Positions 1 through 64,000 of a stretch of DNA of 64,000 nt are shown piece by piece. The notes below the pieces were generated by a model that was not told where the DNA came from, made no database searches, and was given only the letters and a program-made list of their open reading frames with translations. Within the stretch, counting starts at the first letter, position 1. Each line of letters opens with the position of its first letter. The DNA lies in contig JAQUTA010000002.1 in assembly GCA_028709965.1 (NCBI GenBank), forward strand, positions 18,622 to 82,621. Direction: 5' to 3'. Origin of the DNA: Lutispora sp. Its GTDB lineage: Bacteria > Bacillota > Clostridia > Lutisporales > Lutisporaceae. Made by a program: the position numbers and the translations under genes.

Positions 1-720
1 ATAGCTTTTGGCGAAAATCCGAAGAGAGTTTATTCAGAGAGAAAGCAATCTCCATCCACCAGAATGGCTACAGCCGCAATTCTGAGAGAGCAGCTCCAAA
101 AGGCAAAAGCCTACAAGGAAAAGTTGGAAAGGGCAAAAAAGGATCCGGACAAGAAGCCGGAGCTGGACGTAAAGATGGAGGCATTGTTGAAAGTAATCAA
201 CAAAGAAATTCCACTAAAGGCTCATGCACACAGAGCTGATGACATATTTACTTCAATAAGAATTGCCAAAGAGTTTGACGTGGACATAACTCTTGACCAC
301 TGCACAGAAGGACATCTGATAGCAGATGAGTTGGCTAAAGAAGGAAAATATGTAATAAGCGGACCTCACCTGACAGAAAGGTCCAAGCATGAATTAAAAA
401 ACAAGACTTTTGAATCTCCCGTAGCTTTATGGAAGGCTGGAGTCAAGTTTTGCATAATGACTGATCATCCGGTAATACCTATACAGCATCTTCCTATTTG
501 CGCAGGCTTTGTCGCCAAAGAAGGTCTGGATGAGATAGAAGCTTTAAAGGCCATAACTATTTATCCCGCAGAAATCCTTGGTATAGCTGACAGAGTAGGA
601 AGTATCCAAATCGGAAAAGATGCAGATATTGCCATATTTGATGGACATCCCTTTAATTCAACTTCCAAAACAGAAGCTGTGCTTATAAATGGTCAAATTG
701 TGTATCAAAGACACGAATAA
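1..720 (+). CDS. Amidohydrolase family protein (imidazolonepropionase-like), 3' part; reading frame is open to the window edge
   Basis: Frame continues upstream of ATG64 (AFGENPKRVYSERKQSPSTRMATAAILRE). Motifs DHCTEGH, MTDHPVIP, GKDADIAIFDGHPF typical of the family. Confidence 0.8.
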   Translation: MAFGENPKRVYSERKQSPSTRMATAAILREQLQKAKAYKEKLERAKKDPDKKPELDVKMEALLKVINKEIPLKAHAHRADDIFTSIRIAKEFDVDITLDHCTEGHLIADELAKEGKYVISGPHLTERSKHELKNKTFESPVALWKAGVKFCIMTDHPVIPIQHLPICAGFVAKEGLDEIEALKAITIYPAEILGIADRVGSIQIGKDADIAIFDGHPFNSTSKTEAVLINGQIVYQRHE

Positions 721-780
721 AAATATGTTGACGTAAAATTAACATTAATATATAATGTAAATGAAATTGAATATCTTATG

Positions 781-890
781 ATCTTCAGGGACGGGTGCAA
801 TTCCCTACCGGCGGTACAGCCCGCGAGCCGAAAGGCAGATCCGGTTAGATTCCGGAGCCGACAGTAAAGTCTGGATGAGAGAAGGTTTAT
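781..890 (+). ncRNA. FMN riboswitch (RFN element)
   Basis: Conserved RFN blocks: TCAGGGACGGGTGCAATTCCCTACCGGCGGTACAGCCCGCGAGCC ... GATCCGGTTAGATTCCGGAGCCGACAGTAAAGTCTGGATGAGAGAAGG, upstream of a riboflavin transporter-like gene. Confidence 0.95.
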
Positions 891-913
891 TTTTATGCTT
901 ACAGTGTAAAATT

Positions 914-945
914 AGTCCCTGATGTGTATTCAGGGGCTTTTATTT
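914..945 (+). terminator. Intrinsic terminator of the FMN riboswitch
   Basis: GTCCCTGAtgtgtatTCAGGGGC hairpin followed by TTTTATTTTT. Confidence 0.75.
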
Positions 946-975
946 TTAAAAAATTAATTATTTAGGAGGCAAAAA

Positions 976-1545
976 ATGAGAAACTCAAAACTTCAGTTGA
1001 TAACAAAAATAGGCATTTTGTCAGCCTTGGCATTCCTTTTGTACTTAGTTGAATTCCCACTGCCTTTCTTTCCACCTTTTTTACAAATAGATTTAGGCGA
1101 TTTGCCGGCAATAATCGGTGCATTTGCTCTTGGACCATGGGTTGGAGTTATTATTCAACTCATAAAAAACATTCTCCATGTTATTGCGCGATCTCAGACA
1201 GGGGGCATTGGAGAGTTAGGCAATTTCCTTACAGGTGCAGCTTATGTATTGGTTGCAGCATCCATATATCATAGAAACAAAAGCAAGAAGACAGCCATAT
1301 TTGGCTTAACCACCGGTACCATAGTTATGTCCGTGGCCATGTGCTTCTTCAATTTCTTCATACTTATACCCGTTTTTACCAATAGTCCAATATCTATGGA
1401 AAACATTCCGCTTATACTTACAGCAATATTGCCCTTCAACCTACTGAAAGGTGTAATTCTATCAGTTATTACATTGATGCTTTACAAAAGCTTATCTCCT
1501 ATATTGCATATGGAAGCATACAAACAAAAACAAGCAGAAAATTAA
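976..1545 (+). CDS. ribU: Riboflavin ECF transporter S component
   Basis: Hydrophobic 189-aa protein with FPxFLQIDLGDLPAIIGAFALGPWVGVIIQLIKN, downstream of FMN riboswitch. Confidence 0.9.
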   Translation: MRNSKLQLITKIGILSALAFLLYLVEFPLPFFPPFLQIDLGDLPAIIGAFALGPWVGVIIQLIKNILHVIARSQTGGIGELGNFLTGAAYVLVAASIYHRNKSKKTAIFGLTTGTIVMSVAMCFFNFFILIPVFTNSPISMENIPLILTAILPFNLLKGVILSVITLMLYKSLSPILHMEAYKQKQAEN

Positions 1546-1656
1546 TTACCCTAATGTATACTTTCTAAGGAAAATGAAATATAATAATTTTAAATAAGTG
1601 AAATATCCGGAGCAAAATTACCTTGCTCCGGTATTTGCATTGTGCTGGAGGTTGTC

Positions 1657-2136
1657 ATGCTAAAGATTATTTCTAAAAGTGCAGAAGATACGTATAAAAT
1701 AGGTGAAATTTTGGGCAGGTTGCTTTTTCCCGGAAGCATTGTTTGCCTAACAGGAGATTTGGGAGCAGGCAAAACAGCTTTTACCCAGGGAGTAGGAAAA
1801 GGTTTGGGAATAAAAGAACATATTACAAGCCCGACTTACACCATAATAAATGAATACACCTCGGGAAGAATACCGCTTTATCATTTTGATGTATATAGAT
1901 TGGGAAGCTCAGATGAGATGTATGAGTTGGGCTGCGATGAATATTTATATGGTGATGGAGCCACTGTACTGGAATGGGCAGATAGTGTAGATGATGTAAT
2001 ACCTGCGGAGAGGCTTTGGATAACAATAGGAAGATCAGAAAAGCAAGATGAGAGAGAAATAATAATGAAAGCTTCCGGTTTAGTCTATGAGAACCTATTG
2101 AAGGAGATGGAAAAGGATGAGAATATTAGCCATTGA
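1657..2136 (+). CDS. tsaE: tRNA t6A biosynthesis ATPase TsaE
   Basis: Walker A GDLGAGKTAFTQG, SPTYTIINEY, HFDVYRL. Start placed at ATG1657 after GGAGG. Confidence 0.9.
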   Translation: MLKIISKSAEDTYKIGEILGRLLFPGSIVCLTGDLGAGKTAFTQGVGKGLGIKEHITSPTYTIINEYTSGRIPLYHFDVYRLGSSDEMYELGCDEYLYGDGATVLEWADSVDDVIPAERLWITIGRSEKQDEREIIMKASGLVYENLLKEMEKDENISH

Positions 2137-3250
2137 TACTTCCACGGCGGCAGCATCTGCCGCCGTAATGGAGGATGGAAGATTGCTATGTGAGTTTATT
2201 ATAAATGACGGCAAAAAGCATTCAGAAAAGTTAATAAATATTATGAATATAGCATTAGAAAGCAGTGGTATGGAAGTCCAAAGCATGGATGCTTTTGCTT
2301 GCTCTATCGGTCCCGGCTCCTTTACAGGACTTAGGATCGGAGCGGCAGCAATAAAGGCCATGGGTCAGGCCATGAATAAGCCTGTTATTGCGGTTCCTAC
2401 CTTAGATGCTCTGGCTTATAATATTTTTCCTCATAGAGGACTCATATGTCCTATGTTGGATGCTCAAAGGAATATGGTTTATGGAGCTCTTTATAGAAGT
2501 GATGGAAATAAGCTGACCAAGCTAGAGGACTATAGAGCTATAGACATCGATAAACTCATTGAAAGACTTGAGGATTTTGGAGAAGAGATAGTTTTGCTTG
2601 GGGATGCTATTCCCATTTTTGGAGAAAAGTTGAAAACCGCCCTTCCTAACTCTGTTGAAACTTCTCCTGGAACTTTATATCCTAGAGCTTCTTCAGTTGC
2701 TGCTTTAGCTGAGGAATTGTATAAAGCAGGAGAAACGTTGAATTATAATGATTTAGAGCTTTATTATATAAGAAAATCCCAAGCAGAGGTAGAATTTGAT
2801 AAGAAACAAAGAATTGAAGTTGTGCCAATGACCTGCGAGGATATTAAAGCTGTATATGATGTTGAGTGTTTGAGCTTTGATACTCCCTGGTCTTTAGAAT
2901 CCTTCACCTCAGAAGTTAATGAAAACAATATGGCAAAATATATGGTGGCCAAGATAGATGATGAAATAGTAGGATACGGTGGCATGTGGATTGTATTGGA
3001 TGAGGGACACATAACCAATATAGCAGTGCACCCGGAGCACAGAGGCAAAAAAATAGGTGATGCTTTAGTACGGGCAATTATGAAAGAGGCGGTAGAAAAC
3101 AATGTGAAGAGAATGACACTGGAAGTAAGACCTTCCAATTGGGCTGCACTAAATCTGTATAAAAAGTTTGGCTTCAAGGAATCAGGAATCAGAAGAGGCT
3201 ATTACGAAGACACCGGCGAAGACGCGCTGATTATGTGGGCGGAATTGTAG
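2117..3250 (+). CDS. tsaB: TsaB-RimI fusion (t6A protein TsaB plus GNAT acetyltransferase)
   Basis: N-terminal half ILAIDTSTAAASAAV..SIGPGSFTGLRIG (TsaB). C-terminal half NIAVHPEHRGKKIGDALVRAIMKEA..LEVRPSNWAALNLYKKFGF (RimI). Confidence 0.9.
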   Translation: MRILAIDTSTAAASAAVMEDGRLLCEFIINDGKKHSEKLINIMNIALESSGMEVQSMDAFACSIGPGSFTGLRIGAAAIKAMGQAMNKPVIAVPTLDALAYNIFPHRGLICPMLDAQRNMVYGALYRSDGNKLTKLEDYRAIDIDKLIERLEDFGEEIVLLGDAIPIFGEKLKTALPNSVETSPGTLYPRASSVAALAEELYKAGETLNYNDLELYYIRKSQAEVEFDKKQRIEVVPMTCEDIKAVYDVECLSFDTPWSLESFTSEVNENNMAKYMVAKIDDEIVGYGGMWIVLDEGHITNIAVHPEHRGKKIGDALVRAIMKEAVENNVKRMTLEVRPSNWAALNLYKKFGFKESGIRRGYYEDTGEDALIMWAEL

Positions 3251-3419
3251 AACTCAGAGCTCAGAACTCAGGAGTATAGGGTCACGAGTTATAGGTCTAG
3301 GAGGACGGGGAACACAGATTTACACGGCGTTAGACTCATATTCCTTCCGTGCAATTCCATAACCTATGACCCATAAGGAATACCTAAAGTCTTAGTTCAT
3401 AGTTCATAGCTCATAGTTC
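3250..3419. repeat. Intergenic composite repeat bounded by inverted heptamer arrays
   Basis: Left: GAACTCA GAGCTCA GAACTCA GG (3250-3272). Right: TTAGTTC ATAGTTC ATAGCTC ATAGTTC (3392-3419). Confidence 0.8.
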
Positions 3420-3478
3420 AGACTTTTTAATAAAAAGTTCGTATATATATCAGAACCGGCTAAAAAGGTGGGGTTGAT

Positions 3479-4051
3479 TTGGATGGGGCAGATATAGAGA
3501 TAATTAATAAATGCCTAGGGGGGAATGAGGAAGCTTTTGAAGAACTGGTAAACAGATACAAAAGGCTGGTTTTCAATACTTCCTACAGGATGCTGGGCAG
3601 TCATGAGGAGGCAGAAGACGCCTCCCAGGAAGCCTTTATTAGGATGTATAAATCCCTCAATAGATATGATCCCCAATACAAATTCTCTACCTGGGCTATG
3701 AGAATTACCACAAATTATTGTCTTGACTTGCTGAGAAAGAGAAAAGGAGACACAGTCTCTATTGAGGAGCAATACAACTTGAAGGATGAGGGCTTATCTC
3801 CTGAAGAAGAATATGTGCGGTATGAGAAGCAGCAAATGGTAAAGAAAGCTGTTGACAGCTTACCAGCGAAATACAAGGAACTTATAATACTTTTTCATAA
3901 TAGAGGCTTATCATATTCGGAGATCATGGAAGTTACGGGAGAATCTTTGACCATAGTAAAAAACAGATTGTACAGAGCTCGCCAAATGTTGAAGGATATT
4001 TTGGAGAAGTTAGACAAGGAGAGTGTGAATATATGGAATGTGGTGAAATAA
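3479..4051 (+). CDS. ECF-type RNA polymerase sigma factor
   Basis: Sigma-70 region 2 (LVFNTSYRMLGSHEEAEDASQEAFIRMYKSL) and region 4 (LSYSEIMEVTGESLTIVKNRLYRARQML). Confidence 0.93.
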   Translation: MDGADIEIINKCLGGNEEAFEELVNRYKRLVFNTSYRMLGSHEEAEDASQEAFIRMYKSLNRYDPQYKFSTWAMRITTNYCLDLLRKRKGDTVSIEEQYNLKDEGLSPEEEYVRYEKQQMVKKAVDSLPAKYKELIILFHNRGLSYSEIMEVTGESLTIVKNRLYRARQMLKDILEKLDKESVNIWNVVK

Positions 4052-4578
4052 GCGGTTTGATAATGAAATACATGGACGGAGATATCAGCGAAGTGGAGCA
4101 AAAGCTGCTGGATAAACACAAGCTTTCCTGTGAAAAATGCAGCAAAGAGTTTGAGATATTGACAGAAATGGCAGAATTCATTAGCGGGCTGCCGGAACTC
4201 TCGGCACCTGCAGGTTTTGAATCAAGAGTGATGGAGAGGATAAGGCATCAAAGATCTAGAACCAGTATGTTCAACATGCTTATGGGGACTGCAGGCTTGC
4301 TCGTATTTGCATATTACATGACTATTTTTGTAATTGTTCCCGGCTTTCAGGAGAGCGGAATTTTACAAATAATATTTGGATATGGCTCTATTGTATTAAA
4401 GCTTATCGGAGAATGCATTACAAAAATAATTGTGTATTTGCCTATTACTATAGACAATCTACTTATACTTAGAAGCATACTGGTAAGAGATTATATGAAT
4501 ATGATGCTGTTTGTTGCTGGCGGAGCTATGCTTTTGAATCTAGGATTAATAAGGGTTATTAATCTGCAGCAGGAATAA
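4033..4578 (+). CDS. Anti-sigma factor with zf-HC2-like N-terminus and TM segments
   Basis: MECGEISGLIMKYMDGDISEVEQKLLDKHKLSCEKCSKEFE; overlaps the sigma gene. Confidence 0.8.
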   Translation: MECGEISGLIMKYMDGDISEVEQKLLDKHKLSCEKCSKEFEILTEMAEFISGLPELSAPAGFESRVMERIRHQRSRTSMFNMLMGTAGLLVFAYYMTIFVIVPGFQESGILQIIFGYGSIVLKLIGECITKIIVYLPITIDNLLILRSILVRDYMNMMLFVAGGAMLLNLGLIRVINLQQE

Positions 4579-4591
4579 GGAGGGGCGCTGG

Positions 4592-5476
4592 ATGAAAAAA
4601 AATTATTTTTTAGTTATTGTGACTATGTTAATGTTCACAATTTTTCTCACTGCTGCGTTTACTTTTAGGGATGGGAATTCGGATACTTTTACTCTTGGTG
4701 AAGATTTGAAGATTGGTAAGGATGAAACAGTAAAAGGGGCTGTTGCAGTATTATTTGGAGATGCAGTTGTTGATGGAACAATAGACGGGGAGCTTGCTGT
4801 CATATTTGGAGATGCTGCTATAAGTGGCAAAGTAAACGGCAATGTGGCTGCTATATTTGGAGATGTTATAGCGGGGGAGAATTCAGTAATAGGAGGCAGT
4901 GCAGCTGCGGTATTGGGCCAGGTAAAAAAATCTCCCGGCTCTGTAATTGAAGGAGAGACAGCGAGCATAAAAGGACCTTTTAGAGCTAGGGGAATGAACT
5001 TTATTCCTATGGTTGGAATTTCATCCTTGGTGGGTCTCATAGTGTTTTTTGGTCTATCTTCTTTACTATTGGTTTTGATTCCTGATAGGATTGGCTTTAT
5101 GGCAGATACTGCTCCAATCAAAATTTGGAGAAGGCTAGGTATTGGAATTGTAGCTTATATATTGTTTATACCGGCAATTATTGCATTGGCTATAACTATA
5201 GTAGGTTTGTTTGTGATACCATTTTTTATTGCAGGATTTTTTCTTACAGTATTTGTGGGAATGGCATCTGTAAAGTTAACTATAGGTAAAAGAATAACCG
5301 GAAGGCTTGAAGGAAACAGCTCTCAATATATATACTTACTGGTAGGGTCTATATTGGTATTTGTGTTGCCTTTCATACCAGTACTAGGTTGGCTAGCGTA
5401 TATATTTGCATCCTGTGTGGGCTTGGGCATTGTTTTAGATACTCGTTTTGGCAAACCCCGAGCAAAGGCAATTTAA
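4592..5476 (+). CDS. Polymer-forming/bactofilin-like membrane protein
   Basis: Repeated VxGxxAVxFGDAxVxGxxxG units followed by several TM helices. Confidence 0.7.
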   Translation: MKKNYFLVIVTMLMFTIFLTAAFTFRDGNSDTFTLGEDLKIGKDETVKGAVAVLFGDAVVDGTIDGELAVIFGDAAISGKVNGNVAAIFGDVIAGENSVIGGSAAAVLGQVKKSPGSVIEGETASIKGPFRARGMNFIPMVGISSLVGLIVFFGLSSLLLVLIPDRIGFMADTAPIKIWRRLGIGIVAYILFIPAIIALAITIVGLFVIPFFIAGFFLTVFVGMASVKLTIGKRITGRLEGNSSQYIYLLVGSILVFVLPFIPVLGWLAYIFASCVGLGIVLDTRFGKPRAKAI

Positions 5477-5573
5477 TAAATAATAATTATTTATGCTTTA
5501 TATGTCCCAAACTATGTGATATAATATGTAATTGTTGCTATACTATTATTCATGCATTATAGGGGGAATCGAA

Positions 5574-5801
5574 TTGCTGCTCCGGGAATTTGAAATAGAC
5601 GACCATATAATACGCCTCAATGAGAAGGATGATATCTTCATAGCTGAAGTTTTGAACAGTGGCGGTGAAAGGTTGTTCTATCATGAGTTTTCAAATTATG
5701 AAAACATTAAAACAGGCTTCAATCAAATCATCGAAGAGAATGAAGCTAGTAACATTGATATAAAAAGGGTATTGACTATTCTGGAAAACAGTAAATATTA
5801 G
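5574..5801 (+). CDS. Hypothetical protein (small, acidic)
   Basis: ORF MLLREFEIDDHIIRLNEKDDIFIAEVLNSGGE..; TTG start after AGGGGG; followed by strong terminator. Confidence 0.55.
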   Translation: MLLREFEIDDHIIRLNEKDDIFIAEVLNSGGERLFYHEFSNYENIKTGFNQIIEENEASNIDIKRVLTILENSKY

Positions 5802-5807
5802 TCGAAG

Positions 5808-5830
5808 GGCAGGATAATATCCTGCCTTTT
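5808..5830 (+). terminator. Intrinsic terminator
   Basis: GGCAGGATAATATCCTGCC then TTTT. Confidence 0.75.
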
Positions 5831-5845
5831 GTACAGAATAAGCTA

Positions 5846-5894
5846 CGGGGACACGCCGCTGCTGTGAGGGCATTCCTCTCTGCGGTGTGTCCCT
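5846..5894. repeat. ~50-nt dispersed hairpin repeat, copy 1 (divergent)
   Basis: CGGGGACACGCCGC...GCGGTGTGTCCCTG; related to copies at 11247 and 15541. Confidence 0.65.
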
Positions 5895-5930
5895 GATTTA
5901 AGTTGGGTATGTCCTAAAATTGTAGGAGAG

Positions 5931-6950
5931 ATGAAAGTGGAAAAAGATACTGTAATATTGGCCATTGAGAGTTCCTGCGACGAGACCTCTGCAGCTTTGG
6001 TGAAAAACGGAAGAGAGGTTTTGTCCAATATCATTTCAAGCCAAATAAATATACACAAGAAATTTGGCGGAGTGGTGCCGGAAGTGGCCTCGAGAAAGCA
6101 TATACAAAACATTAGCGGCGTCATAGATTTGGCACTGTCCCAAGGGGGATTAAAGCTTGATGATGTAGATGCCATAGCTGTTACCTATGGCCCCGGATTG
6201 GTGGGAGCCTTATTGATAGGGCTTACCACTGCAAAAGCATTAGCCTACGCGAGGAAGCTGCCTCTTATAGGAGTTAATCATATTGAGGGCCATATATGCG
6301 CCAACTTTATAGAGCACAAAGAGCTGGAGCCTCCTTTTGTATGCCTTGTAGCTTCAGGGGGTCATAGTCATATAGTGAATGTCTTGGGTCATGGCAAATA
6401 TGAGATAATGGGCATGACTAGGGATGATGCAGCCGGAGAAGCCTTTGATAAGATAGCCAGGGCTTTAGGCTTAGGCTATCCCGGCGGACCTTTGGTAGAT
6501 AAAATTGCAAGAGAGGGAAATCCCAACGCCATAGATTTTCCCAGAGCTTATCTGGAAGAAGGCAGCTATGATTTCAGTTTCAGCGGTATAAAGTCTGCTG
6601 TACTCAATTATCTCAACAGCTTATCAATGAAGGATCTGGAGCCCAATATAGCAGATGTATCGGCCAGCTTTCAGCAGGCAGTGGTAGATGTGCTGTCAGA
6701 TAAGCTAATTGCCGCTGCGGAAGCTAAGGGTTCTTCCTATGCCGTGCTGGCAGGTGGCGTAGCTGCCAACAGCAAGCTTAGAGAGGAACTAAGCAATAAA
6801 GGACTAAAAAAAGGGATAAAGGTGCTATACCCCAATCCCATACTCTGCACCGACAATGCCGCAATGATAGGCAGCGCCGGATATTATAAGCTCCTTCGAG
6901 GAGAAACTTCTCCCATGAATCTCAATGCAGTGCCTAATTTGACGCTTTAG
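5931..6950 (+). CDS. tsaD: tRNA N6-threonylcarbamoyladenosine synthase TsaD
   Basis: [46 protein letters not shown]. Confidence 0.97.
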
Positions 6951-6959
6951 GCGTCAAAA

Positions 6960-6989
6960 GAACTCAGATCTCAGGGATCAGAACTCAGG
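6960..6989. repeat. Heptamer array (left flank of R-M cassette)
   Basis: GAACTCA GATCTCA GGGATCA GAACTCA GG. Confidence 0.75.
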
Positions 6990-7132
6990 ATGAGGGTATT
7001 CCTAAAGGGTCATTTTTAAAAACACGGATTAACACGGAAGTCACAAGAAAACGCAGAGGATAATATTGTTAATTGGATGTATAAGTGATATGATTAAAGA
7101 GCATGAGAGAATAGTATTCTTTTGGGGGTATA

Positions 7133-8026
7133 ATGAACGTGGAATCAAAAAGATTTGTTGATTATTATAACGAAGGAATTTATTCCATAAATGATATAAG
7201 AGATTACATGAAAGCTTCTAAAATAAGTGAGGATGGAAGTGCTTATGAACACTTAGGATTGACAAAAGATGAATATGATCTTTGGAAACAAAACAAGATT
7301 GTAGAGCTTTCCGATATATTAAATGCAAAAAAATTTAAAATTGAGATTATTAATAAAGCAAAAAGATTCTTTAGAGAAGAAATTGCAAAAAGTCACGAAC
7401 TAAATACTAAAAAACTTATAAAGTTAAAAGAGTTTAATTTGAATCCTTTTCTGGACAAATACAAAGCCAACTTTCTAACTGGGAATGACTCGTCAGAAAG
7501 CATTGCTAAGGCTTTAGTTTATCCTAGAGTATTAGGCACTTCAATAAATACTACTTTCGGCAATAAAATGCAAAAATTCTGTAGTGATGTTCTAGAAGGG
7601 TTTGCATCCACTACTTCAGGAATCGATATCGAATTTGTAGATTTGACTGATGGAAGAAAAAAGTATTGTCAAATAAAAGCTGGTCCAAATACAATAAATA
7701 AAGATGATGTAGATACAATCGATCGGCATTTTCAAGCTATAAAGAATCTTGCCAGAACTAATAATTTAAATATTGGGTTAAATGATTTAATTGTGGGCGT
7801 CTTTTATGGTGAAAAAGATGAACTCAGCGGTCACTATAAGAATATTCAAAAAACATACCCTGTATATATTGGTCAAGATTTTTGGTATCGTTTAACTGGG
7901 GATTCTGAATTCTATAAAAAGATTACTGATGCAATTGGAGAAGTAGCTACTGAATATGATTCAAGCGAAATGTTAAACAAAGTGATCAAAGAACTTGCTA
8001 AAGAAATTGAATCTAAATTTAAATAA
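7133..8026 (+). CDS. Type II restriction endonuclease (Eco47II/Sau96I-like candidate)
   Basis: GIDIEFVDLTDGRKKYCQIKAGPNTINKDDVDTI resembles a PD-(E/D)xK-type core; convergent with a C5 cytosine methyltransferase. Confidence 0.75.
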   Translation: MNVESKRFVDYYNEGIYSINDIRDYMKASKISEDGSAYEHLGLTKDEYDLWKQNKIVELSDILNAKKFKIEIINKAKRFFREEIAKSHELNTKKLIKLKEFNLNPFLDKYKANFLTGNDSSESIAKALVYPRVLGTSINTTFGNKMQKFCSDVLEGFASTTSGIDIEFVDLTDGRKKYCQIKAGPNTINKDDVDTIDRHFQAIKNLARTNNLNIGLNDLIVGVFYGEKDELSGHYKNIQKTYPVYIGQDFWYRLTGDSEFYKKITDAIGEVATEYDSSEMLNKVIKELAKEIESKFK

Positions 8027-8054
8027 ACAACTGGGTTATTTAATCCCAGTTGTT
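8026..8054. terminator. Bidirectional terminator between convergent R and M genes
   Basis: AACAACTGGG ttatttaat CCCAGTTGTT, then TTTATT; overlaps the 3' end of the methyltransferase. Confidence 0.75.
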
Positions 8055-9343
8055 TTATTAAGTACACTTATTATTGATAGTCCGATAGCTTTTGCCATTT
8101 CAACAGGAACTGCATTTCCTATTTGCTTGTATTGCTGGCTATTTGAACCATAAAATTCCCAGTCATCAGGGAATGATTGTATTCTTGCATACTCCCTTAT
8201 AGTAAAAGGTCTAACTTCATCAGGATGGCATCTTTCTGTTTGTTTCTGTGCAGGGCTGCATGTTAAAGTGAGACATGGTTCATCCCATGAAATTCTTCTA
8301 GCCATACCCGTTCTTCCGCCGCCTGAATAATAACTCTTACCCATATAATCTTTAGCTATATCATCTGGGAGGTCACGCCAATAGCCACCTGGGGGAACAA
8401 GCTCAAGGACTTTCTTTTTCTTTTCAGGATATTGCTCTCCACTAGAGGGGGGTACATTCATTAAAGCATCTTTAAGTACCGGCTTATACTCATATGGTTT
8501 GGGTGGTAAATATTTCTCGTTTATATCTTTTCTTATACCAACTATCACAGTACGTTCTCTTTTTTGAGCAACATTATAGTCATTAGCTTTGAGTATATGA
8601 TAAGAGACGTTATATCCAATGTTTTCAAATACGGATATCATTGTTTTTAATGTTTTCCCACTGTCATGAGTAATTAATCCTTTCACGTTTTCTGCTAAAA
8701 ATATTTTTGGCATAATCTGTTCTAATATTCTTGCATAGTAAAAAAACATAGTGCCTCTAACATCGTCAAGACCTTTTTTATGACCGGCATAACTAAAGGA
8801 CTGGCAAGGGTAGCCGCCGGATAATAAATCTATCTGAATGTCTTTTGGCAAATAATTACATATACCATTATCGGCGACATCAATAATATCAGCTTCTATT
8901 ACATTCCATTTAGGTCTATTAATACGTAAAGACTCCGCCGCGTACTTATCTATTTCAACTAATCCTATAGTATTAAAACCTGCCTTTTCTAAACCACAGG
9001 CTAGACCGCCTGCGCCGGCAAAAAGTTCAAGAACATTATATTTCTTAAAAGCTTTTACATTTGCTACATCAACAAATTGATTTATGCTTTCTGTGACTTC
9101 AGATTTCTTCTCGCTATATTCAAAGCTGTCGTCATTAAAAGAAGTAATAATCTCCAAAGGTGATATTTGTAAAGTTTTTGACAATAATTGAATATTGCTT
9201 TTAAATGGGCTGCTCTTTGCTGAGAGCATGACTGACAATTGATTTTTTGTGATACCTAATTTTTTAGCTAATTCAGATTGGGTTTTTATATTTTTCTTTT
9301 TCATTATAGCATGAACTTTATTTTTATCTATGCGACATTCCAT
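8036..9343 (-). CDS. DNA (cytosine-5) methyltransferase with N-terminal HTH (XRE-like) domain
   Basis: HTH KTQSELAKKLGITKNQLSVML; then NVLELFAGAGGLACGLEKAGF, GGYPCQSFSYAG, AENVKGL, QIGNAVPV. Confidence 0.95.
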   Translation of the reverse strand: MECRIDKNKVHAIMKKKNIKTQSELAKKLGITKNQLSVMLSAKSSPFKSNIQLLSKTLQISPLEIITSFNDDSFEYSEKKSEVTESINQFVDVANVKAFKKYNVLELFAGAGGLACGLEKAGFNTIGLVEIDKYAAESLRINRPKWNVIEADIIDVADNGICNYLPKDIQIDLLSGGYPCQSFSYAGHKKGLDDVRGTMFFYYARILEQIMPKIFLAENVKGLITHDSGKTLKTMISVFENIGYNVSYHILKANDYNVAQKRERTVIVGIRKDINEKYLPPKPYEYKPVLKDALMNVPPSSGEQYPEKKKKVLELVPPGGYWRDLPDDIAKDYMGKSYYSGGGRTGMARRISWDEPCLTLTCSPAQKQTERCHPDEVRPFTIREYARIQSFPDDWEFYGSNSQQYKQIGNAVPVEMAKAIGLSIISVLNKTTGIK

Positions 9344-9478
9344 ATTAAAACCCCTTCATCTATGTTATGAAAATATATTAACACAACAAGAAGGAAATGT
9401 CTAGATTTAATGGATAAAAAAACATACCCTTTTTGTGTTCCCCGCAACCCAAGCCCCCAGAGACCCACCCTAACATCC

Positions 9479-9506
9479 TTAGCTCATAGCTCATAGTTCT
9501 TAGCTC
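9479..9506. repeat. Heptamer array (right flank of R-M cassette, inverted)
   Basis: TTAGCTC ATAGCTC ATAGTTC TTAGCTC. Confidence 0.8.
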
Positions 9507-9587
9507 AAAAAATATTGACACCGCCTTCTCATAAACGTATAATTGTATACAACAATACAAATATACATATTCGAAGGAGGTATTTCA

Positions 9588-10583
9588 ATGTATAAGGCTA
9601 CATTAATACTCGGCGATGGTATAGGACCGGAGGTAATAAAAGCAGCAACTTCAGTCATTGAAGCTGCAGGAGTGGATATCGGATGGGACGAAAAGATGGT
9701 TGGGCAAGCAGCCCTGACCAAATACAACAATTCTTTGCCTGATGATGCAATCAATTCAATTGAAATCAATAGAATTGCGCTCAAAGGCCCAACTACAACA
9801 GAAATAGGCAAAGGCTTCAGAAGTGCCAACATAAGCTTGAGACAGCGACTAAATCTGTATGCAAACGTCAGACCCATTAAGTCCATTGAAGGTACCAAAG
9901 GCAAATACGACAACATTGATATGGTAATATTCAGAGAAAACACAGAGGACTTATACATGGGAATAGAGCATATGGTAGGCAAGGATGCTGCAGAATCCAT
10001 CAAGATTATTACTAGGGAAGCATCAGAGAGAATAGCCTCTATGGCTTTCAGCTACGCAGTGAAGGAAAAAAGGAAAAAGGTCACATGTGCTCATAAGGCT
10101 AATATTATGAAACTTACCGATGGACTTTTTTTATCCAGTGTGAGGAGTGTTGCCAGCAAATTCCCTGACATCGAATATGAGGAAGTAATAGCAGACAGCC
10201 TGTTTATGAAAATGGTGATGAAGCCGGAGAATTATGATGTACTTGTATTGCCTAATTTATATGGCGATTTATTATCCGAAATGAGCGCTGGCCTAGTGGG
10301 AGGTCTCGGCATTGTACCCGGAGTTAATATAGGAGTAGAAGCAGCGGTCTTCGAACCTACGCATGGAACTGCTCTGGATATAGCAGGTCAAGGCATTGCA
10401 AACCCAACGGCAGCGATTCTCTGCGGCGTTATGCTACTTAGGCATATAGGAGAAAAGGATGCAGCAGACAGGATTTATAATAGCGTACGCAATGTTATCA
10501 GAAACGGCAAATATGTTACAAGAGACTTGGGAGGATGCTCCAATACTCTTGAAATGACTAAGGCAATAATTGACAGTTTATAG
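9588..10583 (+). CDS. Isocitrate/isopropylmalate dehydrogenase family protein (NAD-dependent ICDH-like)
   Basis: LILGDGIGPEV, FRENTEDLYMGIEH, DSLFMKMVMKPENYDVLVLPNLYGDLLSE, EPTHGTALDIAGQGIANP. Confidence 0.92.
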   Translation: MYKATLILGDGIGPEVIKAATSVIEAAGVDIGWDEKMVGQAALTKYNNSLPDDAINSIEINRIALKGPTTTEIGKGFRSANISLRQRLNLYANVRPIKSIEGTKGKYDNIDMVIFRENTEDLYMGIEHMVGKDAAESIKIITREASERIASMAFSYAVKEKRKKVTCAHKANIMKLTDGLFLSSVRSVASKFPDIEYEEVIADSLFMKMVMKPENYDVLVLPNLYGDLLSEMSAGLVGGLGIVPGVNIGVEAAVFEPTHGTALDIAGQGIANPTAAILCGVMLLRHIGEKDAADRIYNSVRNVIRNGKYVTRDLGGCSNTLEMTKAIIDSL

Positions 10584-10596
10584 TAGGTGATTTTAA

Positions 10597-11235
10597 ATGG
10601 AATATTTCTCAAGAGCTCAAATATATGAAAGAGTACGCCAGGATATATTAGAGGGTAGATATAGCAGGGGTGATAGTCTCATAGAGCAGAAACTGGCAGA
10701 AGAATTCGGGGTGAGCAGAACTCCTATTAGAGAAGTTTTGCGACAGCTTGAGCTAGATGGCCTAGTGGGGAGCATACCAAACAGAGGAGTATTTGTTATA
10801 GGCATTACCCACCAGGACATAGAAGATATTTATGAGATAAGAAAAAGAATAGAGGGATTGGCTGCATTGTGGGCCGCTGACAAAATGACTCAGGAGGAGT
10901 TCGATGAGCTGGAGAATATATATCATTTGATGGAGTTCTATACAAAAAAGGACGATATACATCAATTTGCTAAGCTTAACACTCAGTTTCATGAGATTAT
11001 TTTTAAGGCAGCAAATAGCAAATATCTGAAAAATATGCTCATCAATTTTCAAGCCTACTTACAATGGACCAGGCATGCTTCTTTAGAGGTACCGGGTAGG
11101 TTGGACGCCGCCCTCATGGAGCACAAGGCTATAGTGGAAGCCTTTAGGCAAAAAGATGGAACTATGGCTGAAAAACTCATAATGGAGCATGTTTCAAATT
11201 CAAGCAAAAATCTTAAAATCATACAGCCCAAGTAA
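10597..11235 (+). CDS. GntR-family (FCD) transcriptional regulator
   Basis: GDSLIEQKLAEEFGVSRTPIREVLRQLELDGLVGSIPNRGVFV plus helical FCD-type C-terminus. Confidence 0.92.
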   Translation: MEYFSRAQIYERVRQDILEGRYSRGDSLIEQKLAEEFGVSRTPIREVLRQLELDGLVGSIPNRGVFVIGITHQDIEDIYEIRKRIEGLAALWAADKMTQEEFDELENIYHLMEFYTKKDDIHQFAKLNTQFHEIIFKAANSKYLKNMLINFQAYLQWTRHASLEVPGRLDAALMEHKAIVEAFRQKDGTMAEKLIMEHVSNSSKNLKIIQPK

Positions 11236-11246
11236 AAAAGTTTATT

Positions 11247-11296
11247 CGGGGACGTACCGCAGCAAGGAATACCCGCTTTGCAACGGTGTGTCCCCG
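11247..11296. repeat. ~50-nt dispersed hairpin repeat, copy 2
   Basis: CGGGGACGTACCGCAGCAAGGAATACCCGCTTTGCAACGGTGTGTCCCCG. Confidence 0.8.
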
Positions 11297-11300
11297 CACC

Positions 11301-13208
11301 TTAAAAGCCGGCCCATTCTTCAAATAGCTCATCTATTTGTGAAGAGAGCATTTCCTTCTCCTCGCTCAATTCATGGCATTTAACGTGATCAGAAAATATA
11401 TCAGGTTGCTCTAAAAGTTCGTCAATTTCTTTTATTCTGCTTTCAGCTGTTTCAATTTCCTTCTCAATGATTTCAAGTCTTTTTTGCTGACGTCTCTCTT
11501 TGGCTTTTTCTTCTTTTTGCTTTAGCCAATCATTTTTTACTTCTGAATCCTTTCCGGTTTCTGCAGCATTGTAGATATCTTCGCTATTAAACAATTCTCT
11601 TTTTTTTATATAATAGAAATAGCCTCCATCGTAGAGTTTGGCTTCCAAAGGGGTAAGTTCTACAACCTTGGTGGCTACCTTGTTTAGGAAGTATCTGTCA
11701 TGAGAAATAAAAAGCACTGTGCCGGTATAGCCGGACAAAGCCGCCTCCAATACACCTTTGGACTCCATATCAAGATGATTGGTAGGTTCATCCAGCAGGA
11801 GGAAGTTAGACTTGGAAAGCATAAGTTTTAGGAGAGCTATTCTGCTTTTTTCTCCTCCGCTTAATACTGATATTTCCTTAAACACGTCCTCTCCCTGAAA
11901 TAGAAAGGCTGCCAAAGCATTTCTTATGGTGGTCTGGTTAAGCTCAGGATAGGCGTCCCATACTTCATCGATTACAATTTTATCAGGGTTGAGGCTTTCT
12001 TGCTCCTGATCAAAATATGAGGGAAATACAGACATGCCAAATCGGAGGTTTCCTTTATCCGGCTGGAGCTTACCTGCAATTATTTTCAGCAAAGTTGTTT
12101 TGCCTATGCCGTTGGGACCAAGCAAAGCCATCTTGTCACCCCGTTTGATTTCAAGGCTGAAGTTTTCAAACAAAAGGCGATCAAAAGCTTTTGACACATT
12201 TTCCAACTTTATAACATAATTGCCGCTTCTCAGCTTAGGCTCAAACTTGAAGTGAGCCTTTTTAGGCAATGCTTCAGGTCTTTCCAGTCTGTCTATCCTC
12301 TCTAGCATCCTCTCGCGGCTTTCAGCTTGCTTTATGCTTTTTTCTCTGTTGTATTGCCTATACCTTGCTATGATTGCCTCTTGTCTAGCTATTTCTTTTT
12401 GTTGATTATCATAATCTTTTTGCTGCTGTTCCCGATCTTCTTCCTTTTTTGCAGTATAATATGTGTAATTGCCTTCATACTCCCTAAGCCTTCCATTTTC
12501 CATTTCAAAGGTTCTGTTGGTCACATTATCCAATAGGTACCTGTCATGAGAAATCAGCATCAAAGCCCCCTTATAATCCCTGAGGAAGCCTTCTAGCCAT
12601 TCAACGGCTTCAATGTCAAGATAATTGGTAGGTTCATCTAATAATAGAATATCTCTTTTCTCCAACAATACTTTGCCCAGTGCTACGCGAGTTTTTTGAC
12701 CTCCACTGAATAGAGAAACCCTCTTAAAGTAGTCCTGTGTAGAAAATCCCAAGCCCTTTAGGACTCCTCTAATTTTACTCTCGTAAGCGAAACCTTCATT
12801 GTTTTCAAATTCTTGCTGCAGAGATGAATAGGTTTTCATGAGAGATTCCATTTTGGTTTCATCTGTTCCTGGTTTTATTTTGCTGATTTCCTGTTCCAGT
12901 TTTTTCATTTTGCTTTCCATAGACCTTATATTTGAAAAAACCTTAAGCATTTCTTCCCATAGAGTTGTATCCCATTTAAAATCCAAGAATTGAGACATAT
13001 AACCTATGCTGGTGTTTTTGCCAAAATATACTTCGCCACTGTCTCTGTCTTCTACTCCTGCAATTATTTTAAATAAAGTGGATTTTCCTGCTCCGTTTAC
13101 ACCTATAACTCCAACTTTATCGTTTTCTTGTAAAGTAAATGAAGCATCTTTTATAATTAAATCCATGCCATAGGATTTTTGAACTTCTTTTGTAGATAAA
13201 ATTATCAT
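11301..13208 (-). CDS. ABC-F family ATP-binding protein
   Basis: Two ABC domains (GVNGAGKSTLFKI / LGPNGIGKTTLLKI), signature SGGQKTRVAL and SGGEKSRIAL, no TM; coiled-coil C-terminus. Start placed at 13208. Confidence 0.93.
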   Translation of the reverse strand: MIILSTKEVQKSYGMDLIIKDASFTLQENDKVGVIGVNGAGKSTLFKIIAGVEDRDSGEVYFGKNTSIGYMSQFLDFKWDTTLWEEMLKVFSNIRSMESKMKKLEQEISKIKPGTDETKMESLMKTYSSLQQEFENNEGFAYESKIRGVLKGLGFSTQDYFKRVSLFSGGQKTRVALGKVLLEKRDILLLDEPTNYLDIEAVEWLEGFLRDYKGALMLISHDRYLLDNVTNRTFEMENGRLREYEGNYTYYTAKKEEDREQQQKDYDNQQKEIARQEAIIARYRQYNREKSIKQAESRERMLERIDRLERPEALPKKAHFKFEPKLRSGNYVIKLENVSKAFDRLLFENFSLEIKRGDKMALLGPNGIGKTTLLKIIAGKLQPDKGNLRFGMSVFPSYFDQEQESLNPDKIVIDEVWDAYPELNQTTIRNALAAFLFQGEDVFKEISVLSGGEKSRIALLKLMLSKSNFLLLDEPTNHLDMESKGVLEAALSGYTGTVLFISHDRYFLNKVATKVVELTPLEAKLYDGGYFYYIKKRELFNSEDIYNAAETGKDSEVKNDWLKQKEEKAKERRQQKRLEIIEKEIETAESRIKEIDELLEQPDIFSDHVKCHELSEEKEMLSSQIDELFEEWAGF

Positions 13209-13441
13209 TGCGACCTCCTGGTAGGAATATTTATATATAATTCTACCAAAGATCTGCAATAATATAAACATATAAAGAAATGTGGATAGAGTCGATTTTA
13301 TTTTGTCTACCAAATAAATTTATGTTATTAATTGACTTTTTAGAATACTTATAATAGAATATTAACAATAAAAGAGTTTATTTAGTATGCGATAAGTAGT
13401 AAATATTAATATAATATACCTTTATTATAGGAGTTGATTAG

Positions 13442-14098
13442 GTGGAAAGATTCAGCAGCATTTCTATGGCAGTAGTGAGAAGACTACCAAAATATCATAG
13501 GTACCTTTCAGAGTTGAAAAAGAATGATATCAAAAGAGTTTCGTCTCAGGAGCTCAGCAAGATTACAGGTTTTACCGCATCACAGATAAGGCAGGATTTG
13601 AACTGCTTCGGAGGCTTTGGACAGCAAGGCTATGGATATAATGTAGATGATTTGCATCAACAGATTAGCAAGATTCTGGGGCTTGATAGGATATATAACA
13701 CTGTTATTGTCGGCGCAGGCAACTTAGGGCAAGCTATTGTAAACTATACTTTTTTTGAGAAAAATGGATTTGTCACCAAAGCAATATTTGATGTAAATCC
13801 AAAGCTGGTGGGGCTTAAAATCAATGATATTAAGGTACATGATGTTGAAAACCTCGAAAGCTTTGTCAGGGAAAATGGTATTGACATAGGCATAATATGT
13901 ACCCCAAAGAACCAATGCCAAAAAGTTGCTGAGGCATTGGCAAATGGTGGAGTTCAGGCAATTTGGAATTTTGCACCCTCTGATGTCAATGTGCCTGAGG
14001 AAATTATAGTAGAAAACGTACATTTGAGTGAAAGTTTATTTACTGTTTCATATTTACTCAAGGAAAGAGAAGAACTTTTAAAAAGCAAAAAATATTGA
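13442..14098 (+). CDS. rex: Redox-sensing transcriptional repressor Rex
   Basis: RRLPKYHRYLSEL, ITGFTASQIRQDLNCFGGFGQQGYGY, VGAGNLGQAIVNY. Confidence 0.96.
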   Translation: MERFSSISMAVVRRLPKYHRYLSELKKNDIKRVSSQELSKITGFTASQIRQDLNCFGGFGQQGYGYNVDDLHQQISKILGLDRIYNTVIVGAGNLGQAIVNYTFFEKNGFVTKAIFDVNPKLVGLKINDIKVHDVENLESFVRENGIDIGIICTPKNQCQKVAEALANGGVQAIWNFAPSDVNVPEEIIVENVHLSESLFTVSYLLKEREELLKSKKY

Positions 14099-14151
14099 CA
14101 CTAAAAATCTAAGATGCTAGAATTAGTTCAACAAAGGGGAGTAGTTGCTCG

Positions 14152-14196
14152 GACCTTTAACGCAACTTTATATTGCGTTAAAGGTCTTATTATTAT
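14152..14196 (+). terminator. Strong intrinsic terminator between rex and oadB-like gene
   Basis: GACCTTTAACGCAA ctttata TTGCGTTAAAGGTC followed by TTATTATTATT. Confidence 0.85.
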
Positions 14197-14242
14197 TGGT
14201 ATAGGAAATACTAATGCTATAATGCAAAAGGAGATGTAATAA

Positions 14243-15343
14243 ATGATGGACTTATTTGTTGGTTTCTCGGCATTAACCCTGGGAAACATTATCATGTTTG
14301 TGATATCTTGTGTACTTATTTATCTTGCAATCGTAAAGGAATATGAGCCTATGCTGCTTCTACCCATTGGTTTTGGAGCCATACTGGCTAATATTCCATT
14401 GTCGGGAGCTATTGGAGAGCATGGACCTCTCACAATTTTATTCAACATAGGAATATTGACAGAGCTTTTTCCTTTATTGATATTTGTTGCTGTTGGAGCC
14501 ATGATAGATTTTGGACCACTTCTTAAAAATCCTAAGATGCTTTTATTTGGCGGCGCAGCTCAATTCGGTATATTTTTTACCATGAGCCTGGCAGCTCTTA
14601 TGGGATATAGTCTGAAAGAAGCAGCTTCAATAGGTATAATCGGTGCAGCAGATGGACCAACCTCCATATATGTAGCTACTAAATTTGCGAAAAATCTTTT
14701 AGCCCCCATATCCGTAGCGGCATATTCATATATGTCCTTGGTTCCTATAATACAGCCTCCAGTCATCAGGGCATTGACAACCTTGGAGGAAAGAAAGATA
14801 AGAATGCCCTATGAGGATAACAGCATATCCAAAAAAGTTAAGATAATATTTCCCATTGCAATAACAATAATTGCAGGTATAATTGCTCCAACCAGTGCTG
14901 CTTTGGTAGGGTTTCTCATGTTCGGTAATTTGCTGAGAGAATGTGGAGTAACAGAGAGATTGTCAAAATCAGCACAAAATGAACTGGCTAATTTAGTCAC
15001 AATTCTTTTGGGAATCACAATAGGATCTACAATGACAGCAGAAGGCTTTTTAAATCTAAGCACCTTAAAAATAATATTGATGGGTTTGGCTGCCTTTGTT
15101 TTCGATACAGCAGGAGGCGTACTGTTCGCCAAGTTTTTAAATTTGTTTTCCAAGAATAAAATTAACCCTATGGTAGGAGCAGCAGGGATTTCTGCCTTTC
15201 CCATGTCTTCTAGAGTTATTCAAAGGGAAGCACAAAAAGCGGATCCGACAAATTTCATACTTATGCATGCAGTAAGCGCTAATGTAGCCGGACAGATAGG
15301 CTCTATAATTGCAGGCGGATTGATATTGGCATTAGTAAAATAG
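14243..15343 (+). CDS. Sodium ion-translocating decarboxylase beta subunit (OadB/GcdB family)
   Basis: PIGFGAILANIPLSG, GVGAMIDFGPLL-type region, GIIGAADGPTSIYVA, SYMSLVPIIQPP. Confidence 0.93.
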   Translation: MMDLFVGFSALTLGNIIMFVISCVLIYLAIVKEYEPMLLLPIGFGAILANIPLSGAIGEHGPLTILFNIGILTELFPLLIFVAVGAMIDFGPLLKNPKMLLFGGAAQFGIFFTMSLAALMGYSLKEAASIGIIGAADGPTSIYVATKFAKNLLAPISVAAYSYMSLVPIIQPPVIRALTTLEERKIRMPYEDNSISKKVKIIFPIAITIIAGIIAPTSAALVGFLMFGNLLRECGVTERLSKSAQNELANLVTILLGITIGSTMTAEGFLNLSTLKIILMGLAAFVFDTAGGVLFAKFLNLFSKNKINPMVGAAGISAFPMSSRVIQREAQKADPTNFILMHAVSANVAGQIGSIIAGGLILALVK

Positions 15344-15354
15344 GAGGGCGAAAG

Positions 15355-15483
15355 ATGAATTTATCAGTTTTTTATGAAAGCTTAAAAGTGATGGTAAACG
15401 GGATGGCAGGGATATTTATTGTAATAGTCATTTTCTACATGCTCATAATAATATTGACGAAAATGTTTCCTGAAAATAAATGA
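15355..15483 (+). CDS. 42-aa single-TM peptide (OadG-like small subunit candidate); absent from the supplied ORF track
   Basis: Translation MNLSVFYESLKVMVNGMAGIFIVIVIFYMLIIILTKMFPENK; RBS AGGAGGGCGAAAG; 11 bp after the OadB-like stop. Confidence 0.75.
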   Translation: MNLSVFYESLKVMVNGMAGIFIVIVIFYMLIIILTKMFPENK

Positions 15484-15540
15484 TAAAATGTGTTAAAATA
15501 ATAGGTATATTAATATTTGCGAACATTCCGCAGGTGAAAT

Positions 15541-15590
15541 CGGGGACATTCCGCAGTAAGGAATACCCGCGTAGCAGCGGTGTGTCCCCG
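15541..15590. repeat. ~50-nt dispersed hairpin repeat, copy 3
   Basis: CGGGGACATTCCGCAGTAAGGAATACCCGCGTAGCAGCGGTGTGTCCCCG. Confidence 0.8.
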
Positions 15591-15614
15591 CACCTTGTAA
15601 AGGGGTAAAGTCTT

Positions 15615-16451
15615 ATGAAAGTATATGCCCTCATAGGCCAAAGCGGCACCGGTAAAAGCTATAAGGCATTTATGGTTGCCAAGGATAAAAATGCTCAATA
15701 TATTATTGATGATGGACTTTTAATCGGAGGCACAAGAGTAATTACCGGAAGCTCAGCGAAAAAGGAAGACACAAAGCTGGCTGCAGTCCGCAGAGCTTTA
15801 TTCAGGGATAATAAACATAGGGAAGCAGTGAAGGCAACCATAAAGGAGCTCTCGCCGGATAGCATACTCGTATTGGGAACCTCTATAAAAATGGTGGAGC
15901 AGATAACAGAGGCATTAGATATTCCTATGCCTTGCGAAATTGTTTATATAAATGATATATCCACAGATTCTGAGATTGACACAGCTATAAAATCAAGGCG
16001 GGTTGATGGCAAGCATGTAATACCTGTGCCTACTGTGGAAGTAAAAAAAGACTTTTCAGGATATTTTATAGACTCTTTGAGGATATTCAGGAAGAAAGAA
16101 AAAGCCGGAGATATGACTGAGAAGACAATAATAAGACCTACTTTCAGCTATTTAGGCAAATATGAGATATCCAAGAATGCCTTATCTCAGTTAGTGGAGA
16201 TTACAGCTCTTAAGGCAGAAGGGGTAAGGAAAATAACCAAGGTAAGAATAGATACTCGAACCGAAGGGGTAACAATTGATATAGATGCAGCTCTCAGCCT
16301 GGTGAAAAGGCTTGATATTATAATGCAGGACATACAACAGATGGTGAGAGATAAGCTGGAATATACCACAGGTCTCAATGTTATCGCTGTAAATGTGTGG
16401 ACCGTAGGTCTGGTATTATTGGATAGAGATATATACATAGGAGAGACTTAA
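15615..16451 (+). CDS. P-loop protein with Asp23/Gls24-like C-terminal domain
   Basis: N-terminal ALIGQSGTGKSYKA. C-terminal YEISKNALSQLVEITALKAEGVRKI..VTIDIDAALS..IQQMVRDKLEYTTGLNVIAVNVWT resembles Asp23. Confidence 0.65.
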   Translation: MKVYALIGQSGTGKSYKAFMVAKDKNAQYIIDDGLLIGGTRVITGSSAKKEDTKLAAVRRALFRDNKHREAVKATIKELSPDSILVLGTSIKMVEQITEALDIPMPCEIVYINDISTDSEIDTAIKSRRVDGKHVIPVPTVEVKKDFSGYFIDSLRIFRKKEKAGDMTEKTIIRPTFSYLGKYEISKNALSQLVEITALKAEGVRKITKVRIDTRTEGVTIDIDAALSLVKRLDIIMQDIQQMVRDKLEYTTGLNVIAVNVWTVGLVLLDRDIYIGET

Positions 16452-16456
16452 ATAGG

Positions 16457-17377
16457 ATGGTGAAGCATATGGAAGGCAATCATATTAAAATTCAATCTGT
16501 AGAAAACGGACTAATACTGGAAAATGTCCATGATTTCAATGCCAAGCATATATTTGAATGCGGCCAATGCTTCCGATGGAAGCGGTCAGCCGATGGTAGC
16601 TATACTGGTGTTGCCTATGGCAAGGTCATAAATGTTAAGTCTGATGAAGAAAATAATTCAGTTCGACTTTTGAATACAAACATTGAAGAATTCAACCAAA
16701 TCTGGTTTGAATATTTTGATTTAGGCAGAGATTATGGCAAGATCAAGAAAAAACTTTCAGAAGATAGTGTTCTTAATACAGCGATAAAATATGGTGAAGG
16801 CATAAGAATTTTAAAGCAGGACCCATGGGAGATGCTGATTTCTTATATTATGTCGGCAAATAACAGAATACCAATGATAGCTAGGAGCATAAGCTTGCTC
16901 TCAGAAATGTATGGACAACCCATTAATTATAAAGGTGAGACATTTTATGCTTTTCCCACCGCAGAAGAATTATCAAAGGCTCAGCTATGTGATATAGAAA
17001 AGTGCAAGGCTGGCTTTAGATGCAAATATATATTTAAGGCTATTGAAATGGTTCAAGATGGCACAATAGATTTGGATTATATTAAGACTATAGATATTGA
17101 AAGCGCAAGGCAGGAGCTTATGAAAATACCTGGAGTTGGGATCAAGGTAGCAGATTGCATAATGCTTTTTTCTATGCAGAAATACGGTTCCTATCCTGTA
17201 GATGTGTGGATAAAAAGAGTGACAGAGCACTTTTATCTTCATGAAGATGTGCCAATGAAAGCCATTCATGTTTTTGCTAAAGACAAGTTTGGTGATATGG
17301 CAGGTTTTGCCCAGGAATATTTGTTTTATTATGCCAGAGAGATGAAAATAGGAAGTAGCAAGGGGGAAAACAAATGA
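16457..17377 (+). CDS. 8-oxoguanine DNA glycosylase (OGG family)
   Basis: QCFRWKRSADGSYTGVAYGKV, HhH-GPD MKIPGVGIKVADCIMLFSMQKYGSYPVDVWIKR. Confidence 0.92.
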   Translation: MVKHMEGNHIKIQSVENGLILENVHDFNAKHIFECGQCFRWKRSADGSYTGVAYGKVINVKSDEENNSVRLLNTNIEEFNQIWFEYFDLGRDYGKIKKKLSEDSVLNTAIKYGEGIRILKQDPWEMLISYIMSANNRIPMIARSISLLSEMYGQPINYKGETFYAFPTAEELSKAQLCDIEKCKAGFRCKYIFKAIEMVQDGTIDLDYIKTIDIESARQELMKIPGVGIKVADCIMLFSMQKYGSYPVDVWIKRVTEHFYLHEDVPMKAIHVFAKDKFGDMAGFAQEYLFYYAREMKIGSSKGENK

Positions 17378-18054
17378 TATTATTAGGTGCAGCAGCAAAT
17401 GCTGCAGCGGTCTTTGCAGGTGGAATTATAGGTATGTTTATGAAAAAGGGTCTGCCAAAGAGATTTGGAGATTCCATAATGCACGCTCTTGCTCTATTTA
17501 CTTTTGGCTTAGGCGTGGTATTTTTTATGAAATCTCAAGAGCTTATGGTACTAATAATGAGTTTGGTGTTAGGTACTCTCATTGGAGAACTGATAGACAT
17601 AGAAAAAAGATTAGAAGGTTTGGGCGGCTCACTACAATCCAAATTAAAAGGAGTGGGAGGAAACTTTTCCGAAGGCTTTGTCACTTCAAGCCTCTTGTTT
17701 TGTGTAGGCTCTATGGCTATAATGGGTTCTTTGCAAAGCGGATTGTCGGGAAACCACGAAGTATTGTATGCAAAAGCTGCAATAGACGTGGTAGCTTCAT
17801 TGATATTTGCCTCTGCCATGGGTTTTGGAGTTGCAATGTCAGCCATACCCGTTTTGATTTATGAGGGTGGCCTAAGCTTGGCGGCCTCAGCTGTAGCACC
17901 TTATCTTAGCACTGCAGTAGTGGATGAAATGACTGCAGTAGGCGGAGTACTGCTCATGGGACTAGCCTTTTCCATATTGGAAATCAAGAAAATAAGAGTA
18001 GGCAATATGCTTCCCGGAATATTCTTGCCCATGATTATAATGTTGGTTAAATAA
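17374..18054 (+). CDS. DUF554 family membrane protein
   Basis: GTLIGELIDIEKRLEGLG..SEGFVTSSLLFCVGSMAIMGSLQSGLSGNHEVLYAKAAIDV. Confidence 0.88.
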   Translation: MILLGAAANAAAVFAGGIIGMFMKKGLPKRFGDSIMHALALFTFGLGVVFFMKSQELMVLIMSLVLGTLIGELIDIEKRLEGLGGSLQSKLKGVGGNFSEGFVTSSLLFCVGSMAIMGSLQSGLSGNHEVLYAKAAIDVVASLIFASAMGFGVAMSAIPVLIYEGGLSLAASAVAPYLSTAVVDEMTAVGGVLLMGLAFSILEIKKIRVGNMLPGIFLPMIIMLVK

Positions 18055-18297
18055 TTATTGACCAATTGAGGCAATTGAGGGGAAGGAGAATACAAAAAGT
18101 AAGATTGCTTTTTTGGCAAAATAATAAATAAATACGATATAAATTTGTGGCATAAACGTCTCCATAATCTATAGGTCGGAGTGCCAAAAATCTTTTTACT
18201 CGTCGGAGCTGATTATTTCATATAAGCATGATATAATGATAAACCAAATAGAAATTTTTAGATACTTTATAATTTTTTAAAAGAAAGGGTGTTATTT

Positions 18298-19095
18298 GTG
18301 GCTCAGAACAATATTAGCACAGTTCAATCCTTAGATAGAGCAATTTTGCTATTAGAAGAACTTGCATTATACCAGGATGGCTGTGGTGTAACTCATTTAT
18401 CTAACTTAACTGGACTTCATAAAAGCACTGTTCATAGGATTTTAAATTCACTTATGGTTAAAGGCTATATCGAAAAAAATGGAGAGACAGATAAATATTA
18501 CTTAGGGATAAAGCTTCTTTACTTGAGCAGTGCAATATTAGACCATATGGATATTAGAAAAGTGGCAAAGCCTTTATTAGAAGATCTATGCTGCAGATCA
18601 GGAGAAGTAGTTCATTTATCAGTTTTAGGTAACGGTGAGGCAATTTATATTGATAAAGTAGAAAATCCAAATAAGAACATCAGAATGAATTCACAAATTG
18701 GTAAAGGTTCCCCTCTTCATTGTTCAGGAGTAGGGAAAACCCTTTTAGCTTGGAAACCGGTTGAAGATGTAGAAGCCATTTTGGGCAAGTATGGCATGAA
18801 AGCTTTTACCAAAAATACCATAACAGATATTGAAGTAATGAAAGAACATTTAAAGCAGATAAGAGAAATGGGTTGTGCTTTTGACGAGATAGAACATGAA
18901 GAGGGTATTAGATGTGTAGCAGCCCCTATATTTGATATTAGAGGACAGGTTATTGCTTCCATAAGCGTATCAGGAACTATTATGCACGTTACTAAAGAAA
19001 GAATGCCACAACTCGCAAAAGAAGTTATAGAAACTGCAAATGAAATTTCTTACCGCTTGGGCTATATAAAAGATTATAAAAAAGAAGGATTTTAA
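18298..19095 (+). CDS. IclR-family transcriptional regulator (KdgR-like)
   Basis: TVQSLDRAILLLEELA..GVTHLSNLTGLHKSTVHRILNSLMVKGYIEK; C-terminal effector domain GSPLHCSGVGKTLLAW. Confidence 0.93.
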   Translation: MAQNNISTVQSLDRAILLLEELALYQDGCGVTHLSNLTGLHKSTVHRILNSLMVKGYIEKNGETDKYYLGIKLLYLSSAILDHMDIRKVAKPLLEDLCCRSGEVVHLSVLGNGEAIYIDKVENPNKNIRMNSQIGKGSPLHCSGVGKTLLAWKPVEDVEAILGKYGMKAFTKNTITDIEVMKEHLKQIREMGCAFDEIEHEEGIRCVAAPIFDIRGQVIASISVSGTIMHVTKERMPQLAKEVIETANEISYRLGYIKDYKKEGF

Positions 19096-19131
19096 ATAAT
19101 TAAGTAGAAGTATATATAGAATAAATCAATA

Positions 19132-19156
19132 CATTGTTTCATATTATAAAACAATG
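19132..19156. promoter_or_regulatory. Candidate IclR operator 1
   Basis: CATTGTTTCATATTATAAAACAATG; contains TGTTTY-N7-RAAACA. Confidence 0.5.
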
Positions 19157-19267
19157 CGTTAGTAACATTCTTTATATGCTTATCATTGAATATAGATTAA
19201 GTCTGCTTTGAGTCGAGGTTGGGTTTATTTTAGTTGAATTAATTTTTTTTAAGGTCATAATAAAACA

Positions 19268-19288
19268 ATGTTTCATTATGCGAAACAT
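19268..19288. promoter_or_regulatory. Candidate IclR operator 2
   Basis: ATGTTTCATTATGCGAAACAT, just upstream of eda. Confidence 0.55.
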
Positions 19289-19325
19289 ACCTTATGTATA
19301 AAATCTTTCAAGGGAGGTTATAAAA

Positions 19326-19976
19326 ATGAAAAGACTTGAAATTATAAAGAAAATAGTAGATACAGGCATTGTTGCAGTGGTGCGTACAGAATCTAAGGAA
19401 CAGGGTATAAAAATTGTTGAAGCTATAAAAAAAGGTGGAATCAATATTATCGAAATAACAATGACAGTTCCGGAAGCTTTAAACATAATAAATGAAATAT
19501 CCAAGACGTATAAAGATGATGATGTAATCATTGGAGCAGGTACAGTTTTAGATCCGGAAACTGCAAGAGCATGCATGTTAGCCGGAGCTCAATATATAAT
19601 TAGCCCTAATTTGAATGTAGATACTCTAAAAATATGTAATCGTTATAGAGTACCATCATTCCCCGGTGTTATGACTGTTAAAGAAGCTATAGAAGCAATG
19701 GAATATGGTGCTGAAATATTAAAACTCTTCCCGGGGAGTGCTTTTAAGCCTTCAATAATTAAGGCATTTAAAGGTCCTTTACCATATGCCAATTTCATGC
19801 CTACGGGAGGGGTAGATATAAGTAATATAAAGGATTGGTTTGAAGCAGGTGCAGTAGCAGTTGCTACCGGTAGCAACCTAACAAAGGGTGCAAAATCAGG
19901 AGATTATGAAATGGTGACAAAGACTGCTAAAGAATTGGTAGAAGAAGTAGCTAAATTTAAAAAGAGCAGGAGGTAA
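19326..19976 (+). CDS. eda: 2-dehydro-3-deoxy-phosphogluconate (KDPG/KHG) aldolase
   Basis: VAVVRTES, IIEITMTVPEAL, IGAGTVLDPETAR, AQYIISPNLN, LKLFPGSAF, MPTGGV. Confidence 0.94.
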   Translation: MKRLEIIKKIVDTGIVAVVRTESKEQGIKIVEAIKKGGINIIEITMTVPEALNIINEISKTYKDDDVIIGAGTVLDPETARACMLAGAQYIISPNLNVDTLKICNRYRVPSFPGVMTVKEAIEAMEYGAEILKLFPGSAFKPSIIKAFKGPLPYANFMPTGGVDISNIKDWFEAGAVAVATGSNLTKGAKSGDYEMVTKTAKELVEEVAKFKKSRR

Positions 19977-19980
19977 CTTA

Positions 19981-21003
19981 ATGAAAAAATTTGTGGCTTT
20001 TGGGGAAGTGATGCTTAGATTATCACCCATTGGTTATGAGAGGTTTGTCCAAGCAAAGCAGTTTAATGTTTTTTTTGCCGGGGGTGAAGCAAATGTGGCA
20101 GCATCTTTAGCAAACTTTGGGTTAGATAGTTATTACGTAACAAAGCTTCCTGCCCATGAAATAGGGCAAGCTGCTATTAATGAAATGAGACGTTTTGGAA
20201 TAAAAACAGATTTTGTGGTTAGAGGTGGAAATAGAATAGGTGTGTATTTTTGTGAAAAGGGAGCATCACAAAGGCCTTCAAAAGTTATATATGATAGAGG
20301 AGCATCATCCATTGCAGAAGCCAAAAGAGATGACTTTGATTGGAAAAGCATATTAAATGGAGCAAAGTGGTTTCATTTCACCGGAATAACACCAGCATTA
20401 TCAGATAACTGTATTGATATTACATTAGATGCTTTAAAAGTTGCAAAAGAATCAGGAGTAGCTATTAGCGTAGATCTAAACTATAGAAATAAATTGTGGT
20501 CAACAAAAAAAGCAAATGAAGTCATGACTGAGCTTGTTAAGTACTGTGATGTATTGATTGCAAATGAAGAAGATGCAGAAAAAGTATTCGATATAAAAGC
20601 CGGAAAGACTGATGTTAAAGAAGGTAAATTGTGTGATGAAGGATATAAAGAAGTAGCAAAAGAGTTGCATAATAGGTTCGGCTTAAAAATTGTTGCTTTT
20701 ACTTTGAGAGAAAGCCATTCCGCATCTTATAATGGTTGGTCCGGAATGCTATATGACGGGAAACAATACTATAAATCGAAAAAATACGACATAAACATAA
20801 TTGACCGCGTTGGTGGTGGCGATTCTTTCTGTGGTGGACTTATATATGGACTTTCTTCAGGTATGGATAATCAATCAGCATTAGAGTTTGCAACAGCTGC
20901 CTCTTGCTTGAAACATAGCATTGAAGGCGACTTTAACATGATGTCTATTGATGAAGTCCAAAACCTTATGAAAGGTGATGCATCCGGCAGGGTTCAACGA
21001 TGA
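19981..21003 (+). CDS. kdgK: 2-keto-3-deoxygluconate kinase (PfkB family sugar kinase)
   Basis: GEVMLRLSP, GGEANVAASLANFG, VDLNYRNKLWS, DRVGGGDSFCGGLIYG. Confidence 0.88.
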   Translation: MKKFVAFGEVMLRLSPIGYERFVQAKQFNVFFAGGEANVAASLANFGLDSYYVTKLPAHEIGQAAINEMRRFGIKTDFVVRGGNRIGVYFCEKGASQRPSKVIYDRGASSIAEAKRDDFDWKSILNGAKWFHFTGITPALSDNCIDITLDALKVAKESGVAISVDLNYRNKLWSTKKANEVMTELVKYCDVLIANEEDAEKVFDIKAGKTDVKEGKLCDEGYKEVAKELHNRFGLKIVAFTLRESHSASYNGWSGMLYDGKQYYKSKKYDINIIDRVGGGDSFCGGLIYGLSSGMDNQSALEFATAASCLKHSIEGDFNMMSIDEVQNLMKGDASGRVQR

Positions 21004-21422
21004 TACATTAATGATATGTTGGAGAAGATATATTATTAATGTTGCTCTACTTCACTTGCAAAGCGTATAGACTATGGTTATTAAATAAGCAATTTTGGCA
21101 GTTAAAGAAAGAAGGTATTTTAAAAAAAATGTCGAATTAATTGAATGAGACTAATATAAAACGCTGTTTTAAGATATGAAACAACCAAGATATAAACTTC
21201 AGGAGGTATAGAAAAAGTAAATAGATAGAATCTTTTTTTGAATGAGTGAAAAACAGTTATTGCATTAGTTGTTGCAAAAATTACATAGGTCAATGCTTAA
21301 ATGTTTAGCACTTATGAATTAGATATGAGGAGAATACTTTGTAAATTGTTTTAAGTTAAATACAGAGTCCTTAATTTTCATTTAAGTTTACAAATCGTTG
21401 ATTAAGAAAGGAGATATTAAAA

Positions 21423-22274
21423 ATGAAAAGAAAACTTACTTTGATTATGGTGGTTGTTTTAGTAATTGGCCTGATAATGGTGGGGTGCAGCAGCCTTGGT
21501 AGCAAGGCAGCAAACTCAGGAACTGAGAATTCTGACAATGGAAATAAGCTGCCACTTTCAGGAAGACATTTTGTAATTGGTGTGAATGCAGAATGTGCGC
21601 CATATGAAAGCATTGATGCAAAGGGTAATTTTGTAGGATTTGATATAGATTTTGCGGATGCCCTTTCTAAGAAATTAGGATTTACACATGAATGGAAGGA
21701 CATGGAGTTTTTTGGGCTAATTGGTGAAGTTCAGGGAAAAAAAATAGATATGGTAATATCATGTCTTTCCGGAACTGAAGAGCGAAAAAAGAAGGTAGAC
21801 TTTTCAACAGGATACAATTATAGTATCTCATGTATCATTTCTAAACCGGGCAGTGGAATTGAAACAGTAGATGATTTAAAGGGAAAGAAGGTTGGTGCAG
21901 CAGCAGGTAGCAATTTTGAAGCATTAATCAAGGCAGTTCCGGGAACTAAATTAATAAGTTATGATAGCACTGTACCCGCGGTTTCAATTGTGGGAACTCC
22001 GGAACTTGATGCTCTTATAGAATTATCTACATTTGGTGAGCACTATGCAGCACCTGCAGGGCTGGAAGCACATGTTATACCCAAGACCATTGCTGAAGAG
22101 CTTGCAGGGGAAAGACCTTTAGCAATTGCATTTCCGAAGGGTAGCGATTTGGTTCCAATCTTTGACCAAGCTATAGCCGAACTTGAAGAAGAAGGAGTTA
22201 TGAATGAAATCTGTGCAAAGTGGCTTGGGCAGGATTATGTTGATAAGCTTCCAATATTTTATGAAAAAGAATAG
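21423..22274 (+). CDS. Polar amino acid-type ABC transporter substrate-binding lipoprotein
   Basis: Lipobox VGCS; FVIGVNAECAPYESIDAKGNFVGFDIDFADALSKKLG. Confidence 0.9.
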   Translation: MKRKLTLIMVVVLVIGLIMVGCSSLGSKAANSGTENSDNGNKLPLSGRHFVIGVNAECAPYESIDAKGNFVGFDIDFADALSKKLGFTHEWKDMEFFGLIGEVQGKKIDMVISCLSGTEERKKKVDFSTGYNYSISCIISKPGSGIETVDDLKGKKVGAAAGSNFEALIKAVPGTKLISYDSTVPAVSIVGTPELDALIELSTFGEHYAAPAGLEAHVIPKTIAEELAGERPLAIAFPKGSDLVPIFDQAIAELEEEGVMNEICAKWLGQDYVDKLPIFYEKE

Positions 22275-22464
22275 TCTAGTTTAGATATCTTTAAAATAAA
22301 TATTAATATTTTGTGCTTTACAGATAAAATAACGATATGAACATATTTAAGTGTCAAATTAAAGTTAACAGTCTTATACGAACTGAAAGAGCTTTTTTAA
22401 GGTTGGACATCAGTTAGAATTAGTATTTTTAAGCAAATAAATTAAGGAATTTGAAGGTGATATT

Positions 22465-23229
22465 TTGAATACAAATGTGAGTAAAAAAATTTATGATTTT
22501 TTTTCACTCCATGAGAAAGTAGCTATTGTTACAGGGTCTGGTAATGGTATCGGTAAAGCAACAGCCAAGATGATGGCTGAATTAGGTGCAAAAGTGATGG
22601 TCTGCGACATAGAAGAAGATAGTGTAAAAAAGACAGTAGAAGAAATTACTGCTTCAGGTGGTGTTGCAATCGGTATGTACTGTGATATTACAGATGTTTC
22701 AACGATTAAAAAAACAGTAGATAAGTGCGTTGATGAATTCGGTACGGTAGATATACTCGTAAACAATGCCGGAACGCCAGGTCGCTCCGGTGAAATTGGT
22801 GTGGTTGACCGAGAAGAATTGGAGCGTGTATTAAATGTAAATGTAACAGGTGTTTTTAACTTCATCAACGCAGTTGTACCTATTATGCGTGCGAAAAAAT
22901 ATGGCAAGATTGTTACCGTCAGCTCCGGAGCTGGTGTCATTGGAACCGGTACTTTTCAATATGCTGCATCGAAGGCCGCTGTTATCGGTATGAGCAAAGG
23001 ATTAGCGAGACAACTTGGCCGTGAGGGTATAAATGTCAACGTTGTTGCACCTGGTGTAACTCGAACCCGAATGGCTGATGATTGGGAGTTTGAAGAAGTT
23101 TTGGAGAGGTTCTATTTGGTAGCCGAGCCTGAAGATATGGCTGCAGCAATTACATTCCTATCTTCTGATTGTTCCAGGTATTTTTCCGGACAGGTTATCT
23201 CACCTAACGGTGGCGATTATATGTTTTAA
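22465..23229 (+). CDS. SDR-family oxidoreductase
   Basis: VAIVTGSGNGIGKATAKMM, VNNAG, YAASKAAVIGMSK. TTG start. Confidence 0.92.
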   Translation: MNTNVSKKIYDFFSLHEKVAIVTGSGNGIGKATAKMMAELGAKVMVCDIEEDSVKKTVEEITASGGVAIGMYCDITDVSTIKKTVDKCVDEFGTVDILVNNAGTPGRSGEIGVVDREELERVLNVNVTGVFNFINAVVPIMRAKKYGKIVTVSSGAGVIGTGTFQYAASKAAVIGMSKGLARQLGREGINVNVVAPGVTRTRMADDWEFEEVLERFYLVAEPEDMAAAITFLSSDCSRYFSGQVISPNGGDYMF

Positions 23230-23351
23230 GAAATGCCCCAGAATAGACTTGGTGTTGTGACTTATAATAAAAATATAATAGGTTTAGTATTGTGTGGGAA
23301 CCAAAGCTATAGTGTGATAGAAAACATTTATTAAGATAGGAGAATTAGTAA

Positions 23352-24023
23352 ATGATTGAAAATTTTATTACTATTTCTAATTATGCAGGACGCTATTTAC
23401 ATGGTATCGGCATTACTCTCTATATGACGGTGATGTGTGTGGCAGGTGGGTTTCTACTATCAATTCCACTGGCTCTTATGAAAATATCTAAAATAAAGGC
23501 ACTCAAACTAATAGGGTATATATACACAGATATTTTTCGCAGTGTTCCGGCTTTAGTTATTCTCTACCTTTCATATTTTGCGATACCTTCTGTTTTGAAA
23601 GTAACCATTAGTGCATCATTTGCTGCTTTTATTACATTATCAATGGTTTCAGCCGCGTATACTTCGGAGGCCCTTCGTGGTGGTGTAGAGGCAATCGATG
23701 TAGGACAAAAAGAAGCTGCAAAGGCGTTAGGTGTATCATATAACCGTACTATGTTTGATATTGTTTTGCCGCAGTCTTTGCGTGCTATTCTTCCTTCCTT
23801 AGTTAATGAGACAGTTGGTAATCTAAAAAGTACTTCACTTATATCTATCATTGGTGTTACTGATTTGATGCGTGTATCCAGACAAGTGATGGCAGACACA
23901 TACATAATGTTTGAACCACTAGTTGTTGCTGCAATTGTATATTATATATTAGTTAAGATTCTTTCCTATTTTGCTCAAAAGCTTGAGCAAAATCTTGGTA
24001 GAAGTGCGAGAAAACTTACTTGA
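23352..24023 (+). CDS. Polar amino acid-type ABC transporter permease
   Basis: IFRSVPALVILYL, EALRGGVEAIDVGQKEAAKALGVSYNRTMFDIVLPQSLRAILP. Confidence 0.93.
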   Translation: MIENFITISNYAGRYLHGIGITLYMTVMCVAGGFLLSIPLALMKISKIKALKLIGYIYTDIFRSVPALVILYLSYFAIPSVLKVTISASFAAFITLSMVSAAYTSEALRGGVEAIDVGQKEAAKALGVSYNRTMFDIVLPQSLRAILPSLVNETVGNLKSTSLISIIGVTDLMRVSRQVMADTYIMFEPLVVAAIVYYILVKILSYFAQKLEQNLGRSARKLT

Positions 24024-24049
24024 TTTAAACTGATACGAGGAGGTTAAAT

Positions 24050-24910
24050 ATGAATAAGTCAATCTGGCCGAATGGTGCAAAGTGTGCCTTTTCTTTCGGG
24101 TGGGATTTGGATGGTGATACAATTTGGCGTAATAAGGTTATTAAAATACCAAATGGTGAAAACTTTATAAGAAGTAAATCAATTGGATTATATGGCATCA
24201 TGAAGGGTGCCCATCGTATACTTGATATTATGGAAAAGTACAACCTGAAAAGCACATGGTTTGTTCCGGCAGAAAACGTAGAAAGATACCCTGAATTGAT
24301 AAAAGATATCCTGTCCTGTGGCCATGAAATAGCTAATCATGGTCTTGACCATGACGATTTTTATGGAAACACAATAGAAGAGCAATTAGATAATATTCGT
24401 CGCAGCCAGGATATATTCCGACGTATAGTAGGCAAACCGGCTGTAGGATTTAGACCAACAGGTCCTTTGCTTTCAGAAGTGGAACAGATTCTTTTTGAAA
24501 ATAGCAACACGTTATATTACAGCCGTGGTATGGCAGAAGAGAAGATTAGTTTTCATGAAGTCAATGGTAAAAGAACCTCGGCAGTGAGATTACCCTGTCG
24601 TCAGGAGCTGGATGAATACATACAGATGGTATATGGTTCATATCCGCAGGTCCTTGTTGGTCAGCCACGTATTGCACCCTATGAGGATGTATTAAGTAAT
24701 TTTATTCGGGAATTCGAAGGGGCAATACGGTTCGGAAGTGCAATAACATCAGCTTTTCACCCCCAAGTATCAGGTACTCCCGGAAAGGCCGAAATTATAG
24801 AAAAGCTATGTGAATATATTACTACAAACCCGGATATATGGTGTACCACGTGTGAGGAGATAGCAAGACATTGGAAAGAAAATATGGAGGGGGTAAGTCA
24901 TGTTTGTTAG
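24050..24910 (+). CDS. Polysaccharide deacetylase-family (CE4/NodB-like) hydrolase
   Basis: FSFGWDLDGDT, KYNLKSTWFVPAENVERYPELIKDILSCGHEIANHGLDHDDF, GFRPTGP; no signal peptide. Confidence 0.85.
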   Translation: MNKSIWPNGAKCAFSFGWDLDGDTIWRNKVIKIPNGENFIRSKSIGLYGIMKGAHRILDIMEKYNLKSTWFVPAENVERYPELIKDILSCGHEIANHGLDHDDFYGNTIEEQLDNIRRSQDIFRRIVGKPAVGFRPTGPLLSEVEQILFENSNTLYYSRGMAEEKISFHEVNGKRTSAVRLPCRQELDEYIQMVYGSYPQVLVGQPRIAPYEDVLSNFIREFEGAIRFGSAITSAFHPQVSGTPGKAEIIEKLCEYITTNPDIWCTTCEEIARHWKENMEGVSHVC

Positions 24911-25793
24911 AAAGACTAAATGGCCCGGCGGGGCTAATAATGCTGTTATGATATCTGTTAATGTAGATGCAGAATATTACATACGAGTTTTTGATCCGAA
25001 CCTCAAAGTTGATGACAATAATTTTCTGGATATGGGTAAAGAGAGCATTGAAATTGGATTACCGCGTTTACTTGACATTCTTAATCGTTATAATATAAAA
25101 GCTACTTTTTTTGTACCTGGTGCTATAGCTGAAAAATATTCTGATGCATTAATTACTGTTGCTGAAGCAGGCCACGAGATTGGCTGCCACGGGTATGAAC
25201 ATGAGCACATGGGAGCACTGACTCCGGAAGAACAATATAGAGCTATACAAAAGGGTATGGAAGCCATACGGAAAGTATGTGGAAACAATCCTGTAGGCTT
25301 CCGCGCACCGGAGGGCGAAATCACAATAGATACCCTCATAGCTGCAAAAAGGCTTGGCCTTTGCTACTCCAGTTCTCTACATGCTGATGATGTTCCATAT
25401 TACACTGATTTGGGAGAAGATAGGCTTTTAGAAATACCTATTCACTGGTCACTTTATGATCTGCCTTATTTTGCATTTAATTTTTCGCCCCCTATACCTG
25501 CCGGACAGTCCAGGATTGCATGTAGTGACAAGGTGCTTAATAATTGGAAGTGGGAATATGACGGTTTTCATCGATATGGGTCCTGTTACGTACTGCAGAT
25601 AGACCCGCAATGTATCGGTTCTCAGGGCAAAATATATATGCTGGAGGGAATACTGGATTATATTTTAGAAAAAGGTAATGCGTGGTTTGCAACAGGCTAT
25701 GATATATTTAATTATTATGAAAAATTAGAAAGCGAAGATGCTTCTGCATACGTTTATAATCAAGTTTTAGCTCCAAATGTTGAGAAACGCTAG
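24900..25793 (+). CDS. Polysaccharide deacetylase-family (CE4/NodB-like) hydrolase, paralog
   Basis: NVDAEYYI, YNIKATFFVPGAIAEKYSDALITVAEAGHEIGCHGYEHEHMG, GFRAPEGE; overlaps previous gene. Confidence 0.87.
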   Translation: MFVRKTKWPGGANNAVMISVNVDAEYYIRVFDPNLKVDDNNFLDMGKESIEIGLPRLLDILNRYNIKATFFVPGAIAEKYSDALITVAEAGHEIGCHGYEHEHMGALTPEEQYRAIQKGMEAIRKVCGNNPVGFRAPEGEITIDTLIAAKRLGLCYSSSLHADDVPYYTDLGEDRLLEIPIHWSLYDLPYFAFNFSPPIPAGQSRIACSDKVLNNWKWEYDGFHRYGSCYVLQIDPQCIGSQGKIYMLEGILDYILEKGNAWFATGYDIFNYYEKLESEDASAYVYNQVLAPNVEKR

Positions 25794-25925
25794 TAAAGCA
25801 ACATAAATTTTTATAGAATTTATAATTTTATTATTTGCGGAGAGAGGTTTTAAGGATACTAAGTATTACTTTTAAATTGAAAAGTTTCACAAGTGCCAAG
25901 GTTTTACAGAAAGCAGGTGACAATT

Positions 25926-26660
25926 ATGAAAGAAGTAGTTATACAAATAAAGAATGTTAATAAGTCATTTGGAGATCTGCATGTACTTAAAGATATAAGT
26001 ATCAATATATTTAAGGGTGAGATAATTTCGATTATTGGTCCTTCCGGTTCCGGAAAATCTACTTTATTGAGGTGCATAAATTTTCTGGAAGAGCCTCAAT
26101 CAGGGCAAATATTGTTTGATAATATTGATATTACTCACTCCCAGGAAACAGTACAGCTAATTAGACAGCGAATAGGAATGGTATTTCAACATTTTAACCT
26201 ATTTCAAAACTTTACTGTGTTGAAAAACATGATGTACGCACCTTTAGTTGTAAAGAAAGAACCTAAAGATAAGTTGCATGAAAAGTGTTTAAAGCTATTG
26301 GAACGTGTAGGTCTCTCTGATAAAGTAAATGAGTATCCAGCAATGCTTTCCGGAGGGCAGCAACAGCGAGTTGCAATAGCTCGGGCTTTAGCGATGGATC
26401 CAGAGGTGATACTTTTTGATGAGCCTACATCAGCACTTGACCCTGAAATGGTATCTGAAGTGTTGGATGTTATCAAGGGACTGGCAGAAACAGGCATTAC
26501 TATGGTCTTAGTAACCCATGAAATGGGATTTGCGCGTGAAATTTCTGATCGTGTCATATTTATGGATGAAGGCATGATTATTGAAGATTGTCCGACAACT
26601 GATTTCTTTAATAATCCGAAATCTGAGCGGACAAAATACTTTTTAAATAAGATGTTATAA
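25926..26660 (+). CDS. Polar amino acid-type ABC transporter ATPase
   Basis: [58 protein letters not shown]. Confidence 0.94.
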
Positions 26661-26896
26661 GACATTGCATGATGTTGTTAAGAGGCTTATGTTTAATATT
26701 GCACAAAGCTTCAGCTTTACCTTATAAGTTAATTTGCACACTGTAAACTCTGAAATTAGCTTACAGCTATTTAGTGGGGATAATCTGAAAATTGTATTTA
26801 AAATCTTTTAAAGAAATGTGATAAAGATGTAAATTAAGAATGTAGTTATTAAGATATTTTCTGTTTATCTAAAACTAATAATTAGGAGGGGATTTT

Positions 26897-28234
26897 ATGT
26901 CAACAACTTTAAATTTTTTGGCACAGGAGTACGTCGATCTTACTGTTGCTAAAGAAAGGCATGAAAAATCAACAGACGTTTATTGGTATACTCCACAACC
27001 TTATTGGAAAAGGGAAGATATGAGCTTTAGTCGTGATGAGAAAACTTTGATGGAACCTTTAATGGATGTAAAAAGCGAAGGAAGGACTTTGAATGATATT
27101 CTAGATGAAAGTGATTTTCTTATTTCTTGTCTAGAGCTTTATAAAAACAAAGCAAAGTTAGAAGAAATGGATCGTGTCAATTACCTTATTGATCACGCAA
27201 TCAGTCTTAAAACGAGAGCGCTTATATTGCTTGGTGAGAATATATCTTACGATGATATGACGGACAAATTCTATAATCTTGTTGCTCCTATATTTGATTA
27301 CTCAAAATTCGATGAAATACTCAAAGAGTTGGATGATACTCTTCCAGGCACAGGTCCACTCTCAGATAGAATTATCGACTTTAAAAGAAAAATACTTGTT
27401 CCAAGAGATAAGTTACCTAGAACACTTACTGCTGTTACACAAGAGTTTCATAACTTTGCAGTAAAGAATATGGATATTTCTAAATATAATATGCCACGCT
27501 TGGGCTTTAAAAATCTGAACGGGTTGCCTTTCCTAACAATATTCTATGGCTATTGCTATGATCGATTTGAATATTTTAGATATTTAGGTCTTGATTATCC
27601 TTATACTGTTGATAAAATGGTGGAAGTTATTGGACATGAGATGGAACCTGGGCACTTGACATATTTTGAGATGAGGATGAAGACATTTATAGATACATCA
27701 TACCCGGAGATGAGCATTATTGCCCAGCATGCCCCATCAAGTGCTTTCAGCGAGGGATCAGCACGCAGGTCAGTCTATATGTGTTTTGACAACTCCATGG
27801 ATAAGCTTATTGAATTTGAAAGAGACGTAATATTTGATCTTGGTGGTTTGGATAAAGGTCTTTGCAAATGTATGGATGTTTGGCATAGATTTATGGACAT
27901 TTCAAATTATGGAAAACTTGAGGTTGAACGCAACTTATGGGATGGCGTTTGGTCAAAAACCGATGCAAGTAAATTTATGGAAAAATACCTTATAGCGGAC
28001 CCGGGTAAAGGAAGTGAAATGGTTAATCATTTACCGGAAGATGATGGACACTTTGTATGCCACGATTATGGCCGTGACATAGTTGGTGAGTATTTTTCAT
28101 CCGCTGCGGAGAATACTGATAAACAATGGAAACTCTACCAAAAACTATGCAAGTCGCATATGTCTATGAAAGGTATTAAAGACAAAACATACAAGGTTAG
28201 TTTGTCCGGTGATGATGACTTTTTGATTGTGTAA
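26897..28234 (+). CDS. DUF885-like putative metallohydrolase
   Basis: HEMEPGH (HExxPGH) and FSEGSA motifs reminiscent of DUF885; no signal peptide. Confidence 0.5.
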   Translation: MSTTLNFLAQEYVDLTVAKERHEKSTDVYWYTPQPYWKREDMSFSRDEKTLMEPLMDVKSEGRTLNDILDESDFLISCLELYKNKAKLEEMDRVNYLIDHAISLKTRALILLGENISYDDMTDKFYNLVAPIFDYSKFDEILKELDDTLPGTGPLSDRIIDFKRKILVPRDKLPRTLTAVTQEFHNFAVKNMDISKYNMPRLGFKNLNGLPFLTIFYGYCYDRFEYFRYLGLDYPYTVDKMVEVIGHEMEPGHLTYFEMRMKTFIDTSYPEMSIIAQHAPSSAFSEGSARRSVYMCFDNSMDKLIEFERDVIFDLGGLDKGLCKCMDVWHRFMDISNYGKLEVERNLWDGVWSKTDASKFMEKYLIADPGKGSEMVNHLPEDDGHFVCHDYGRDIVGEYFSSAAENTDKQWKLYQKLCKSHMSMKGIKDKTYKVSLSGDDDFLIV

Positions 28235-28306
28235 ATTTTAATATTCGAAAGACTAGGAAAAAATGCTAACGATTGGCTCTAATTTGAGAAAGGAATGGAT
28301 GCAATC

Positions 28307-29230
28307 ATGAGCAAAAAAGTTATTATAACATCAGAATTTTTTGGAAGATATTCAAATGAGGCTGAAAAGATTTTAAAAAGCAATGGATTTGAAGTCATTC
28401 CAAATCCTTATGATAAGTTTTTGAATGAAGACGAGATAATATCAATTATTGGTGAGGCTGATGCTATTATATGCGATTTAGAGGGTATTACCAAAAAAGT
28501 AATAGATAATGCACCAAATCTTAAAGTTATATCAAGACGTGGAGTGGGCATTGATTCAGTTGATATAGAATATGCAAAGGAAAAAGGCATAAAAATTAAA
28601 AGAACACTTGGAGTTGTAGAAAGACCTGTCGCTGAACTAGTGATGGCTTATATACTTCAGATATACAGAAACATAAGTGAATCAAATGAAGAAATGAAAA
28701 ATAACAGATGGGTAAAGTTATTGGGGAGAAGTACGGAAGGTAAAGTTATGGGCATTGTTGGTTTAGGTAACATTGGAATAGAGGTGGCAAGGAAAGCTAA
28801 AGCATTTGATATGGAAGTGATTTATAGCGGAACTAGAAAACATGAGAAGGAGAAGAAGCTAGGATTAGAATATGCTACCTTTGAGGAATTGCTTGAAAAA
28901 TCAGATATAATCAGTATACATGTTTCTTTATCAGATTCTACAAGGGATATGTTTAATTATGATGTAATGAAACAGATGAAAAAACAACCAATTCTTATTA
29001 ATACAGCAAGAGGTCCTATTGTAAATGAAAAAGATTTGAAAAAAGCTCTAAATAATGGTTTAGTTTCTTATGCAGCAATTGATGTATATGATAAAGAGCC
29101 TAAAACAGATTCTACTTTAGTAAATTGTGATAATGCCTTGCTAACTCCGCATAATGGCACTTTTACAAAAGAAGTATTTATAAAGATGGATATTTTAGCA
29201 GCAAAAAATATAATAGAAACCCTATGTTAG
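28307..29230 (+). CDS. D-isomer-specific 2-hydroxyacid dehydrogenase (phosphoglycerate dehydrogenase-like)
   Basis: VGLGNIGIEVARKAKAF, LINTARGPIVNEKDL, TPHNGT. Confidence 0.9.
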   Translation: MSKKVIITSEFFGRYSNEAEKILKSNGFEVIPNPYDKFLNEDEIISIIGEADAIICDLEGITKKVIDNAPNLKVISRRGVGIDSVDIEYAKEKGIKIKRTLGVVERPVAELVMAYILQIYRNISESNEEMKNNRWVKLLGRSTEGKVMGIVGLGNIGIEVARKAKAFDMEVIYSGTRKHEKEKKLGLEYATFEELLEKSDIISIHVSLSDSTRDMFNYDVMKQMKKQPILINTARGPIVNEKDLKKALNNGLVSYAAIDVYDKEPKTDSTLVNCDNALLTPHNGTFTKEVFIKMDILAAKNIIETLC

Positions 29231-29294
29231 TCTTATATTTAGAAATGCAAATGAAGTTATATGGCAAGATTCACAAACTAGAAGGGAAGACAAT

Positions 29295-31013
29295 ATGTTA
29301 AAAAGCCAAGAAATGAGAAGAATAGCAATAGAAATGGATGCACTTAAGATAGGTATGGGTTGGGGTTTAGACGATTTAGACAAAGTTCAAATATTATTAG
29401 AAAGTACTTGGGGAGACAGCCATCCGGGCAGTGTTCATTTAAATAGACTTGTTTTCGCCGCTGAAACCAAACTCATAGAGCTTGGTGCAAGGCCTGCTAA
29501 ATATACTACAACTGATATTTGTGATGGAATTGCCCAGGGGCATGATGGAATGAATTATTCATTACTATCCCGTGAAGTTATATGTAATATGATTGAAGTT
29601 CATGGTATGGCAACACCTTTTGATGGAGGTATGTTTATATGTAGCTGTGATAAAGGCGTTCCTGCTCACCTAAAAGCCATAGCAAGATTAGATATGCCTT
29701 CTATAGTATTTACCGGAGGAATTATGAAGGCAGGTCCAGATAATTTAACTTTGGAACAAATAGGAACCTATAGTGCTAAATTAAAAAGAGGAGAAATTAC
29801 AGAAGAAGAATTTAAGAAAAAGCAACATTCGGCTTGTGCTTCTTGTGGCGCATGCGCTTTTATGGGAACTGCAGCTACTATGCAGATAATGGCAGAAGCA
29901 CTAGGCTTAACACTTCCTGGAACGGCAGTAATGCCCACAACAATATCAGAGTTTGAGGAAGAAGTTCAAAGAGCTGCAACACAATTATTAGAATTAGTAA
30001 AGAAAGATATAAAGCCTATTCAAATTCTAACTAAAAAGGCATTTGAAAACGCTATAATGGTACATGCTGCTATTGCTGGCTCCACAAATGCTTTACTTCA
30101 TTTACCGGCAATTGCTCATGAAGTTGGAATAGAGCTAGCTCCTGAGCTTTTTGATAATATACATAGAAGGATTCCATATATATCTAACATAAGACCTAGT
30201 GGTCTTTATCCAGCACAATACTTTTGGTATGCTGGCGGAGTACCTGCTGTTATGGAAGCTATAAAGGATAATCTACATCTTGAAACTATGACGGTTACAG
30301 GAAAAACATTAGGCGAAAATTTAAATGAATTAAAAGCGAATGGGTTTTACAAAAAATGCCACAGTTATTTAAGAGATATAGGTGTAGACAAGGATAATAT
30401 TATTACTCCAGTAGACAAACCTCTCCATAAAGAAGGGGCAGTGGCTATTTTAAAAGGAAACCTTGCACCGGAAGGATCAGTAGTGAAGCATTCAGCTATT
30501 GATAAGAAAATGATGAAGGTAACTTTAATAGCAAGACCCTTTGATTCAGAAGAGGAGGCCAAAGAAGCAATATTATCTGGAAAAATTAAACCGGGAGACG
30601 CAGTTTTTATCAGATATGAAGGACCAAAGGGAAGCGGTATGCCTGAGATGTTCTATACTACAGAGTGTATTGCTTCCGATAAGAAACTTGTATCAACAAC
30701 TGCGCTCATAACCGATGGTAGATTTTCTGGTGCTACGAGGGGTCCGGCTATTGGTCATGTATCTCCAGAGGCTAACGAAGGGGGCCCAATTGCTTTAGTT
30801 GAAGAGGGTGACATAATAAGGATTGATATTCCTAATAGAAGACTTGATATAGTAGGAGTAAAGGGAGTAGAAAAATCTATGGAAGAAATAGATGAAATAA
30901 TAGAAAAAAGAAAATCTAACTGGATTAAGCCAAAGGTTATATATACCCAAGGTATTTTTGATATATATAGAAAACTTGCAGTTTCAGCTATGAAGGGAGG
31001 ATATATGGAGTAA
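29295..31013 (+). CDS. IlvD/Edd-family Fe-S dehydratase (candidate sugar-acid dehydratase)
   Basis: CDKGVPAHLKAIARLDMPSIVFTGG, HSACASCGACAFMGTAATMQIMAEALGLTLPGTAVMP, GRFSGATRGPAIGHVSPEANEGGPIALVEEGD. Confidence 0.9.
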   Translation: MLKSQEMRRIAIEMDALKIGMGWGLDDLDKVQILLESTWGDSHPGSVHLNRLVFAAETKLIELGARPAKYTTTDICDGIAQGHDGMNYSLLSREVICNMIEVHGMATPFDGGMFICSCDKGVPAHLKAIARLDMPSIVFTGGIMKAGPDNLTLEQIGTYSAKLKRGEITEEEFKKKQHSACASCGACAFMGTAATMQIMAEALGLTLPGTAVMPTTISEFEEEVQRAATQLLELVKKDIKPIQILTKKAFENAIMVHAAIAGSTNALLHLPAIAHEVGIELAPELFDNIHRRIPYISNIRPSGLYPAQYFWYAGGVPAVMEAIKDNLHLETMTVTGKTLGENLNELKANGFYKKCHSYLRDIGVDKDNIITPVDKPLHKEGAVAILKGNLAPEGSVVKHSAIDKKMMKVTLIARPFDSEEEAKEAILSGKIKPGDAVFIRYEGPKGSGMPEMFYTTECIASDKKLVSTTALITDGRFSGATRGPAIGHVSPEANEGGPIALVEEGDIIRIDIPNRRLDIVGVKGVEKSMEEIDEIIEKRKSNWIKPKVIYTQGIFDIYRKLAVSAMKGGYME

Positions 31014-31150
31014 GCATATTTTTAATAGGTATAATTGCAAAAGTAACCTTGAAGGCAAAAAAAGTATTCAGAACGTATATCTACGAAATTAATTAGGTAA
31101 AGAAACAACAAAAAATTGAAAGATAAGAAAAAATCAAATTTAGTTATCTT

Positions 31151-31174
31151 GAAAATGAAAATGAAAATGAAAAT
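31151..31174 (+). repeat. Hexanucleotide tandem repeat (GAAAAT)x4 in the leader of the LivK-like gene
   Basis: Direct reading; 23 nt upstream of ATG31198. Confidence 0.9.
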
Positions 31175-31197
31175 AAAAGAATGAAAGAGGGAAAGAA

Positions 31198-32382
31198 ATG
31201 AAAAGATTTACATGTGCAATACTTTGTCTGACTTTGATATTCACATTTACAGCATGTTCAGGAAAGGCTGTAGAGAGCAATAAGAAATCCGATGTAATTA
31301 CCATCGGCGTAATTTGTCCGCTTACAGGGGAGAGTACCATATATGGTGATGTGCTTGCGAAAACAGTTCAACTTTTGGTCAACGAAACCAACGCCAATGG
31401 TGGTATTTTAGGAAAACAAATTGTCCTAAAATCGTATGATAATCGTGATGACGCTGTTGAAACCACTAATGCTGCTCGCAAGGCCATTCTAAATGATGGA
31501 GTGGTAGCGTTTATTGGAACTGATTCTTCAACATCAACCATTGCCCTTGTTGAAGTTGCAACTGAGTATGAAATACCTGTGGTTACTAGTATAGCAACAA
31601 ATTCAAAGGTTACAATGACAGACGATGGTAAAGTTCGACCATATGCATTTCGCGCTTGTTTATCTGATCCGCAAAGCGGTTCGATAATGGGTGAATATGT
31701 AGTAAATGAACTTAATTATAAAAACCTTGCTATTATTTACGAAATCGGCAGCGATTTTTCAATCGGTATTACGAATGAATTCTCTGAGAGTGTAGAAGCA
31801 AATGGCGGCACAGTAACCACAAAAGAAGCATATAACACAGGAGACGTTGATTTTAGGGCAGTGTTAACGAAAATCAAGAATTCCAAAAATTTTGATGCTA
31901 TATATATAGCAGCAGGTTATTATAAACAAATAGGACTTATTGCGAATCAGGCTCGTGATCTTGGAATAACTCAGCCTTTCATTACAACGGAAGGTGCAAT
32001 GTCTAGTGATATTTTCAATATCGCAAGCAATTCCATTGAAAACATGGTATTTAATGTGGCTGTTGACACCGAATCTCCTAATGTTAAACCACTAATTGAA
32101 AAATTTGTAGCTGAATATAATTATGACCCAAGCGTAAATGTTGCAGCGGACTGCTTTTTGGCATACGACGCATACAAACTACTTGAAGGTGCGATTGAGA
32201 AGGCAGGAGTTGTAGATTCCAATGCAATTAGAGATGCGCTTGAATCAACCACAGATCTTAAGGGACTGACCAGCAATATTTCATTTGTACCCGAAACCCA
32301 TGTAGTTATCCGCGAAGTTCCAATATGCAAGATTGAAAATGGTGGATTTATAACAATCGGACTTTTTGAACCATCCAAATAA
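31198..32382 (+). CDS. Branched-chain amino acid-type ABC transporter substrate-binding protein
   Basis: Lipobox TACS; ITIGVICPLTGESTIYGDVLAKTVQLLVNETNANGGILGKQI. Confidence 0.93.
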   Translation: MKRFTCAILCLTLIFTFTACSGKAVESNKKSDVITIGVICPLTGESTIYGDVLAKTVQLLVNETNANGGILGKQIVLKSYDNRDDAVETTNAARKAILNDGVVAFIGTDSSTSTIALVEVATEYEIPVVTSIATNSKVTMTDDGKVRPYAFRACLSDPQSGSIMGEYVVNELNYKNLAIIYEIGSDFSIGITNEFSESVEANGGTVTTKEAYNTGDVDFRAVLTKIKNSKNFDAIYIAAGYYKQIGLIANQARDLGITQPFITTEGAMSSDIFNIASNSIENMVFNVAVDTESPNVKPLIEKFVAEYNYDPSVNVAADCFLAYDAYKLLEGAIEKAGVVDSNAIRDALESTTDLKGLTSNISFVPETHVVIREVPICKIENGGFITIGLFEPSK

Positions 32383-32530
32383 GCATTAAATATCAAGATA
32401 ATGCCTCTTTAAATATTTTAAAAAACTTAATTATATTATTTCGAAACATGTAAGCTTATGTATTACCATTAAGAATAAGGTAAATAGTTATTAAACAGTA
32501 AGTTGAATCTATGGAAGTAGGTGACATATT

Positions 32531-33406
32531 TTGTTTATTCAACAGTTTGTAAATGGCATTTCTGTTGGAAGCGTGTATGCACTGATGGCAGTTGGATACG
32601 CACTTATATACAGCTTATTGAACTTCACAAATTTTGCGCATGGTATTAGTGTTACAATAGGAGCATTTGCAGCATTTTTCTTTCTGACCTATGCAATGCA
32701 AAACTTGTTGTCCGGTATTATTATGGGCGTTATTGCCGCAGCACTTTTAGCAGCGTTCATCCAGCTTGTGGCATATCGTCCATTGCTAAAACGTAATTCA
32801 AAACGAATTTTTCTAATGATTATAGGATTAGGTGTATCTGTCATTGGAGACAATCTTATTATAATTGCATTCTCAGGAAGATTCAGAATCTTTCCGGTCA
32901 ACTTTTCTTCTGAAAGTATTAAGATTTTTGGTGCCAATATTGGTGTTGTAGATATTATTATATTTGTTGTAAGTATGATAGCTCTTCTCATAGTTGAGTT
33001 GATAATACGCAAAACTCGTTTGGGTCTTGCAATTCGTGGAGCGTCATTTAGTCTTGATACAACATCACTGATGGGAGTAAATACATATAAGCTTATTCTC
33101 ACTATATTTTTAATTGCAGGAAGTCTTGCCGGTATCGCAGGTGCTCTCCTCGGTGCAAAATATACGACATATCCATCTCTTGGTACATTTTATACTAACA
33201 AAGCGTTTATATGTGCAGTCTTCGGCGGACTGGGGAGTCTCCCGGGGGCTATGATTGGCGCACTTATTCTTGGAGTATCGGAATCAATGATTTCTGCATA
33301 TGTTTCAACAGGGCTAAGAGATTTGTTTTCATATTTCATTTTGATTGTGATTTTGCTGGTGCGTCCATCCGGGTTGATGGGAAAATCCAGCGAAAACAAA
33401 GCATAA
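32531..33406 (+). CDS. Branched-chain amino acid-type ABC permease (LivH-like)
   Basis: FVNGISVGSVYALMAVGYALIYSLLNFTNFAHG. Confidence 0.93.
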   Translation: MFIQQFVNGISVGSVYALMAVGYALIYSLLNFTNFAHGISVTIGAFAAFFFLTYAMQNLLSGIIMGVIAAALLAAFIQLVAYRPLLKRNSKRIFLMIIGLGVSVIGDNLIIIAFSGRFRIFPVNFSSESIKIFGANIGVVDIIIFVVSMIALLIVELIIRKTRLGLAIRGASFSLDTTSLMGVNTYKLILTIFLIAGSLAGIAGALLGAKYTTYPSLGTFYTNKAFICAVFGGLGSLPGAMIGALILGVSESMISAYVSTGLRDLFSYFILIVILLVRPSGLMGKSSENKA

Positions 33407-33418
33407 GGAGAGTGACTC

Positions 33419-34312
33419 ATGATTTACTGGTTAGGAGTAGCAACACTTGTCGGTATTTATCTCATAGCGGTTATGGGAGTATCTATTTTGTGTGGATTTA
33501 CAGGAATGTTTTCGTTAGGTCATGCAGGTTTTATGGCAATAGGCGCCTATACCTCTGCTTTGCTTACCAAAAATTTTGGAATCCCTATTTTTGCAGGAAT
33601 TATAGGTGGTATGATATTGGCAGCAATTGCCGGAGCGTTATTGTGCTATCCGACATTAAAACTTAGAGATGATTATTTCATCATTGTAACTCTTGGTATT
33701 GGAGAAGCAATTAAGCTAATAATTCTAAATGCAGTTAATTTAACCGGAGGTGCAAGAGGGCTATCTGATATTCCAAAAGGGTCGAGCTTTATTTCTGTAT
33801 GGGCTATCGTAATTATTACTTTTATTGTACTTAGATCGTTCATTAATTCGAAGCATGGTCGAAACTGCATTGCTCTTAGAGAAGAGGAACTTGCGGCACA
33901 ATCTGTAGGTATAAATCCAATTAAATATAAAATGGTGGCAATGGTTATCAGTTGTCTCCTATGTGGATGTGCAGGAGGATTCCTTGCTCATTATATGCAT
34001 TATTTGCAACCAAACATGTTCTCAATGGTTAAATCCGACGAACTCATAATCATGGTTATTCTGGGTGGTCAAGGTAGCCTTACCGGAACAGTTCTTGCCG
34101 GTTTGTTGTTATTACCGCTTCCTGAATTACTTCGTTTTGGCTCAGCGGAACAATGGAGAATGGTTTTCTATGGTTTGCTGGTAGTCATTGTCATTTTGTT
34201 CCGACCGGCCGGACTTATGGGCATGAGGGAGTTTACATTTAAAGACATTAAAAACGTTGCAAAATGGTTTAGGAGTGAATATAGTAAAAAAACTACAAGG
34301 AACAAGGTATGA
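33419..34312 (+). CDS. Branched-chain amino acid-type ABC permease (LivM-like)
   Basis: CGFTGMFSLGHAGFMAIGAYTSALL; ILGGQGSLTGTVLAG. Confidence 0.93.
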   Translation: MIYWLGVATLVGIYLIAVMGVSILCGFTGMFSLGHAGFMAIGAYTSALLTKNFGIPIFAGIIGGMILAAIAGALLCYPTLKLRDDYFIIVTLGIGEAIKLIILNAVNLTGGARGLSDIPKGSSFISVWAIVIITFIVLRSFINSKHGRNCIALREEELAAQSVGINPIKYKMVAMVISCLLCGCAGGFLAHYMHYLQPNMFSMVKSDELIIMVILGGQGSLTGTVLAGLLLLPLPELLRFGSAEQWRMVFYGLLVVIVILFRPAGLMGMREFTFKDIKNVAKWFRSEYSKKTTRNKV

Positions 34313-34342
34313 TAACGCTCTGTTATCAGGAAAGGAAAGATA

Positions 34343-35125
34343 ATGGATAATTATGATGTTGAATGTGCATTGGAAATTTGCGACGTGTGTAAACATTTTG
34401 GCGGTATCATAGCCACAGATCATATAAATATAATGGCAAGGTCAAATACAATCTTTGGTATCATTGGCCCTAATGGGGCAGGAAAAACAACTTTGTTTAA
34501 TCTAATAACAGGTATCTATAAACCTACAAGTGGAGATATTCTCCTATACGGCAAGTCGCTTGTTGGTAAATTGCCATATGAAATTGCATGTGAAGGAGTT
34601 GCTAGGACTTTTCAAAACATACGGTTATTTAATGATTTGACCGTTTATGAAAACCTTCATATTGCCTATCAGAAAAGTATTACATATACTATTTTTGACG
34701 GAATTCTAAAAACAAAAAAATGTAAAGAACAGGAGGCAAAATGTGCTGAGATCAGCGAACAAATGCTAAAGAGTGTTGGCTTATGGGAGCTGAAGGATCA
34801 ACTTGCACGCAATTTGCCATATGGTTTGCAAAGAAAACTTGAAATTGCACGAGCTCTTATTACAAATCCAAAGGTAATGTTACTTGATGAACCAGCGGCA
34901 GGTATGAATGAAGAAGAATCCGAACAACTTTCCGGAATTATCAAAGATATTCGTAATAATAATGATATTACAATTATCGTGATTGATCATCATATGGACG
35001 TAATTATGGATGTTTGCGATGAGATTACGGTTATCAACTTTGGAAAACAACTTGTTACTGGTTCACCATACGATATACAAAATAACAGTGAAGTAATTGA
35101 TGCTTATTTGGGAGTAGGTGACTAA
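34343..35125 (+). CDS. Branched-chain amino acid-type ABC ATPase (LivG-like)
   Basis: HFGGIIATDHINIM, IIGPNGAGKTTLFNLITG, LARNLPYGLQRKLEIARAL, LLDEPAAGMNEEE. Confidence 0.94.
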   Translation: MDNYDVECALEICDVCKHFGGIIATDHINIMARSNTIFGIIGPNGAGKTTLFNLITGIYKPTSGDILLYGKSLVGKLPYEIACEGVARTFQNIRLFNDLTVYENLHIAYQKSITYTIFDGILKTKKCKEQEAKCAEISEQMLKSVGLWELKDQLARNLPYGLQRKLEIARALITNPKVMLLDEPAAGMNEEESEQLSGIIKDIRNNNDITIIVIDHHMDVIMDVCDEITVINFGKQLVTGSPYDIQNNSEVIDAYLGVGD

Positions 35126-35861
35126 TGTGTTGAAATGTGAAAATCTAAGATTCAGTTATGGAAAAATCCAAGCGCTTAATGGGATAAGTTTTGAGGTAAA
35201 GCAGGGAGAAATAATGTCGATTATTGGTGCAAACGGCGCGGGAAAATCGACATTGATGCGCTGCATCGCAGGGATGCTGAAGCCTCAGTCAGGAAAGATT
35301 ATATATGATGGAAAACCTCTGCCTCACTCCGGTCATGAGGTAGTAGGGCGAGGAATTGCACTAGTACCGGAAGGACGTTGGATATTCCCGAACCTAACAG
35401 TAGAAGAAAATTTACTGATGGGCGGATATCTTGTTAAAGACAGAAAGATAGGCATCAAGCGTGCATACGAAATGTTCCGGTTACTTGGTGAAAGAAAAAA
35501 ACAAAGAGCAGGAACTCTTTCCGGAGGAGAGCAGCAGATGCTTGCGATAGCGAGAGGTCTGATGAGTAATCCGAAGGTTTTGCTGATGGATGAGCCTTCG
35601 CTTGGCCTTGCACCATTGATAGTTAATGATGTTATCAACACGATTGATGAAATTAACAAGCAAGGCGTAACGGTATTGCTTGTAGAACAAAATGCAAGAA
35701 AAGCGCTGAAAATTGCACACCATGCATGCGTCATTGAACAGGGGAAAATTGTAAAATACGATACGGGTGATGAGATTGCACGGGACAAATCAGTAATCTC
35801 AGCTTATCTTGGTCGAAATGCAAAAAAAACTAATAATAATATTAAAGAACTAAACAACTAA
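35118..35861 (+). CDS. Branched-chain amino acid-type ABC ATPase (LivF-like)
   Basis: SYGKIQALNGISFEV, IIGANGAGKSTLMRCIAGM, LSGGEQQMLAIARGLMSNPKVLLMDEPSLGLAPL. Confidence 0.95.
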   Translation: MTNVLKCENLRFSYGKIQALNGISFEVKQGEIMSIIGANGAGKSTLMRCIAGMLKPQSGKIIYDGKPLPHSGHEVVGRGIALVPEGRWIFPNLTVEENLLMGGYLVKDRKIGIKRAYEMFRLLGERKKQRAGTLSGGEQQMLAIARGLMSNPKVLLMDEPSLGLAPLIVNDVINTIDEINKQGVTVLLVEQNARKALKIAHHACVIEQGKIVKYDTGDEIARDKSVISAYLGRNAKKTNNNIKELNN

Positions 35862-36065
35862 TATTTGCAAAAAATCATATTGTATTTTAGAAAAATAATA
35901 TAACACAAAGTAAACTCGACCTCTTCATTATCTACCGTTATTAAACCATGAGTATTGTTATAGGTTTAGACAAAGGAATAAAAAAGAGAAAATAGATTGC
36001 AAGGCTATTATCTTTACAAGAAGTTATTTTTTCCCTTGCAAGTACTATATACGAGGAGAATTAAA

Positions 36066-36827
36066 ATGAAAGACTATTTAAACGTAGGCGGAAAGATAGC
36101 AATTGTTACAGGATCAGGTCGTGGTATCGGACGTGGTATAGCTATTGAGCTTGCTTCGTATGGAGTAAAGGTAATGGTATGCGACATTAACGATGAAACC
36201 GGTGAAAGTGTCAAAAAGGAAATAATTGATGCCGGTGGTGTAGCAGAATACTGTCATTGTGATATCATGAAAATTGATGATATAAAAAATGTGGTAGCGC
36301 AGACGGTGAAAACTTATGGCACGGTTGATATTCTTATTAACAACGGCGGTGGCGGAGAACCACCTTGCGATTTTGATACTATAACCGATGAACGTTGGGA
36401 TAGATACATACGCTTCAATCTCTATAGCGCTTTCTATATGATTAGGGAAGTGTTTCCATATATGAAAAAACAAAATAGTGGCAAGATTGTCAATATAAGT
36501 TCAGGTTATGCTATAGGCGGAGGTGACAAGTGTGCTCACTATGCATCTGCAAAAGCAGGTGTAATCGGTTTGACAACTTCAATAGCAAAGGAGGCAGCTC
36601 CTTATAATATAAATGTAAATGTGATACCGGTTCCCACGACAGATACCCCGGGACTTAGAGAAGCAGATTTTGAGTTTGTTGCAGATGAAATTCCTCTAAT
36701 TCCGTTGGGCAGAATAGCTCAACCATTGGACATTGCAAACACTGTTTTATTCTTGATTTCCGGTGCTGCTGATTATGTTACGGGACAAATTGTTGCATCT
36801 AACGGCGGAAAAAGAATGTTAGTGTAA
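36066..36827 (+). CDS. SDR-family oxidoreductase
   Basis: KIAIVTGSGRGIGRGIAIEL, NNGGGG, YASAKAGVIGLT. ATG36066 after GAGGAG. Confidence 0.92.
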   Translation: MKDYLNVGGKIAIVTGSGRGIGRGIAIELASYGVKVMVCDINDETGESVKKEIIDAGGVAEYCHCDIMKIDDIKNVVAQTVKTYGTVDILINNGGGGEPPCDFDTITDERWDRYIRFNLYSAFYMIREVFPYMKKQNSGKIVNISSGYAIGGGDKCAHYASAKAGVIGLTTSIAKEAAPYNINVNVIPVPTTDTPGLREADFEFVADEIPLIPLGRIAQPLDIANTVLFLISGAADYVTGQIVASNGGKRMLV

Positions 36828-36982
36828 TAATCTTGTTGAACAATCCAGGGAACTTTAAAGCTATTGTAAAATTAAGAAGTGTATATTTGAAGGAAGAAAT
36901 TGCAGGATTTGCCTTTTACATTATAAACAAGAAGCAATTTTAGAAAGAGGCTAATCTTTTATGAAACAATATTATAATAAAA

Positions 36983-37026
36983 AAATATCCCCAAGATATT
37001 TAGATTTAAAGGTTTTGGGGATATTT
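36983..37026. terminator. Intrinsic terminator at the end of the catabolic island
   Basis: AAATATCCCCAA...TTGGGGATATTT. Confidence 0.75.
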
Positions 37027-37037
37027 ATTTAAAAAGG

Positions 37038-37196
37038 GTACACATTAGAGTGAGCCTTTGAAGAGCAATATACTTAGCTCCATTCCAAGGAGAAGATTTA
37101 ATTTTACCTACTCTAGCAAAGTCAGCTAAAACCAAAGCATCCAAGGGGTCTGTTTTGTCTATATCAACAAAGGTGTTCTTGTTGAAGACATTGAAA
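37038..37196 (-). pseudogene. IS110-family (DEDD) transposase remnant
   Basis: Reverse-strand reading NKNTFVDIDKTDPLDALVLADFARVGKIKSSPWNGAKYIALQRLTL resembles the IS110 N-terminal DEDD region; no intact ORF. Confidence 0.65.
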
Positions 37197-37308
37197 AGGA
37201 AGACTGATTTTTATCGTAAACTTCAATAAAATCATTGAATTAAAGTAAATGAAAAGATATAATGTAATGAGATGCATGTGTATTTATTTTCTAGGAGGCG
37301 CTGACTTA

Positions 37309-37686
37309 ATGTATACAAAAGAGATTGTAAAGCATTTTCTGAATCCACAGAATGTAGGTAAAATGGAGGATGCTGATGCAGAAGGTACGATCGGTGACCC
37401 GAATTGCGGAGATTCTTTAACCATCTATATTAAAGTGAGAGAAGGTGTTATAAGCGATATAAGCTTTATGGTTTTTGGTTGCCCTGCATCCATTGCTACC
37501 AGCAGCATGATTACAGTTTTGGCAAAGGGGAAAACTTTAGAAGAGGCTTTGAAAATAACCGATGAAGATGTAGTAAATGCTGTTGGAGGTTTAACATTAG
37601 AAAAACAGCACTGTTCAAACCTTGGTGTAGGAGCATTAAGAAATGCTATACATAGTTACGTTAATAAAGATAGAAATTGTGTATAG
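37309..37686 (+). CDS. IscU/NifU-like Fe-S scaffold protein
   Basis: VKHFLNPQNVGKMEDADAEGTIGDPNCGDSLTIYIKV, FGCPASIATSSMIT. Confidence 0.9.
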   Translation: MYTKEIVKHFLNPQNVGKMEDADAEGTIGDPNCGDSLTIYIKVREGVISDISFMVFGCPASIATSSMITVLAKGKTLEEALKITDEDVVNAVGGLTLEKQHCSNLGVGALRNAIHSYVNKDRNCV

Positions 37687-37712
37687 GTTAGAATTTAAAG
37701 GAGGGGTTTTTC

Positions 37713-39266
37713 ATGTCTTATAGTCCATCGTTAGGCAGTACAGTTACAAATACCAGAATGAGAACACCTGGAAAATTATCACCTTTTTCAGGGATGTGTT
37801 CTGTATGCACGGCAGATTGCATAGGAAGCTGCGAAATTGGCTATTCAGCTGTTAGGGGTGAGGAAGCTCTTTACCCTGTTGGAGCAGACAAAAGCCAGTT
37901 TGCATCAGAAAAAAACTACCCGGTAGATTTTTCACATTTCAACATTAATGGGCATGTATTTGATGCATCAGGTATTGAAGCAGATACATACAAAGCTACT
38001 TTTCCCAATGCTGATATCAATACTATAGTGGGTTTAGAAAATCCGATAAAGCTAAAAGCACCCTTCATTCTACCTGCAATGGCCAAATTAAATTGGCCTG
38101 ACTACTATGCCGGTGCAGCCCTATCAGGGATAATGGTTGTCATCGGAGAAGATGCGGTTGTGAAAGATACAGAGCTTCAGATGAAAGATAACAAGGTGAT
38201 AAGATCTCCTTTTTTGGACAAAATGCTTAATAGCTTTAGAAAGTATCATCATGGTTATGGCGATATCGTACTACAGGCTAATGTAGACGATGAGCATATA
38301 GGTGTTTTGGATTATGCTATAAAAGAATTAGGCGCAACTACGGTAGAGCTCAAATTTGGTCAGGCAGCAAAAGGAATACAAGGCATGGGCTTCGTGTATA
38401 AATTAGAAGATGCCTTTGAGTTTCAGAAAAAAGGTTATCTAATTATACCTGACCCTTCTGATCCAATAATCCAGGAGAAACATAAAAAAGGCATTGGCAT
38501 TCATTTTCAAAGAATTGGCAAACTGCCTATGTGGAATGAAGAAATATTGGCTGATAGAATAGCCCAATTAAGAAGCCTGGGAGCAAAACGTATCCTCTTC
38601 AAAATGGCTGCTTTTGATCCTGGTGACATGATAAGAGTGCTGAAAATTGCTTCAAGGAATAAAATTGATCTGGTTACCTTTGATGGTGCTGGTGGAGGCA
38701 GTGGCAACAGCCCATGCAAGATGATGAATGAATGGAGTTTGCCACCGGTCTATATGGAAAGCATACTTTATGATATACTAAATGAGATGAAAGTTAAGGG
38801 TTATGCTTTACCCAAAGTAGCAGCAGCCGGAGGCTTTGCAATGGAAGACCAGATTTTCAAAGGACTTTCACTAGGATCACCATATGTCTCCATGATTGCC
38901 ATAGGCAGAGCTGCAATGGCCGCTGCAATGGCAGGCAAAAAGGTAGGAGAGCTTATTGCAAAAGGAGAAATTCCAAAGGACTTGCAAAAATATGGAGAAA
39001 ACATAAAAGATATTTATAGAGATGTAAGGATGCTGAGAGACATATATGGATCTGAAGCTGATAATATTTCCCCTGGAGCAATTGGGTTATACTCTTACAT
39101 CAATAGAGTATCTACGGGACTTCGTCAGATGATGGCTTTAAATAGAAAATTTGCTTTGGATAAAATTGACCGAAATGATATAATAGCCTTGACCAAAGAA
39201 GCCGGTGAAGTATCAGGCATCTCAACAGTTATGGATTATAGAAAAAGAATCAGAGAAATGGTATAG
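37713..39266 (+). CDS. FMN-binding glutamate synthase-family protein
   Basis: Central FMN-type barrel region IKLKAPFILPAMAKLNWP.., VTFDGAGGGSGNSPCKMMNEWSLPPVYME, VAAAGGFAMEDQIFKGLSLG; N-terminal Cys motif CSVCTADCIGSCEIG. Confidence 0.85.
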   Translation: MSYSPSLGSTVTNTRMRTPGKLSPFSGMCSVCTADCIGSCEIGYSAVRGEEALYPVGADKSQFASEKNYPVDFSHFNINGHVFDASGIEADTYKATFPNADINTIVGLENPIKLKAPFILPAMAKLNWPDYYAGAALSGIMVVIGEDAVVKDTELQMKDNKVIRSPFLDKMLNSFRKYHHGYGDIVLQANVDDEHIGVLDYAIKELGATTVELKFGQAAKGIQGMGFVYKLEDAFEFQKKGYLIIPDPSDPIIQEKHKKGIGIHFQRIGKLPMWNEEILADRIAQLRSLGAKRILFKMAAFDPGDMIRVLKIASRNKIDLVTFDGAGGGSGNSPCKMMNEWSLPPVYMESILYDILNEMKVKGYALPKVAAAGGFAMEDQIFKGLSLGSPYVSMIAIGRAAMAAAMAGKKVGELIAKGEIPKDLQKYGENIKDIYRDVRMLRDIYGSEADNISPGAIGLYSYINRVSTGLRQMMALNRKFALDKIDRNDIIALTKEAGEVSGISTVMDYRKRIREMV

Positions 39267-39272
39267 CAGCGC

Positions 39273-39303
39273 CGGGACAAGTGGGACGGTTCTTTTTGTC
39301 CCG
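39273..39303. repeat. REP-like imperfect hairpin
   Basis: CGGGACAAGTGGGACGGTTCTTTTTGTCCCG. Confidence 0.55.
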
Positions 39304-39359
39304 TTTTCCTTATTTGCAATGTCTAATTGATATGCTAATATTAATAAAGAAATAGATGA

Positions 39360-39788
39360 ATGGTGATCGATATGTTTGATGAATATACAGGCCTTTATAC
39401 CATAGGGACGGTTGCTCGTCTTATAGGCGAGCATCCGGAAACCCTGAGAGTATGGGAGAGAAATGGCCTCATACAGCCTGATAGACAGGGCTATCAAAGG
39501 AAATATTCTAATAATGATTTGAAAAGACTCAAATTCATTAGATTTTTGATGGATGAAAAGGGTCTAAATATTGCTGGAGTAAAACATATTACTTCCATGT
39601 ATTCTTGTTGGTATAAAAAGGATTGCCGGGGAGGCGCTCACAAAAATAGCCCTGTTCCGGTAAATGAATCAAAGCCTTGCTGGAAGATAGAAGGCACATA
39701 TTGTATGCTAGCCAGCGACAAAGCAGAGATGTGCAATACCTGTGAGGTATATAAAATTTGCATAAATTGCGATGGATGCAAAAGATAA
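39360..39788 (+). CDS. MerR-family regulator with Cys-rich C-terminus
   Basis: LYTIGTVARLIGEHPETLRVWERNGLIQPDRQGYQRKYSNNDLKRL; C-terminal C...C...CEVYKICINCDGCKR. Confidence 0.88.
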   Translation: MVIDMFDEYTGLYTIGTVARLIGEHPETLRVWERNGLIQPDRQGYQRKYSNNDLKRLKFIRFLMDEKGLNIAGVKHITSMYSCWYKKDCRGGAHKNSPVPVNESKPCWKIEGTYCMLASDKAEMCNTCEVYKICINCDGCKR

Positions 39789-39864
39789 AAATGTTTTTAT
39801 TTGACTTTAACCTCAATAAAAACATTGAAAAAACATAAATAATAATATAAAGGAGATGGTTGTT

Positions 39865-40722
39865 ATGAACGAGAACAAATGTGAATGTGAAAGCATGGGC
39901 TGTGAAGAAGGAGGCACTTGCTCCGGAAGCTGTGGAGGTGCAGCGGTAGAAAACGATTTTAGTATAAAAACTCATGAGGCGAATTCAATAAAAAGGGTAA
40001 TAGGAGTAGTCAGTGGAAAGGGTGGAGTAGGTAAATCTCTTGTAACTTCCACTCTAGCGGTTCTCGCGAGGAGAAAGGGTTACAATGTGGGAGTTTTGGA
40101 TGCAGATATAACAGGACCTTCAATTCCCAAGATGTTTGGAATAAATAGAAGAGCGATGTCATCAGAATCAGGCATATTACCAGAAAAAACGCACAATGAC
40201 ATAAAAATAATGTCTGTAAATTTATTATTAGACAGTGATGATGCTCCTGTGATTTGGAGAGGACCTCTGATATCCAATGTGGTGAAGCAGTTTTGGTCTG
40301 ATGTTATATGGGGAGATATAGATTATCTATTTCTTGACATGCCTCCGGGAACAGGGGATGTGCCGTTGACAGTATTTCAGTCAATACCGTTGGATGGCAT
40401 AATAATAGTGGCTTCTCCCCAAGATTTGGTTCATATGATAGTGCGCAAAGCATATAACATGGCGAAATCTATGAACATACCTGTTTTAGGCATTGTAGAA
40501 AACATGAGCTATGTTAAGTGCCCTGATTGCAATAAGGAAATAAAAATCTTTGGAGAAAGTCACATAGACGATATTGCAGCTGAATTGGGAATAAAGGTTC
40601 TGGGTAAAATGCCTATAGACCCTGTTATTGCTGAAGCATGTGATAAAGGTGAAATAGAAAAGATTGATAAGGATTATCTATCTGAAGCAGTAGAGTTTAT
40701 AGAAAAAAATTTGACACTATAG
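39865..40722 (+). CDS. Mrp/NBP35-family P-loop ATPase
   Basis: VVSGKGGVGKSLVTSTLAVLARRKGYNVGVLDADITGPSIPKMFG; DMPPGTGDVPLTV. Confidence 0.94.
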   Translation: MNENKCECESMGCEEGGTCSGSCGGAAVENDFSIKTHEANSIKRVIGVVSGKGGVGKSLVTSTLAVLARRKGYNVGVLDADITGPSIPKMFGINRRAMSSESGILPEKTHNDIKIMSVNLLLDSDDAPVIWRGPLISNVVKQFWSDVIWGDIDYLFLDMPPGTGDVPLTVFQSIPLDGIIIVASPQDLVHMIVRKAYNMAKSMNIPVLGIVENMSYVKCPDCNKEIKIFGESHIDDIAAELGIKVLGKMPIDPVIAEACDKGEIEKIDKDYLSEAVEFIEKNLTL

Positions 40723-40749
40723 ATTAATAAATATAGGAGGAGGATAACT

Positions 40750-41118
40750 GTGAAAATTGCAATACCTTCTGAGGGAAAAAATCTTGAAAGCTTAGTTAAT
40801 CAGACATTTGGAAGAACAGAAACTTTTATTGTAGTAGACAATTCAGATATGAGTTATAAGGCTATTGACAATACCGCAGCCAGCGCACAAGGGGGCGCAG
40901 GTATAAAAGCAGCCCAAGCAATTGTGGATAGCGGAGCAGAGGCTATTATAACTTTTCGCTGTGGTCAAAATGCAGCTGATGTATTGAAAACTGCCGGAAT
41001 CAAAATTTATAAAGCAACTGCTGGTAGTATAAATGATGTAGTAAAAATGTATAATGCAGGAAAGCTTGATGAATTGACCGATATACATGCCGGCTACCAT
41101 AATCATGGAGGGGCTTAA
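40750..41118 (+). CDS. NifB/NifX-type dinitrogenase iron-molybdenum cofactor biosynthesis-family protein
   Basis: MKIAIPSEGKNLESLVNQTFGRTETFIVVD..AIVDSGAEAIITFRCGQNAADVL. Confidence 0.88.
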   Translation: MKIAIPSEGKNLESLVNQTFGRTETFIVVDNSDMSYKAIDNTAASAQGGAGIKAAQAIVDSGAEAIITFRCGQNAADVLKTAGIKIYKATAGSINDVVKMYNAGKLDELTDIHAGYHNHGGA

Positions 41119-41120
41119 GG

Positions 41121-41981
41121 ATGCAGATTGCTGTATTGAGCGGCAAGGGTGGTACAGGGAAAACATTTGTTTCAGTTAATCTAGCTTTTGCTGCCCAAAA
41201 TACAACATATATTGACTGTGATGTAGAAGAACCAAATGGCGGACTGTTTCTTAAGCCTGATATTACTGCTGAGGAAAATATAGAGGTTATGATACCTAAA
41301 GTTAATTTGGAAAAATGTACTGCCTGCAGGAAATGTGTAGACTTTTGTAAATACAATGCTTTGGCATTAGTTAACAATAGACTGCTTGTTTTTAAAGAGC
41401 TTTGCCATGATTGTGGAGGTTGCATATTGCTATGTCCGGAAAAAGCTTTGACAGAGCAGGGCAGAACAATAGGGAAAGTTGAATATGGAATATCAGGTGG
41501 AGTTAAAACCAGAACCGGTATATTAAACACCGGAGAAGCTGTGGGCATACCAATAATAAAGAGATTATTAAAGGATATTGAACAAGAGAATATCTATGTT
41601 ATTGACAGTCCTCCCGGCAGCTCATGTGCCGTTATGGAAAGCATAAAGGATTGTGATTATTGCATACTTGTTACAGAGCCTACTTTGTTTGGCGTTCACA
41701 ATTTGGCTATGGTATATGAGCTGGTAAAGTTATTTGGCAAACCCCATGGAGTGGTTATAAATAAGCATATTGAAGGAGAAACTGTGGCAGATGATTACTG
41801 TTTACAAAATAATATTCCTATTATTGCCAGGATTCCATATGATGATAGGATAGGTTCTGTAAATTCACAAGGAAAGATTGTTGCTGCAGAAGATGGCAAA
41901 TACTTCGCTATCTTTAATGAAATCTTTCAAAAGATACAGGAGGAGGTGCAGCATGAAGCAGTTACTCATACTGAGCGGTAA
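41121..41981 (+). CDS. MinD/CooC-like ATPase with inserted 2x[4Fe-4S] ferredoxin domain (1)
   Basis: LSGKGGTGKTFVSVNLA; CTACRKCVDFCKYNAL, CHDCGGCILLCPEKAL. Confidence 0.93.
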   Translation: MQIAVLSGKGGTGKTFVSVNLAFAAQNTTYIDCDVEEPNGGLFLKPDITAEENIEVMIPKVNLEKCTACRKCVDFCKYNALALVNNRLLVFKELCHDCGGCILLCPEKALTEQGRTIGKVEYGISGGVKTRTGILNTGEAVGIPIIKRLLKDIEQENIYVIDSPPGSSCAVMESIKDCDYCILVTEPTLFGVHNLAMVYELVKLFGKPHGVVINKHIEGETVADDYCLQNNIPIIARIPYDDRIGSVNSQGKIVAAEDGKYFAIFNEIFQKIQEEVQHEAVTHTER

Positions 41982-42888
41982 AGGCGGAACAGGTAAAACC
42001 ACTGTAGCTGGAGCTTTTATAAAGCTGGCAAAGAACAAAGCCTTTGCAGATTGTGATGTGGATGCACCAAATCTTCATATAGTTTATTCTAATCCTGAGG
42101 TAAAACAAGAGAAACCTTATTATGGGTTTAAAAAAGCCGTGAAGAATTATGATATATGCATTGACTGTGGTAAATGTGAAGAGTTATGCAGATTTGAAGC
42201 CATCGAAGATGGAATACTAAAACCAATGGAATGCGAAGGCTGCGGTGTATGCGAGGCTTTTTGTCCTGTGGAGGATGATGAAGGTAAAAAGGCAATCCAT
42301 TTAGAGGATAATATATCAGGGACTACAACAGTATCAAAAATTAATGGAGAGCTATTTTCTCAAGCCCAGCTAAAAATGGGGAATGGTGCTTCAGGCAAGC
42401 TGGTTTCGGAGGTAAAGAAAAATCTGAAGGACTTTGCCACTGATGAGGAATTGGCTATAATAGATGGTTCTCCGGGTATAGGATGTCCCGTAATAGCCTC
42501 TATAACAGGTGTAGATTTGGTTTTGATAGTAGCTGAACCAACTATTTCTGGAATCCATGATATGAAAAGAATTATTGATACTGCAAAGAGGTTCGGAGCC
42601 CCTTGCTTAGTTTGCATAAATAAATATGATGTAAACTTAGATAATACTTATGAAATTGAGGAGTTTTGCAAAAGTGAGAATATCCCACTAATAGGGAAGA
42701 TACCCTATGATCCTATGGTGGTTAAAGCGGTAAATCAAGGGAAGACTATTATTGATATAAAAGAAAGCATTGCAGCAGAAGCATTAAAAGATATTTGGAC
42801 AGAAACATACAGTATTTTGTTGAACGAGACTTCATTCAGGGGGGGATTCGCCCCCCCACTGAATGTTAGTCGAGTCCATACAAGGTGA
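41953..42888 (+). CDS. MinD/CooC-like ATPase with inserted ferredoxin domain (2)
   Basis: LSGKGGTGKTTVAGAFIKLA; CIDCGKCEELCRFEAIE, CEGCGVCEAFCPVED; ATG41953 overlaps previous gene. Confidence 0.92.
   Translation: MKQLLILSGKGGTGKTTVAGAFIKLAKNKAFADCDVDAPNLHIVYSNPEVKQEKPYYGFKKAVKNYDICIDCGKCEELCRFEAIEDGILKPMECEGCGVCEAFCPVEDDEGKKAIHLEDNISGTTTVSKINGELFSQAQLKMGNGASGKLVSEVKKNLKDFATDEELAIIDGSPGIGCPVIASITGVDLVLIVAEPTISGIHDMKRIIDTAKRFGAPCLVCINKYDVNLDNTYEIEEFCKSENIPLIGKIPYDPMVVKAVNQGKTIIDIKESIAAEALKDIWTETYSILLNETSFRGGFAPPLNVSRVHTR
42833..42865. repeat. GC-rich hairpin inside the 3' end of the preceding CDS
   Basis: CATTCAG GGGGGG attcg CCCCCC ca CTGAATG. Confidence 0.75.
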
Positions 42889-42926
42889 ATTGCCCCATAG
42901 GGGCAAGAGAAGGTGCCCTGGGGTAC
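42881..42926. repeat. 46-nt direct repeat, copy 1
   Basis: CAAGGTGAATTGCCCCATAGGGGCAAGAGAAGGTGCCCTGGGGTAC. Confidence 0.9.
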
Positions 42927-42965
42927 TGGACTTAGCCGCCCTTGGGCACCCGCTGCCTGTAGAGG

Positions 42966-43011
42966 CAAGGTGAATTGCCCTGCAAGGGCAAGAGAAGGTG
43001 CCCTGGGGTAC
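42966..43011. repeat. 46-nt direct repeat, copy 2
   Basis: CAAGGTGAATTGCCCTGCAAGGGCAAGAGAAGGTGCCCTGGGGTAC. Confidence 0.9.
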
Positions 43012-43086
43012 GGGGGTCTTAGGGCGGATTGGTTCAGTGATAAACTAAAAAATAATTGTTATGGATAAATGAGAGGAGAAATATTT

Positions 43087-43446
43087 ATGAAAATTGCAGT
43101 AGCAAAAGAAGGCAATCAGGTAGCACAGCATTTTGGACATTGCGAGGGTTTTGAAATATTTACAGAAGAAGCGGGCAAAATTACTAATAAAGAATTTGTT
43201 AAGAATCCTGGACATAAACCTGGTTTTTTGCCCAATTATTTAAACGATCTAGGTGTTAATGTTATAATAGCAGGAGGCATGGGTGGCGGTGCTATTGAAA
43301 TCTTTAATGAAAAGAAGATTGAGGTCATAACAGGTGCTGTAGGTGATCCTTCAAACAATGTGGAAGACTATTTAAAGGGCAAGCTTAAATCTACGGGCAG
43401 TATTTGCCATGCACATGAGCATAGTGATTCTTGTGGAGAACATTAG
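43087..43446 (+). CDS. NifB/NifX-type family protein (second copy)
   Basis: MKIAVAKEGNQVAQHFGHCEGFEIF..GVNVIIAGGMGGGAIEIF; C-terminal CHAHEHSDSCGEH. Confidence 0.9.
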   Translation: MKIAVAKEGNQVAQHFGHCEGFEIFTEEAGKITNKEFVKNPGHKPGFLPNYLNDLGVNVIIAGGMGGGAIEIFNEKKIEVITGAVGDPSNNVEDYLKGKLKSTGSICHAHEHSDSCGEH

Positions 43447-43483
43447 AAAAAAAATAATACCCCATCTGGGGTATTATTTTTTT
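43447..43483. terminator. Bidirectional intrinsic terminator
   Basis: AAATAATACCCCAtcTGGGGTATTATTTTTTT between convergent genes. Confidence 0.9.
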
Positions 43484-43842
43484 CCGAAGGTGCTGAGTAA
43501 CACCTTGACTATTTCACTTATTATCTTCACATACTCTACGGCTTCCTGAGTGCCTGCACTGACAGATACTACCGTTTCCGATATGGTGTCCCCTATAGCA
43601 TCTACAGTAGCTGCTGCATTTTCTACACCTTGCTTTACATTGACTGCGGCTTCATCAATATTGGCGGCAATGGAAGGAAGCTTGTCCAAGGTTTTGTCGA
43701 TGTTGGATTCGTGTTTGTCCAACGTACCTCTCACCTTTTTTAATATGTTAGTGAGATGATTTAGCGCTATAAACAGGTATATGCCTACACCTGCAGCAAT
43801 TATGAAAAGTATGAGAAGTCCCAGATCCTTATATGAAATCAT
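43474..43842 (-). CDS. DUF948-like membrane-anchored protein
   Basis: Single TM N-terminus followed by LKKVRGTLDKHESNIDKTLDKLPSIAANIDEAAVNVKQGVENAAATVD. Confidence 0.7.
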   Translation of the reverse strand: MISYKDLGLLILFIIAAGVGIYLFIALNHLTNILKKVRGTLDKHESNIDKTLDKLPSIAANIDEAAVNVKQGVENAAATVDAIGDTISETVVSVSAGTQEAVEYVKIISEIVKVLLSTFGKK

Positions 43843-43845
43843 ATT

Positions 43846-44229
43846 CTACTCCTCCTCATGGACTTCAGCACATCCTCCGCAACAGCTTTCATTATCATCG
43901 CAGCATTTGTCTCCTCCTGCAGCAACTTCGTCATCCTCATCTTTGTTCTTTTTAAGGCTTCCTATTTTTTCTTTGCCTTCTTCAACTATTTTAGATATTT
44001 TTTCTCCAACTTCTCCTGCGCCTTCCTTGATGCTTTCAGCAGCATTTTTAGCAGCGTCTGCTATGTCCTTTCTTGTTTCCTCACCAGACTTAGGAGCCAA
44101 AAGCACACCTGCAGCAGTACCTATGGCTGCGCCAACGCCCAGACCCACTCCTACCTTTTTTGCTGTATCTATTGCTTGAGCTTTTTTCTTTTCTTTTTTA
44201 GCCTTATTTAAAACTTCTTTTAACGACAT
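43846..44229 (-). CDS. YtxH-domain protein
   Basis: VGVGLGVGAAIGTAAGVLLAPKSGEETRKDIADAAKNAAESIK; Cys-rich C-terminus CCDDNESCCGGC. Confidence 0.82.
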   Translation of the reverse strand: MSLKEVLNKAKKEKKKAQAIDTAKKVGVGLGVGAAIGTAAGVLLAPKSGEETRKDIADAAKNAAESIKEGAGEVGEKISKIVEEGKEKIGSLKKNKDEDDEVAAGGDKCCDDNESCCGGCAEVHEEE

Positions 44230-44493
44230 TAATACCCCTCCTTATTTTGTAATTGGTATAATTATACTATAAAACTAAACAAACTTCAACACAATGCATA
44301 GGTTAGTAATTTTAGGCGATAATAAATAAAGTTAGGAAGAGATTAGCTAGGCATGAACATATATATAATTAAAGAAAAACAATGCAATTAAGAGATAAAT
44401 TGAAATATTAGGTGAATATAGCTCAAAAACCCGGGAAAATAGAAATTTGTGAGTTTGCGAATAGTAATTGCATTAATTATTATAATATTGTAG

Positions 44494-44520
44494 TTAGCAC
44501 TCAACGGTGGCGAGTGCTAG
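44494..44520. promoter_or_regulatory. CIRCE element (HrcA operator)
   Basis: TTAGCACTC-N9-GAGTGCTAG upstream of groES. Confidence 0.95.
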
Positions 44521-44560
44521 TAATGAGGATACATACAAAATTTGTAAATCAAAACTTTGA

Positions 44561-44857
<297 letters not shown>

Positions 44858-44875
44858 TAAGGGGAGGGTAAATAA

Positions 44876-46504
<1,629 letters not shown>

Positions 46505-46514
46505 AATAGATTTT

Positions 46515-46547
46515 AAAAAAGTTGCGTCTTAGGATGCAACTTTTTTT
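46515..46547 (+). terminator. Intrinsic terminator after groEL
   Basis: AAAAAAGTTGC...GCAACTTTTTTT. Confidence 0.85.
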
Positions 46548-46612
46548 ATGGTTATAATTGCCGTTAGGAAGTATAATAGTAGATAAGAAATCTATATTTG
46601 GAGGTTATTGTT

Positions 46613-47107
46613 TTGGAGAGGTTAACCCATATCAATGAAGAAGGCTATGCAAAAATGGTGGATGTGTCTGAAAAAGAAGAGAGCATGAGAGAAGCGGTAG
46701 CACGGGGATCAGTTTATATGAAGAAAGGGACCATAAAAGCTGTTGCTGATGGCAAAATCAAAAAAGGCGATGTGTTGTCTGTGGCTCAAGTAGGTGGAAT
46801 AATGGGAGCAAAGAGTACTTCAGACATAATTCCCATGTGCCACAATATTAATATTTATGGCGCTGATCTGGATTTCAAAATAGATGAGGAAAACTGCAAG
46901 ATAGATATAATTGCAACAGTAAAAACCTATGGAGTAACAGGCGTGGAGATGGAAGCTTTGACGGCTGTGTCCATTGCAGCTCTTACCATCTATGACATGT
47001 GCAAGGCTATAGACAAGGAAATGGTGATATCAGATATACATTTGGTAAAAAAAACCGGCGGCAAATCAGGAGATTTTTATTTCACGGATTTAAACACAAA
47101 GTGCTAG
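46613..47107 (+). CDS. moaC: Cyclic pyranopterin monophosphate synthase MoaC
   Basis: [60 protein letters not shown]. Confidence 0.95.
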
Positions 47108-47325
47108 GGTATGCCACTCGGGTCTAGGGGAAACTGGAAACACGGATTCGCACGGATTTTTTCACGGATTAACACAGAGGGTATAGGTTAGAGTTGTAAA
47201 GAGGACATTTAAAGATATATATGATATATGCTGAGGATATTTTGTGAGATCGAGCGCTAGAAATGTCAAAGTGAGCTTTGATATCAGAAGCACATTCATA
47301 TATATAGAAAATAAGGAGGATGTTT

Positions 47326-47835
47326 ATGAGCAAGGAATTCACATTCACAGTTGGCATAATCACCGTCAGCGACAAAGGCTCAAAAGGAGAGAGAATAGAT
47401 GAATCAGGGCCTGCGGCAGAAGAATTGCTGAAGCCTGTTGGTGGTGTTATGAAAAAATACATAATTGTGCCGGATGAGAGAGAAGAAATAATGAAGGCAA
47501 TAATTAAAATGGCAGATGACTTAAAAGTTGATTTAGTATTAACAAGCGGCGGTACGGGTTTTTCACCTAGGGACGTGACTCCGGAAGCAACACTTGAGGT
47601 CATAGAAAAGCATGTGCCTGGTATACCTGAAGTCATGAGAGCAGAAAGCCTTAAGGTTACTCCAAAGGCAATGCTTTCTAGAGCAGCAGCTGGCATCAGA
47701 GGTAGAACATTGATCATAAATCTTCCCGGAAGCCCCAAAGGAGTCAGAGAGTGTCTGGGAGTAATAATTCCTGCACTGAAGCATGGAATAGAGACCCTTA
47801 GAGGAGAAGCTTCTGAATGTGCTGAGAAGCATTAA
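47326..47835 (+). CDS. Molybdopterin adenylyltransferase (MogA/MoaB family)
   Basis: IITVSDKGSKGERIDESGPAAEELL, TSGGTGFSPRDVTPEAT, LPGSPKGVRECL. Confidence 0.93.
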   Translation: MSKEFTFTVGIITVSDKGSKGERIDESGPAAEELLKPVGGVMKKYIIVPDEREEIMKAIIKMADDLKVDLVLTSGGTGFSPRDVTPEATLEVIEKHVPGIPEVMRAESLKVTPKAMLSRAAAGIRGRTLIINLPGSPKGVRECLGVIIPALKHGIETLRGEASECAEKH

Positions 47836-47899
47836 TAAATTTTATACGAAATACCATTGACATTAATATAACAATAATTTAGTATTAATATAACAAAAG

Positions 47900-48000
47900 A
47901 ATAACTCCGAGCCTATAATCCTAAGAGCTTTTGCTTATGGATTATAGGCCTATGGGTATGAATACAAATGTTCATGCCTCCCGTGTTTGGAAAGGAGCCG
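47900..48000 (+). ncRNA. Moco/Tuco-type riboswitch candidate 1
   Basis: AACTCCGAGCC-[CTATAATCC..GGATTATAG]-GCCTATGGGTATGAAT..ATGCCTCCCGTGTTTGGAAAGGAG; terminator follows. Confidence 0.85.
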
Positions 48001-48055
48001 TATGTATATGACAACTGTAATCTTTATGGTCTACAGGCTTGTTATGTTATTGCCG

Positions 48056-48082
48056 AAAAACTCCTTTTTAAGGAGTTTTTTT
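48056..48082 (+). terminator. Intrinsic terminator (riboswitch 1 expression platform)
   Basis: AAAAACTCCTTTTTAAGGAGTTTTTTT. Confidence 0.85.
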
Positions 48083-48125
48083 AATGTTCAATATTAAAAA
48101 GTTCATGACAAGGGGGATAAACCTT

Positions 48126-49862
48126 ATGGAAATGGTAAGATTGACAATTGATGGAATCCAAACTCAGGTACCTAAGGGAACAACGGTTTTGGAGGCTGCC
48201 AGAGGACTAAATATTAATATTCCGACTCTTTGTTTTCTAAAGGACATCAACGAGGTCGGTGCTTGCAGAATCTGTGTTGTAGAGGTAAAGGGAGCCAGAT
48301 CTCTCCAGGCATCCTGCGTTCTTCCTGTTGCAGAGGGGATGGAGATAAAAACTGCTTCAAAGAGCGTTAGAGAAGCCAGAACTGCAATTCTCAAGCTTAT
48401 CCTGGCCAGACATGAAAGAGAGTGTCTGACGTGCTCCAGAAACCTGAATTGTGAGCTTCAGAAGCTTTCTGAAGAAATGGGCATAGATGGATTGGATTAT
48501 CAAGGAGAAAAAATTACCTATTTGGTTGATCAGGCATCACCTTCAGTAGTCAGGGATCAGAACAAGTGCATACTTTGCGGAAGATGCATTAGCGTATGTA
48601 AGAATGTTCAAGGCACAGGAGTCATTGACTTTGCAAGAAGAGGCATAAAAACTACAGTTACAACTGCTTATGATAAAGGTCTATCAGAGGTTGCCTGTAT
48701 AAATTGCGGTCAATGCATAAAGATGTGCCCTGTAGGAGCGTTAAGAGAAAAGGATGACAGGGATAGGGTATGGGAAGCTCTGGAAAACAATAATATTTAT
48801 GTTGTTGCTCAGACTGCTCCTGCAGTTAGAGTTGCTTTGGGTGAAGAATTTGGTATGCCTGTAGGAACCAATGTAGAGGGGAAAATGGTAGCAGCCATTA
48901 GAAGACTAGGTTTTGATAAGGTATTTGATACAGATTTTGCTGCAGATTTGACAATTATAGAAGAAGGCACTGAACTTTTAGGCAGAATCAAAAATGGAGG
49001 GAAACTCCCTATGATCACTTCTTGCTCACCGGGATGGATCAAATACTGCGAGCATTATAATAATGATTTTCTTGACAATTTGTCAAGTTGCAAGTCTCCT
49101 CATCAGATGCTAGGTGCGTTGACCAAATCCTATTATGCAGAAAAGATGGGTATAGATCCGAAAAATATATTCGTTGTATCTATAATGCCTTGCACAGCCA
49201 AGAAATATGAGTCAGCAAGGGAAGAACTATCTGTAGATGGCCTAAAGGATGTGGATGCAGTACTTACCACAAGAGAGCTGGCCAAGATGATAAAAGAAGC
49301 AAGAATGGACTTCAAGACCTTAGCGGATGATAAATTTGACAAAATTATGGGTGAATCCACAGGTGCTGCAGTAATATTTGGTGCTACCGGAGGTGTTATG
49401 GAAGCAGCCCTCAGAACTGTAGCAGACATATTGACAGGTAAGGATCTGAAGAATATTGAGTATTCTCCCGTAAGAGGTCTAGAAGGTATCAAAGAAGCTG
49501 ATGTCAAGATTGGAGATCTTGATGTAAAAGTAGCAGTTGCTCACGGCACAGGCAATGCAGGCAAGCTTCTTGAAAGAGTTAGAAATGGAGAAGCAAATTA
49601 TCACTTTATAGAAGTAATGGGCTGCCCAGGTGGATGCATAAACGGTGGAGGACAGCCGATTATATTGGATAAAGAAAAGACGGCTGAAGTGTGCAAGCAA
49701 AGAGCTCAGAGTTTATATAATATTGACAGGGAGATGCCTTTGAGAAAATCCCACAATAATCCGGAAATAAAAGCTTTATATGATGAATACCTAGGAGAAG
49801 CCAACGGGCACAAAGCACACCATTTGCTCCATACCCATTATGTAAAGAGAGATAGGGTTTAG
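48126..49862 (+). CDS. [FeFe] hydrogenase catalytic subunit with N-terminal NuoG-like ferredoxin module
   Basis: 2Fe-2S GACRICVVEV, ferredoxin CILCGRCISVC / CINCGQCIKMCPVGAL; H-cluster motifs TSCSPGWIKYCE, MPCTAKKYE, FIEVMGCPGGCINGGGQP. Confidence 0.95.
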   Translation: MEMVRLTIDGIQTQVPKGTTVLEAARGLNINIPTLCFLKDINEVGACRICVVEVKGARSLQASCVLPVAEGMEIKTASKSVREARTAILKLILARHERECLTCSRNLNCELQKLSEEMGIDGLDYQGEKITYLVDQASPSVVRDQNKCILCGRCISVCKNVQGTGVIDFARRGIKTTVTTAYDKGLSEVACINCGQCIKMCPVGALREKDDRDRVWEALENNNIYVVAQTAPAVRVALGEEFGMPVGTNVEGKMVAAIRRLGFDKVFDTDFAADLTIIEEGTELLGRIKNGGKLPMITSCSPGWIKYCEHYNNDFLDNLSSCKSPHQMLGALTKSYYAEKMGIDPKNIFVVSIMPCTAKKYESAREELSVDGLKDVDAVLTTRELAKMIKEARMDFKTLADDKFDKIMGESTGAAVIFGATGGVMEAALRTVADILTGKDLKNIEYSPVRGLEGIKEADVKIGDLDVKVAVAHGTGNAGKLLERVRNGEANYHFIEVMGCPGGCINGGGQPIILDKEKTAEVCKQRAQSLYNIDREMPLRKSHNNPEIKALYDEYLGEANGHKAHHLLHTHYVKRDRV

Positions 49863-50354
49863 GTGATTAAATTGGATAAAAAAACAAATACATTAACAAG
49901 AGCAGCTATACTGCTCGCGGTAGCCTTGGTATTTCAATTTGTTAAGATGGGTCAGCTTATTACGGGTTCAGGCATAAACGCAGTACTCATAATAGCGACT
50001 CAGATATGTGGCTTGCCTTGGGCTGCAGCAATTGGAGCAATAACTCCCTTTATGTCTGTAGTTTTGGGAGTCAATCCCCCTGCATTGATTCCGGTGGTTC
50101 CATTTATTGTAGCCGGTAATATTTTATATGCAACTGCTTATTCTCTGTTAGAGAAACGAAGCAAGATTGCAGGAGTGGGTTTTGCAGCTTTGTTGAAATT
50201 TGGATTGCTATATTCTGCAGTAAACTATTTTGCAAACGTGAAACCGCCAATAAAGGTGGCGCTGAGCTTCCCTCAGCTGCTGACTGCTTTAATAGGTGGA
50301 GCTATAGCTCTTGTAATAATTCAGGTTTTGGAGAGAACCAATAAGGTTGAGTAA
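49863..50354 (+). CDS. Integral membrane protein, ECF transporter S-component-like
   Basis: LTRAAILLAVALVFQFVKMGQLITGSGINAVLIIATQICGLPWAAAIGAITPFMSVVLG; multi-TM. Confidence 0.6.
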   Translation: MIKLDKKTNTLTRAAILLAVALVFQFVKMGQLITGSGINAVLIIATQICGLPWAAAIGAITPFMSVVLGVNPPALIPVVPFIVAGNILYATAYSLLEKRSKIAGVGFAALLKFGLLYSAVNYFANVKPPIKVALSFPQLLTALIGGAIALVIIQVLERTNKVE

Positions 50355-50474
50355 TATTTATGAAATGTTGAACGAGCCTTCATTCAGTGTTAAATATTCC
50401 TTTAAGAAAGGATTAATCACTAGAACAGAATGACAATTAAGAATTGATTAAAATTGCTGACATTCCTTATATAG

Positions 50475-50530
50475 TAAAGATTAACTTTGCATTAACAAAT
50501 AGTGCAGGGTTAGTCTTTATTTTCTTGTTT
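50475..50530 (+). terminator. Candidate intrinsic terminator between the hydrogenase/ECF pair and the Fdh genes
   Basis: TAAAGATTAAC-TTTGCA...TGCAGG-GTTAGTCTTTA followed by TTTTCTTGTTT; imperfect stem. Confidence 0.45.
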
Positions 50531-50629
50531 ATTATTGACGATATTTTCACAATGAGTTATCATATAATTGCTGATAGTATTTACTAAATTTTTTGATTTT
50601 TACTATATTATTTTTTAGGGGGAGCTCGA

Positions 50630-51562
50630 ATGGAAATGATAAACTTGACTATTGATGGCATTCCGGTCAGAGTTGCTAAGGGTGCTACTGTTATGGAGGC
50701 TGCCAAAACCATTGGCATAGATATTCCGGCTCTATGTTATTTGAAGGATGTCAATGAAGTAGGTGCTTGTCGAATTTGTGTAGTTGAAGTAGAAAGAGCA
50801 AGGTCTCTTCAGGCTTCATGTGTTCTTCCCGCTGCTGAAGGCATGGTAGTGCATACAGAAAGTCCCAGTGTTATAGCAGCACGTAAAGAAATACTAAGAC
50901 TTATATTGGACAACCATCCCAATGATTGTTTAACCTGTGACAAAGCAGGAGAATGTAAACTTCAAGAGTATGCTTACAGATATGATGTTAAATTTAGAGA
51001 ACATGATGGAGATAGGAAAACAGCTAGAATAGACACATCAAACCCATACATTTATAGAGATGACAGTAAGTGTATTTTGTGTGGAAGATGCGTTAGCATA
51101 TGTGGTCAGATACAAGAAAGAAGTATATTAGGTTTTGGAAACAGAGGTTTTACTACCCATATAATTGCTGATAATGAAAAAGCATTAGGTGAATCAGCAT
51201 GTGTCTCTTGTGGAAGATGCATTAGTGTATGCCCAGTTGGAGCCCTTTTGGATAACAGGATTATTGGCAAGGCAAGAGCCTGGGAAGCACAGAAGGAAGA
51301 AGTAAAATGCAAAAGATGCGATTATGGCTGTGATTTTGAATTGTTGAAGAAAGATGATAAGGTAGTAGGTGTAAGGGCAAAAGCTCCGGGAGGTGGCAGA
51401 CCCTTGTGCTTGAAAGGGAAATTATCATTAGATCTTTTATATACAAATAGCCCATCAGCTCCTTTGATTAAAAAAGATGGAGAGTACACAGAAGTCACAT
51501 GGGCTGAAGCTCTAGAGATGGAAGATTTACTAAAGAAACTTGGACAGAGTAATAATTTATAA
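50630..51562 (+). CDS. NuoG/FdhA-like iron-sulfur protein lacking the molybdopterin catalytic domain
   Basis: 2Fe-2S + His-ligated + 2x4Fe-4S module, then CKRCDYGCDFELLKKDDKVVGV..LCLKGK (molybdopterin Fe4S4 domain); ends at EVTWAEALEMEDLLKKLGQSNNL. Confidence 0.85.
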   Translation: MEMINLTIDGIPVRVAKGATVMEAAKTIGIDIPALCYLKDVNEVGACRICVVEVERARSLQASCVLPAAEGMVVHTESPSVIAARKEILRLILDNHPNDCLTCDKAGECKLQEYAYRYDVKFREHDGDRKTARIDTSNPYIYRDDSKCILCGRCVSICGQIQERSILGFGNRGFTTHIIADNEKALGESACVSCGRCISVCPVGALLDNRIIGKARAWEAQKEEVKCKRCDYGCDFELLKKDDKVVGVRAKAPGGGRPLCLKGKLSLDLLYTNSPSAPLIKKDGEYTEVTWAEALEMEDLLKKLGQSNNL

Positions 51563-51596
51563 ATATATTTAATTTTACGTAAGGGAGGTAAGGTAA

Positions 51597-54275
51597 TTGG
51601 TGAATCTAACCATTAACGGGATTCAATTTCAGGCTGAAACTGGCTTGACCATTCTTCAGGCTGCCCGTACTCAAGGTATTTATATACCTACTTTATGTCA
51701 CGATGAAAGATTAGTAGCCCATGGAGCTTGTCGTATTTGCGTGGTAGAGGTAAAAGGTGCAAGAGCCCTTATGCCTTCATGCTCAACTCCCGCAGCAGAA
51801 GGTATGGTAATTGAAACCCAAAGCCCTACTGTGGTGGAAGCTCGTAAAGAAATATTGAGGCTCATGATTGAGAATCATCCTTTGGATTGCCTAACTTGTG
51901 AAAAGTCGGGGAATTGCACTCTGCAGAACTTATGCTATGAATATGATATTAAAGAAGGAGGCTTCAATGGGAAAAAGAAAAATTATCCCATTGATGACAG
52001 CAATCCTTTCTTCACATATGATCCCAACAAATGCATATTATGCGGCAGATGCGTTAGGGTAGATAATGAACTCCAATGCACAGGTGCAATAAACTTTATT
52101 GAAAGAGGCTTTAATACTCATGTTGGCGTTGCGGGGGATAGAGAATTTGATAATTCTGTCTGCGTTTCCTGCGGCAATTGCGTATCCGTATGTCCTGTAG
52201 GAGCTCTCATGCAAAAGCAACCTGAGAAATTCAGATATTGGGACATAGAAAAGGTTAGAACAACATGCTCTTATTGCGGCGTTGGCTGCCAAATGGATCT
52301 TTTAGTGAAAAATAATAAGGTAGTAGGGGTAGAACCCGTTGACATGGAACCCAATAATGGACTTCTTTGCGTAAAAGGTAAATTCGGCTATAAGTTCTTG
52401 AATCATCCAGACAGACTTAGAACTCCTCTGATCAGGAAAGATGGGGTGCTTAAGGAAGCAAGCTGGGATGAAGCTATGAATCTTATAGCATCAAAAATAA
52501 AAGATTTTAAGAAAGAAAGTGGACCTGAGGCTTTTGGAGCCTTATCCTCTGCTAGATGTACCAATGAGGAAAACTACCTCATGCAAAAATTATTCAGGGC
52601 GGTGATTGGCACTAATAATGTAGACCACTGTGCCCGTCTCTGACATTCCGCTACAGTTGCAGGTCTTGCAACTACATTTGGAAGCGGAGCCATGACTAAT
52701 GGAATTAATGAGCTTCTAGGCTCTGATGTAATACTTGTTATAGGTTCAAATACAACAGAAAACCATCCAGTTATAGGGTCGAAAATAAGACAGGCACTCA
52801 AATTAGGCACTAAGCTGATTGTTGCTGATCCAAGAAAGATTGAACTATCCAATGATGCAGATACCTATCTTCAGATCAGACCAGGCACCAACATTGCCCT
52901 TGTTAATGCAATGATGCATGTTATATTGAAGGAAGGCTTGGAGAACAAAGAGTTTATAAAAGAGAGAACAGAAAACTTTGAAAAGCTAGAAGATGCGGTC
53001 AAAGATTTCACTCCTGAGAAGGCCGCTGAAATTTGCGAAGTAGATCCGGAAGATATAAGAAAAGCTGCAAGATTATATGCCAAGGCAGAAAGAGGCAGCA
53101 TAGTATATTGCATGGGTATTACTCAGCATACCTCAGGCACTAATAATGTTATGAGCATGGCAAATCTTGCTATGCTATGCGGGCAGATAGGCCGTGAGTC
53201 TACTGGAGTCAATCCATTAAGAGGCCAGAATAATGTTCAGGGCGCTTGCGATATGGGAGCACTTCCCGGTACTTATACAGGCTATCAACCGGTAATTAAA
53301 CCAGAAGTAGCAGAAAAGTTTGCAAAGGCATGGGGAGTAGAAGAGCTTTCCTTAAAGGCTGGGCGAACTGTTTCTGATATGCTAAATGCAGCTGCTCATG
53401 GAGATATTAAGATGCTTTATATCATGGGAGAAAATCCAATGATATCTGATCCTGACTTAACCCATGTGAAGCATGCATTAGAACATACCGAATTTTTGGT
53501 AGTACAGGATATATTCCTTACTGAGACTGCAGAATTGGCAGATGTGGTACTTCCTGCCGCAGCTTTTGCGGAAAAGGACGGAACCTTCTCCAATACTGAA
53601 AGACGTGTTCAAAGGGTGAGAAAGGCTATAGATGCACCAGGTTTGGCAAAAGCAGACTGGGTGATCTTGATGGAGCTAATGAATAAACTTGGTTATAGCA
53701 AGACCTATAATAATCCTTCAGAAATATTTGAGGAGATTGCATCGTTGACACCTTCTTATGCAGGTATCGATTATGCAAGATTAGAAGAAAAAGGCATACA
53801 ATGGCCATGCCCCAACAAGGAACATCCTGGCACCTCATACCTTCACAAGGGTGTATTTGCCAGAGGAAAGGGTATGTTTATGGGCATAGATTATAAATAC
53901 CCGGCAGAGATGCCTGATGAAGAATACCCAATGACTCTTACCACCGGCAGAGTTCTGTATCAATATCATACAAGAACAATGACGGGCAAAGTAGAAGGTC
54001 TTAACAAGAAAGTTCCGGAAAGTTATGTAGAGATAAATCCGGATACAGCCTCTAAGCTAGGCATTGGCAATGGCGACAAGGTGAAGGTAAGCTCAAGAAG
54101 AGGAACCATAACAGTAAAGGCAAAAGTAAGCGATATAGTGGAAGAATCAGTAGTATTCATACCCTTCCACTTTGCTGAAGGCGCTGCCAATATGCTTACC
54201 AATGCAGCATTAGACCCAGGCTGCAAGATACCTGAATACAAGGTGTGCGCAGTAAATCTAGAAAAAGCAGTGTAA
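51597..54275 (+). CDS. fdhF: Formate dehydrogenase catalytic subunit, selenocysteine-containing (UGA at 52641-52643 decoded as Sec, codon 349)
   Basis: Track ORFs 51597-52643 and 52692-54275 are in the same frame (offset 1095 nt). Junction reads [29 protein letters not shown], matching the FdhF active site; C-terminal molybdopterin-binding domain intact. Confidence 0.95.
52641..52682 (+). promoter_or_regulatory. Bacterial SECIS-like hairpin following Sec UGA
   Basis: TGACATTCCGCTACAGTTGCAGGTCTTGCAACTACATTTGGA; GTTGCA-GGTCT-TGCAAC apical stem-loop, loop as in the E. coli fdhF SECIS. Confidence 0.85.
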
Positions 54276-54278
54276 TAC

Positions 54279-54304
54279 AAAAGGTGCTCAATCGAGCACC
54301 TTTT
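54279..54304. terminator. Bidirectional intrinsic terminator
   Basis: AAAAGGTGCTCaatcGAGCACCTTTT between convergent genes. Confidence 0.9.
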
Positions 54305-54308
54305 GTTA

Positions 54309-54809
54309 TTAGCCTCCCCAAGGAAGGGTCATGTATTCTTCCATAAGTCTGTTGTATTCATCTTTGAAAAGTTTTTCGTGTCCTAATTCCCAATTGGAAA
54401 GCATCGTAAAGAGCTTCTTCGCATCTTCATCTGTTGCCTTTTCGGCTGCATCCTTATAATATTCAGCAAAATCCTTTTCTATAAGATAAGCCATTCTCAT
54501 TATTGCCAAATCCGGCACATCGGATTGAGATAGAGACATTTCAATTTTTTCGCTGTCTTCTCTTTTAACAAACAAGTTTTCTTCTCTGTTTAAAATCTTT
54601 TCATCCAAAGGCTTAACAGACTTATTGTTTATGTAATAATCTACTTGTTCTTTCAAAAAATCGTAATGCTCCTGTTCTAATCCTGCTAATTTTTCAAATA
54701 AAGCTTTGCTCACTGGACTTGAAAATCTGCTAGCATTGTCTTCAAAAAATTTTTGACCTTCCTTTTCTCTATCCATGGCATATTTTAGGATATTTATGTA
54801 GTTTAACAT
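54309..54809 (-). CDS. Ferritin-like/rubrerythrin-type protein without rubredoxin domain
   Basis: AMDREKEGQKFFEDNA..LAGLEQEHYDFLKEQ..AYLIEKDFAEYYKDAAEKATDEDAKKLFTMLSNWELGHEKLF. Confidence 0.85.
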   Translation of the reverse strand: MLNYINILKYAMDREKEGQKFFEDNASRFSSPVSKALFEKLAGLEQEHYDFLKEQVDYYINNKSVKPLDEKILNREENLFVKREDSEKIEMSLSQSDVPDLAIMRMAYLIEKDFAEYYKDAAEKATDEDAKKLFTMLSNWELGHEKLFKDEYNRLMEEYMTLPWGG

Positions 54810-54912
54810 ATCAAAACCTCCTTGTGTTATTTTTTTAACTTAATTACATTGTAATAAAGATTTCACTATTGTACAATATGTTTAGAGTTAAATAATTTAT
54901 TTAGGTGATATT

Positions 54913-55560
54913 ATGGGTTTGATTGACACTGCAATAATTTTGGCTGGCGGCAATAGCAAGCGTATGGGTTTTGACAAACAATTCATAAGCATGGGGGACA
55001 TGAGCATTACTGAATACATTATAATAGCTCTAAAGCCTTTATTTTCTAATATAATACTTGTGACAAATAAACCTCAGGCTTATGATATGGGAGACGTTGA
55101 AATTGCAGAAGATTTGTATAGAGGTTATGGCCCACTGGGAGGCATACATGCCGGTCTTACCAAGTCTCAAAGTCAATATAACTATATAATTGCTTGCGAT
55201 ATGCCCTATATAAATAAGGATTATATACAATATATGACAAAAGCACTGACGAACAGTGACTATAAAGCGGAAGCTGTCATCACCAGATTTGGCGATTGGA
55301 TAGAGCCTTTCAATGCATTTTACAGCAAGGCCCTTATTCCCAAAATTGAAGCAAGCATTTTTATGGACAAAAAGAAAATCTCAGGCTTGCTGAACATGTC
55401 AGAAGTTCTATATGTAGAGGAAAATATTGCAAGAAGCTTCAGCCCTGACTGGAGTATGTTTATGAATCTAAATACAGAAAAGGACTTAATGTCTCTTAGG
55501 GCTTCAAAACAGGAGGGTTTATATGGAATTCACCAGAGAGATACTGCTAACAAGATATGA
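54913..55560 (+). CDS. mobA: Molybdenum cofactor guanylyltransferase
   Basis: IILAGGNSKRMGFDKQFISMG, GPLGGIHAGL, ACDMPYIN. Confidence 0.9.
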   Translation: MGLIDTAIILAGGNSKRMGFDKQFISMGDMSITEYIIIALKPLFSNIILVTNKPQAYDMGDVEIAEDLYRGYGPLGGIHAGLTKSQSQYNYIIACDMPYINKDYIQYMTKALTNSDYKAEAVITRFGDWIEPFNAFYSKALIPKIEASIFMDKKKISGLLNMSEVLYVEENIARSFSPDWSMFMNLNTEKDLMSLRASKQEGLYGIHQRDTANKI

Positions 55561-56308
55561 CAGAGGTATTGTTGAAGAAAAAGAGGACTTAGTGGTTAGA
55601 GAGTATCCATTGACCATATATTTAAATGATGAAGAATTGGTGACTCTTTTATGTTCACCAGCAGCCCTAGATTTTCTTGCCTTGGGCTTTTTGCTATCCG
55701 AAGGTATCATAAATAAAAAAGAAGAGATTAAATCAATGAAGATAGATGAGGCTAAAGGTGTGGCCTATGTCAAAACTACCATACCCAAGGATATGGCAAA
55801 GTATTTCATGGGAAAGAGGATGCTGACCACAGGTTGTGGAAGAGGCACCATATTTTATAATGTCCATGATTCCATGGCTTGTTCCCCTATTGAGGATAAC
55901 GTTAAGATCTCCTACACAAAAATTTTGTCTTTGATGAAGGAATTTTCTTCAAAGTCAGAGATATTTGAAAATACCGGTGGGGTTCACAGTGCAGCTTTAT
56001 CTCAAGGTGATGATATTATAATTTTTCATGAGGATGTGGGCAGACATAATGCTTTGGATAAGGTCCTGGGAGAAGGCTTCATGCAAGACATGAATTTTTC
56101 AGATAAGTTGCTTTTGACCAGTGGCAGAATATCTTCTGAGATGTTGACAAAGGCAGGTAAAAGAGGAATTTCAATAGTTGTATCTCGCTCAGCTCCAATG
56201 GACTTGGCATTAAAAATTGGACTGGAAATGAACATGACCATAATTGGTTTTGCTAGGGGTCAAAGGATGAATGTATACACCGGCAAAGAAAGAATCATTG
56301 ACATATAA
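55523..56308 (+). CDS. fdhD: Formate dehydrogenase accessory sulfurtransferase FdhD
   Basis: REYPLTIYLNDEELVTLLCSPAALDFLALGFLLSEGII, TTGCGRG, TGGVHSAAL, EDVGRHNALDKV. Confidence 0.95.
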   Translation: MEFTREILLTRYDRGIVEEKEDLVVREYPLTIYLNDEELVTLLCSPAALDFLALGFLLSEGIINKKEEIKSMKIDEAKGVAYVKTTIPKDMAKYFMGKRMLTTGCGRGTIFYNVHDSMACSPIEDNVKISYTKILSLMKEFSSKSEIFENTGGVHSAALSQGDDIIIFHEDVGRHNALDKVLGEGFMQDMNFSDKLLLTSGRISSEMLTKAGKRGISIVVSRSAPMDLALKIGLEMNMTIIGFARGQRMNVYTGKERIIDI

Positions 56309-56380
56309 GTGGCATTATATCCGCATTAATTTGATAATTAACAAACACTATAATGTAAAAAATTATACAAGGAGGTTTCT

Positions 56381-56914
56381 ATGTTAAACAAAATTTTAAA
56401 CCATAACAAGAAATTTGTAGAAGAGAGAAAAGCAGCGGGTTTGGATAAGCCTATAAGCGGCCATGCCCACCAAAACTTAATGGTATTTACCTGCATGGAT
56501 ACTAGACTTGTGGATTTGGTAGAGCCTGCCATGGGGTTTAAGAGAGGAGATATAAAAATCCTCAAAAATGCAGGCAATATTATCAGAGATGGCTGCGATG
56601 AAATAATAAGGTGCATAGCCGTAGGAACGGCTTTAATGGGGCTTTCTGAGGTATATGTAGTAGGGCATAAAGATTGTGGAATGGCCAAGCAGACTCCTGA
56701 GGCTATCAAAGAAAAAATGCTAGAGAGAGGCATTACACAAGAAATTTTGGATTCCATAGACATTCCCCAATGGTTTGGACTTTTGAAAGACGAAAGAGAG
56801 AATGTCCTAGAAGGAGTTCGAAAAATTAAAGAATCACCTTTTGTTCCAAAGGATATCAGCGTATACGGTCTTTTGATGGATCCAAATTCAGGGGAAATAG
56901 AGGTTCTTTGTTAA
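56381..56914 (+). CDS. Beta-class carbonic anhydrase
   Basis: TCMDTRLVDLVEPAMGFKRGDIKILKNAGN; VVGHKDCGM. Confidence 0.92.
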   Translation: MLNKILNHNKKFVEERKAAGLDKPISGHAHQNLMVFTCMDTRLVDLVEPAMGFKRGDIKILKNAGNIIRDGCDEIIRCIAVGTALMGLSEVYVVGHKDCGMAKQTPEAIKEKMLERGITQEILDSIDIPQWFGLLKDERENVLEGVRKIKESPFVPKDISVYGLLMDPNSGEIEVLC

Positions 56915-57022
56915 GCTACTTTGTTAAAAAAATGATGAAATACATAGACACATTGTGAAATAAATGCTAAAATAATCTTTGAAAGATATTATAATTATTT
57001 TATTTTCGAAAGGAGCATATTG

Positions 57023-57835
57023 ATGGAAAAGAGACTACTTACACCAAAGGAAATCGCTCAAGCTACTATTGATGCAGGCGCCGGCAAGGCAAAACTTTCA
57101 ATAATGCAAATGCTTATACTAGGCATGTTCGCAGGAGCTTTCATAGGCTTTGGCGGTCAAGGAGCAATCACGATCAGCCAGACTTATGCCAGCATTGATG
57201 TCGGAATGTCCAAGTTTTTATTTGCAGCAGCTTTTCCTGTAGGTTTGATGCTTGTTGTTATTTGCGGTGCAGAACTTTTCACCGGCAATAATTTGATGGT
57301 ATTAGGTTGCTTGAATTGCAATTATAAAGTAAAGGATCTTTTAAGAAACTGGGGTTTCGTGTACTTAGCAAATTTTATAGGTTCCGTAATATTGGCTTAT
57401 CTGGTTGCTAAAAGCGGCCTTATGACAGGAGCTGCAGCAGAAAAAGCCATAGGAATAGCAAATGCAAAGGTTGCCATACCCTTTGGAGCAGCTATAATAA
57501 GAGGAATACTTTGCAATATACTTGTTGTTTTGGCTGTATGGATGGCTACAGGTGCCAGAGACATAATCGGTAAGATATTCTCATGCTGGTTCCCAATCAT
57601 GCTTTTCGTCCTCTGTGGCTTTGAGCATAGCGTAGCTAATATGTACTTTGCACCTCTTGGAATGTTTTTAGGTGCTCCAATTAGCTGGGGTCAGATATGG
57701 ATGAACAATTTGATTCCAGTAACAATTGGAAACCTAATTGGCGGAGCCTTGATAGTGCCTCTATCATATTTCAATGCATATATAAAGACTCCCAAAATTG
57801 CAGCTACTGCTGAAAATAATGTGAAAAAAGCATAA
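57023..57835 (+). CDS. Formate/nitrite transporter family protein (FocA/FdhC)
   Basis: GMFAGAFIGFGGQGAITISQTYASID..AELFTGNNLMV..FEHSVANMYFAPLGMFLG. Confidence 0.94.
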   Translation: MEKRLLTPKEIAQATIDAGAGKAKLSIMQMLILGMFAGAFIGFGGQGAITISQTYASIDVGMSKFLFAAAFPVGLMLVVICGAELFTGNNLMVLGCLNCNYKVKDLLRNWGFVYLANFIGSVILAYLVAKSGLMTGAAAEKAIGIANAKVAIPFGAAIIRGILCNILVVLAVWMATGARDIIGKIFSCWFPIMLFVLCGFEHSVANMYFAPLGMFLGAPISWGQIWMNNLIPVTIGNLIGGALIVPLSYFNAYIKTPKIAATAENNVKKA

Positions 57836-57880
57836 AACCTTTGAAATAAATATAAATATATGTTATTTTAGATATAGTCA

Positions 57881-57979
57881 GATTTTCCGAGTTTAATTTT
57901 CTAAAGGTCAGCCCATGAAAATTAGACCGAAGGGTTCCGGTAGAAATACTGAAGCCTCCCGTATTTGGAAAGGAAAATT
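57881..57979 (+). ncRNA. Moco/Tuco-type riboswitch candidate 2
   Basis: GATTTTCCGAGTTT-[AATTTTC..GAAAATT]-AGACCGAAGGGTTCCGG..ACTGAAGCCTCCCGTATTTGGAAAGGAAAATTC; shares GCCTCCCGTRTTTGGAAAGGA core with candidate 1. Confidence 0.85.
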
Positions 57980-58002
57980 CAGATTCTATTAATTTAGAAT
58001 TG

Positions 58003-58037
58003 TAATGCAATCCTTTCGGGTTGCATTTATTTTTTTG
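58003..58037 (+). terminator. Intrinsic terminator (riboswitch 2 expression platform)
   Basis: AATGCAATCCTTTCGGGTTGCATTTATTTTTTT. Confidence 0.85.
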
Positions 58038-58064
58038 ACCCGATATGGGTGAAAGGTGATTTTC

Positions 58065-58760
58065 ATGGAATACTTTGCAGAAGCTTTTTCAAAAGCATTG
58101 AGTCTACTTTTCTCGCTGGATGGGGAATTGTATCGAATCATTTTCCTTACACTTAAAATATCTGCTGAAGCCTTAATAATCAGCAGTATCATTGGAATTC
58201 CTTTGGCTGCCATTCTTTTTATGAAAGATTTTACGGGTAAAGGTATAATATTGAATATTGTCAGTACTTTTATGGGCCTTCCTCCTGTAGTGGTGGGCTT
58301 ATTTGTGTACATTTTGCTTTCCAATCAGATGGGTTTATTTGGGTCATTTCGGCTACTGTTTACTCCTGTGGCAATGGTGATAGCTCAAGTAATATTGGCG
58401 TTACCTATTGTTATGGGACTTACCCATACTTCTCTCATATCCTTAGATGCTTTGGTGATAAAAACTTCCGTAACAATGGGAGCATCACCCTTTCAAATTT
58501 TCATTACTATTATGAGGGAAGCAAGATATGGAATAGGAACAGCGGTTATAACTGCCTTTGGCAGGCTTATGGCTGAGGTAGGGGCAGTTATGATGGTGGG
58601 AGGAAACGTTAGATATCAGACTAGGGTGATGACCACCGCCATAGCACTGCATAAAGGTATGGGGGAATTTCAGACAGCACTGGCTTTGGGAATTATACTT
58701 CTTTTGCTTTCCTTTATCATTAATTTTTTTCTTCAGTTTCTAAAAGGAAGGAGGGCTTAA
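58065..58760 (+). CDS. tupB: Tungstate ABC transporter permease
   Basis: VSTFMGLPPVVVGLFVYILLSNQMGLFG..MGASPFQIFITIMREARYGIGTAVITAFGRLMAEVGAVMMVGGN; next to TupC and TupA. Confidence 0.9.
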   Translation: MEYFAEAFSKALSLLFSLDGELYRIIFLTLKISAEALIISSIIGIPLAAILFMKDFTGKGIILNIVSTFMGLPPVVVGLFVYILLSNQMGLFGSFRLLFTPVAMVIAQVILALPIVMGLTHTSLISLDALVIKTSVTMGASPFQIFITIMREARYGIGTAVITAFGRLMAEVGAVMMVGGNVRYQTRVMTTAIALHKGMGEFQTALALGIILLLLSFIINFFLQFLKGRRA

Positions 58761-58761
58761 C

Positions 58762-59496
58762 TTGGTACAATACATATTTAAAGCAGAGAATTTGAAAAAA
58801 GATTATGCAGGCAAGACTGTATTAGACATCGAGAAAATGGAGATTGAGAGGGAAAAAATTACTGCAGTCATAGGACCCAGCGGGGCAGGTAAGAGTACGC
58901 TGCTCCACTTGCTAAACGGAATAGAAGCCCCTTCTTCTGGCGGCATATGGTTTGAAGATTTTAAGATTGGGGAAAAGCGGCTTTCTTTGGATATAAGGCG
59001 AAGCATGGTGATGGTATTTCAAAAGCCTTTGGTATTCACCACCACAGTGTATGAGAACTTAGCCTATGGGTTAAAGCTGCGTGGGATGAAAAAAGAACAA
59101 ATAAAGCAAAAAGTTGAGGAAATGCTAGATATTACTGGGCTAAAAGATAAAAAACATCAAAAAGCTAATACTCTATCTGGAGGGGAGGCTCAAAGAGTGG
59201 CTATTGGCAGGGCTATGATAGTAAGACCTAAAGTGCTTTTACTGGATGAGCCAACTGCTAATTTGGATCCTGCAAACATATCAATTATTGAGGAACTAGT
59301 AAAATTTGGCAAAAAAAATTATGGACTATCGGTTATAATAGTTACTCACAACATGTTTCAGGCAAAGAGGCTCTCCGATAACACAATTTTTATATTAAAT
59401 GGAAAGATTGTAGAGTATGAAACTACGGCAAATTTGTTTAATTGCCCCAAGAATGAAACAACCGGGGCTTTTATAAATGGAAAAATGATTTATTAA
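58762..59496 (+). CDS. tupC: Tungstate ABC transporter ATPase
   Basis: VIGPSGAGKSTLLHLLNGIEAPSSG, LSGGEAQRVAIGRAMIVRPKVLLLDEPTANLDP. Confidence 0.92.
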   Translation: MVQYIFKAENLKKDYAGKTVLDIEKMEIEREKITAVIGPSGAGKSTLLHLLNGIEAPSSGGIWFEDFKIGEKRLSLDIRRSMVMVFQKPLVFTTTVYENLAYGLKLRGMKKEQIKQKVEEMLDITGLKDKKHQKANTLSGGEAQRVAIGRAMIVRPKVLLLDEPTANLDPANISIIEELVKFGKKNYGLSVIIVTHNMFQAKRLSDNTIFILNGKIVEYETTANLFNCPKNETTGAFINGKMIY

Positions 59497-59510
59497 AGGA
59501 GATGGAAAAA

Positions 59511-60614
59511 ATGAGAAAAAATTCTAAAATTTTTGCAACCATTTTGGTTTTCGTTTTTGCTTTTAGCATAATGCTTGGAGCCTTTGCTTCTACATATGCA
59601 GACAGCAGCATAGCAATCGGTGGTACAGCTAAGACAACAGTTAATGTGAATTTTAGAAAGGGGCCCGGAATAAATAACAGCATTATTTCTGTGATTAAGA
59701 AGGGCTCAGAAGTAAAAACCCTGGAAAAGGCAGGAACATGGTATAAGATCCAACTTGCAGATGGCAAGACAGGTTACGTTTATGGCAAATATCTTTCTGG
59801 AACAGGCAAAAAAGTTGAAGAAGTTGTAAAAGAGACGCCAAAAACAGAAACAAAAATAGACATTTCCAAGCTGGAAAAGAACATAGTACTGGCAACTACC
59901 ACCAGCACTCAGGATACAGGGCTTTTGGATACATTAGTTCCAGCTTTCACGAAAAAATATGGCGTTAATGTCAAGGTTATTGCCGTAGGCACTGGTGAAG
60001 CTATAGAGATGGGCAAAAGAGGAGATGCAGACGTAATACTTGTTCACTCAAGAAAATCAGAGGATGCTTTTGTTGCAGATGGCTTTGGAGTAAACAGAAA
60101 AGATGTAATGTATAATTTCTTCTTACTTGTAGGGTCCAAGGATGACCCTGCAAAAGTTGGAGATACAAAGGATGTAGTATCAGCTATGGCTGCAATAGCT
60201 AACAGTAAATCCACCTTCATATCCCGCGGTGATGAGTCTGGCACTCACAAGAAAGAAAAGGATTTATGGAAAGCTGCTAATTTAGTTCCACAAGGAAACA
60301 AATGGTATATGGAAGTCGGTCAGGGAATGGGAGCGACTCTAACCATGGCAAATGAGCAAGGTGCTTATACTCTAGTTGACAGTGGTACTTGGTATGCGTA
60401 TCAGGACAAAGTAAACATGAAGATAGTATTGGAAGGGGATAAAGCTTTATTTAATCCCTATGGAGTTATTGCTGTGAATCCTGCAAAATATCCAAACATA
60501 AGCTATAATTCAGCCATGGCCTTTGCTGAATTCATAACTTCTATGGAAGGTCAAACAATAATCAAAGATTATAAGAAGAACGGATTCCAGCTGTTTGTGC
60601 CTGACGCAAAATAG
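59511..60614 (+). CDS. tupA: Tungstate-binding protein TupA with N-terminal bacterial SH3 domain
   Basis: SH3b: VNVNFRKGPGINNSIISVIKKGSEVKTLEKAGTWYKIQLADGKTGYVYGKYLS. TupA: ILATTTSTQDTGLLDTLVP, VGTGEAIEMGKRGDADVILVHSRKSEDAFVADGFGVNRKDVMYNFFLLVG. Confidence 0.92.
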   Translation: MRKNSKIFATILVFVFAFSIMLGAFASTYADSSIAIGGTAKTTVNVNFRKGPGINNSIISVIKKGSEVKTLEKAGTWYKIQLADGKTGYVYGKYLSGTGKKVEEVVKETPKTETKIDISKLEKNIVLATTTSTQDTGLLDTLVPAFTKKYGVNVKVIAVGTGEAIEMGKRGDADVILVHSRKSEDAFVADGFGVNRKDVMYNFFLLVGSKDDPAKVGDTKDVVSAMAAIANSKSTFISRGDESGTHKKEKDLWKAANLVPQGNKWYMEVGQGMGATLTMANEQGAYTLVDSGTWYAYQDKVNMKIVLEGDKALFNPYGVIAVNPAKYPNISYNSAMAFAEFITSMEGQTIIKDYKKNGFQLFVPDAK

Positions 60615-60632
60615 GGAACGGTTTTTTCGTTG

Positions 60633-60666
60633 CAAAGCGATGTAGATTTTTCTGCATCGCTTTTGT
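60633..60666 (+). terminator. Intrinsic terminator after tupA
   Basis: AAAGCGATGtagatttttctGCATCGCTTTT. Confidence 0.75.
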
Positions 60667-60745
60667 GACATAATAGGCTATGAATTATTAGGCTAAAATA
60701 TTATAATAGATAGAGACAAATATACGTAACTTTAGAGGTGAAGAG

Positions 60746-61972
60746 ATGAAGCTTTTAAATGTAAGTAGAGTTGAAGATGTAAGAAAAAAAATAGATGATG
60801 CGTTTCCCTATTCCTGGGACAAATATGACCAAGTCTCCATTGAGCAAAGTCTGGGAAGAATAGCCTTCGAAGATGTCTTTTCTCCTATTGAGCTGCCTGA
60901 GTTTTCTAAATCTGTAGTAGATGGTTATGCTGTATTATCAAAGGACACCTACGGAGCCGGCGAGAGCATGCCGGTTTTCTTGGACATTGTCGGCCATATG
61001 GACATGGGAAAGGCAGCAAAGGGCAAAGTTGTGAGCTCAACTGCCATATATGTGCCTACAGGCGCCATAATCCCTGAAGGTGCTGACGCAGTTGTTATGA
61101 TAGAGTACGTGGAGAATTTGGATGAGAATACCATCGCTGTTTATGCACCGGTTGCACCAGGTCAAGGCATAATAAAAAAGGGCGATGATGTTAAACAAAA
61201 TGATAAGGTGTTAGTAAAAGGAAAGAAAATAAGATCCAGAGATATTGGAGTATTATCTGCTCTGGGCATTGGATATATAAAGGTGTTTAAAAAGTTGAGG
61301 CTTTCAGTCATATCCACGGGAGATGAGATAGTAAATTCCTTCGGTAAAGTTGGAATCGGTGAAGTAAGAGACATTAACACTCACCTCATTTCTGCCATGG
61401 CAGAAGAATGTGGAGCTGAGGTAAGTCTTAAGCTTCTAGTTCCTGATGATTTTGAGAAACTAAGAGAAGCTATTAATAAGGCTTTAGAGGTCTCTGAGAT
61501 AGTTATACTGTCAGGGGGAAGCTCTGTTGGAGCTAAGGATATGACAGCCAAAGCTATAGAGTCTATGGATGATGGAGAGGTATTCGTCCATGGGGTGGCG
61601 GTTAAGCCGGGAAAGCCTACCATAATAGGGAGAACAGGAGACAAAGCATTGTTTGGCTTACCGGGGCATCCTTCTTCTGCCATGGTCATATTCAAAGTGT
61701 TTGTGGATTATTTAATAAGAAAATATTACTCAACCAGTGAAGACATAATATATATAGAGGCTTTGTGCGGAGAAAATATTCATTCGGCACCGGGCAAAGA
61801 GACCTATCAGCCTGTTGAACTGGAAGAAAAAGATGGAGGCTACGTAGCCATGCCCATCTATGGAAAATCTGCTGCTATTACAACAGTAGCCAAATCCATA
61901 GGCTATATAAAGATATCTGAAAACAAGGAAGGCATTAAAAAGGGCGAAAAGGTTAGAGTGACATTGTTTTAA
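60746..61972 (+). CDS. moeA: Molybdopterin molybdotransferase MoeA
   Basis: SLGRIAFEDVFSPIELPEFSKSVVDGYAV, STGDEIV, SGGSSVGAKD, KPGKPTIIG, GLPGHPSSAMV. Confidence 0.95.
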   Translation: MKLLNVSRVEDVRKKIDDAFPYSWDKYDQVSIEQSLGRIAFEDVFSPIELPEFSKSVVDGYAVLSKDTYGAGESMPVFLDIVGHMDMGKAAKGKVVSSTAIYVPTGAIIPEGADAVVMIEYVENLDENTIAVYAPVAPGQGIIKKGDDVKQNDKVLVKGKKIRSRDIGVLSALGIGYIKVFKKLRLSVISTGDEIVNSFGKVGIGEVRDINTHLISAMAEECGAEVSLKLLVPDDFEKLREAINKALEVSEIVILSGGSSVGAKDMTAKAIESMDDGEVFVHGVAVKPGKPTIIGRTGDKALFGLPGHPSSAMVIFKVFVDYLIRKYYSTSEDIIYIEALCGENIHSAPGKETYQPVELEEKDGGYVAMPIYGKSAAITTVAKSIGYIKISENKEGIKKGEKVRVTLF

Positions 61973-61997
61973 TAATATACAAAAGGGATGGGATACG

Positions 61998-63896
61998 ATG
62001 GATAGAAATTTGTATTTGGAAAATATGGATGTAGATGAGGCTTTGAAGCTTTTTTTGGATAGATCAGGACAAAAACAGCAAACGGAGAAGATTCCTGTCA
62101 TAGGTTCCTTGGGTAGAGTGACAGCAGACCCTGTGTTTGCCATTTATTCTTCTCCCAATTTCAATGCTTCAGCTATGGATGGCATAGCAGTAAAAGCAAA
62201 GGACACCTTTGAAGCCTCTGAAGTGAATCTTGTAATCCTCAAAAAAGAGAATCATTATAAGTATGTAGATACCGGGGATTCCATATCAGATCCTTATGAT
62301 GCGGTAATAATGATAGAAGATATTGCTGAGGCAGGAGAAGATAGAGTAAAGATAATCAGCCCTGCATTTCCCTGGCAGCATATAAGACCTATAGGAGAAG
62401 ACATAGTAGCCAATGAGATGATCATCCCGTCAAATCATATAATACGCCCTGTAGATATTGGAGCTCTGCTATCGGGAGGAATCACTGAGATAGCAGTCTA
62501 TAAAAAGCCCAAGGTGGGAATAATTCCCACAGGCACAGAGATAGTTGAGCCGGGAGAAGAGCTTCGCATTGGAGATATTATTGAATCCAATTCACGCATA
62601 TTCGAAGGTTTGGTCATAGAATACGGAGGAGAGCCCAAAAGATATGCTCCCGTCCCTGATGATTATGAGAAACTGAAAGCTGCACTGAAAAATGCAGCTA
62701 TGGAAAATGATATAGTTGTGATAAATGCGGGTTCCTCTGCAGGTTCAGAGGATTATACCGCCAAGCTTGTTAAGGATTTGGGAGAGCTGATACTCCATGG
62801 TATAGCAACAAAGCCGGGCAAGCCTGCCATATTGGGACTGATACAAGGCAAGCCTGTCATCGGAGTGCCGGGGTACCCTGTATCCGCATGGGTTGTATTT
62901 GAAATATTTGCAAAAGCATTGATAAATAAGTGGTCAGGCAGACCTATAAAAGAAGAAAAGACTGTAGAAGCAGTGCTTTCCAAAAGGATGGTTTCTTCAC
63001 TGAAGAATAAGGAATATGTAAGAATAAAGCTAGGCAAGGTTATGGACAATTTGATTGCCACACCCCTTAATAGAGGTGCCGGTGTCACCATGTCCTTGGT
63101 GAGAGCTGATGGAATACTGGAAATCCCCCAGACTAGTGAAGGCTTTGAAGCAGGAGAAAAAATAAAGGTTAAGCTTCTGAAGGACTTGGAAGATATCCAA
63201 AATACAATAGTATCTATTGGAAGCCATGATCTTATAATGGACATAGCAGGAAATATGATGCATAGGAAAAACTCAGGCTACAACCTTTCCTCAGCTCATG
63301 TAGGAAGCATGGGAGGTATAATGGCCATCCGCAGAGGAGAGGCTCATATAGCACCCATACATCTGTTGGATGAGAAGACTGGAATATATAATATAGAGTA
63401 TATAAAAAAATATCTGAGCAATATAGATATGGCTCTTATCAAAGGTGTAAAAAGAGTTCAAGGCATCATGACAAAGAAGAACAATCCTAAAAGCATTAAA
63501 GGTATCGAGGATTTGATGAGAGAAGATATAGGATTTGTAAATCGTCAGAAAGGTGCGGGCACTAGGATATTGGTAGACTATCTCTTAAAAAAATCCAATC
63601 TTGATGCAGAGAAGATTCGTGGCTACGAGCGAGAAATGACCACCCATATGGCAGTAGCCGCCGCTATAGCATCTGGCACAGCAGATATGGGAGTGGGTGT
63701 ATATTCCGCAGCAAAAGCCATGAACTTGGATTTCATTCCTATAGGAGAAGAAGACTATGATTTTGCAATTCCTAGAGCATTTTTGGGTGAAGATATGATA
63801 GAATTGTTTATAGAAGTTATAATGTCCCAAGAATTCAAAAACTACCTCCAGAGCATGGGTGGATATGGGACGGAAAACACAGGAGAGATAATATAG
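61998..63896 (+). CDS. MoeA paralog fused to a C-terminal substrate-binding (PBP-like) domain
   Basis: MoeA: LGRVTADPVFAIYSSPNFNASAMDGIAV, PTGTEIVEPGEELRIGDIIESNS, GVPGYPVSAWVVF. C-terminus: SIGSHDLIMDIAGNMM..SAHVGSMGGIMAIRRGEAHIAPIHLLD..RQKGAGTRILVDYLL. Confidence 0.95.
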   Translation: MDRNLYLENMDVDEALKLFLDRSGQKQQTEKIPVIGSLGRVTADPVFAIYSSPNFNASAMDGIAVKAKDTFEASEVNLVILKKENHYKYVDTGDSISDPYDAVIMIEDIAEAGEDRVKIISPAFPWQHIRPIGEDIVANEMIIPSNHIIRPVDIGALLSGGITEIAVYKKPKVGIIPTGTEIVEPGEELRIGDIIESNSRIFEGLVIEYGGEPKRYAPVPDDYEKLKAALKNAAMENDIVVINAGSSAGSEDYTAKLVKDLGELILHGIATKPGKPAILGLIQGKPVIGVPGYPVSAWVVFEIFAKALINKWSGRPIKEEKTVEAVLSKRMVSSLKNKEYVRIKLGKVMDNLIATPLNRGAGVTMSLVRADGILEIPQTSEGFEAGEKIKVKLLKDLEDIQNTIVSIGSHDLIMDIAGNMMHRKNSGYNLSSAHVGSMGGIMAIRRGEAHIAPIHLLDEKTGIYNIEYIKKYLSNIDMALIKGVKRVQGIMTKKNNPKSIKGIEDLMREDIGFVNRQKGAGTRILVDYLLKKSNLDAEKIRGYEREMTTHMAVAAAIASGTADMGVGVYSAAKAMNLDFIPIGEEDYDFAIPRAFLGEDMIELFIEVIMSQEFKNYLQSMGGYGTENTGEII

Positions 63897-64000
63897 AACT
63901 CAGAACTCAGAACTCAGAGCTCAGGAGTATAGGGCGGCAAGTTCTGGGGAGGGGGACGGAAACCACTGAAAGACACTGAAGGTTGCACTGAATTACACGG
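63896..64000. repeat. Heptamer array plus composite-repeat left end, running off the window
   Basis: GAACTCA x3 + GAGCTCA + GGAGTATAGGG; same order as at 3250. Confidence 0.8.

Follow-up and report, generated by a model that had tools for sequence, protein, structure and literature searches.

A tungsten-cofactor-type riboswitch of probable OFF design before an [FeFe] hydrogenase gene of Lutispora may set hydrogen against formate as electron outlet

The position of a Moco/Tuco riboswitch directly before a gene for an [FeFe] hydrogenase, an enzyme that does not itself use Moco, raises the question of what a cofactor sensor might be doing there. The locus lies in a stretch of 64,000 nucleotides from a Lutispora genome (hereafter the window; the features described between 46598 and 58027 are all on the + strand), for which the initial annotation had proposed a riboswitch with its terminator at 47900-48082 and had suggested that the RNA may tune hydrogenase to cofactor status, for example so that the enzyme is made only when the Moco/Tuco partner can be made. 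A covariance-model search bears out the riboswitch: the aptamer at 47893-48013 matches RF01055 with 85.2 bits against a cut-off of 36 (cmscan, E 2.8e-19), and the leader at 47893-48082 folds with -66.3 kcal/mol (z = -7.6 versus shuffled sequences). By homology this RNA is a true Moco/Tuco riboswitch, its ligand presumably being Tuco. The 5' strand of P1 (CUCC, 47905-47908) and the P2 receptor CCUAAG...UAUGG can be followed in the cmscan alignment, in which the P3 columns are deleted; this places the aptamer in the proposed Tuco type. Regulski et al. (2008; PMC2408646) tied the P3-less form of the motif to the tungsten cofactor, and tungstate transporter genes are present in the same locus.

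Along the strand, the molybdopterin synthesis genes moaC and mogA (46598-47835; Pfam, NCBIfam) lie directly upstream, mogA ending at 47835, and are followed by a promoter predicted by consensus scan (TTGACA-17-TAGTAT, 47857-47885), for which a counterpart, TTGACA-17-TAGAAT, stands at the matching position in the related genomes G002 and G003; consensus matches around this site are not above chance overall. The aptamer, beginning at 47893, precedes hydA (48126-49862), whose product of 578 aa was recognised from the outset as an [FeFe] hydrogenase and is the catalytic subunit of a group A6 enzyme (NF040763, 922.7 bits against a cut-off of 765; PF02906, the H-cluster domain, 343 bits). Its start is most likely the ATG at 48126 instead of 48084, since the former and its Shine-Dalgarno sequence AAGGGGG (48110-48116) are conserved among relatives. 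An ECF transporter S component (49863-50354; PF12822, 37.4 bits against a cut-off of 30.7) comes next, as it does 3' of hydA in most members of the order. The initial annotation had set a possible terminator at 50475-50530 between these two genes and fdhF, and this division holds up: a terminator-like hairpin at 50474-50520 (-24.7 kcal/mol, z = -7.0) closes the hydA-ECF unit, and a putative promoter, TTGACG-17-TATCAT (50535-50563), recurs nearly unchanged upstream of the corresponding gene in G005, G013 and G018. The matching place holds a similar hairpin and TTGACG-17-TATTAT in G005 and a different hairpin with the same promoter in G018; in G013 this promoter is likewise present, preceded by a scaffold gap. 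What lies beyond is indeed a formate dehydrogenase (FDH) locus, albeit not in the form of a single fdhF: its first gene encodes a NuoG-like iron-sulfur protein of 310 aa (50630-51562; Fer2_4, NADH-G_4Fe-4S_3), and the second, fdhA (51597-54275; TIGR01591, 921 bits with read-through), encodes an 892-aa enzyme with selenocysteine at codon 349 (TGA, 52641-52643), the same single TGA being found in relatives. Because the terminator-promoter pair precedes the FDH genes and recurs in relatives, these appear, by sequence, to form their own transcription unit beyond riboswitch control, and there is no sign in the DNA of hydrogenase-FDH co-transcription under the riboswitch.

The direction of switching is suggested by the expression platform. 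The intrinsic terminator foreseen in the leader lies at 48056-48082 (AAAAACTCCTTTTTAAGGAGTTTTTTT; -11.5 kcal/mol) and has seven U residues, ending at 48082. The motif AAAGGAG (47991-47997) is the 3' strand of P1 and, judging from complementarity and two-state energies, also the 5' strand of an antiterminator whose 3' strand, CUCCUUU (48061-48067), belongs to the 5' arm of the terminator; the resulting duplex (-11.0 kcal/mol) is matched by only one of 162 unrelated terminators taken from the same loci. A second riboswitch of the window, before tupBCA and moeA (57873-57991; RF01055, 82.5 bits; P3 absent), has its terminator at 58004-58027 and an antiterminator of -9.8 kcal/mol; neither this value nor those of the G013 and G018 hydA leaders is reached by any of the 162. 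In the window hydA leader the terminator state (-66.3 kcal/mol) and the antiterminator state (-66.7 kcal/mol) are balanced, and when the nascent RNA is folded, the antiterminator is the predicted structure in each of the six hydA leaders of the order so examined and also in the tup leader. In those six the terminator stands clear of P1, and the P1 3' strand is the pairing partner of the terminator's 5' arm; G001 and G002 were outside this set, and both retain complementarity to the terminator arm. The automatic terminator finder picked other hairpins in G005, G020, G002, G003, G001 and G074, and G005, G020, G003 and G074 were refolded using named arms. The leaders of AOR genes, including the window genome's own, show the opposite geometry (AOR identity was confirmed by Pfam for the window genome and Eubacterium limosum, and rests on translated-start similarity in G005 and G007): there the 5' arm of the terminator and the 3' strand of P1 share nucleotides, and P1 formation would therefore break the terminator, which makes for an ON design.

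The hydA platform is thus probably, as far as folding models can tell, of OFF design, like that of the tungstate-uptake leader and opposite to that of AOR. Since Tuco would be expected to lower tungstate uptake and to raise AOR, both designs fit expectation, and hydA groups with uptake; hydrogenase would consequently be expected when the cofactor is scarce, and the dependence originally suggested, hydrogenase only alongside a cofactor-replete partner, probably runs in the reverse direction. Two other readings of the leader were considered and rejected. An ON reading, with the helix between the P1 3' strand and CUCC acting as terminator, would leave some 4 bp beside the U run to close a loop of almost 60 nt, where the canonical hairpin has 10-12 bp, and was discarded for this reason. 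Translational control, through AAGGAG in the terminator 3' arm and the ATG at 48084, was likewise discarded as the principal mode: the start conserved among relatives is that at 48126, and in G002 and G003 the stretch contains stop codons and offers no ATG close by.

We therefore favour, with a confidence somewhat better than even, the explanation that a P3-less RF01055 riboswitch acts as a transcriptional OFF switch on hydA-ECF, so that at low Tuco H2 replaces formate as the outlet. Without ligand, the nascent AAAGGAG of the P1 3' strand would pair with CUCCUUU in the terminator 5' arm and allow read-through into hydA; with cofactor bound, P1 would be held, the terminator would form and hydA would be off. 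Given that the neighbouring FDH has its own promoter and needs Tuco, hydA would be on when FDH cannot be completed: at low Tuco hydrogenase would be made and H2 released, whereas at high Tuco hydA would be off, FDH completed and formate made. H2 would in this way stand in for formate as an outlet for electrons from NADH and ferredoxin, probably via a shared diaphorase of the HydB/HydC type. The broader statement, that a tungsten-cofactor OFF riboswitch selects between formate (by a W/Se FDH) and H2 (by an iron-only hydrogenase), we hold to be about evenly balanced between right and wrong. A familiar counterpart exists in the B12 riboswitches of OFF type that precede B12-independent isoenzymes such as metE. 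The geometry and energies of the order-level hydA leaders point, on structural grounds, to an OFF platform, which would suit such a substitute logic, in which a cofactor represses a cofactor-independent replacement; the present case differs in its ligand and in that the substitute would carry out a different reaction, producing H2 instead of formate.

The distribution of the arrangement among relatives bears on these proposals. Among the 22 genomes of the order that were compared (G000 being that of the window), the riboswitch lies directly 5' of hydA in eight, G000, G001, G002, G003, G005, G013, G018 and G020, the G001 copy being only a weak relic. FDH lies 3' of hydA only in G000, G005 and G013; in G018 the riboswitch has an fdhA and fdhD on its upstream side, in G020 FDH lies on a different contig, and no FDH was found in G001, G003 or the 77%-complete G002. 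Because riboswitch-hydA is thus retained in five of the eight with no FDH downstream, the riboswitch is tied to hydA (or hydA-ECF) and not to fdh. The hydA aptamer has decayed in G001, G002 and G003, the tup aptamers of G002 and G003 being intact, which suggests that control may have lost its value along with FDH; these decays perhaps amount to one or two events, and a counter-example is provided by G162, where FDH is present and the hydA aptamer degenerate. At the hydA genes of G007, G008, G009 and G010 no riboswitch was detected.

Beyond the order, RF01055 was found in 52 of the 392 Clostridia genomes sampled, and a hydA search in the 40 of these that lie outside the order placed the riboswitch upstream of hydA in only one other family, family 22. 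Its members Ch29 and G074 carry riboswitch-hydC-hydB-hydA followed by hydC'-hydB'-fdhA, and G162 carries a degenerate riboswitch-hydA-ECF with hydCB located at FDH. The idea of a shared diaphorase arises from these arrangements, hydCB being duplicated beside hydA and fdhA in the first two and adjoining FDH in the third, and from the window genome itself, where hydC and hydB adjoin rnf with no hydA beside them. Judged by gene order, and leaving aside the sign of the family-22 platform (no antiterminator was predicted by nascent-RNA folding in any of three leaders of that family), the Ch29/G074 arrangement shows hydrogenase and FDH as what appear to be parallel outlets. Duplicated hydC-hydB modules, one before hydA and the other before fdhA, were seen at L030:6179-16821 and L195:5-9505; in L030 both copies encode identical proteins, and this suggests that the outlets can be exchanged on a single diaphorase. 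The usual arrangement among the hydA loci retrieved is hydC, hydB and hydA side by side, and among 80 hydA loci from named genomes a riboswitch lies near hydA in few (model R1), so that its use here would be a local invention and not a general rule. In the sister genus g3, a riboswitch situated after focA and before tup or other genes has P3 (L151:9165-9296, L158:10475-10606, L163:3073-3204, L160:9177-9307), and the hydA-associated copies of the same genomes are P3-less.

Such a regulation would be new with respect to what is described for the class. According to Regulski et al. (PMC2408646), RF01055 targets comprise cofactor synthesis, metal transport and cofactor-using enzymes; their text does not mention hydrogenase, although it does suggest that in S. 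wolfei Tuco may repress genes for an alternative enzyme. The same paper has the Moco RNA of E. coli unresponsive to Tuco. The window copy shares the sequence and structure of that aptamer in its P3-less form as well as a transcription-terminator platform, and differs in a target, hydrogenase, that falls outside the described classes. In Eubacterium limosum ATCC 8486 a Moco RNA has been reported before a 'hydrogenase complex' as one that may balance hydrogenase and FDH (PMC5651825); the genes of this operon (L193:7014-12917) code for AOR, NuoE, NuoF and two FeS proteins, one of them small, and no H-cluster domain was found among them. With AOR in the locus and no such domain, we rejected it as a precedent for [FeFe] hydrogenase; its platform is of ON type, where that of the window hydA is probably of OFF design. 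The single published pairing of Moco RNA and hydrogenase that we found hence rests on an AOR operon, and the literature searched, which leaves out most subscription journals, yielded no account of an [FeFe] hydrogenase under a riboswitch. In Pelobacter carbinolicus tungstate induced FDH activity and left hydrogenase activity unchanged (PMC4275255), from which it follows that the proposed regulation is not general. The enzyme as such resembles the NADH-dependent HydABC of group A6 in its domain plan, its family score and the genome's possession of homologues of HydB and HydC; what sets the window hydA apart is its separation from hydCB and its place in a cofactor-synthesis locus, preceded by a riboswitch. 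Here a riboswitch class already described would act on a target of a new kind, as a Tuco switch that calls up a cofactor-independent substitute. If this is true, tungsten supply is linked directly to an anaerobe's choice of H2 or formate as the electron carrier it releases, which matters for syntrophy and H2 yields; with what look like ON and OFF forms of a single riboswitch class side by side in one genome, the logic can be tested directly.

Other explanations of the locus fare less well. That hydrogenase and FDH form a complex of the formate-hydrogenlyase or CO2-reductase type, with the riboswitch turning hydA on in the presence of cofactor, is in our estimation unlikely: [FeFe] hydrogenase-FDH complexes are known (HDCR, the Hyt-FDH of C. 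autoethanogenum) and hydA and fdhA are neighbours in G007, G010, L042 and L067 (no riboswitch was detected in G007 and G010, nor in G009, where the two genes are less closely placed), but the platform is of OFF type, like tup and unlike AOR, FDH has a separate promoter, and riboswitch-hydA persists with no FDH downstream. Less credible is the proposal that the ECF S component is the real target, possibly importing something for cofactor synthesis, with hydA merely carried along. OFF switches are usual for uptake genes, the ECF gene follows hydA in most of the order and in G162 (at 30% identity), and another ECF operon of the window genome sits behind an RF01055 copy (the corresponding position in G013 falls in a scaffold gap and was outside this comparison); against this, hydA is always first and the sole catalytic gene, hydA-ECF also occurs with no riboswitch (G008, G009), and riboswitch-hydCBA occurs with no detected ECF gene in Ch29 and G074.

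We regard as highly improbable that the window copy is a decaying, unresponsive switch that imposes a constitutive attenuation on hydA. Its P4 loop reads CAAA (47965-47968), where 26 other aligned aptamers have GAAA, and because this replaces the usual tetraloop ligand binding may be weaker; related copies in G001, G002, G003 and G162 are, moreover, degenerate. The tetraloop is nonetheless common and not required, being absent in 5 of 176 published copies, and the window aptamer has the highest score of all hydA-associated RF01055 copies and retains every other strongly conserved position together with terminator and antiterminator. Least probable of all is a single transcript through fdhA, by which the riboswitch would in effect control FDH: the ECF and FeS genes are on the same strand only 276 bases apart and read-through of the 50474-50520 hairpin is conceivable, but the hairpin is strong, the promoter is conserved in four genomes, and five riboswitch-hydA genomes have no fdh downstream.

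The window genome, a 2.4 Mb assembly of 171 contigs and 88% completeness, carries RF01055 six times and a group A6 hydA once. Two further copies (L014:2502-7315, L015:1110-6729; G000:C144) have OFF-type platforms. Behind one of them come a nucleotide-pyrophosphatase-like gene and the genes for an ECF S component, a small protein with an Oxidored_molyb domain, EcfA/EcfA/EcfT and MobB; behind the other lies the gene of an S-layer protein of 1507 aa that also has an Oxidored_molyb domain. These genes could possibly form an import or scavenging system for a molybdopterin-type cofactor. Elsewhere in the genome (L018:3048-8712; G000:C133), NuoE- and NuoF-type genes are followed by one whose product of 1082 aa combines domains of pyridine-nucleotide reductase and molybdopterin-oxidoreductase type, a set that resembles the Sporomusa-type Nfn transhydrogenase. 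A Rex-family regulator gene lies at 13442-14098 of the window, and Rex-like sequences with two mismatches overlap the hydA promoter (47857-47874) and the fdh promoter (50535-50552), a pattern not clearly above chance (69 found versus 56 expected). An FMN riboswitch is located at 777-890 (116.9 bits).
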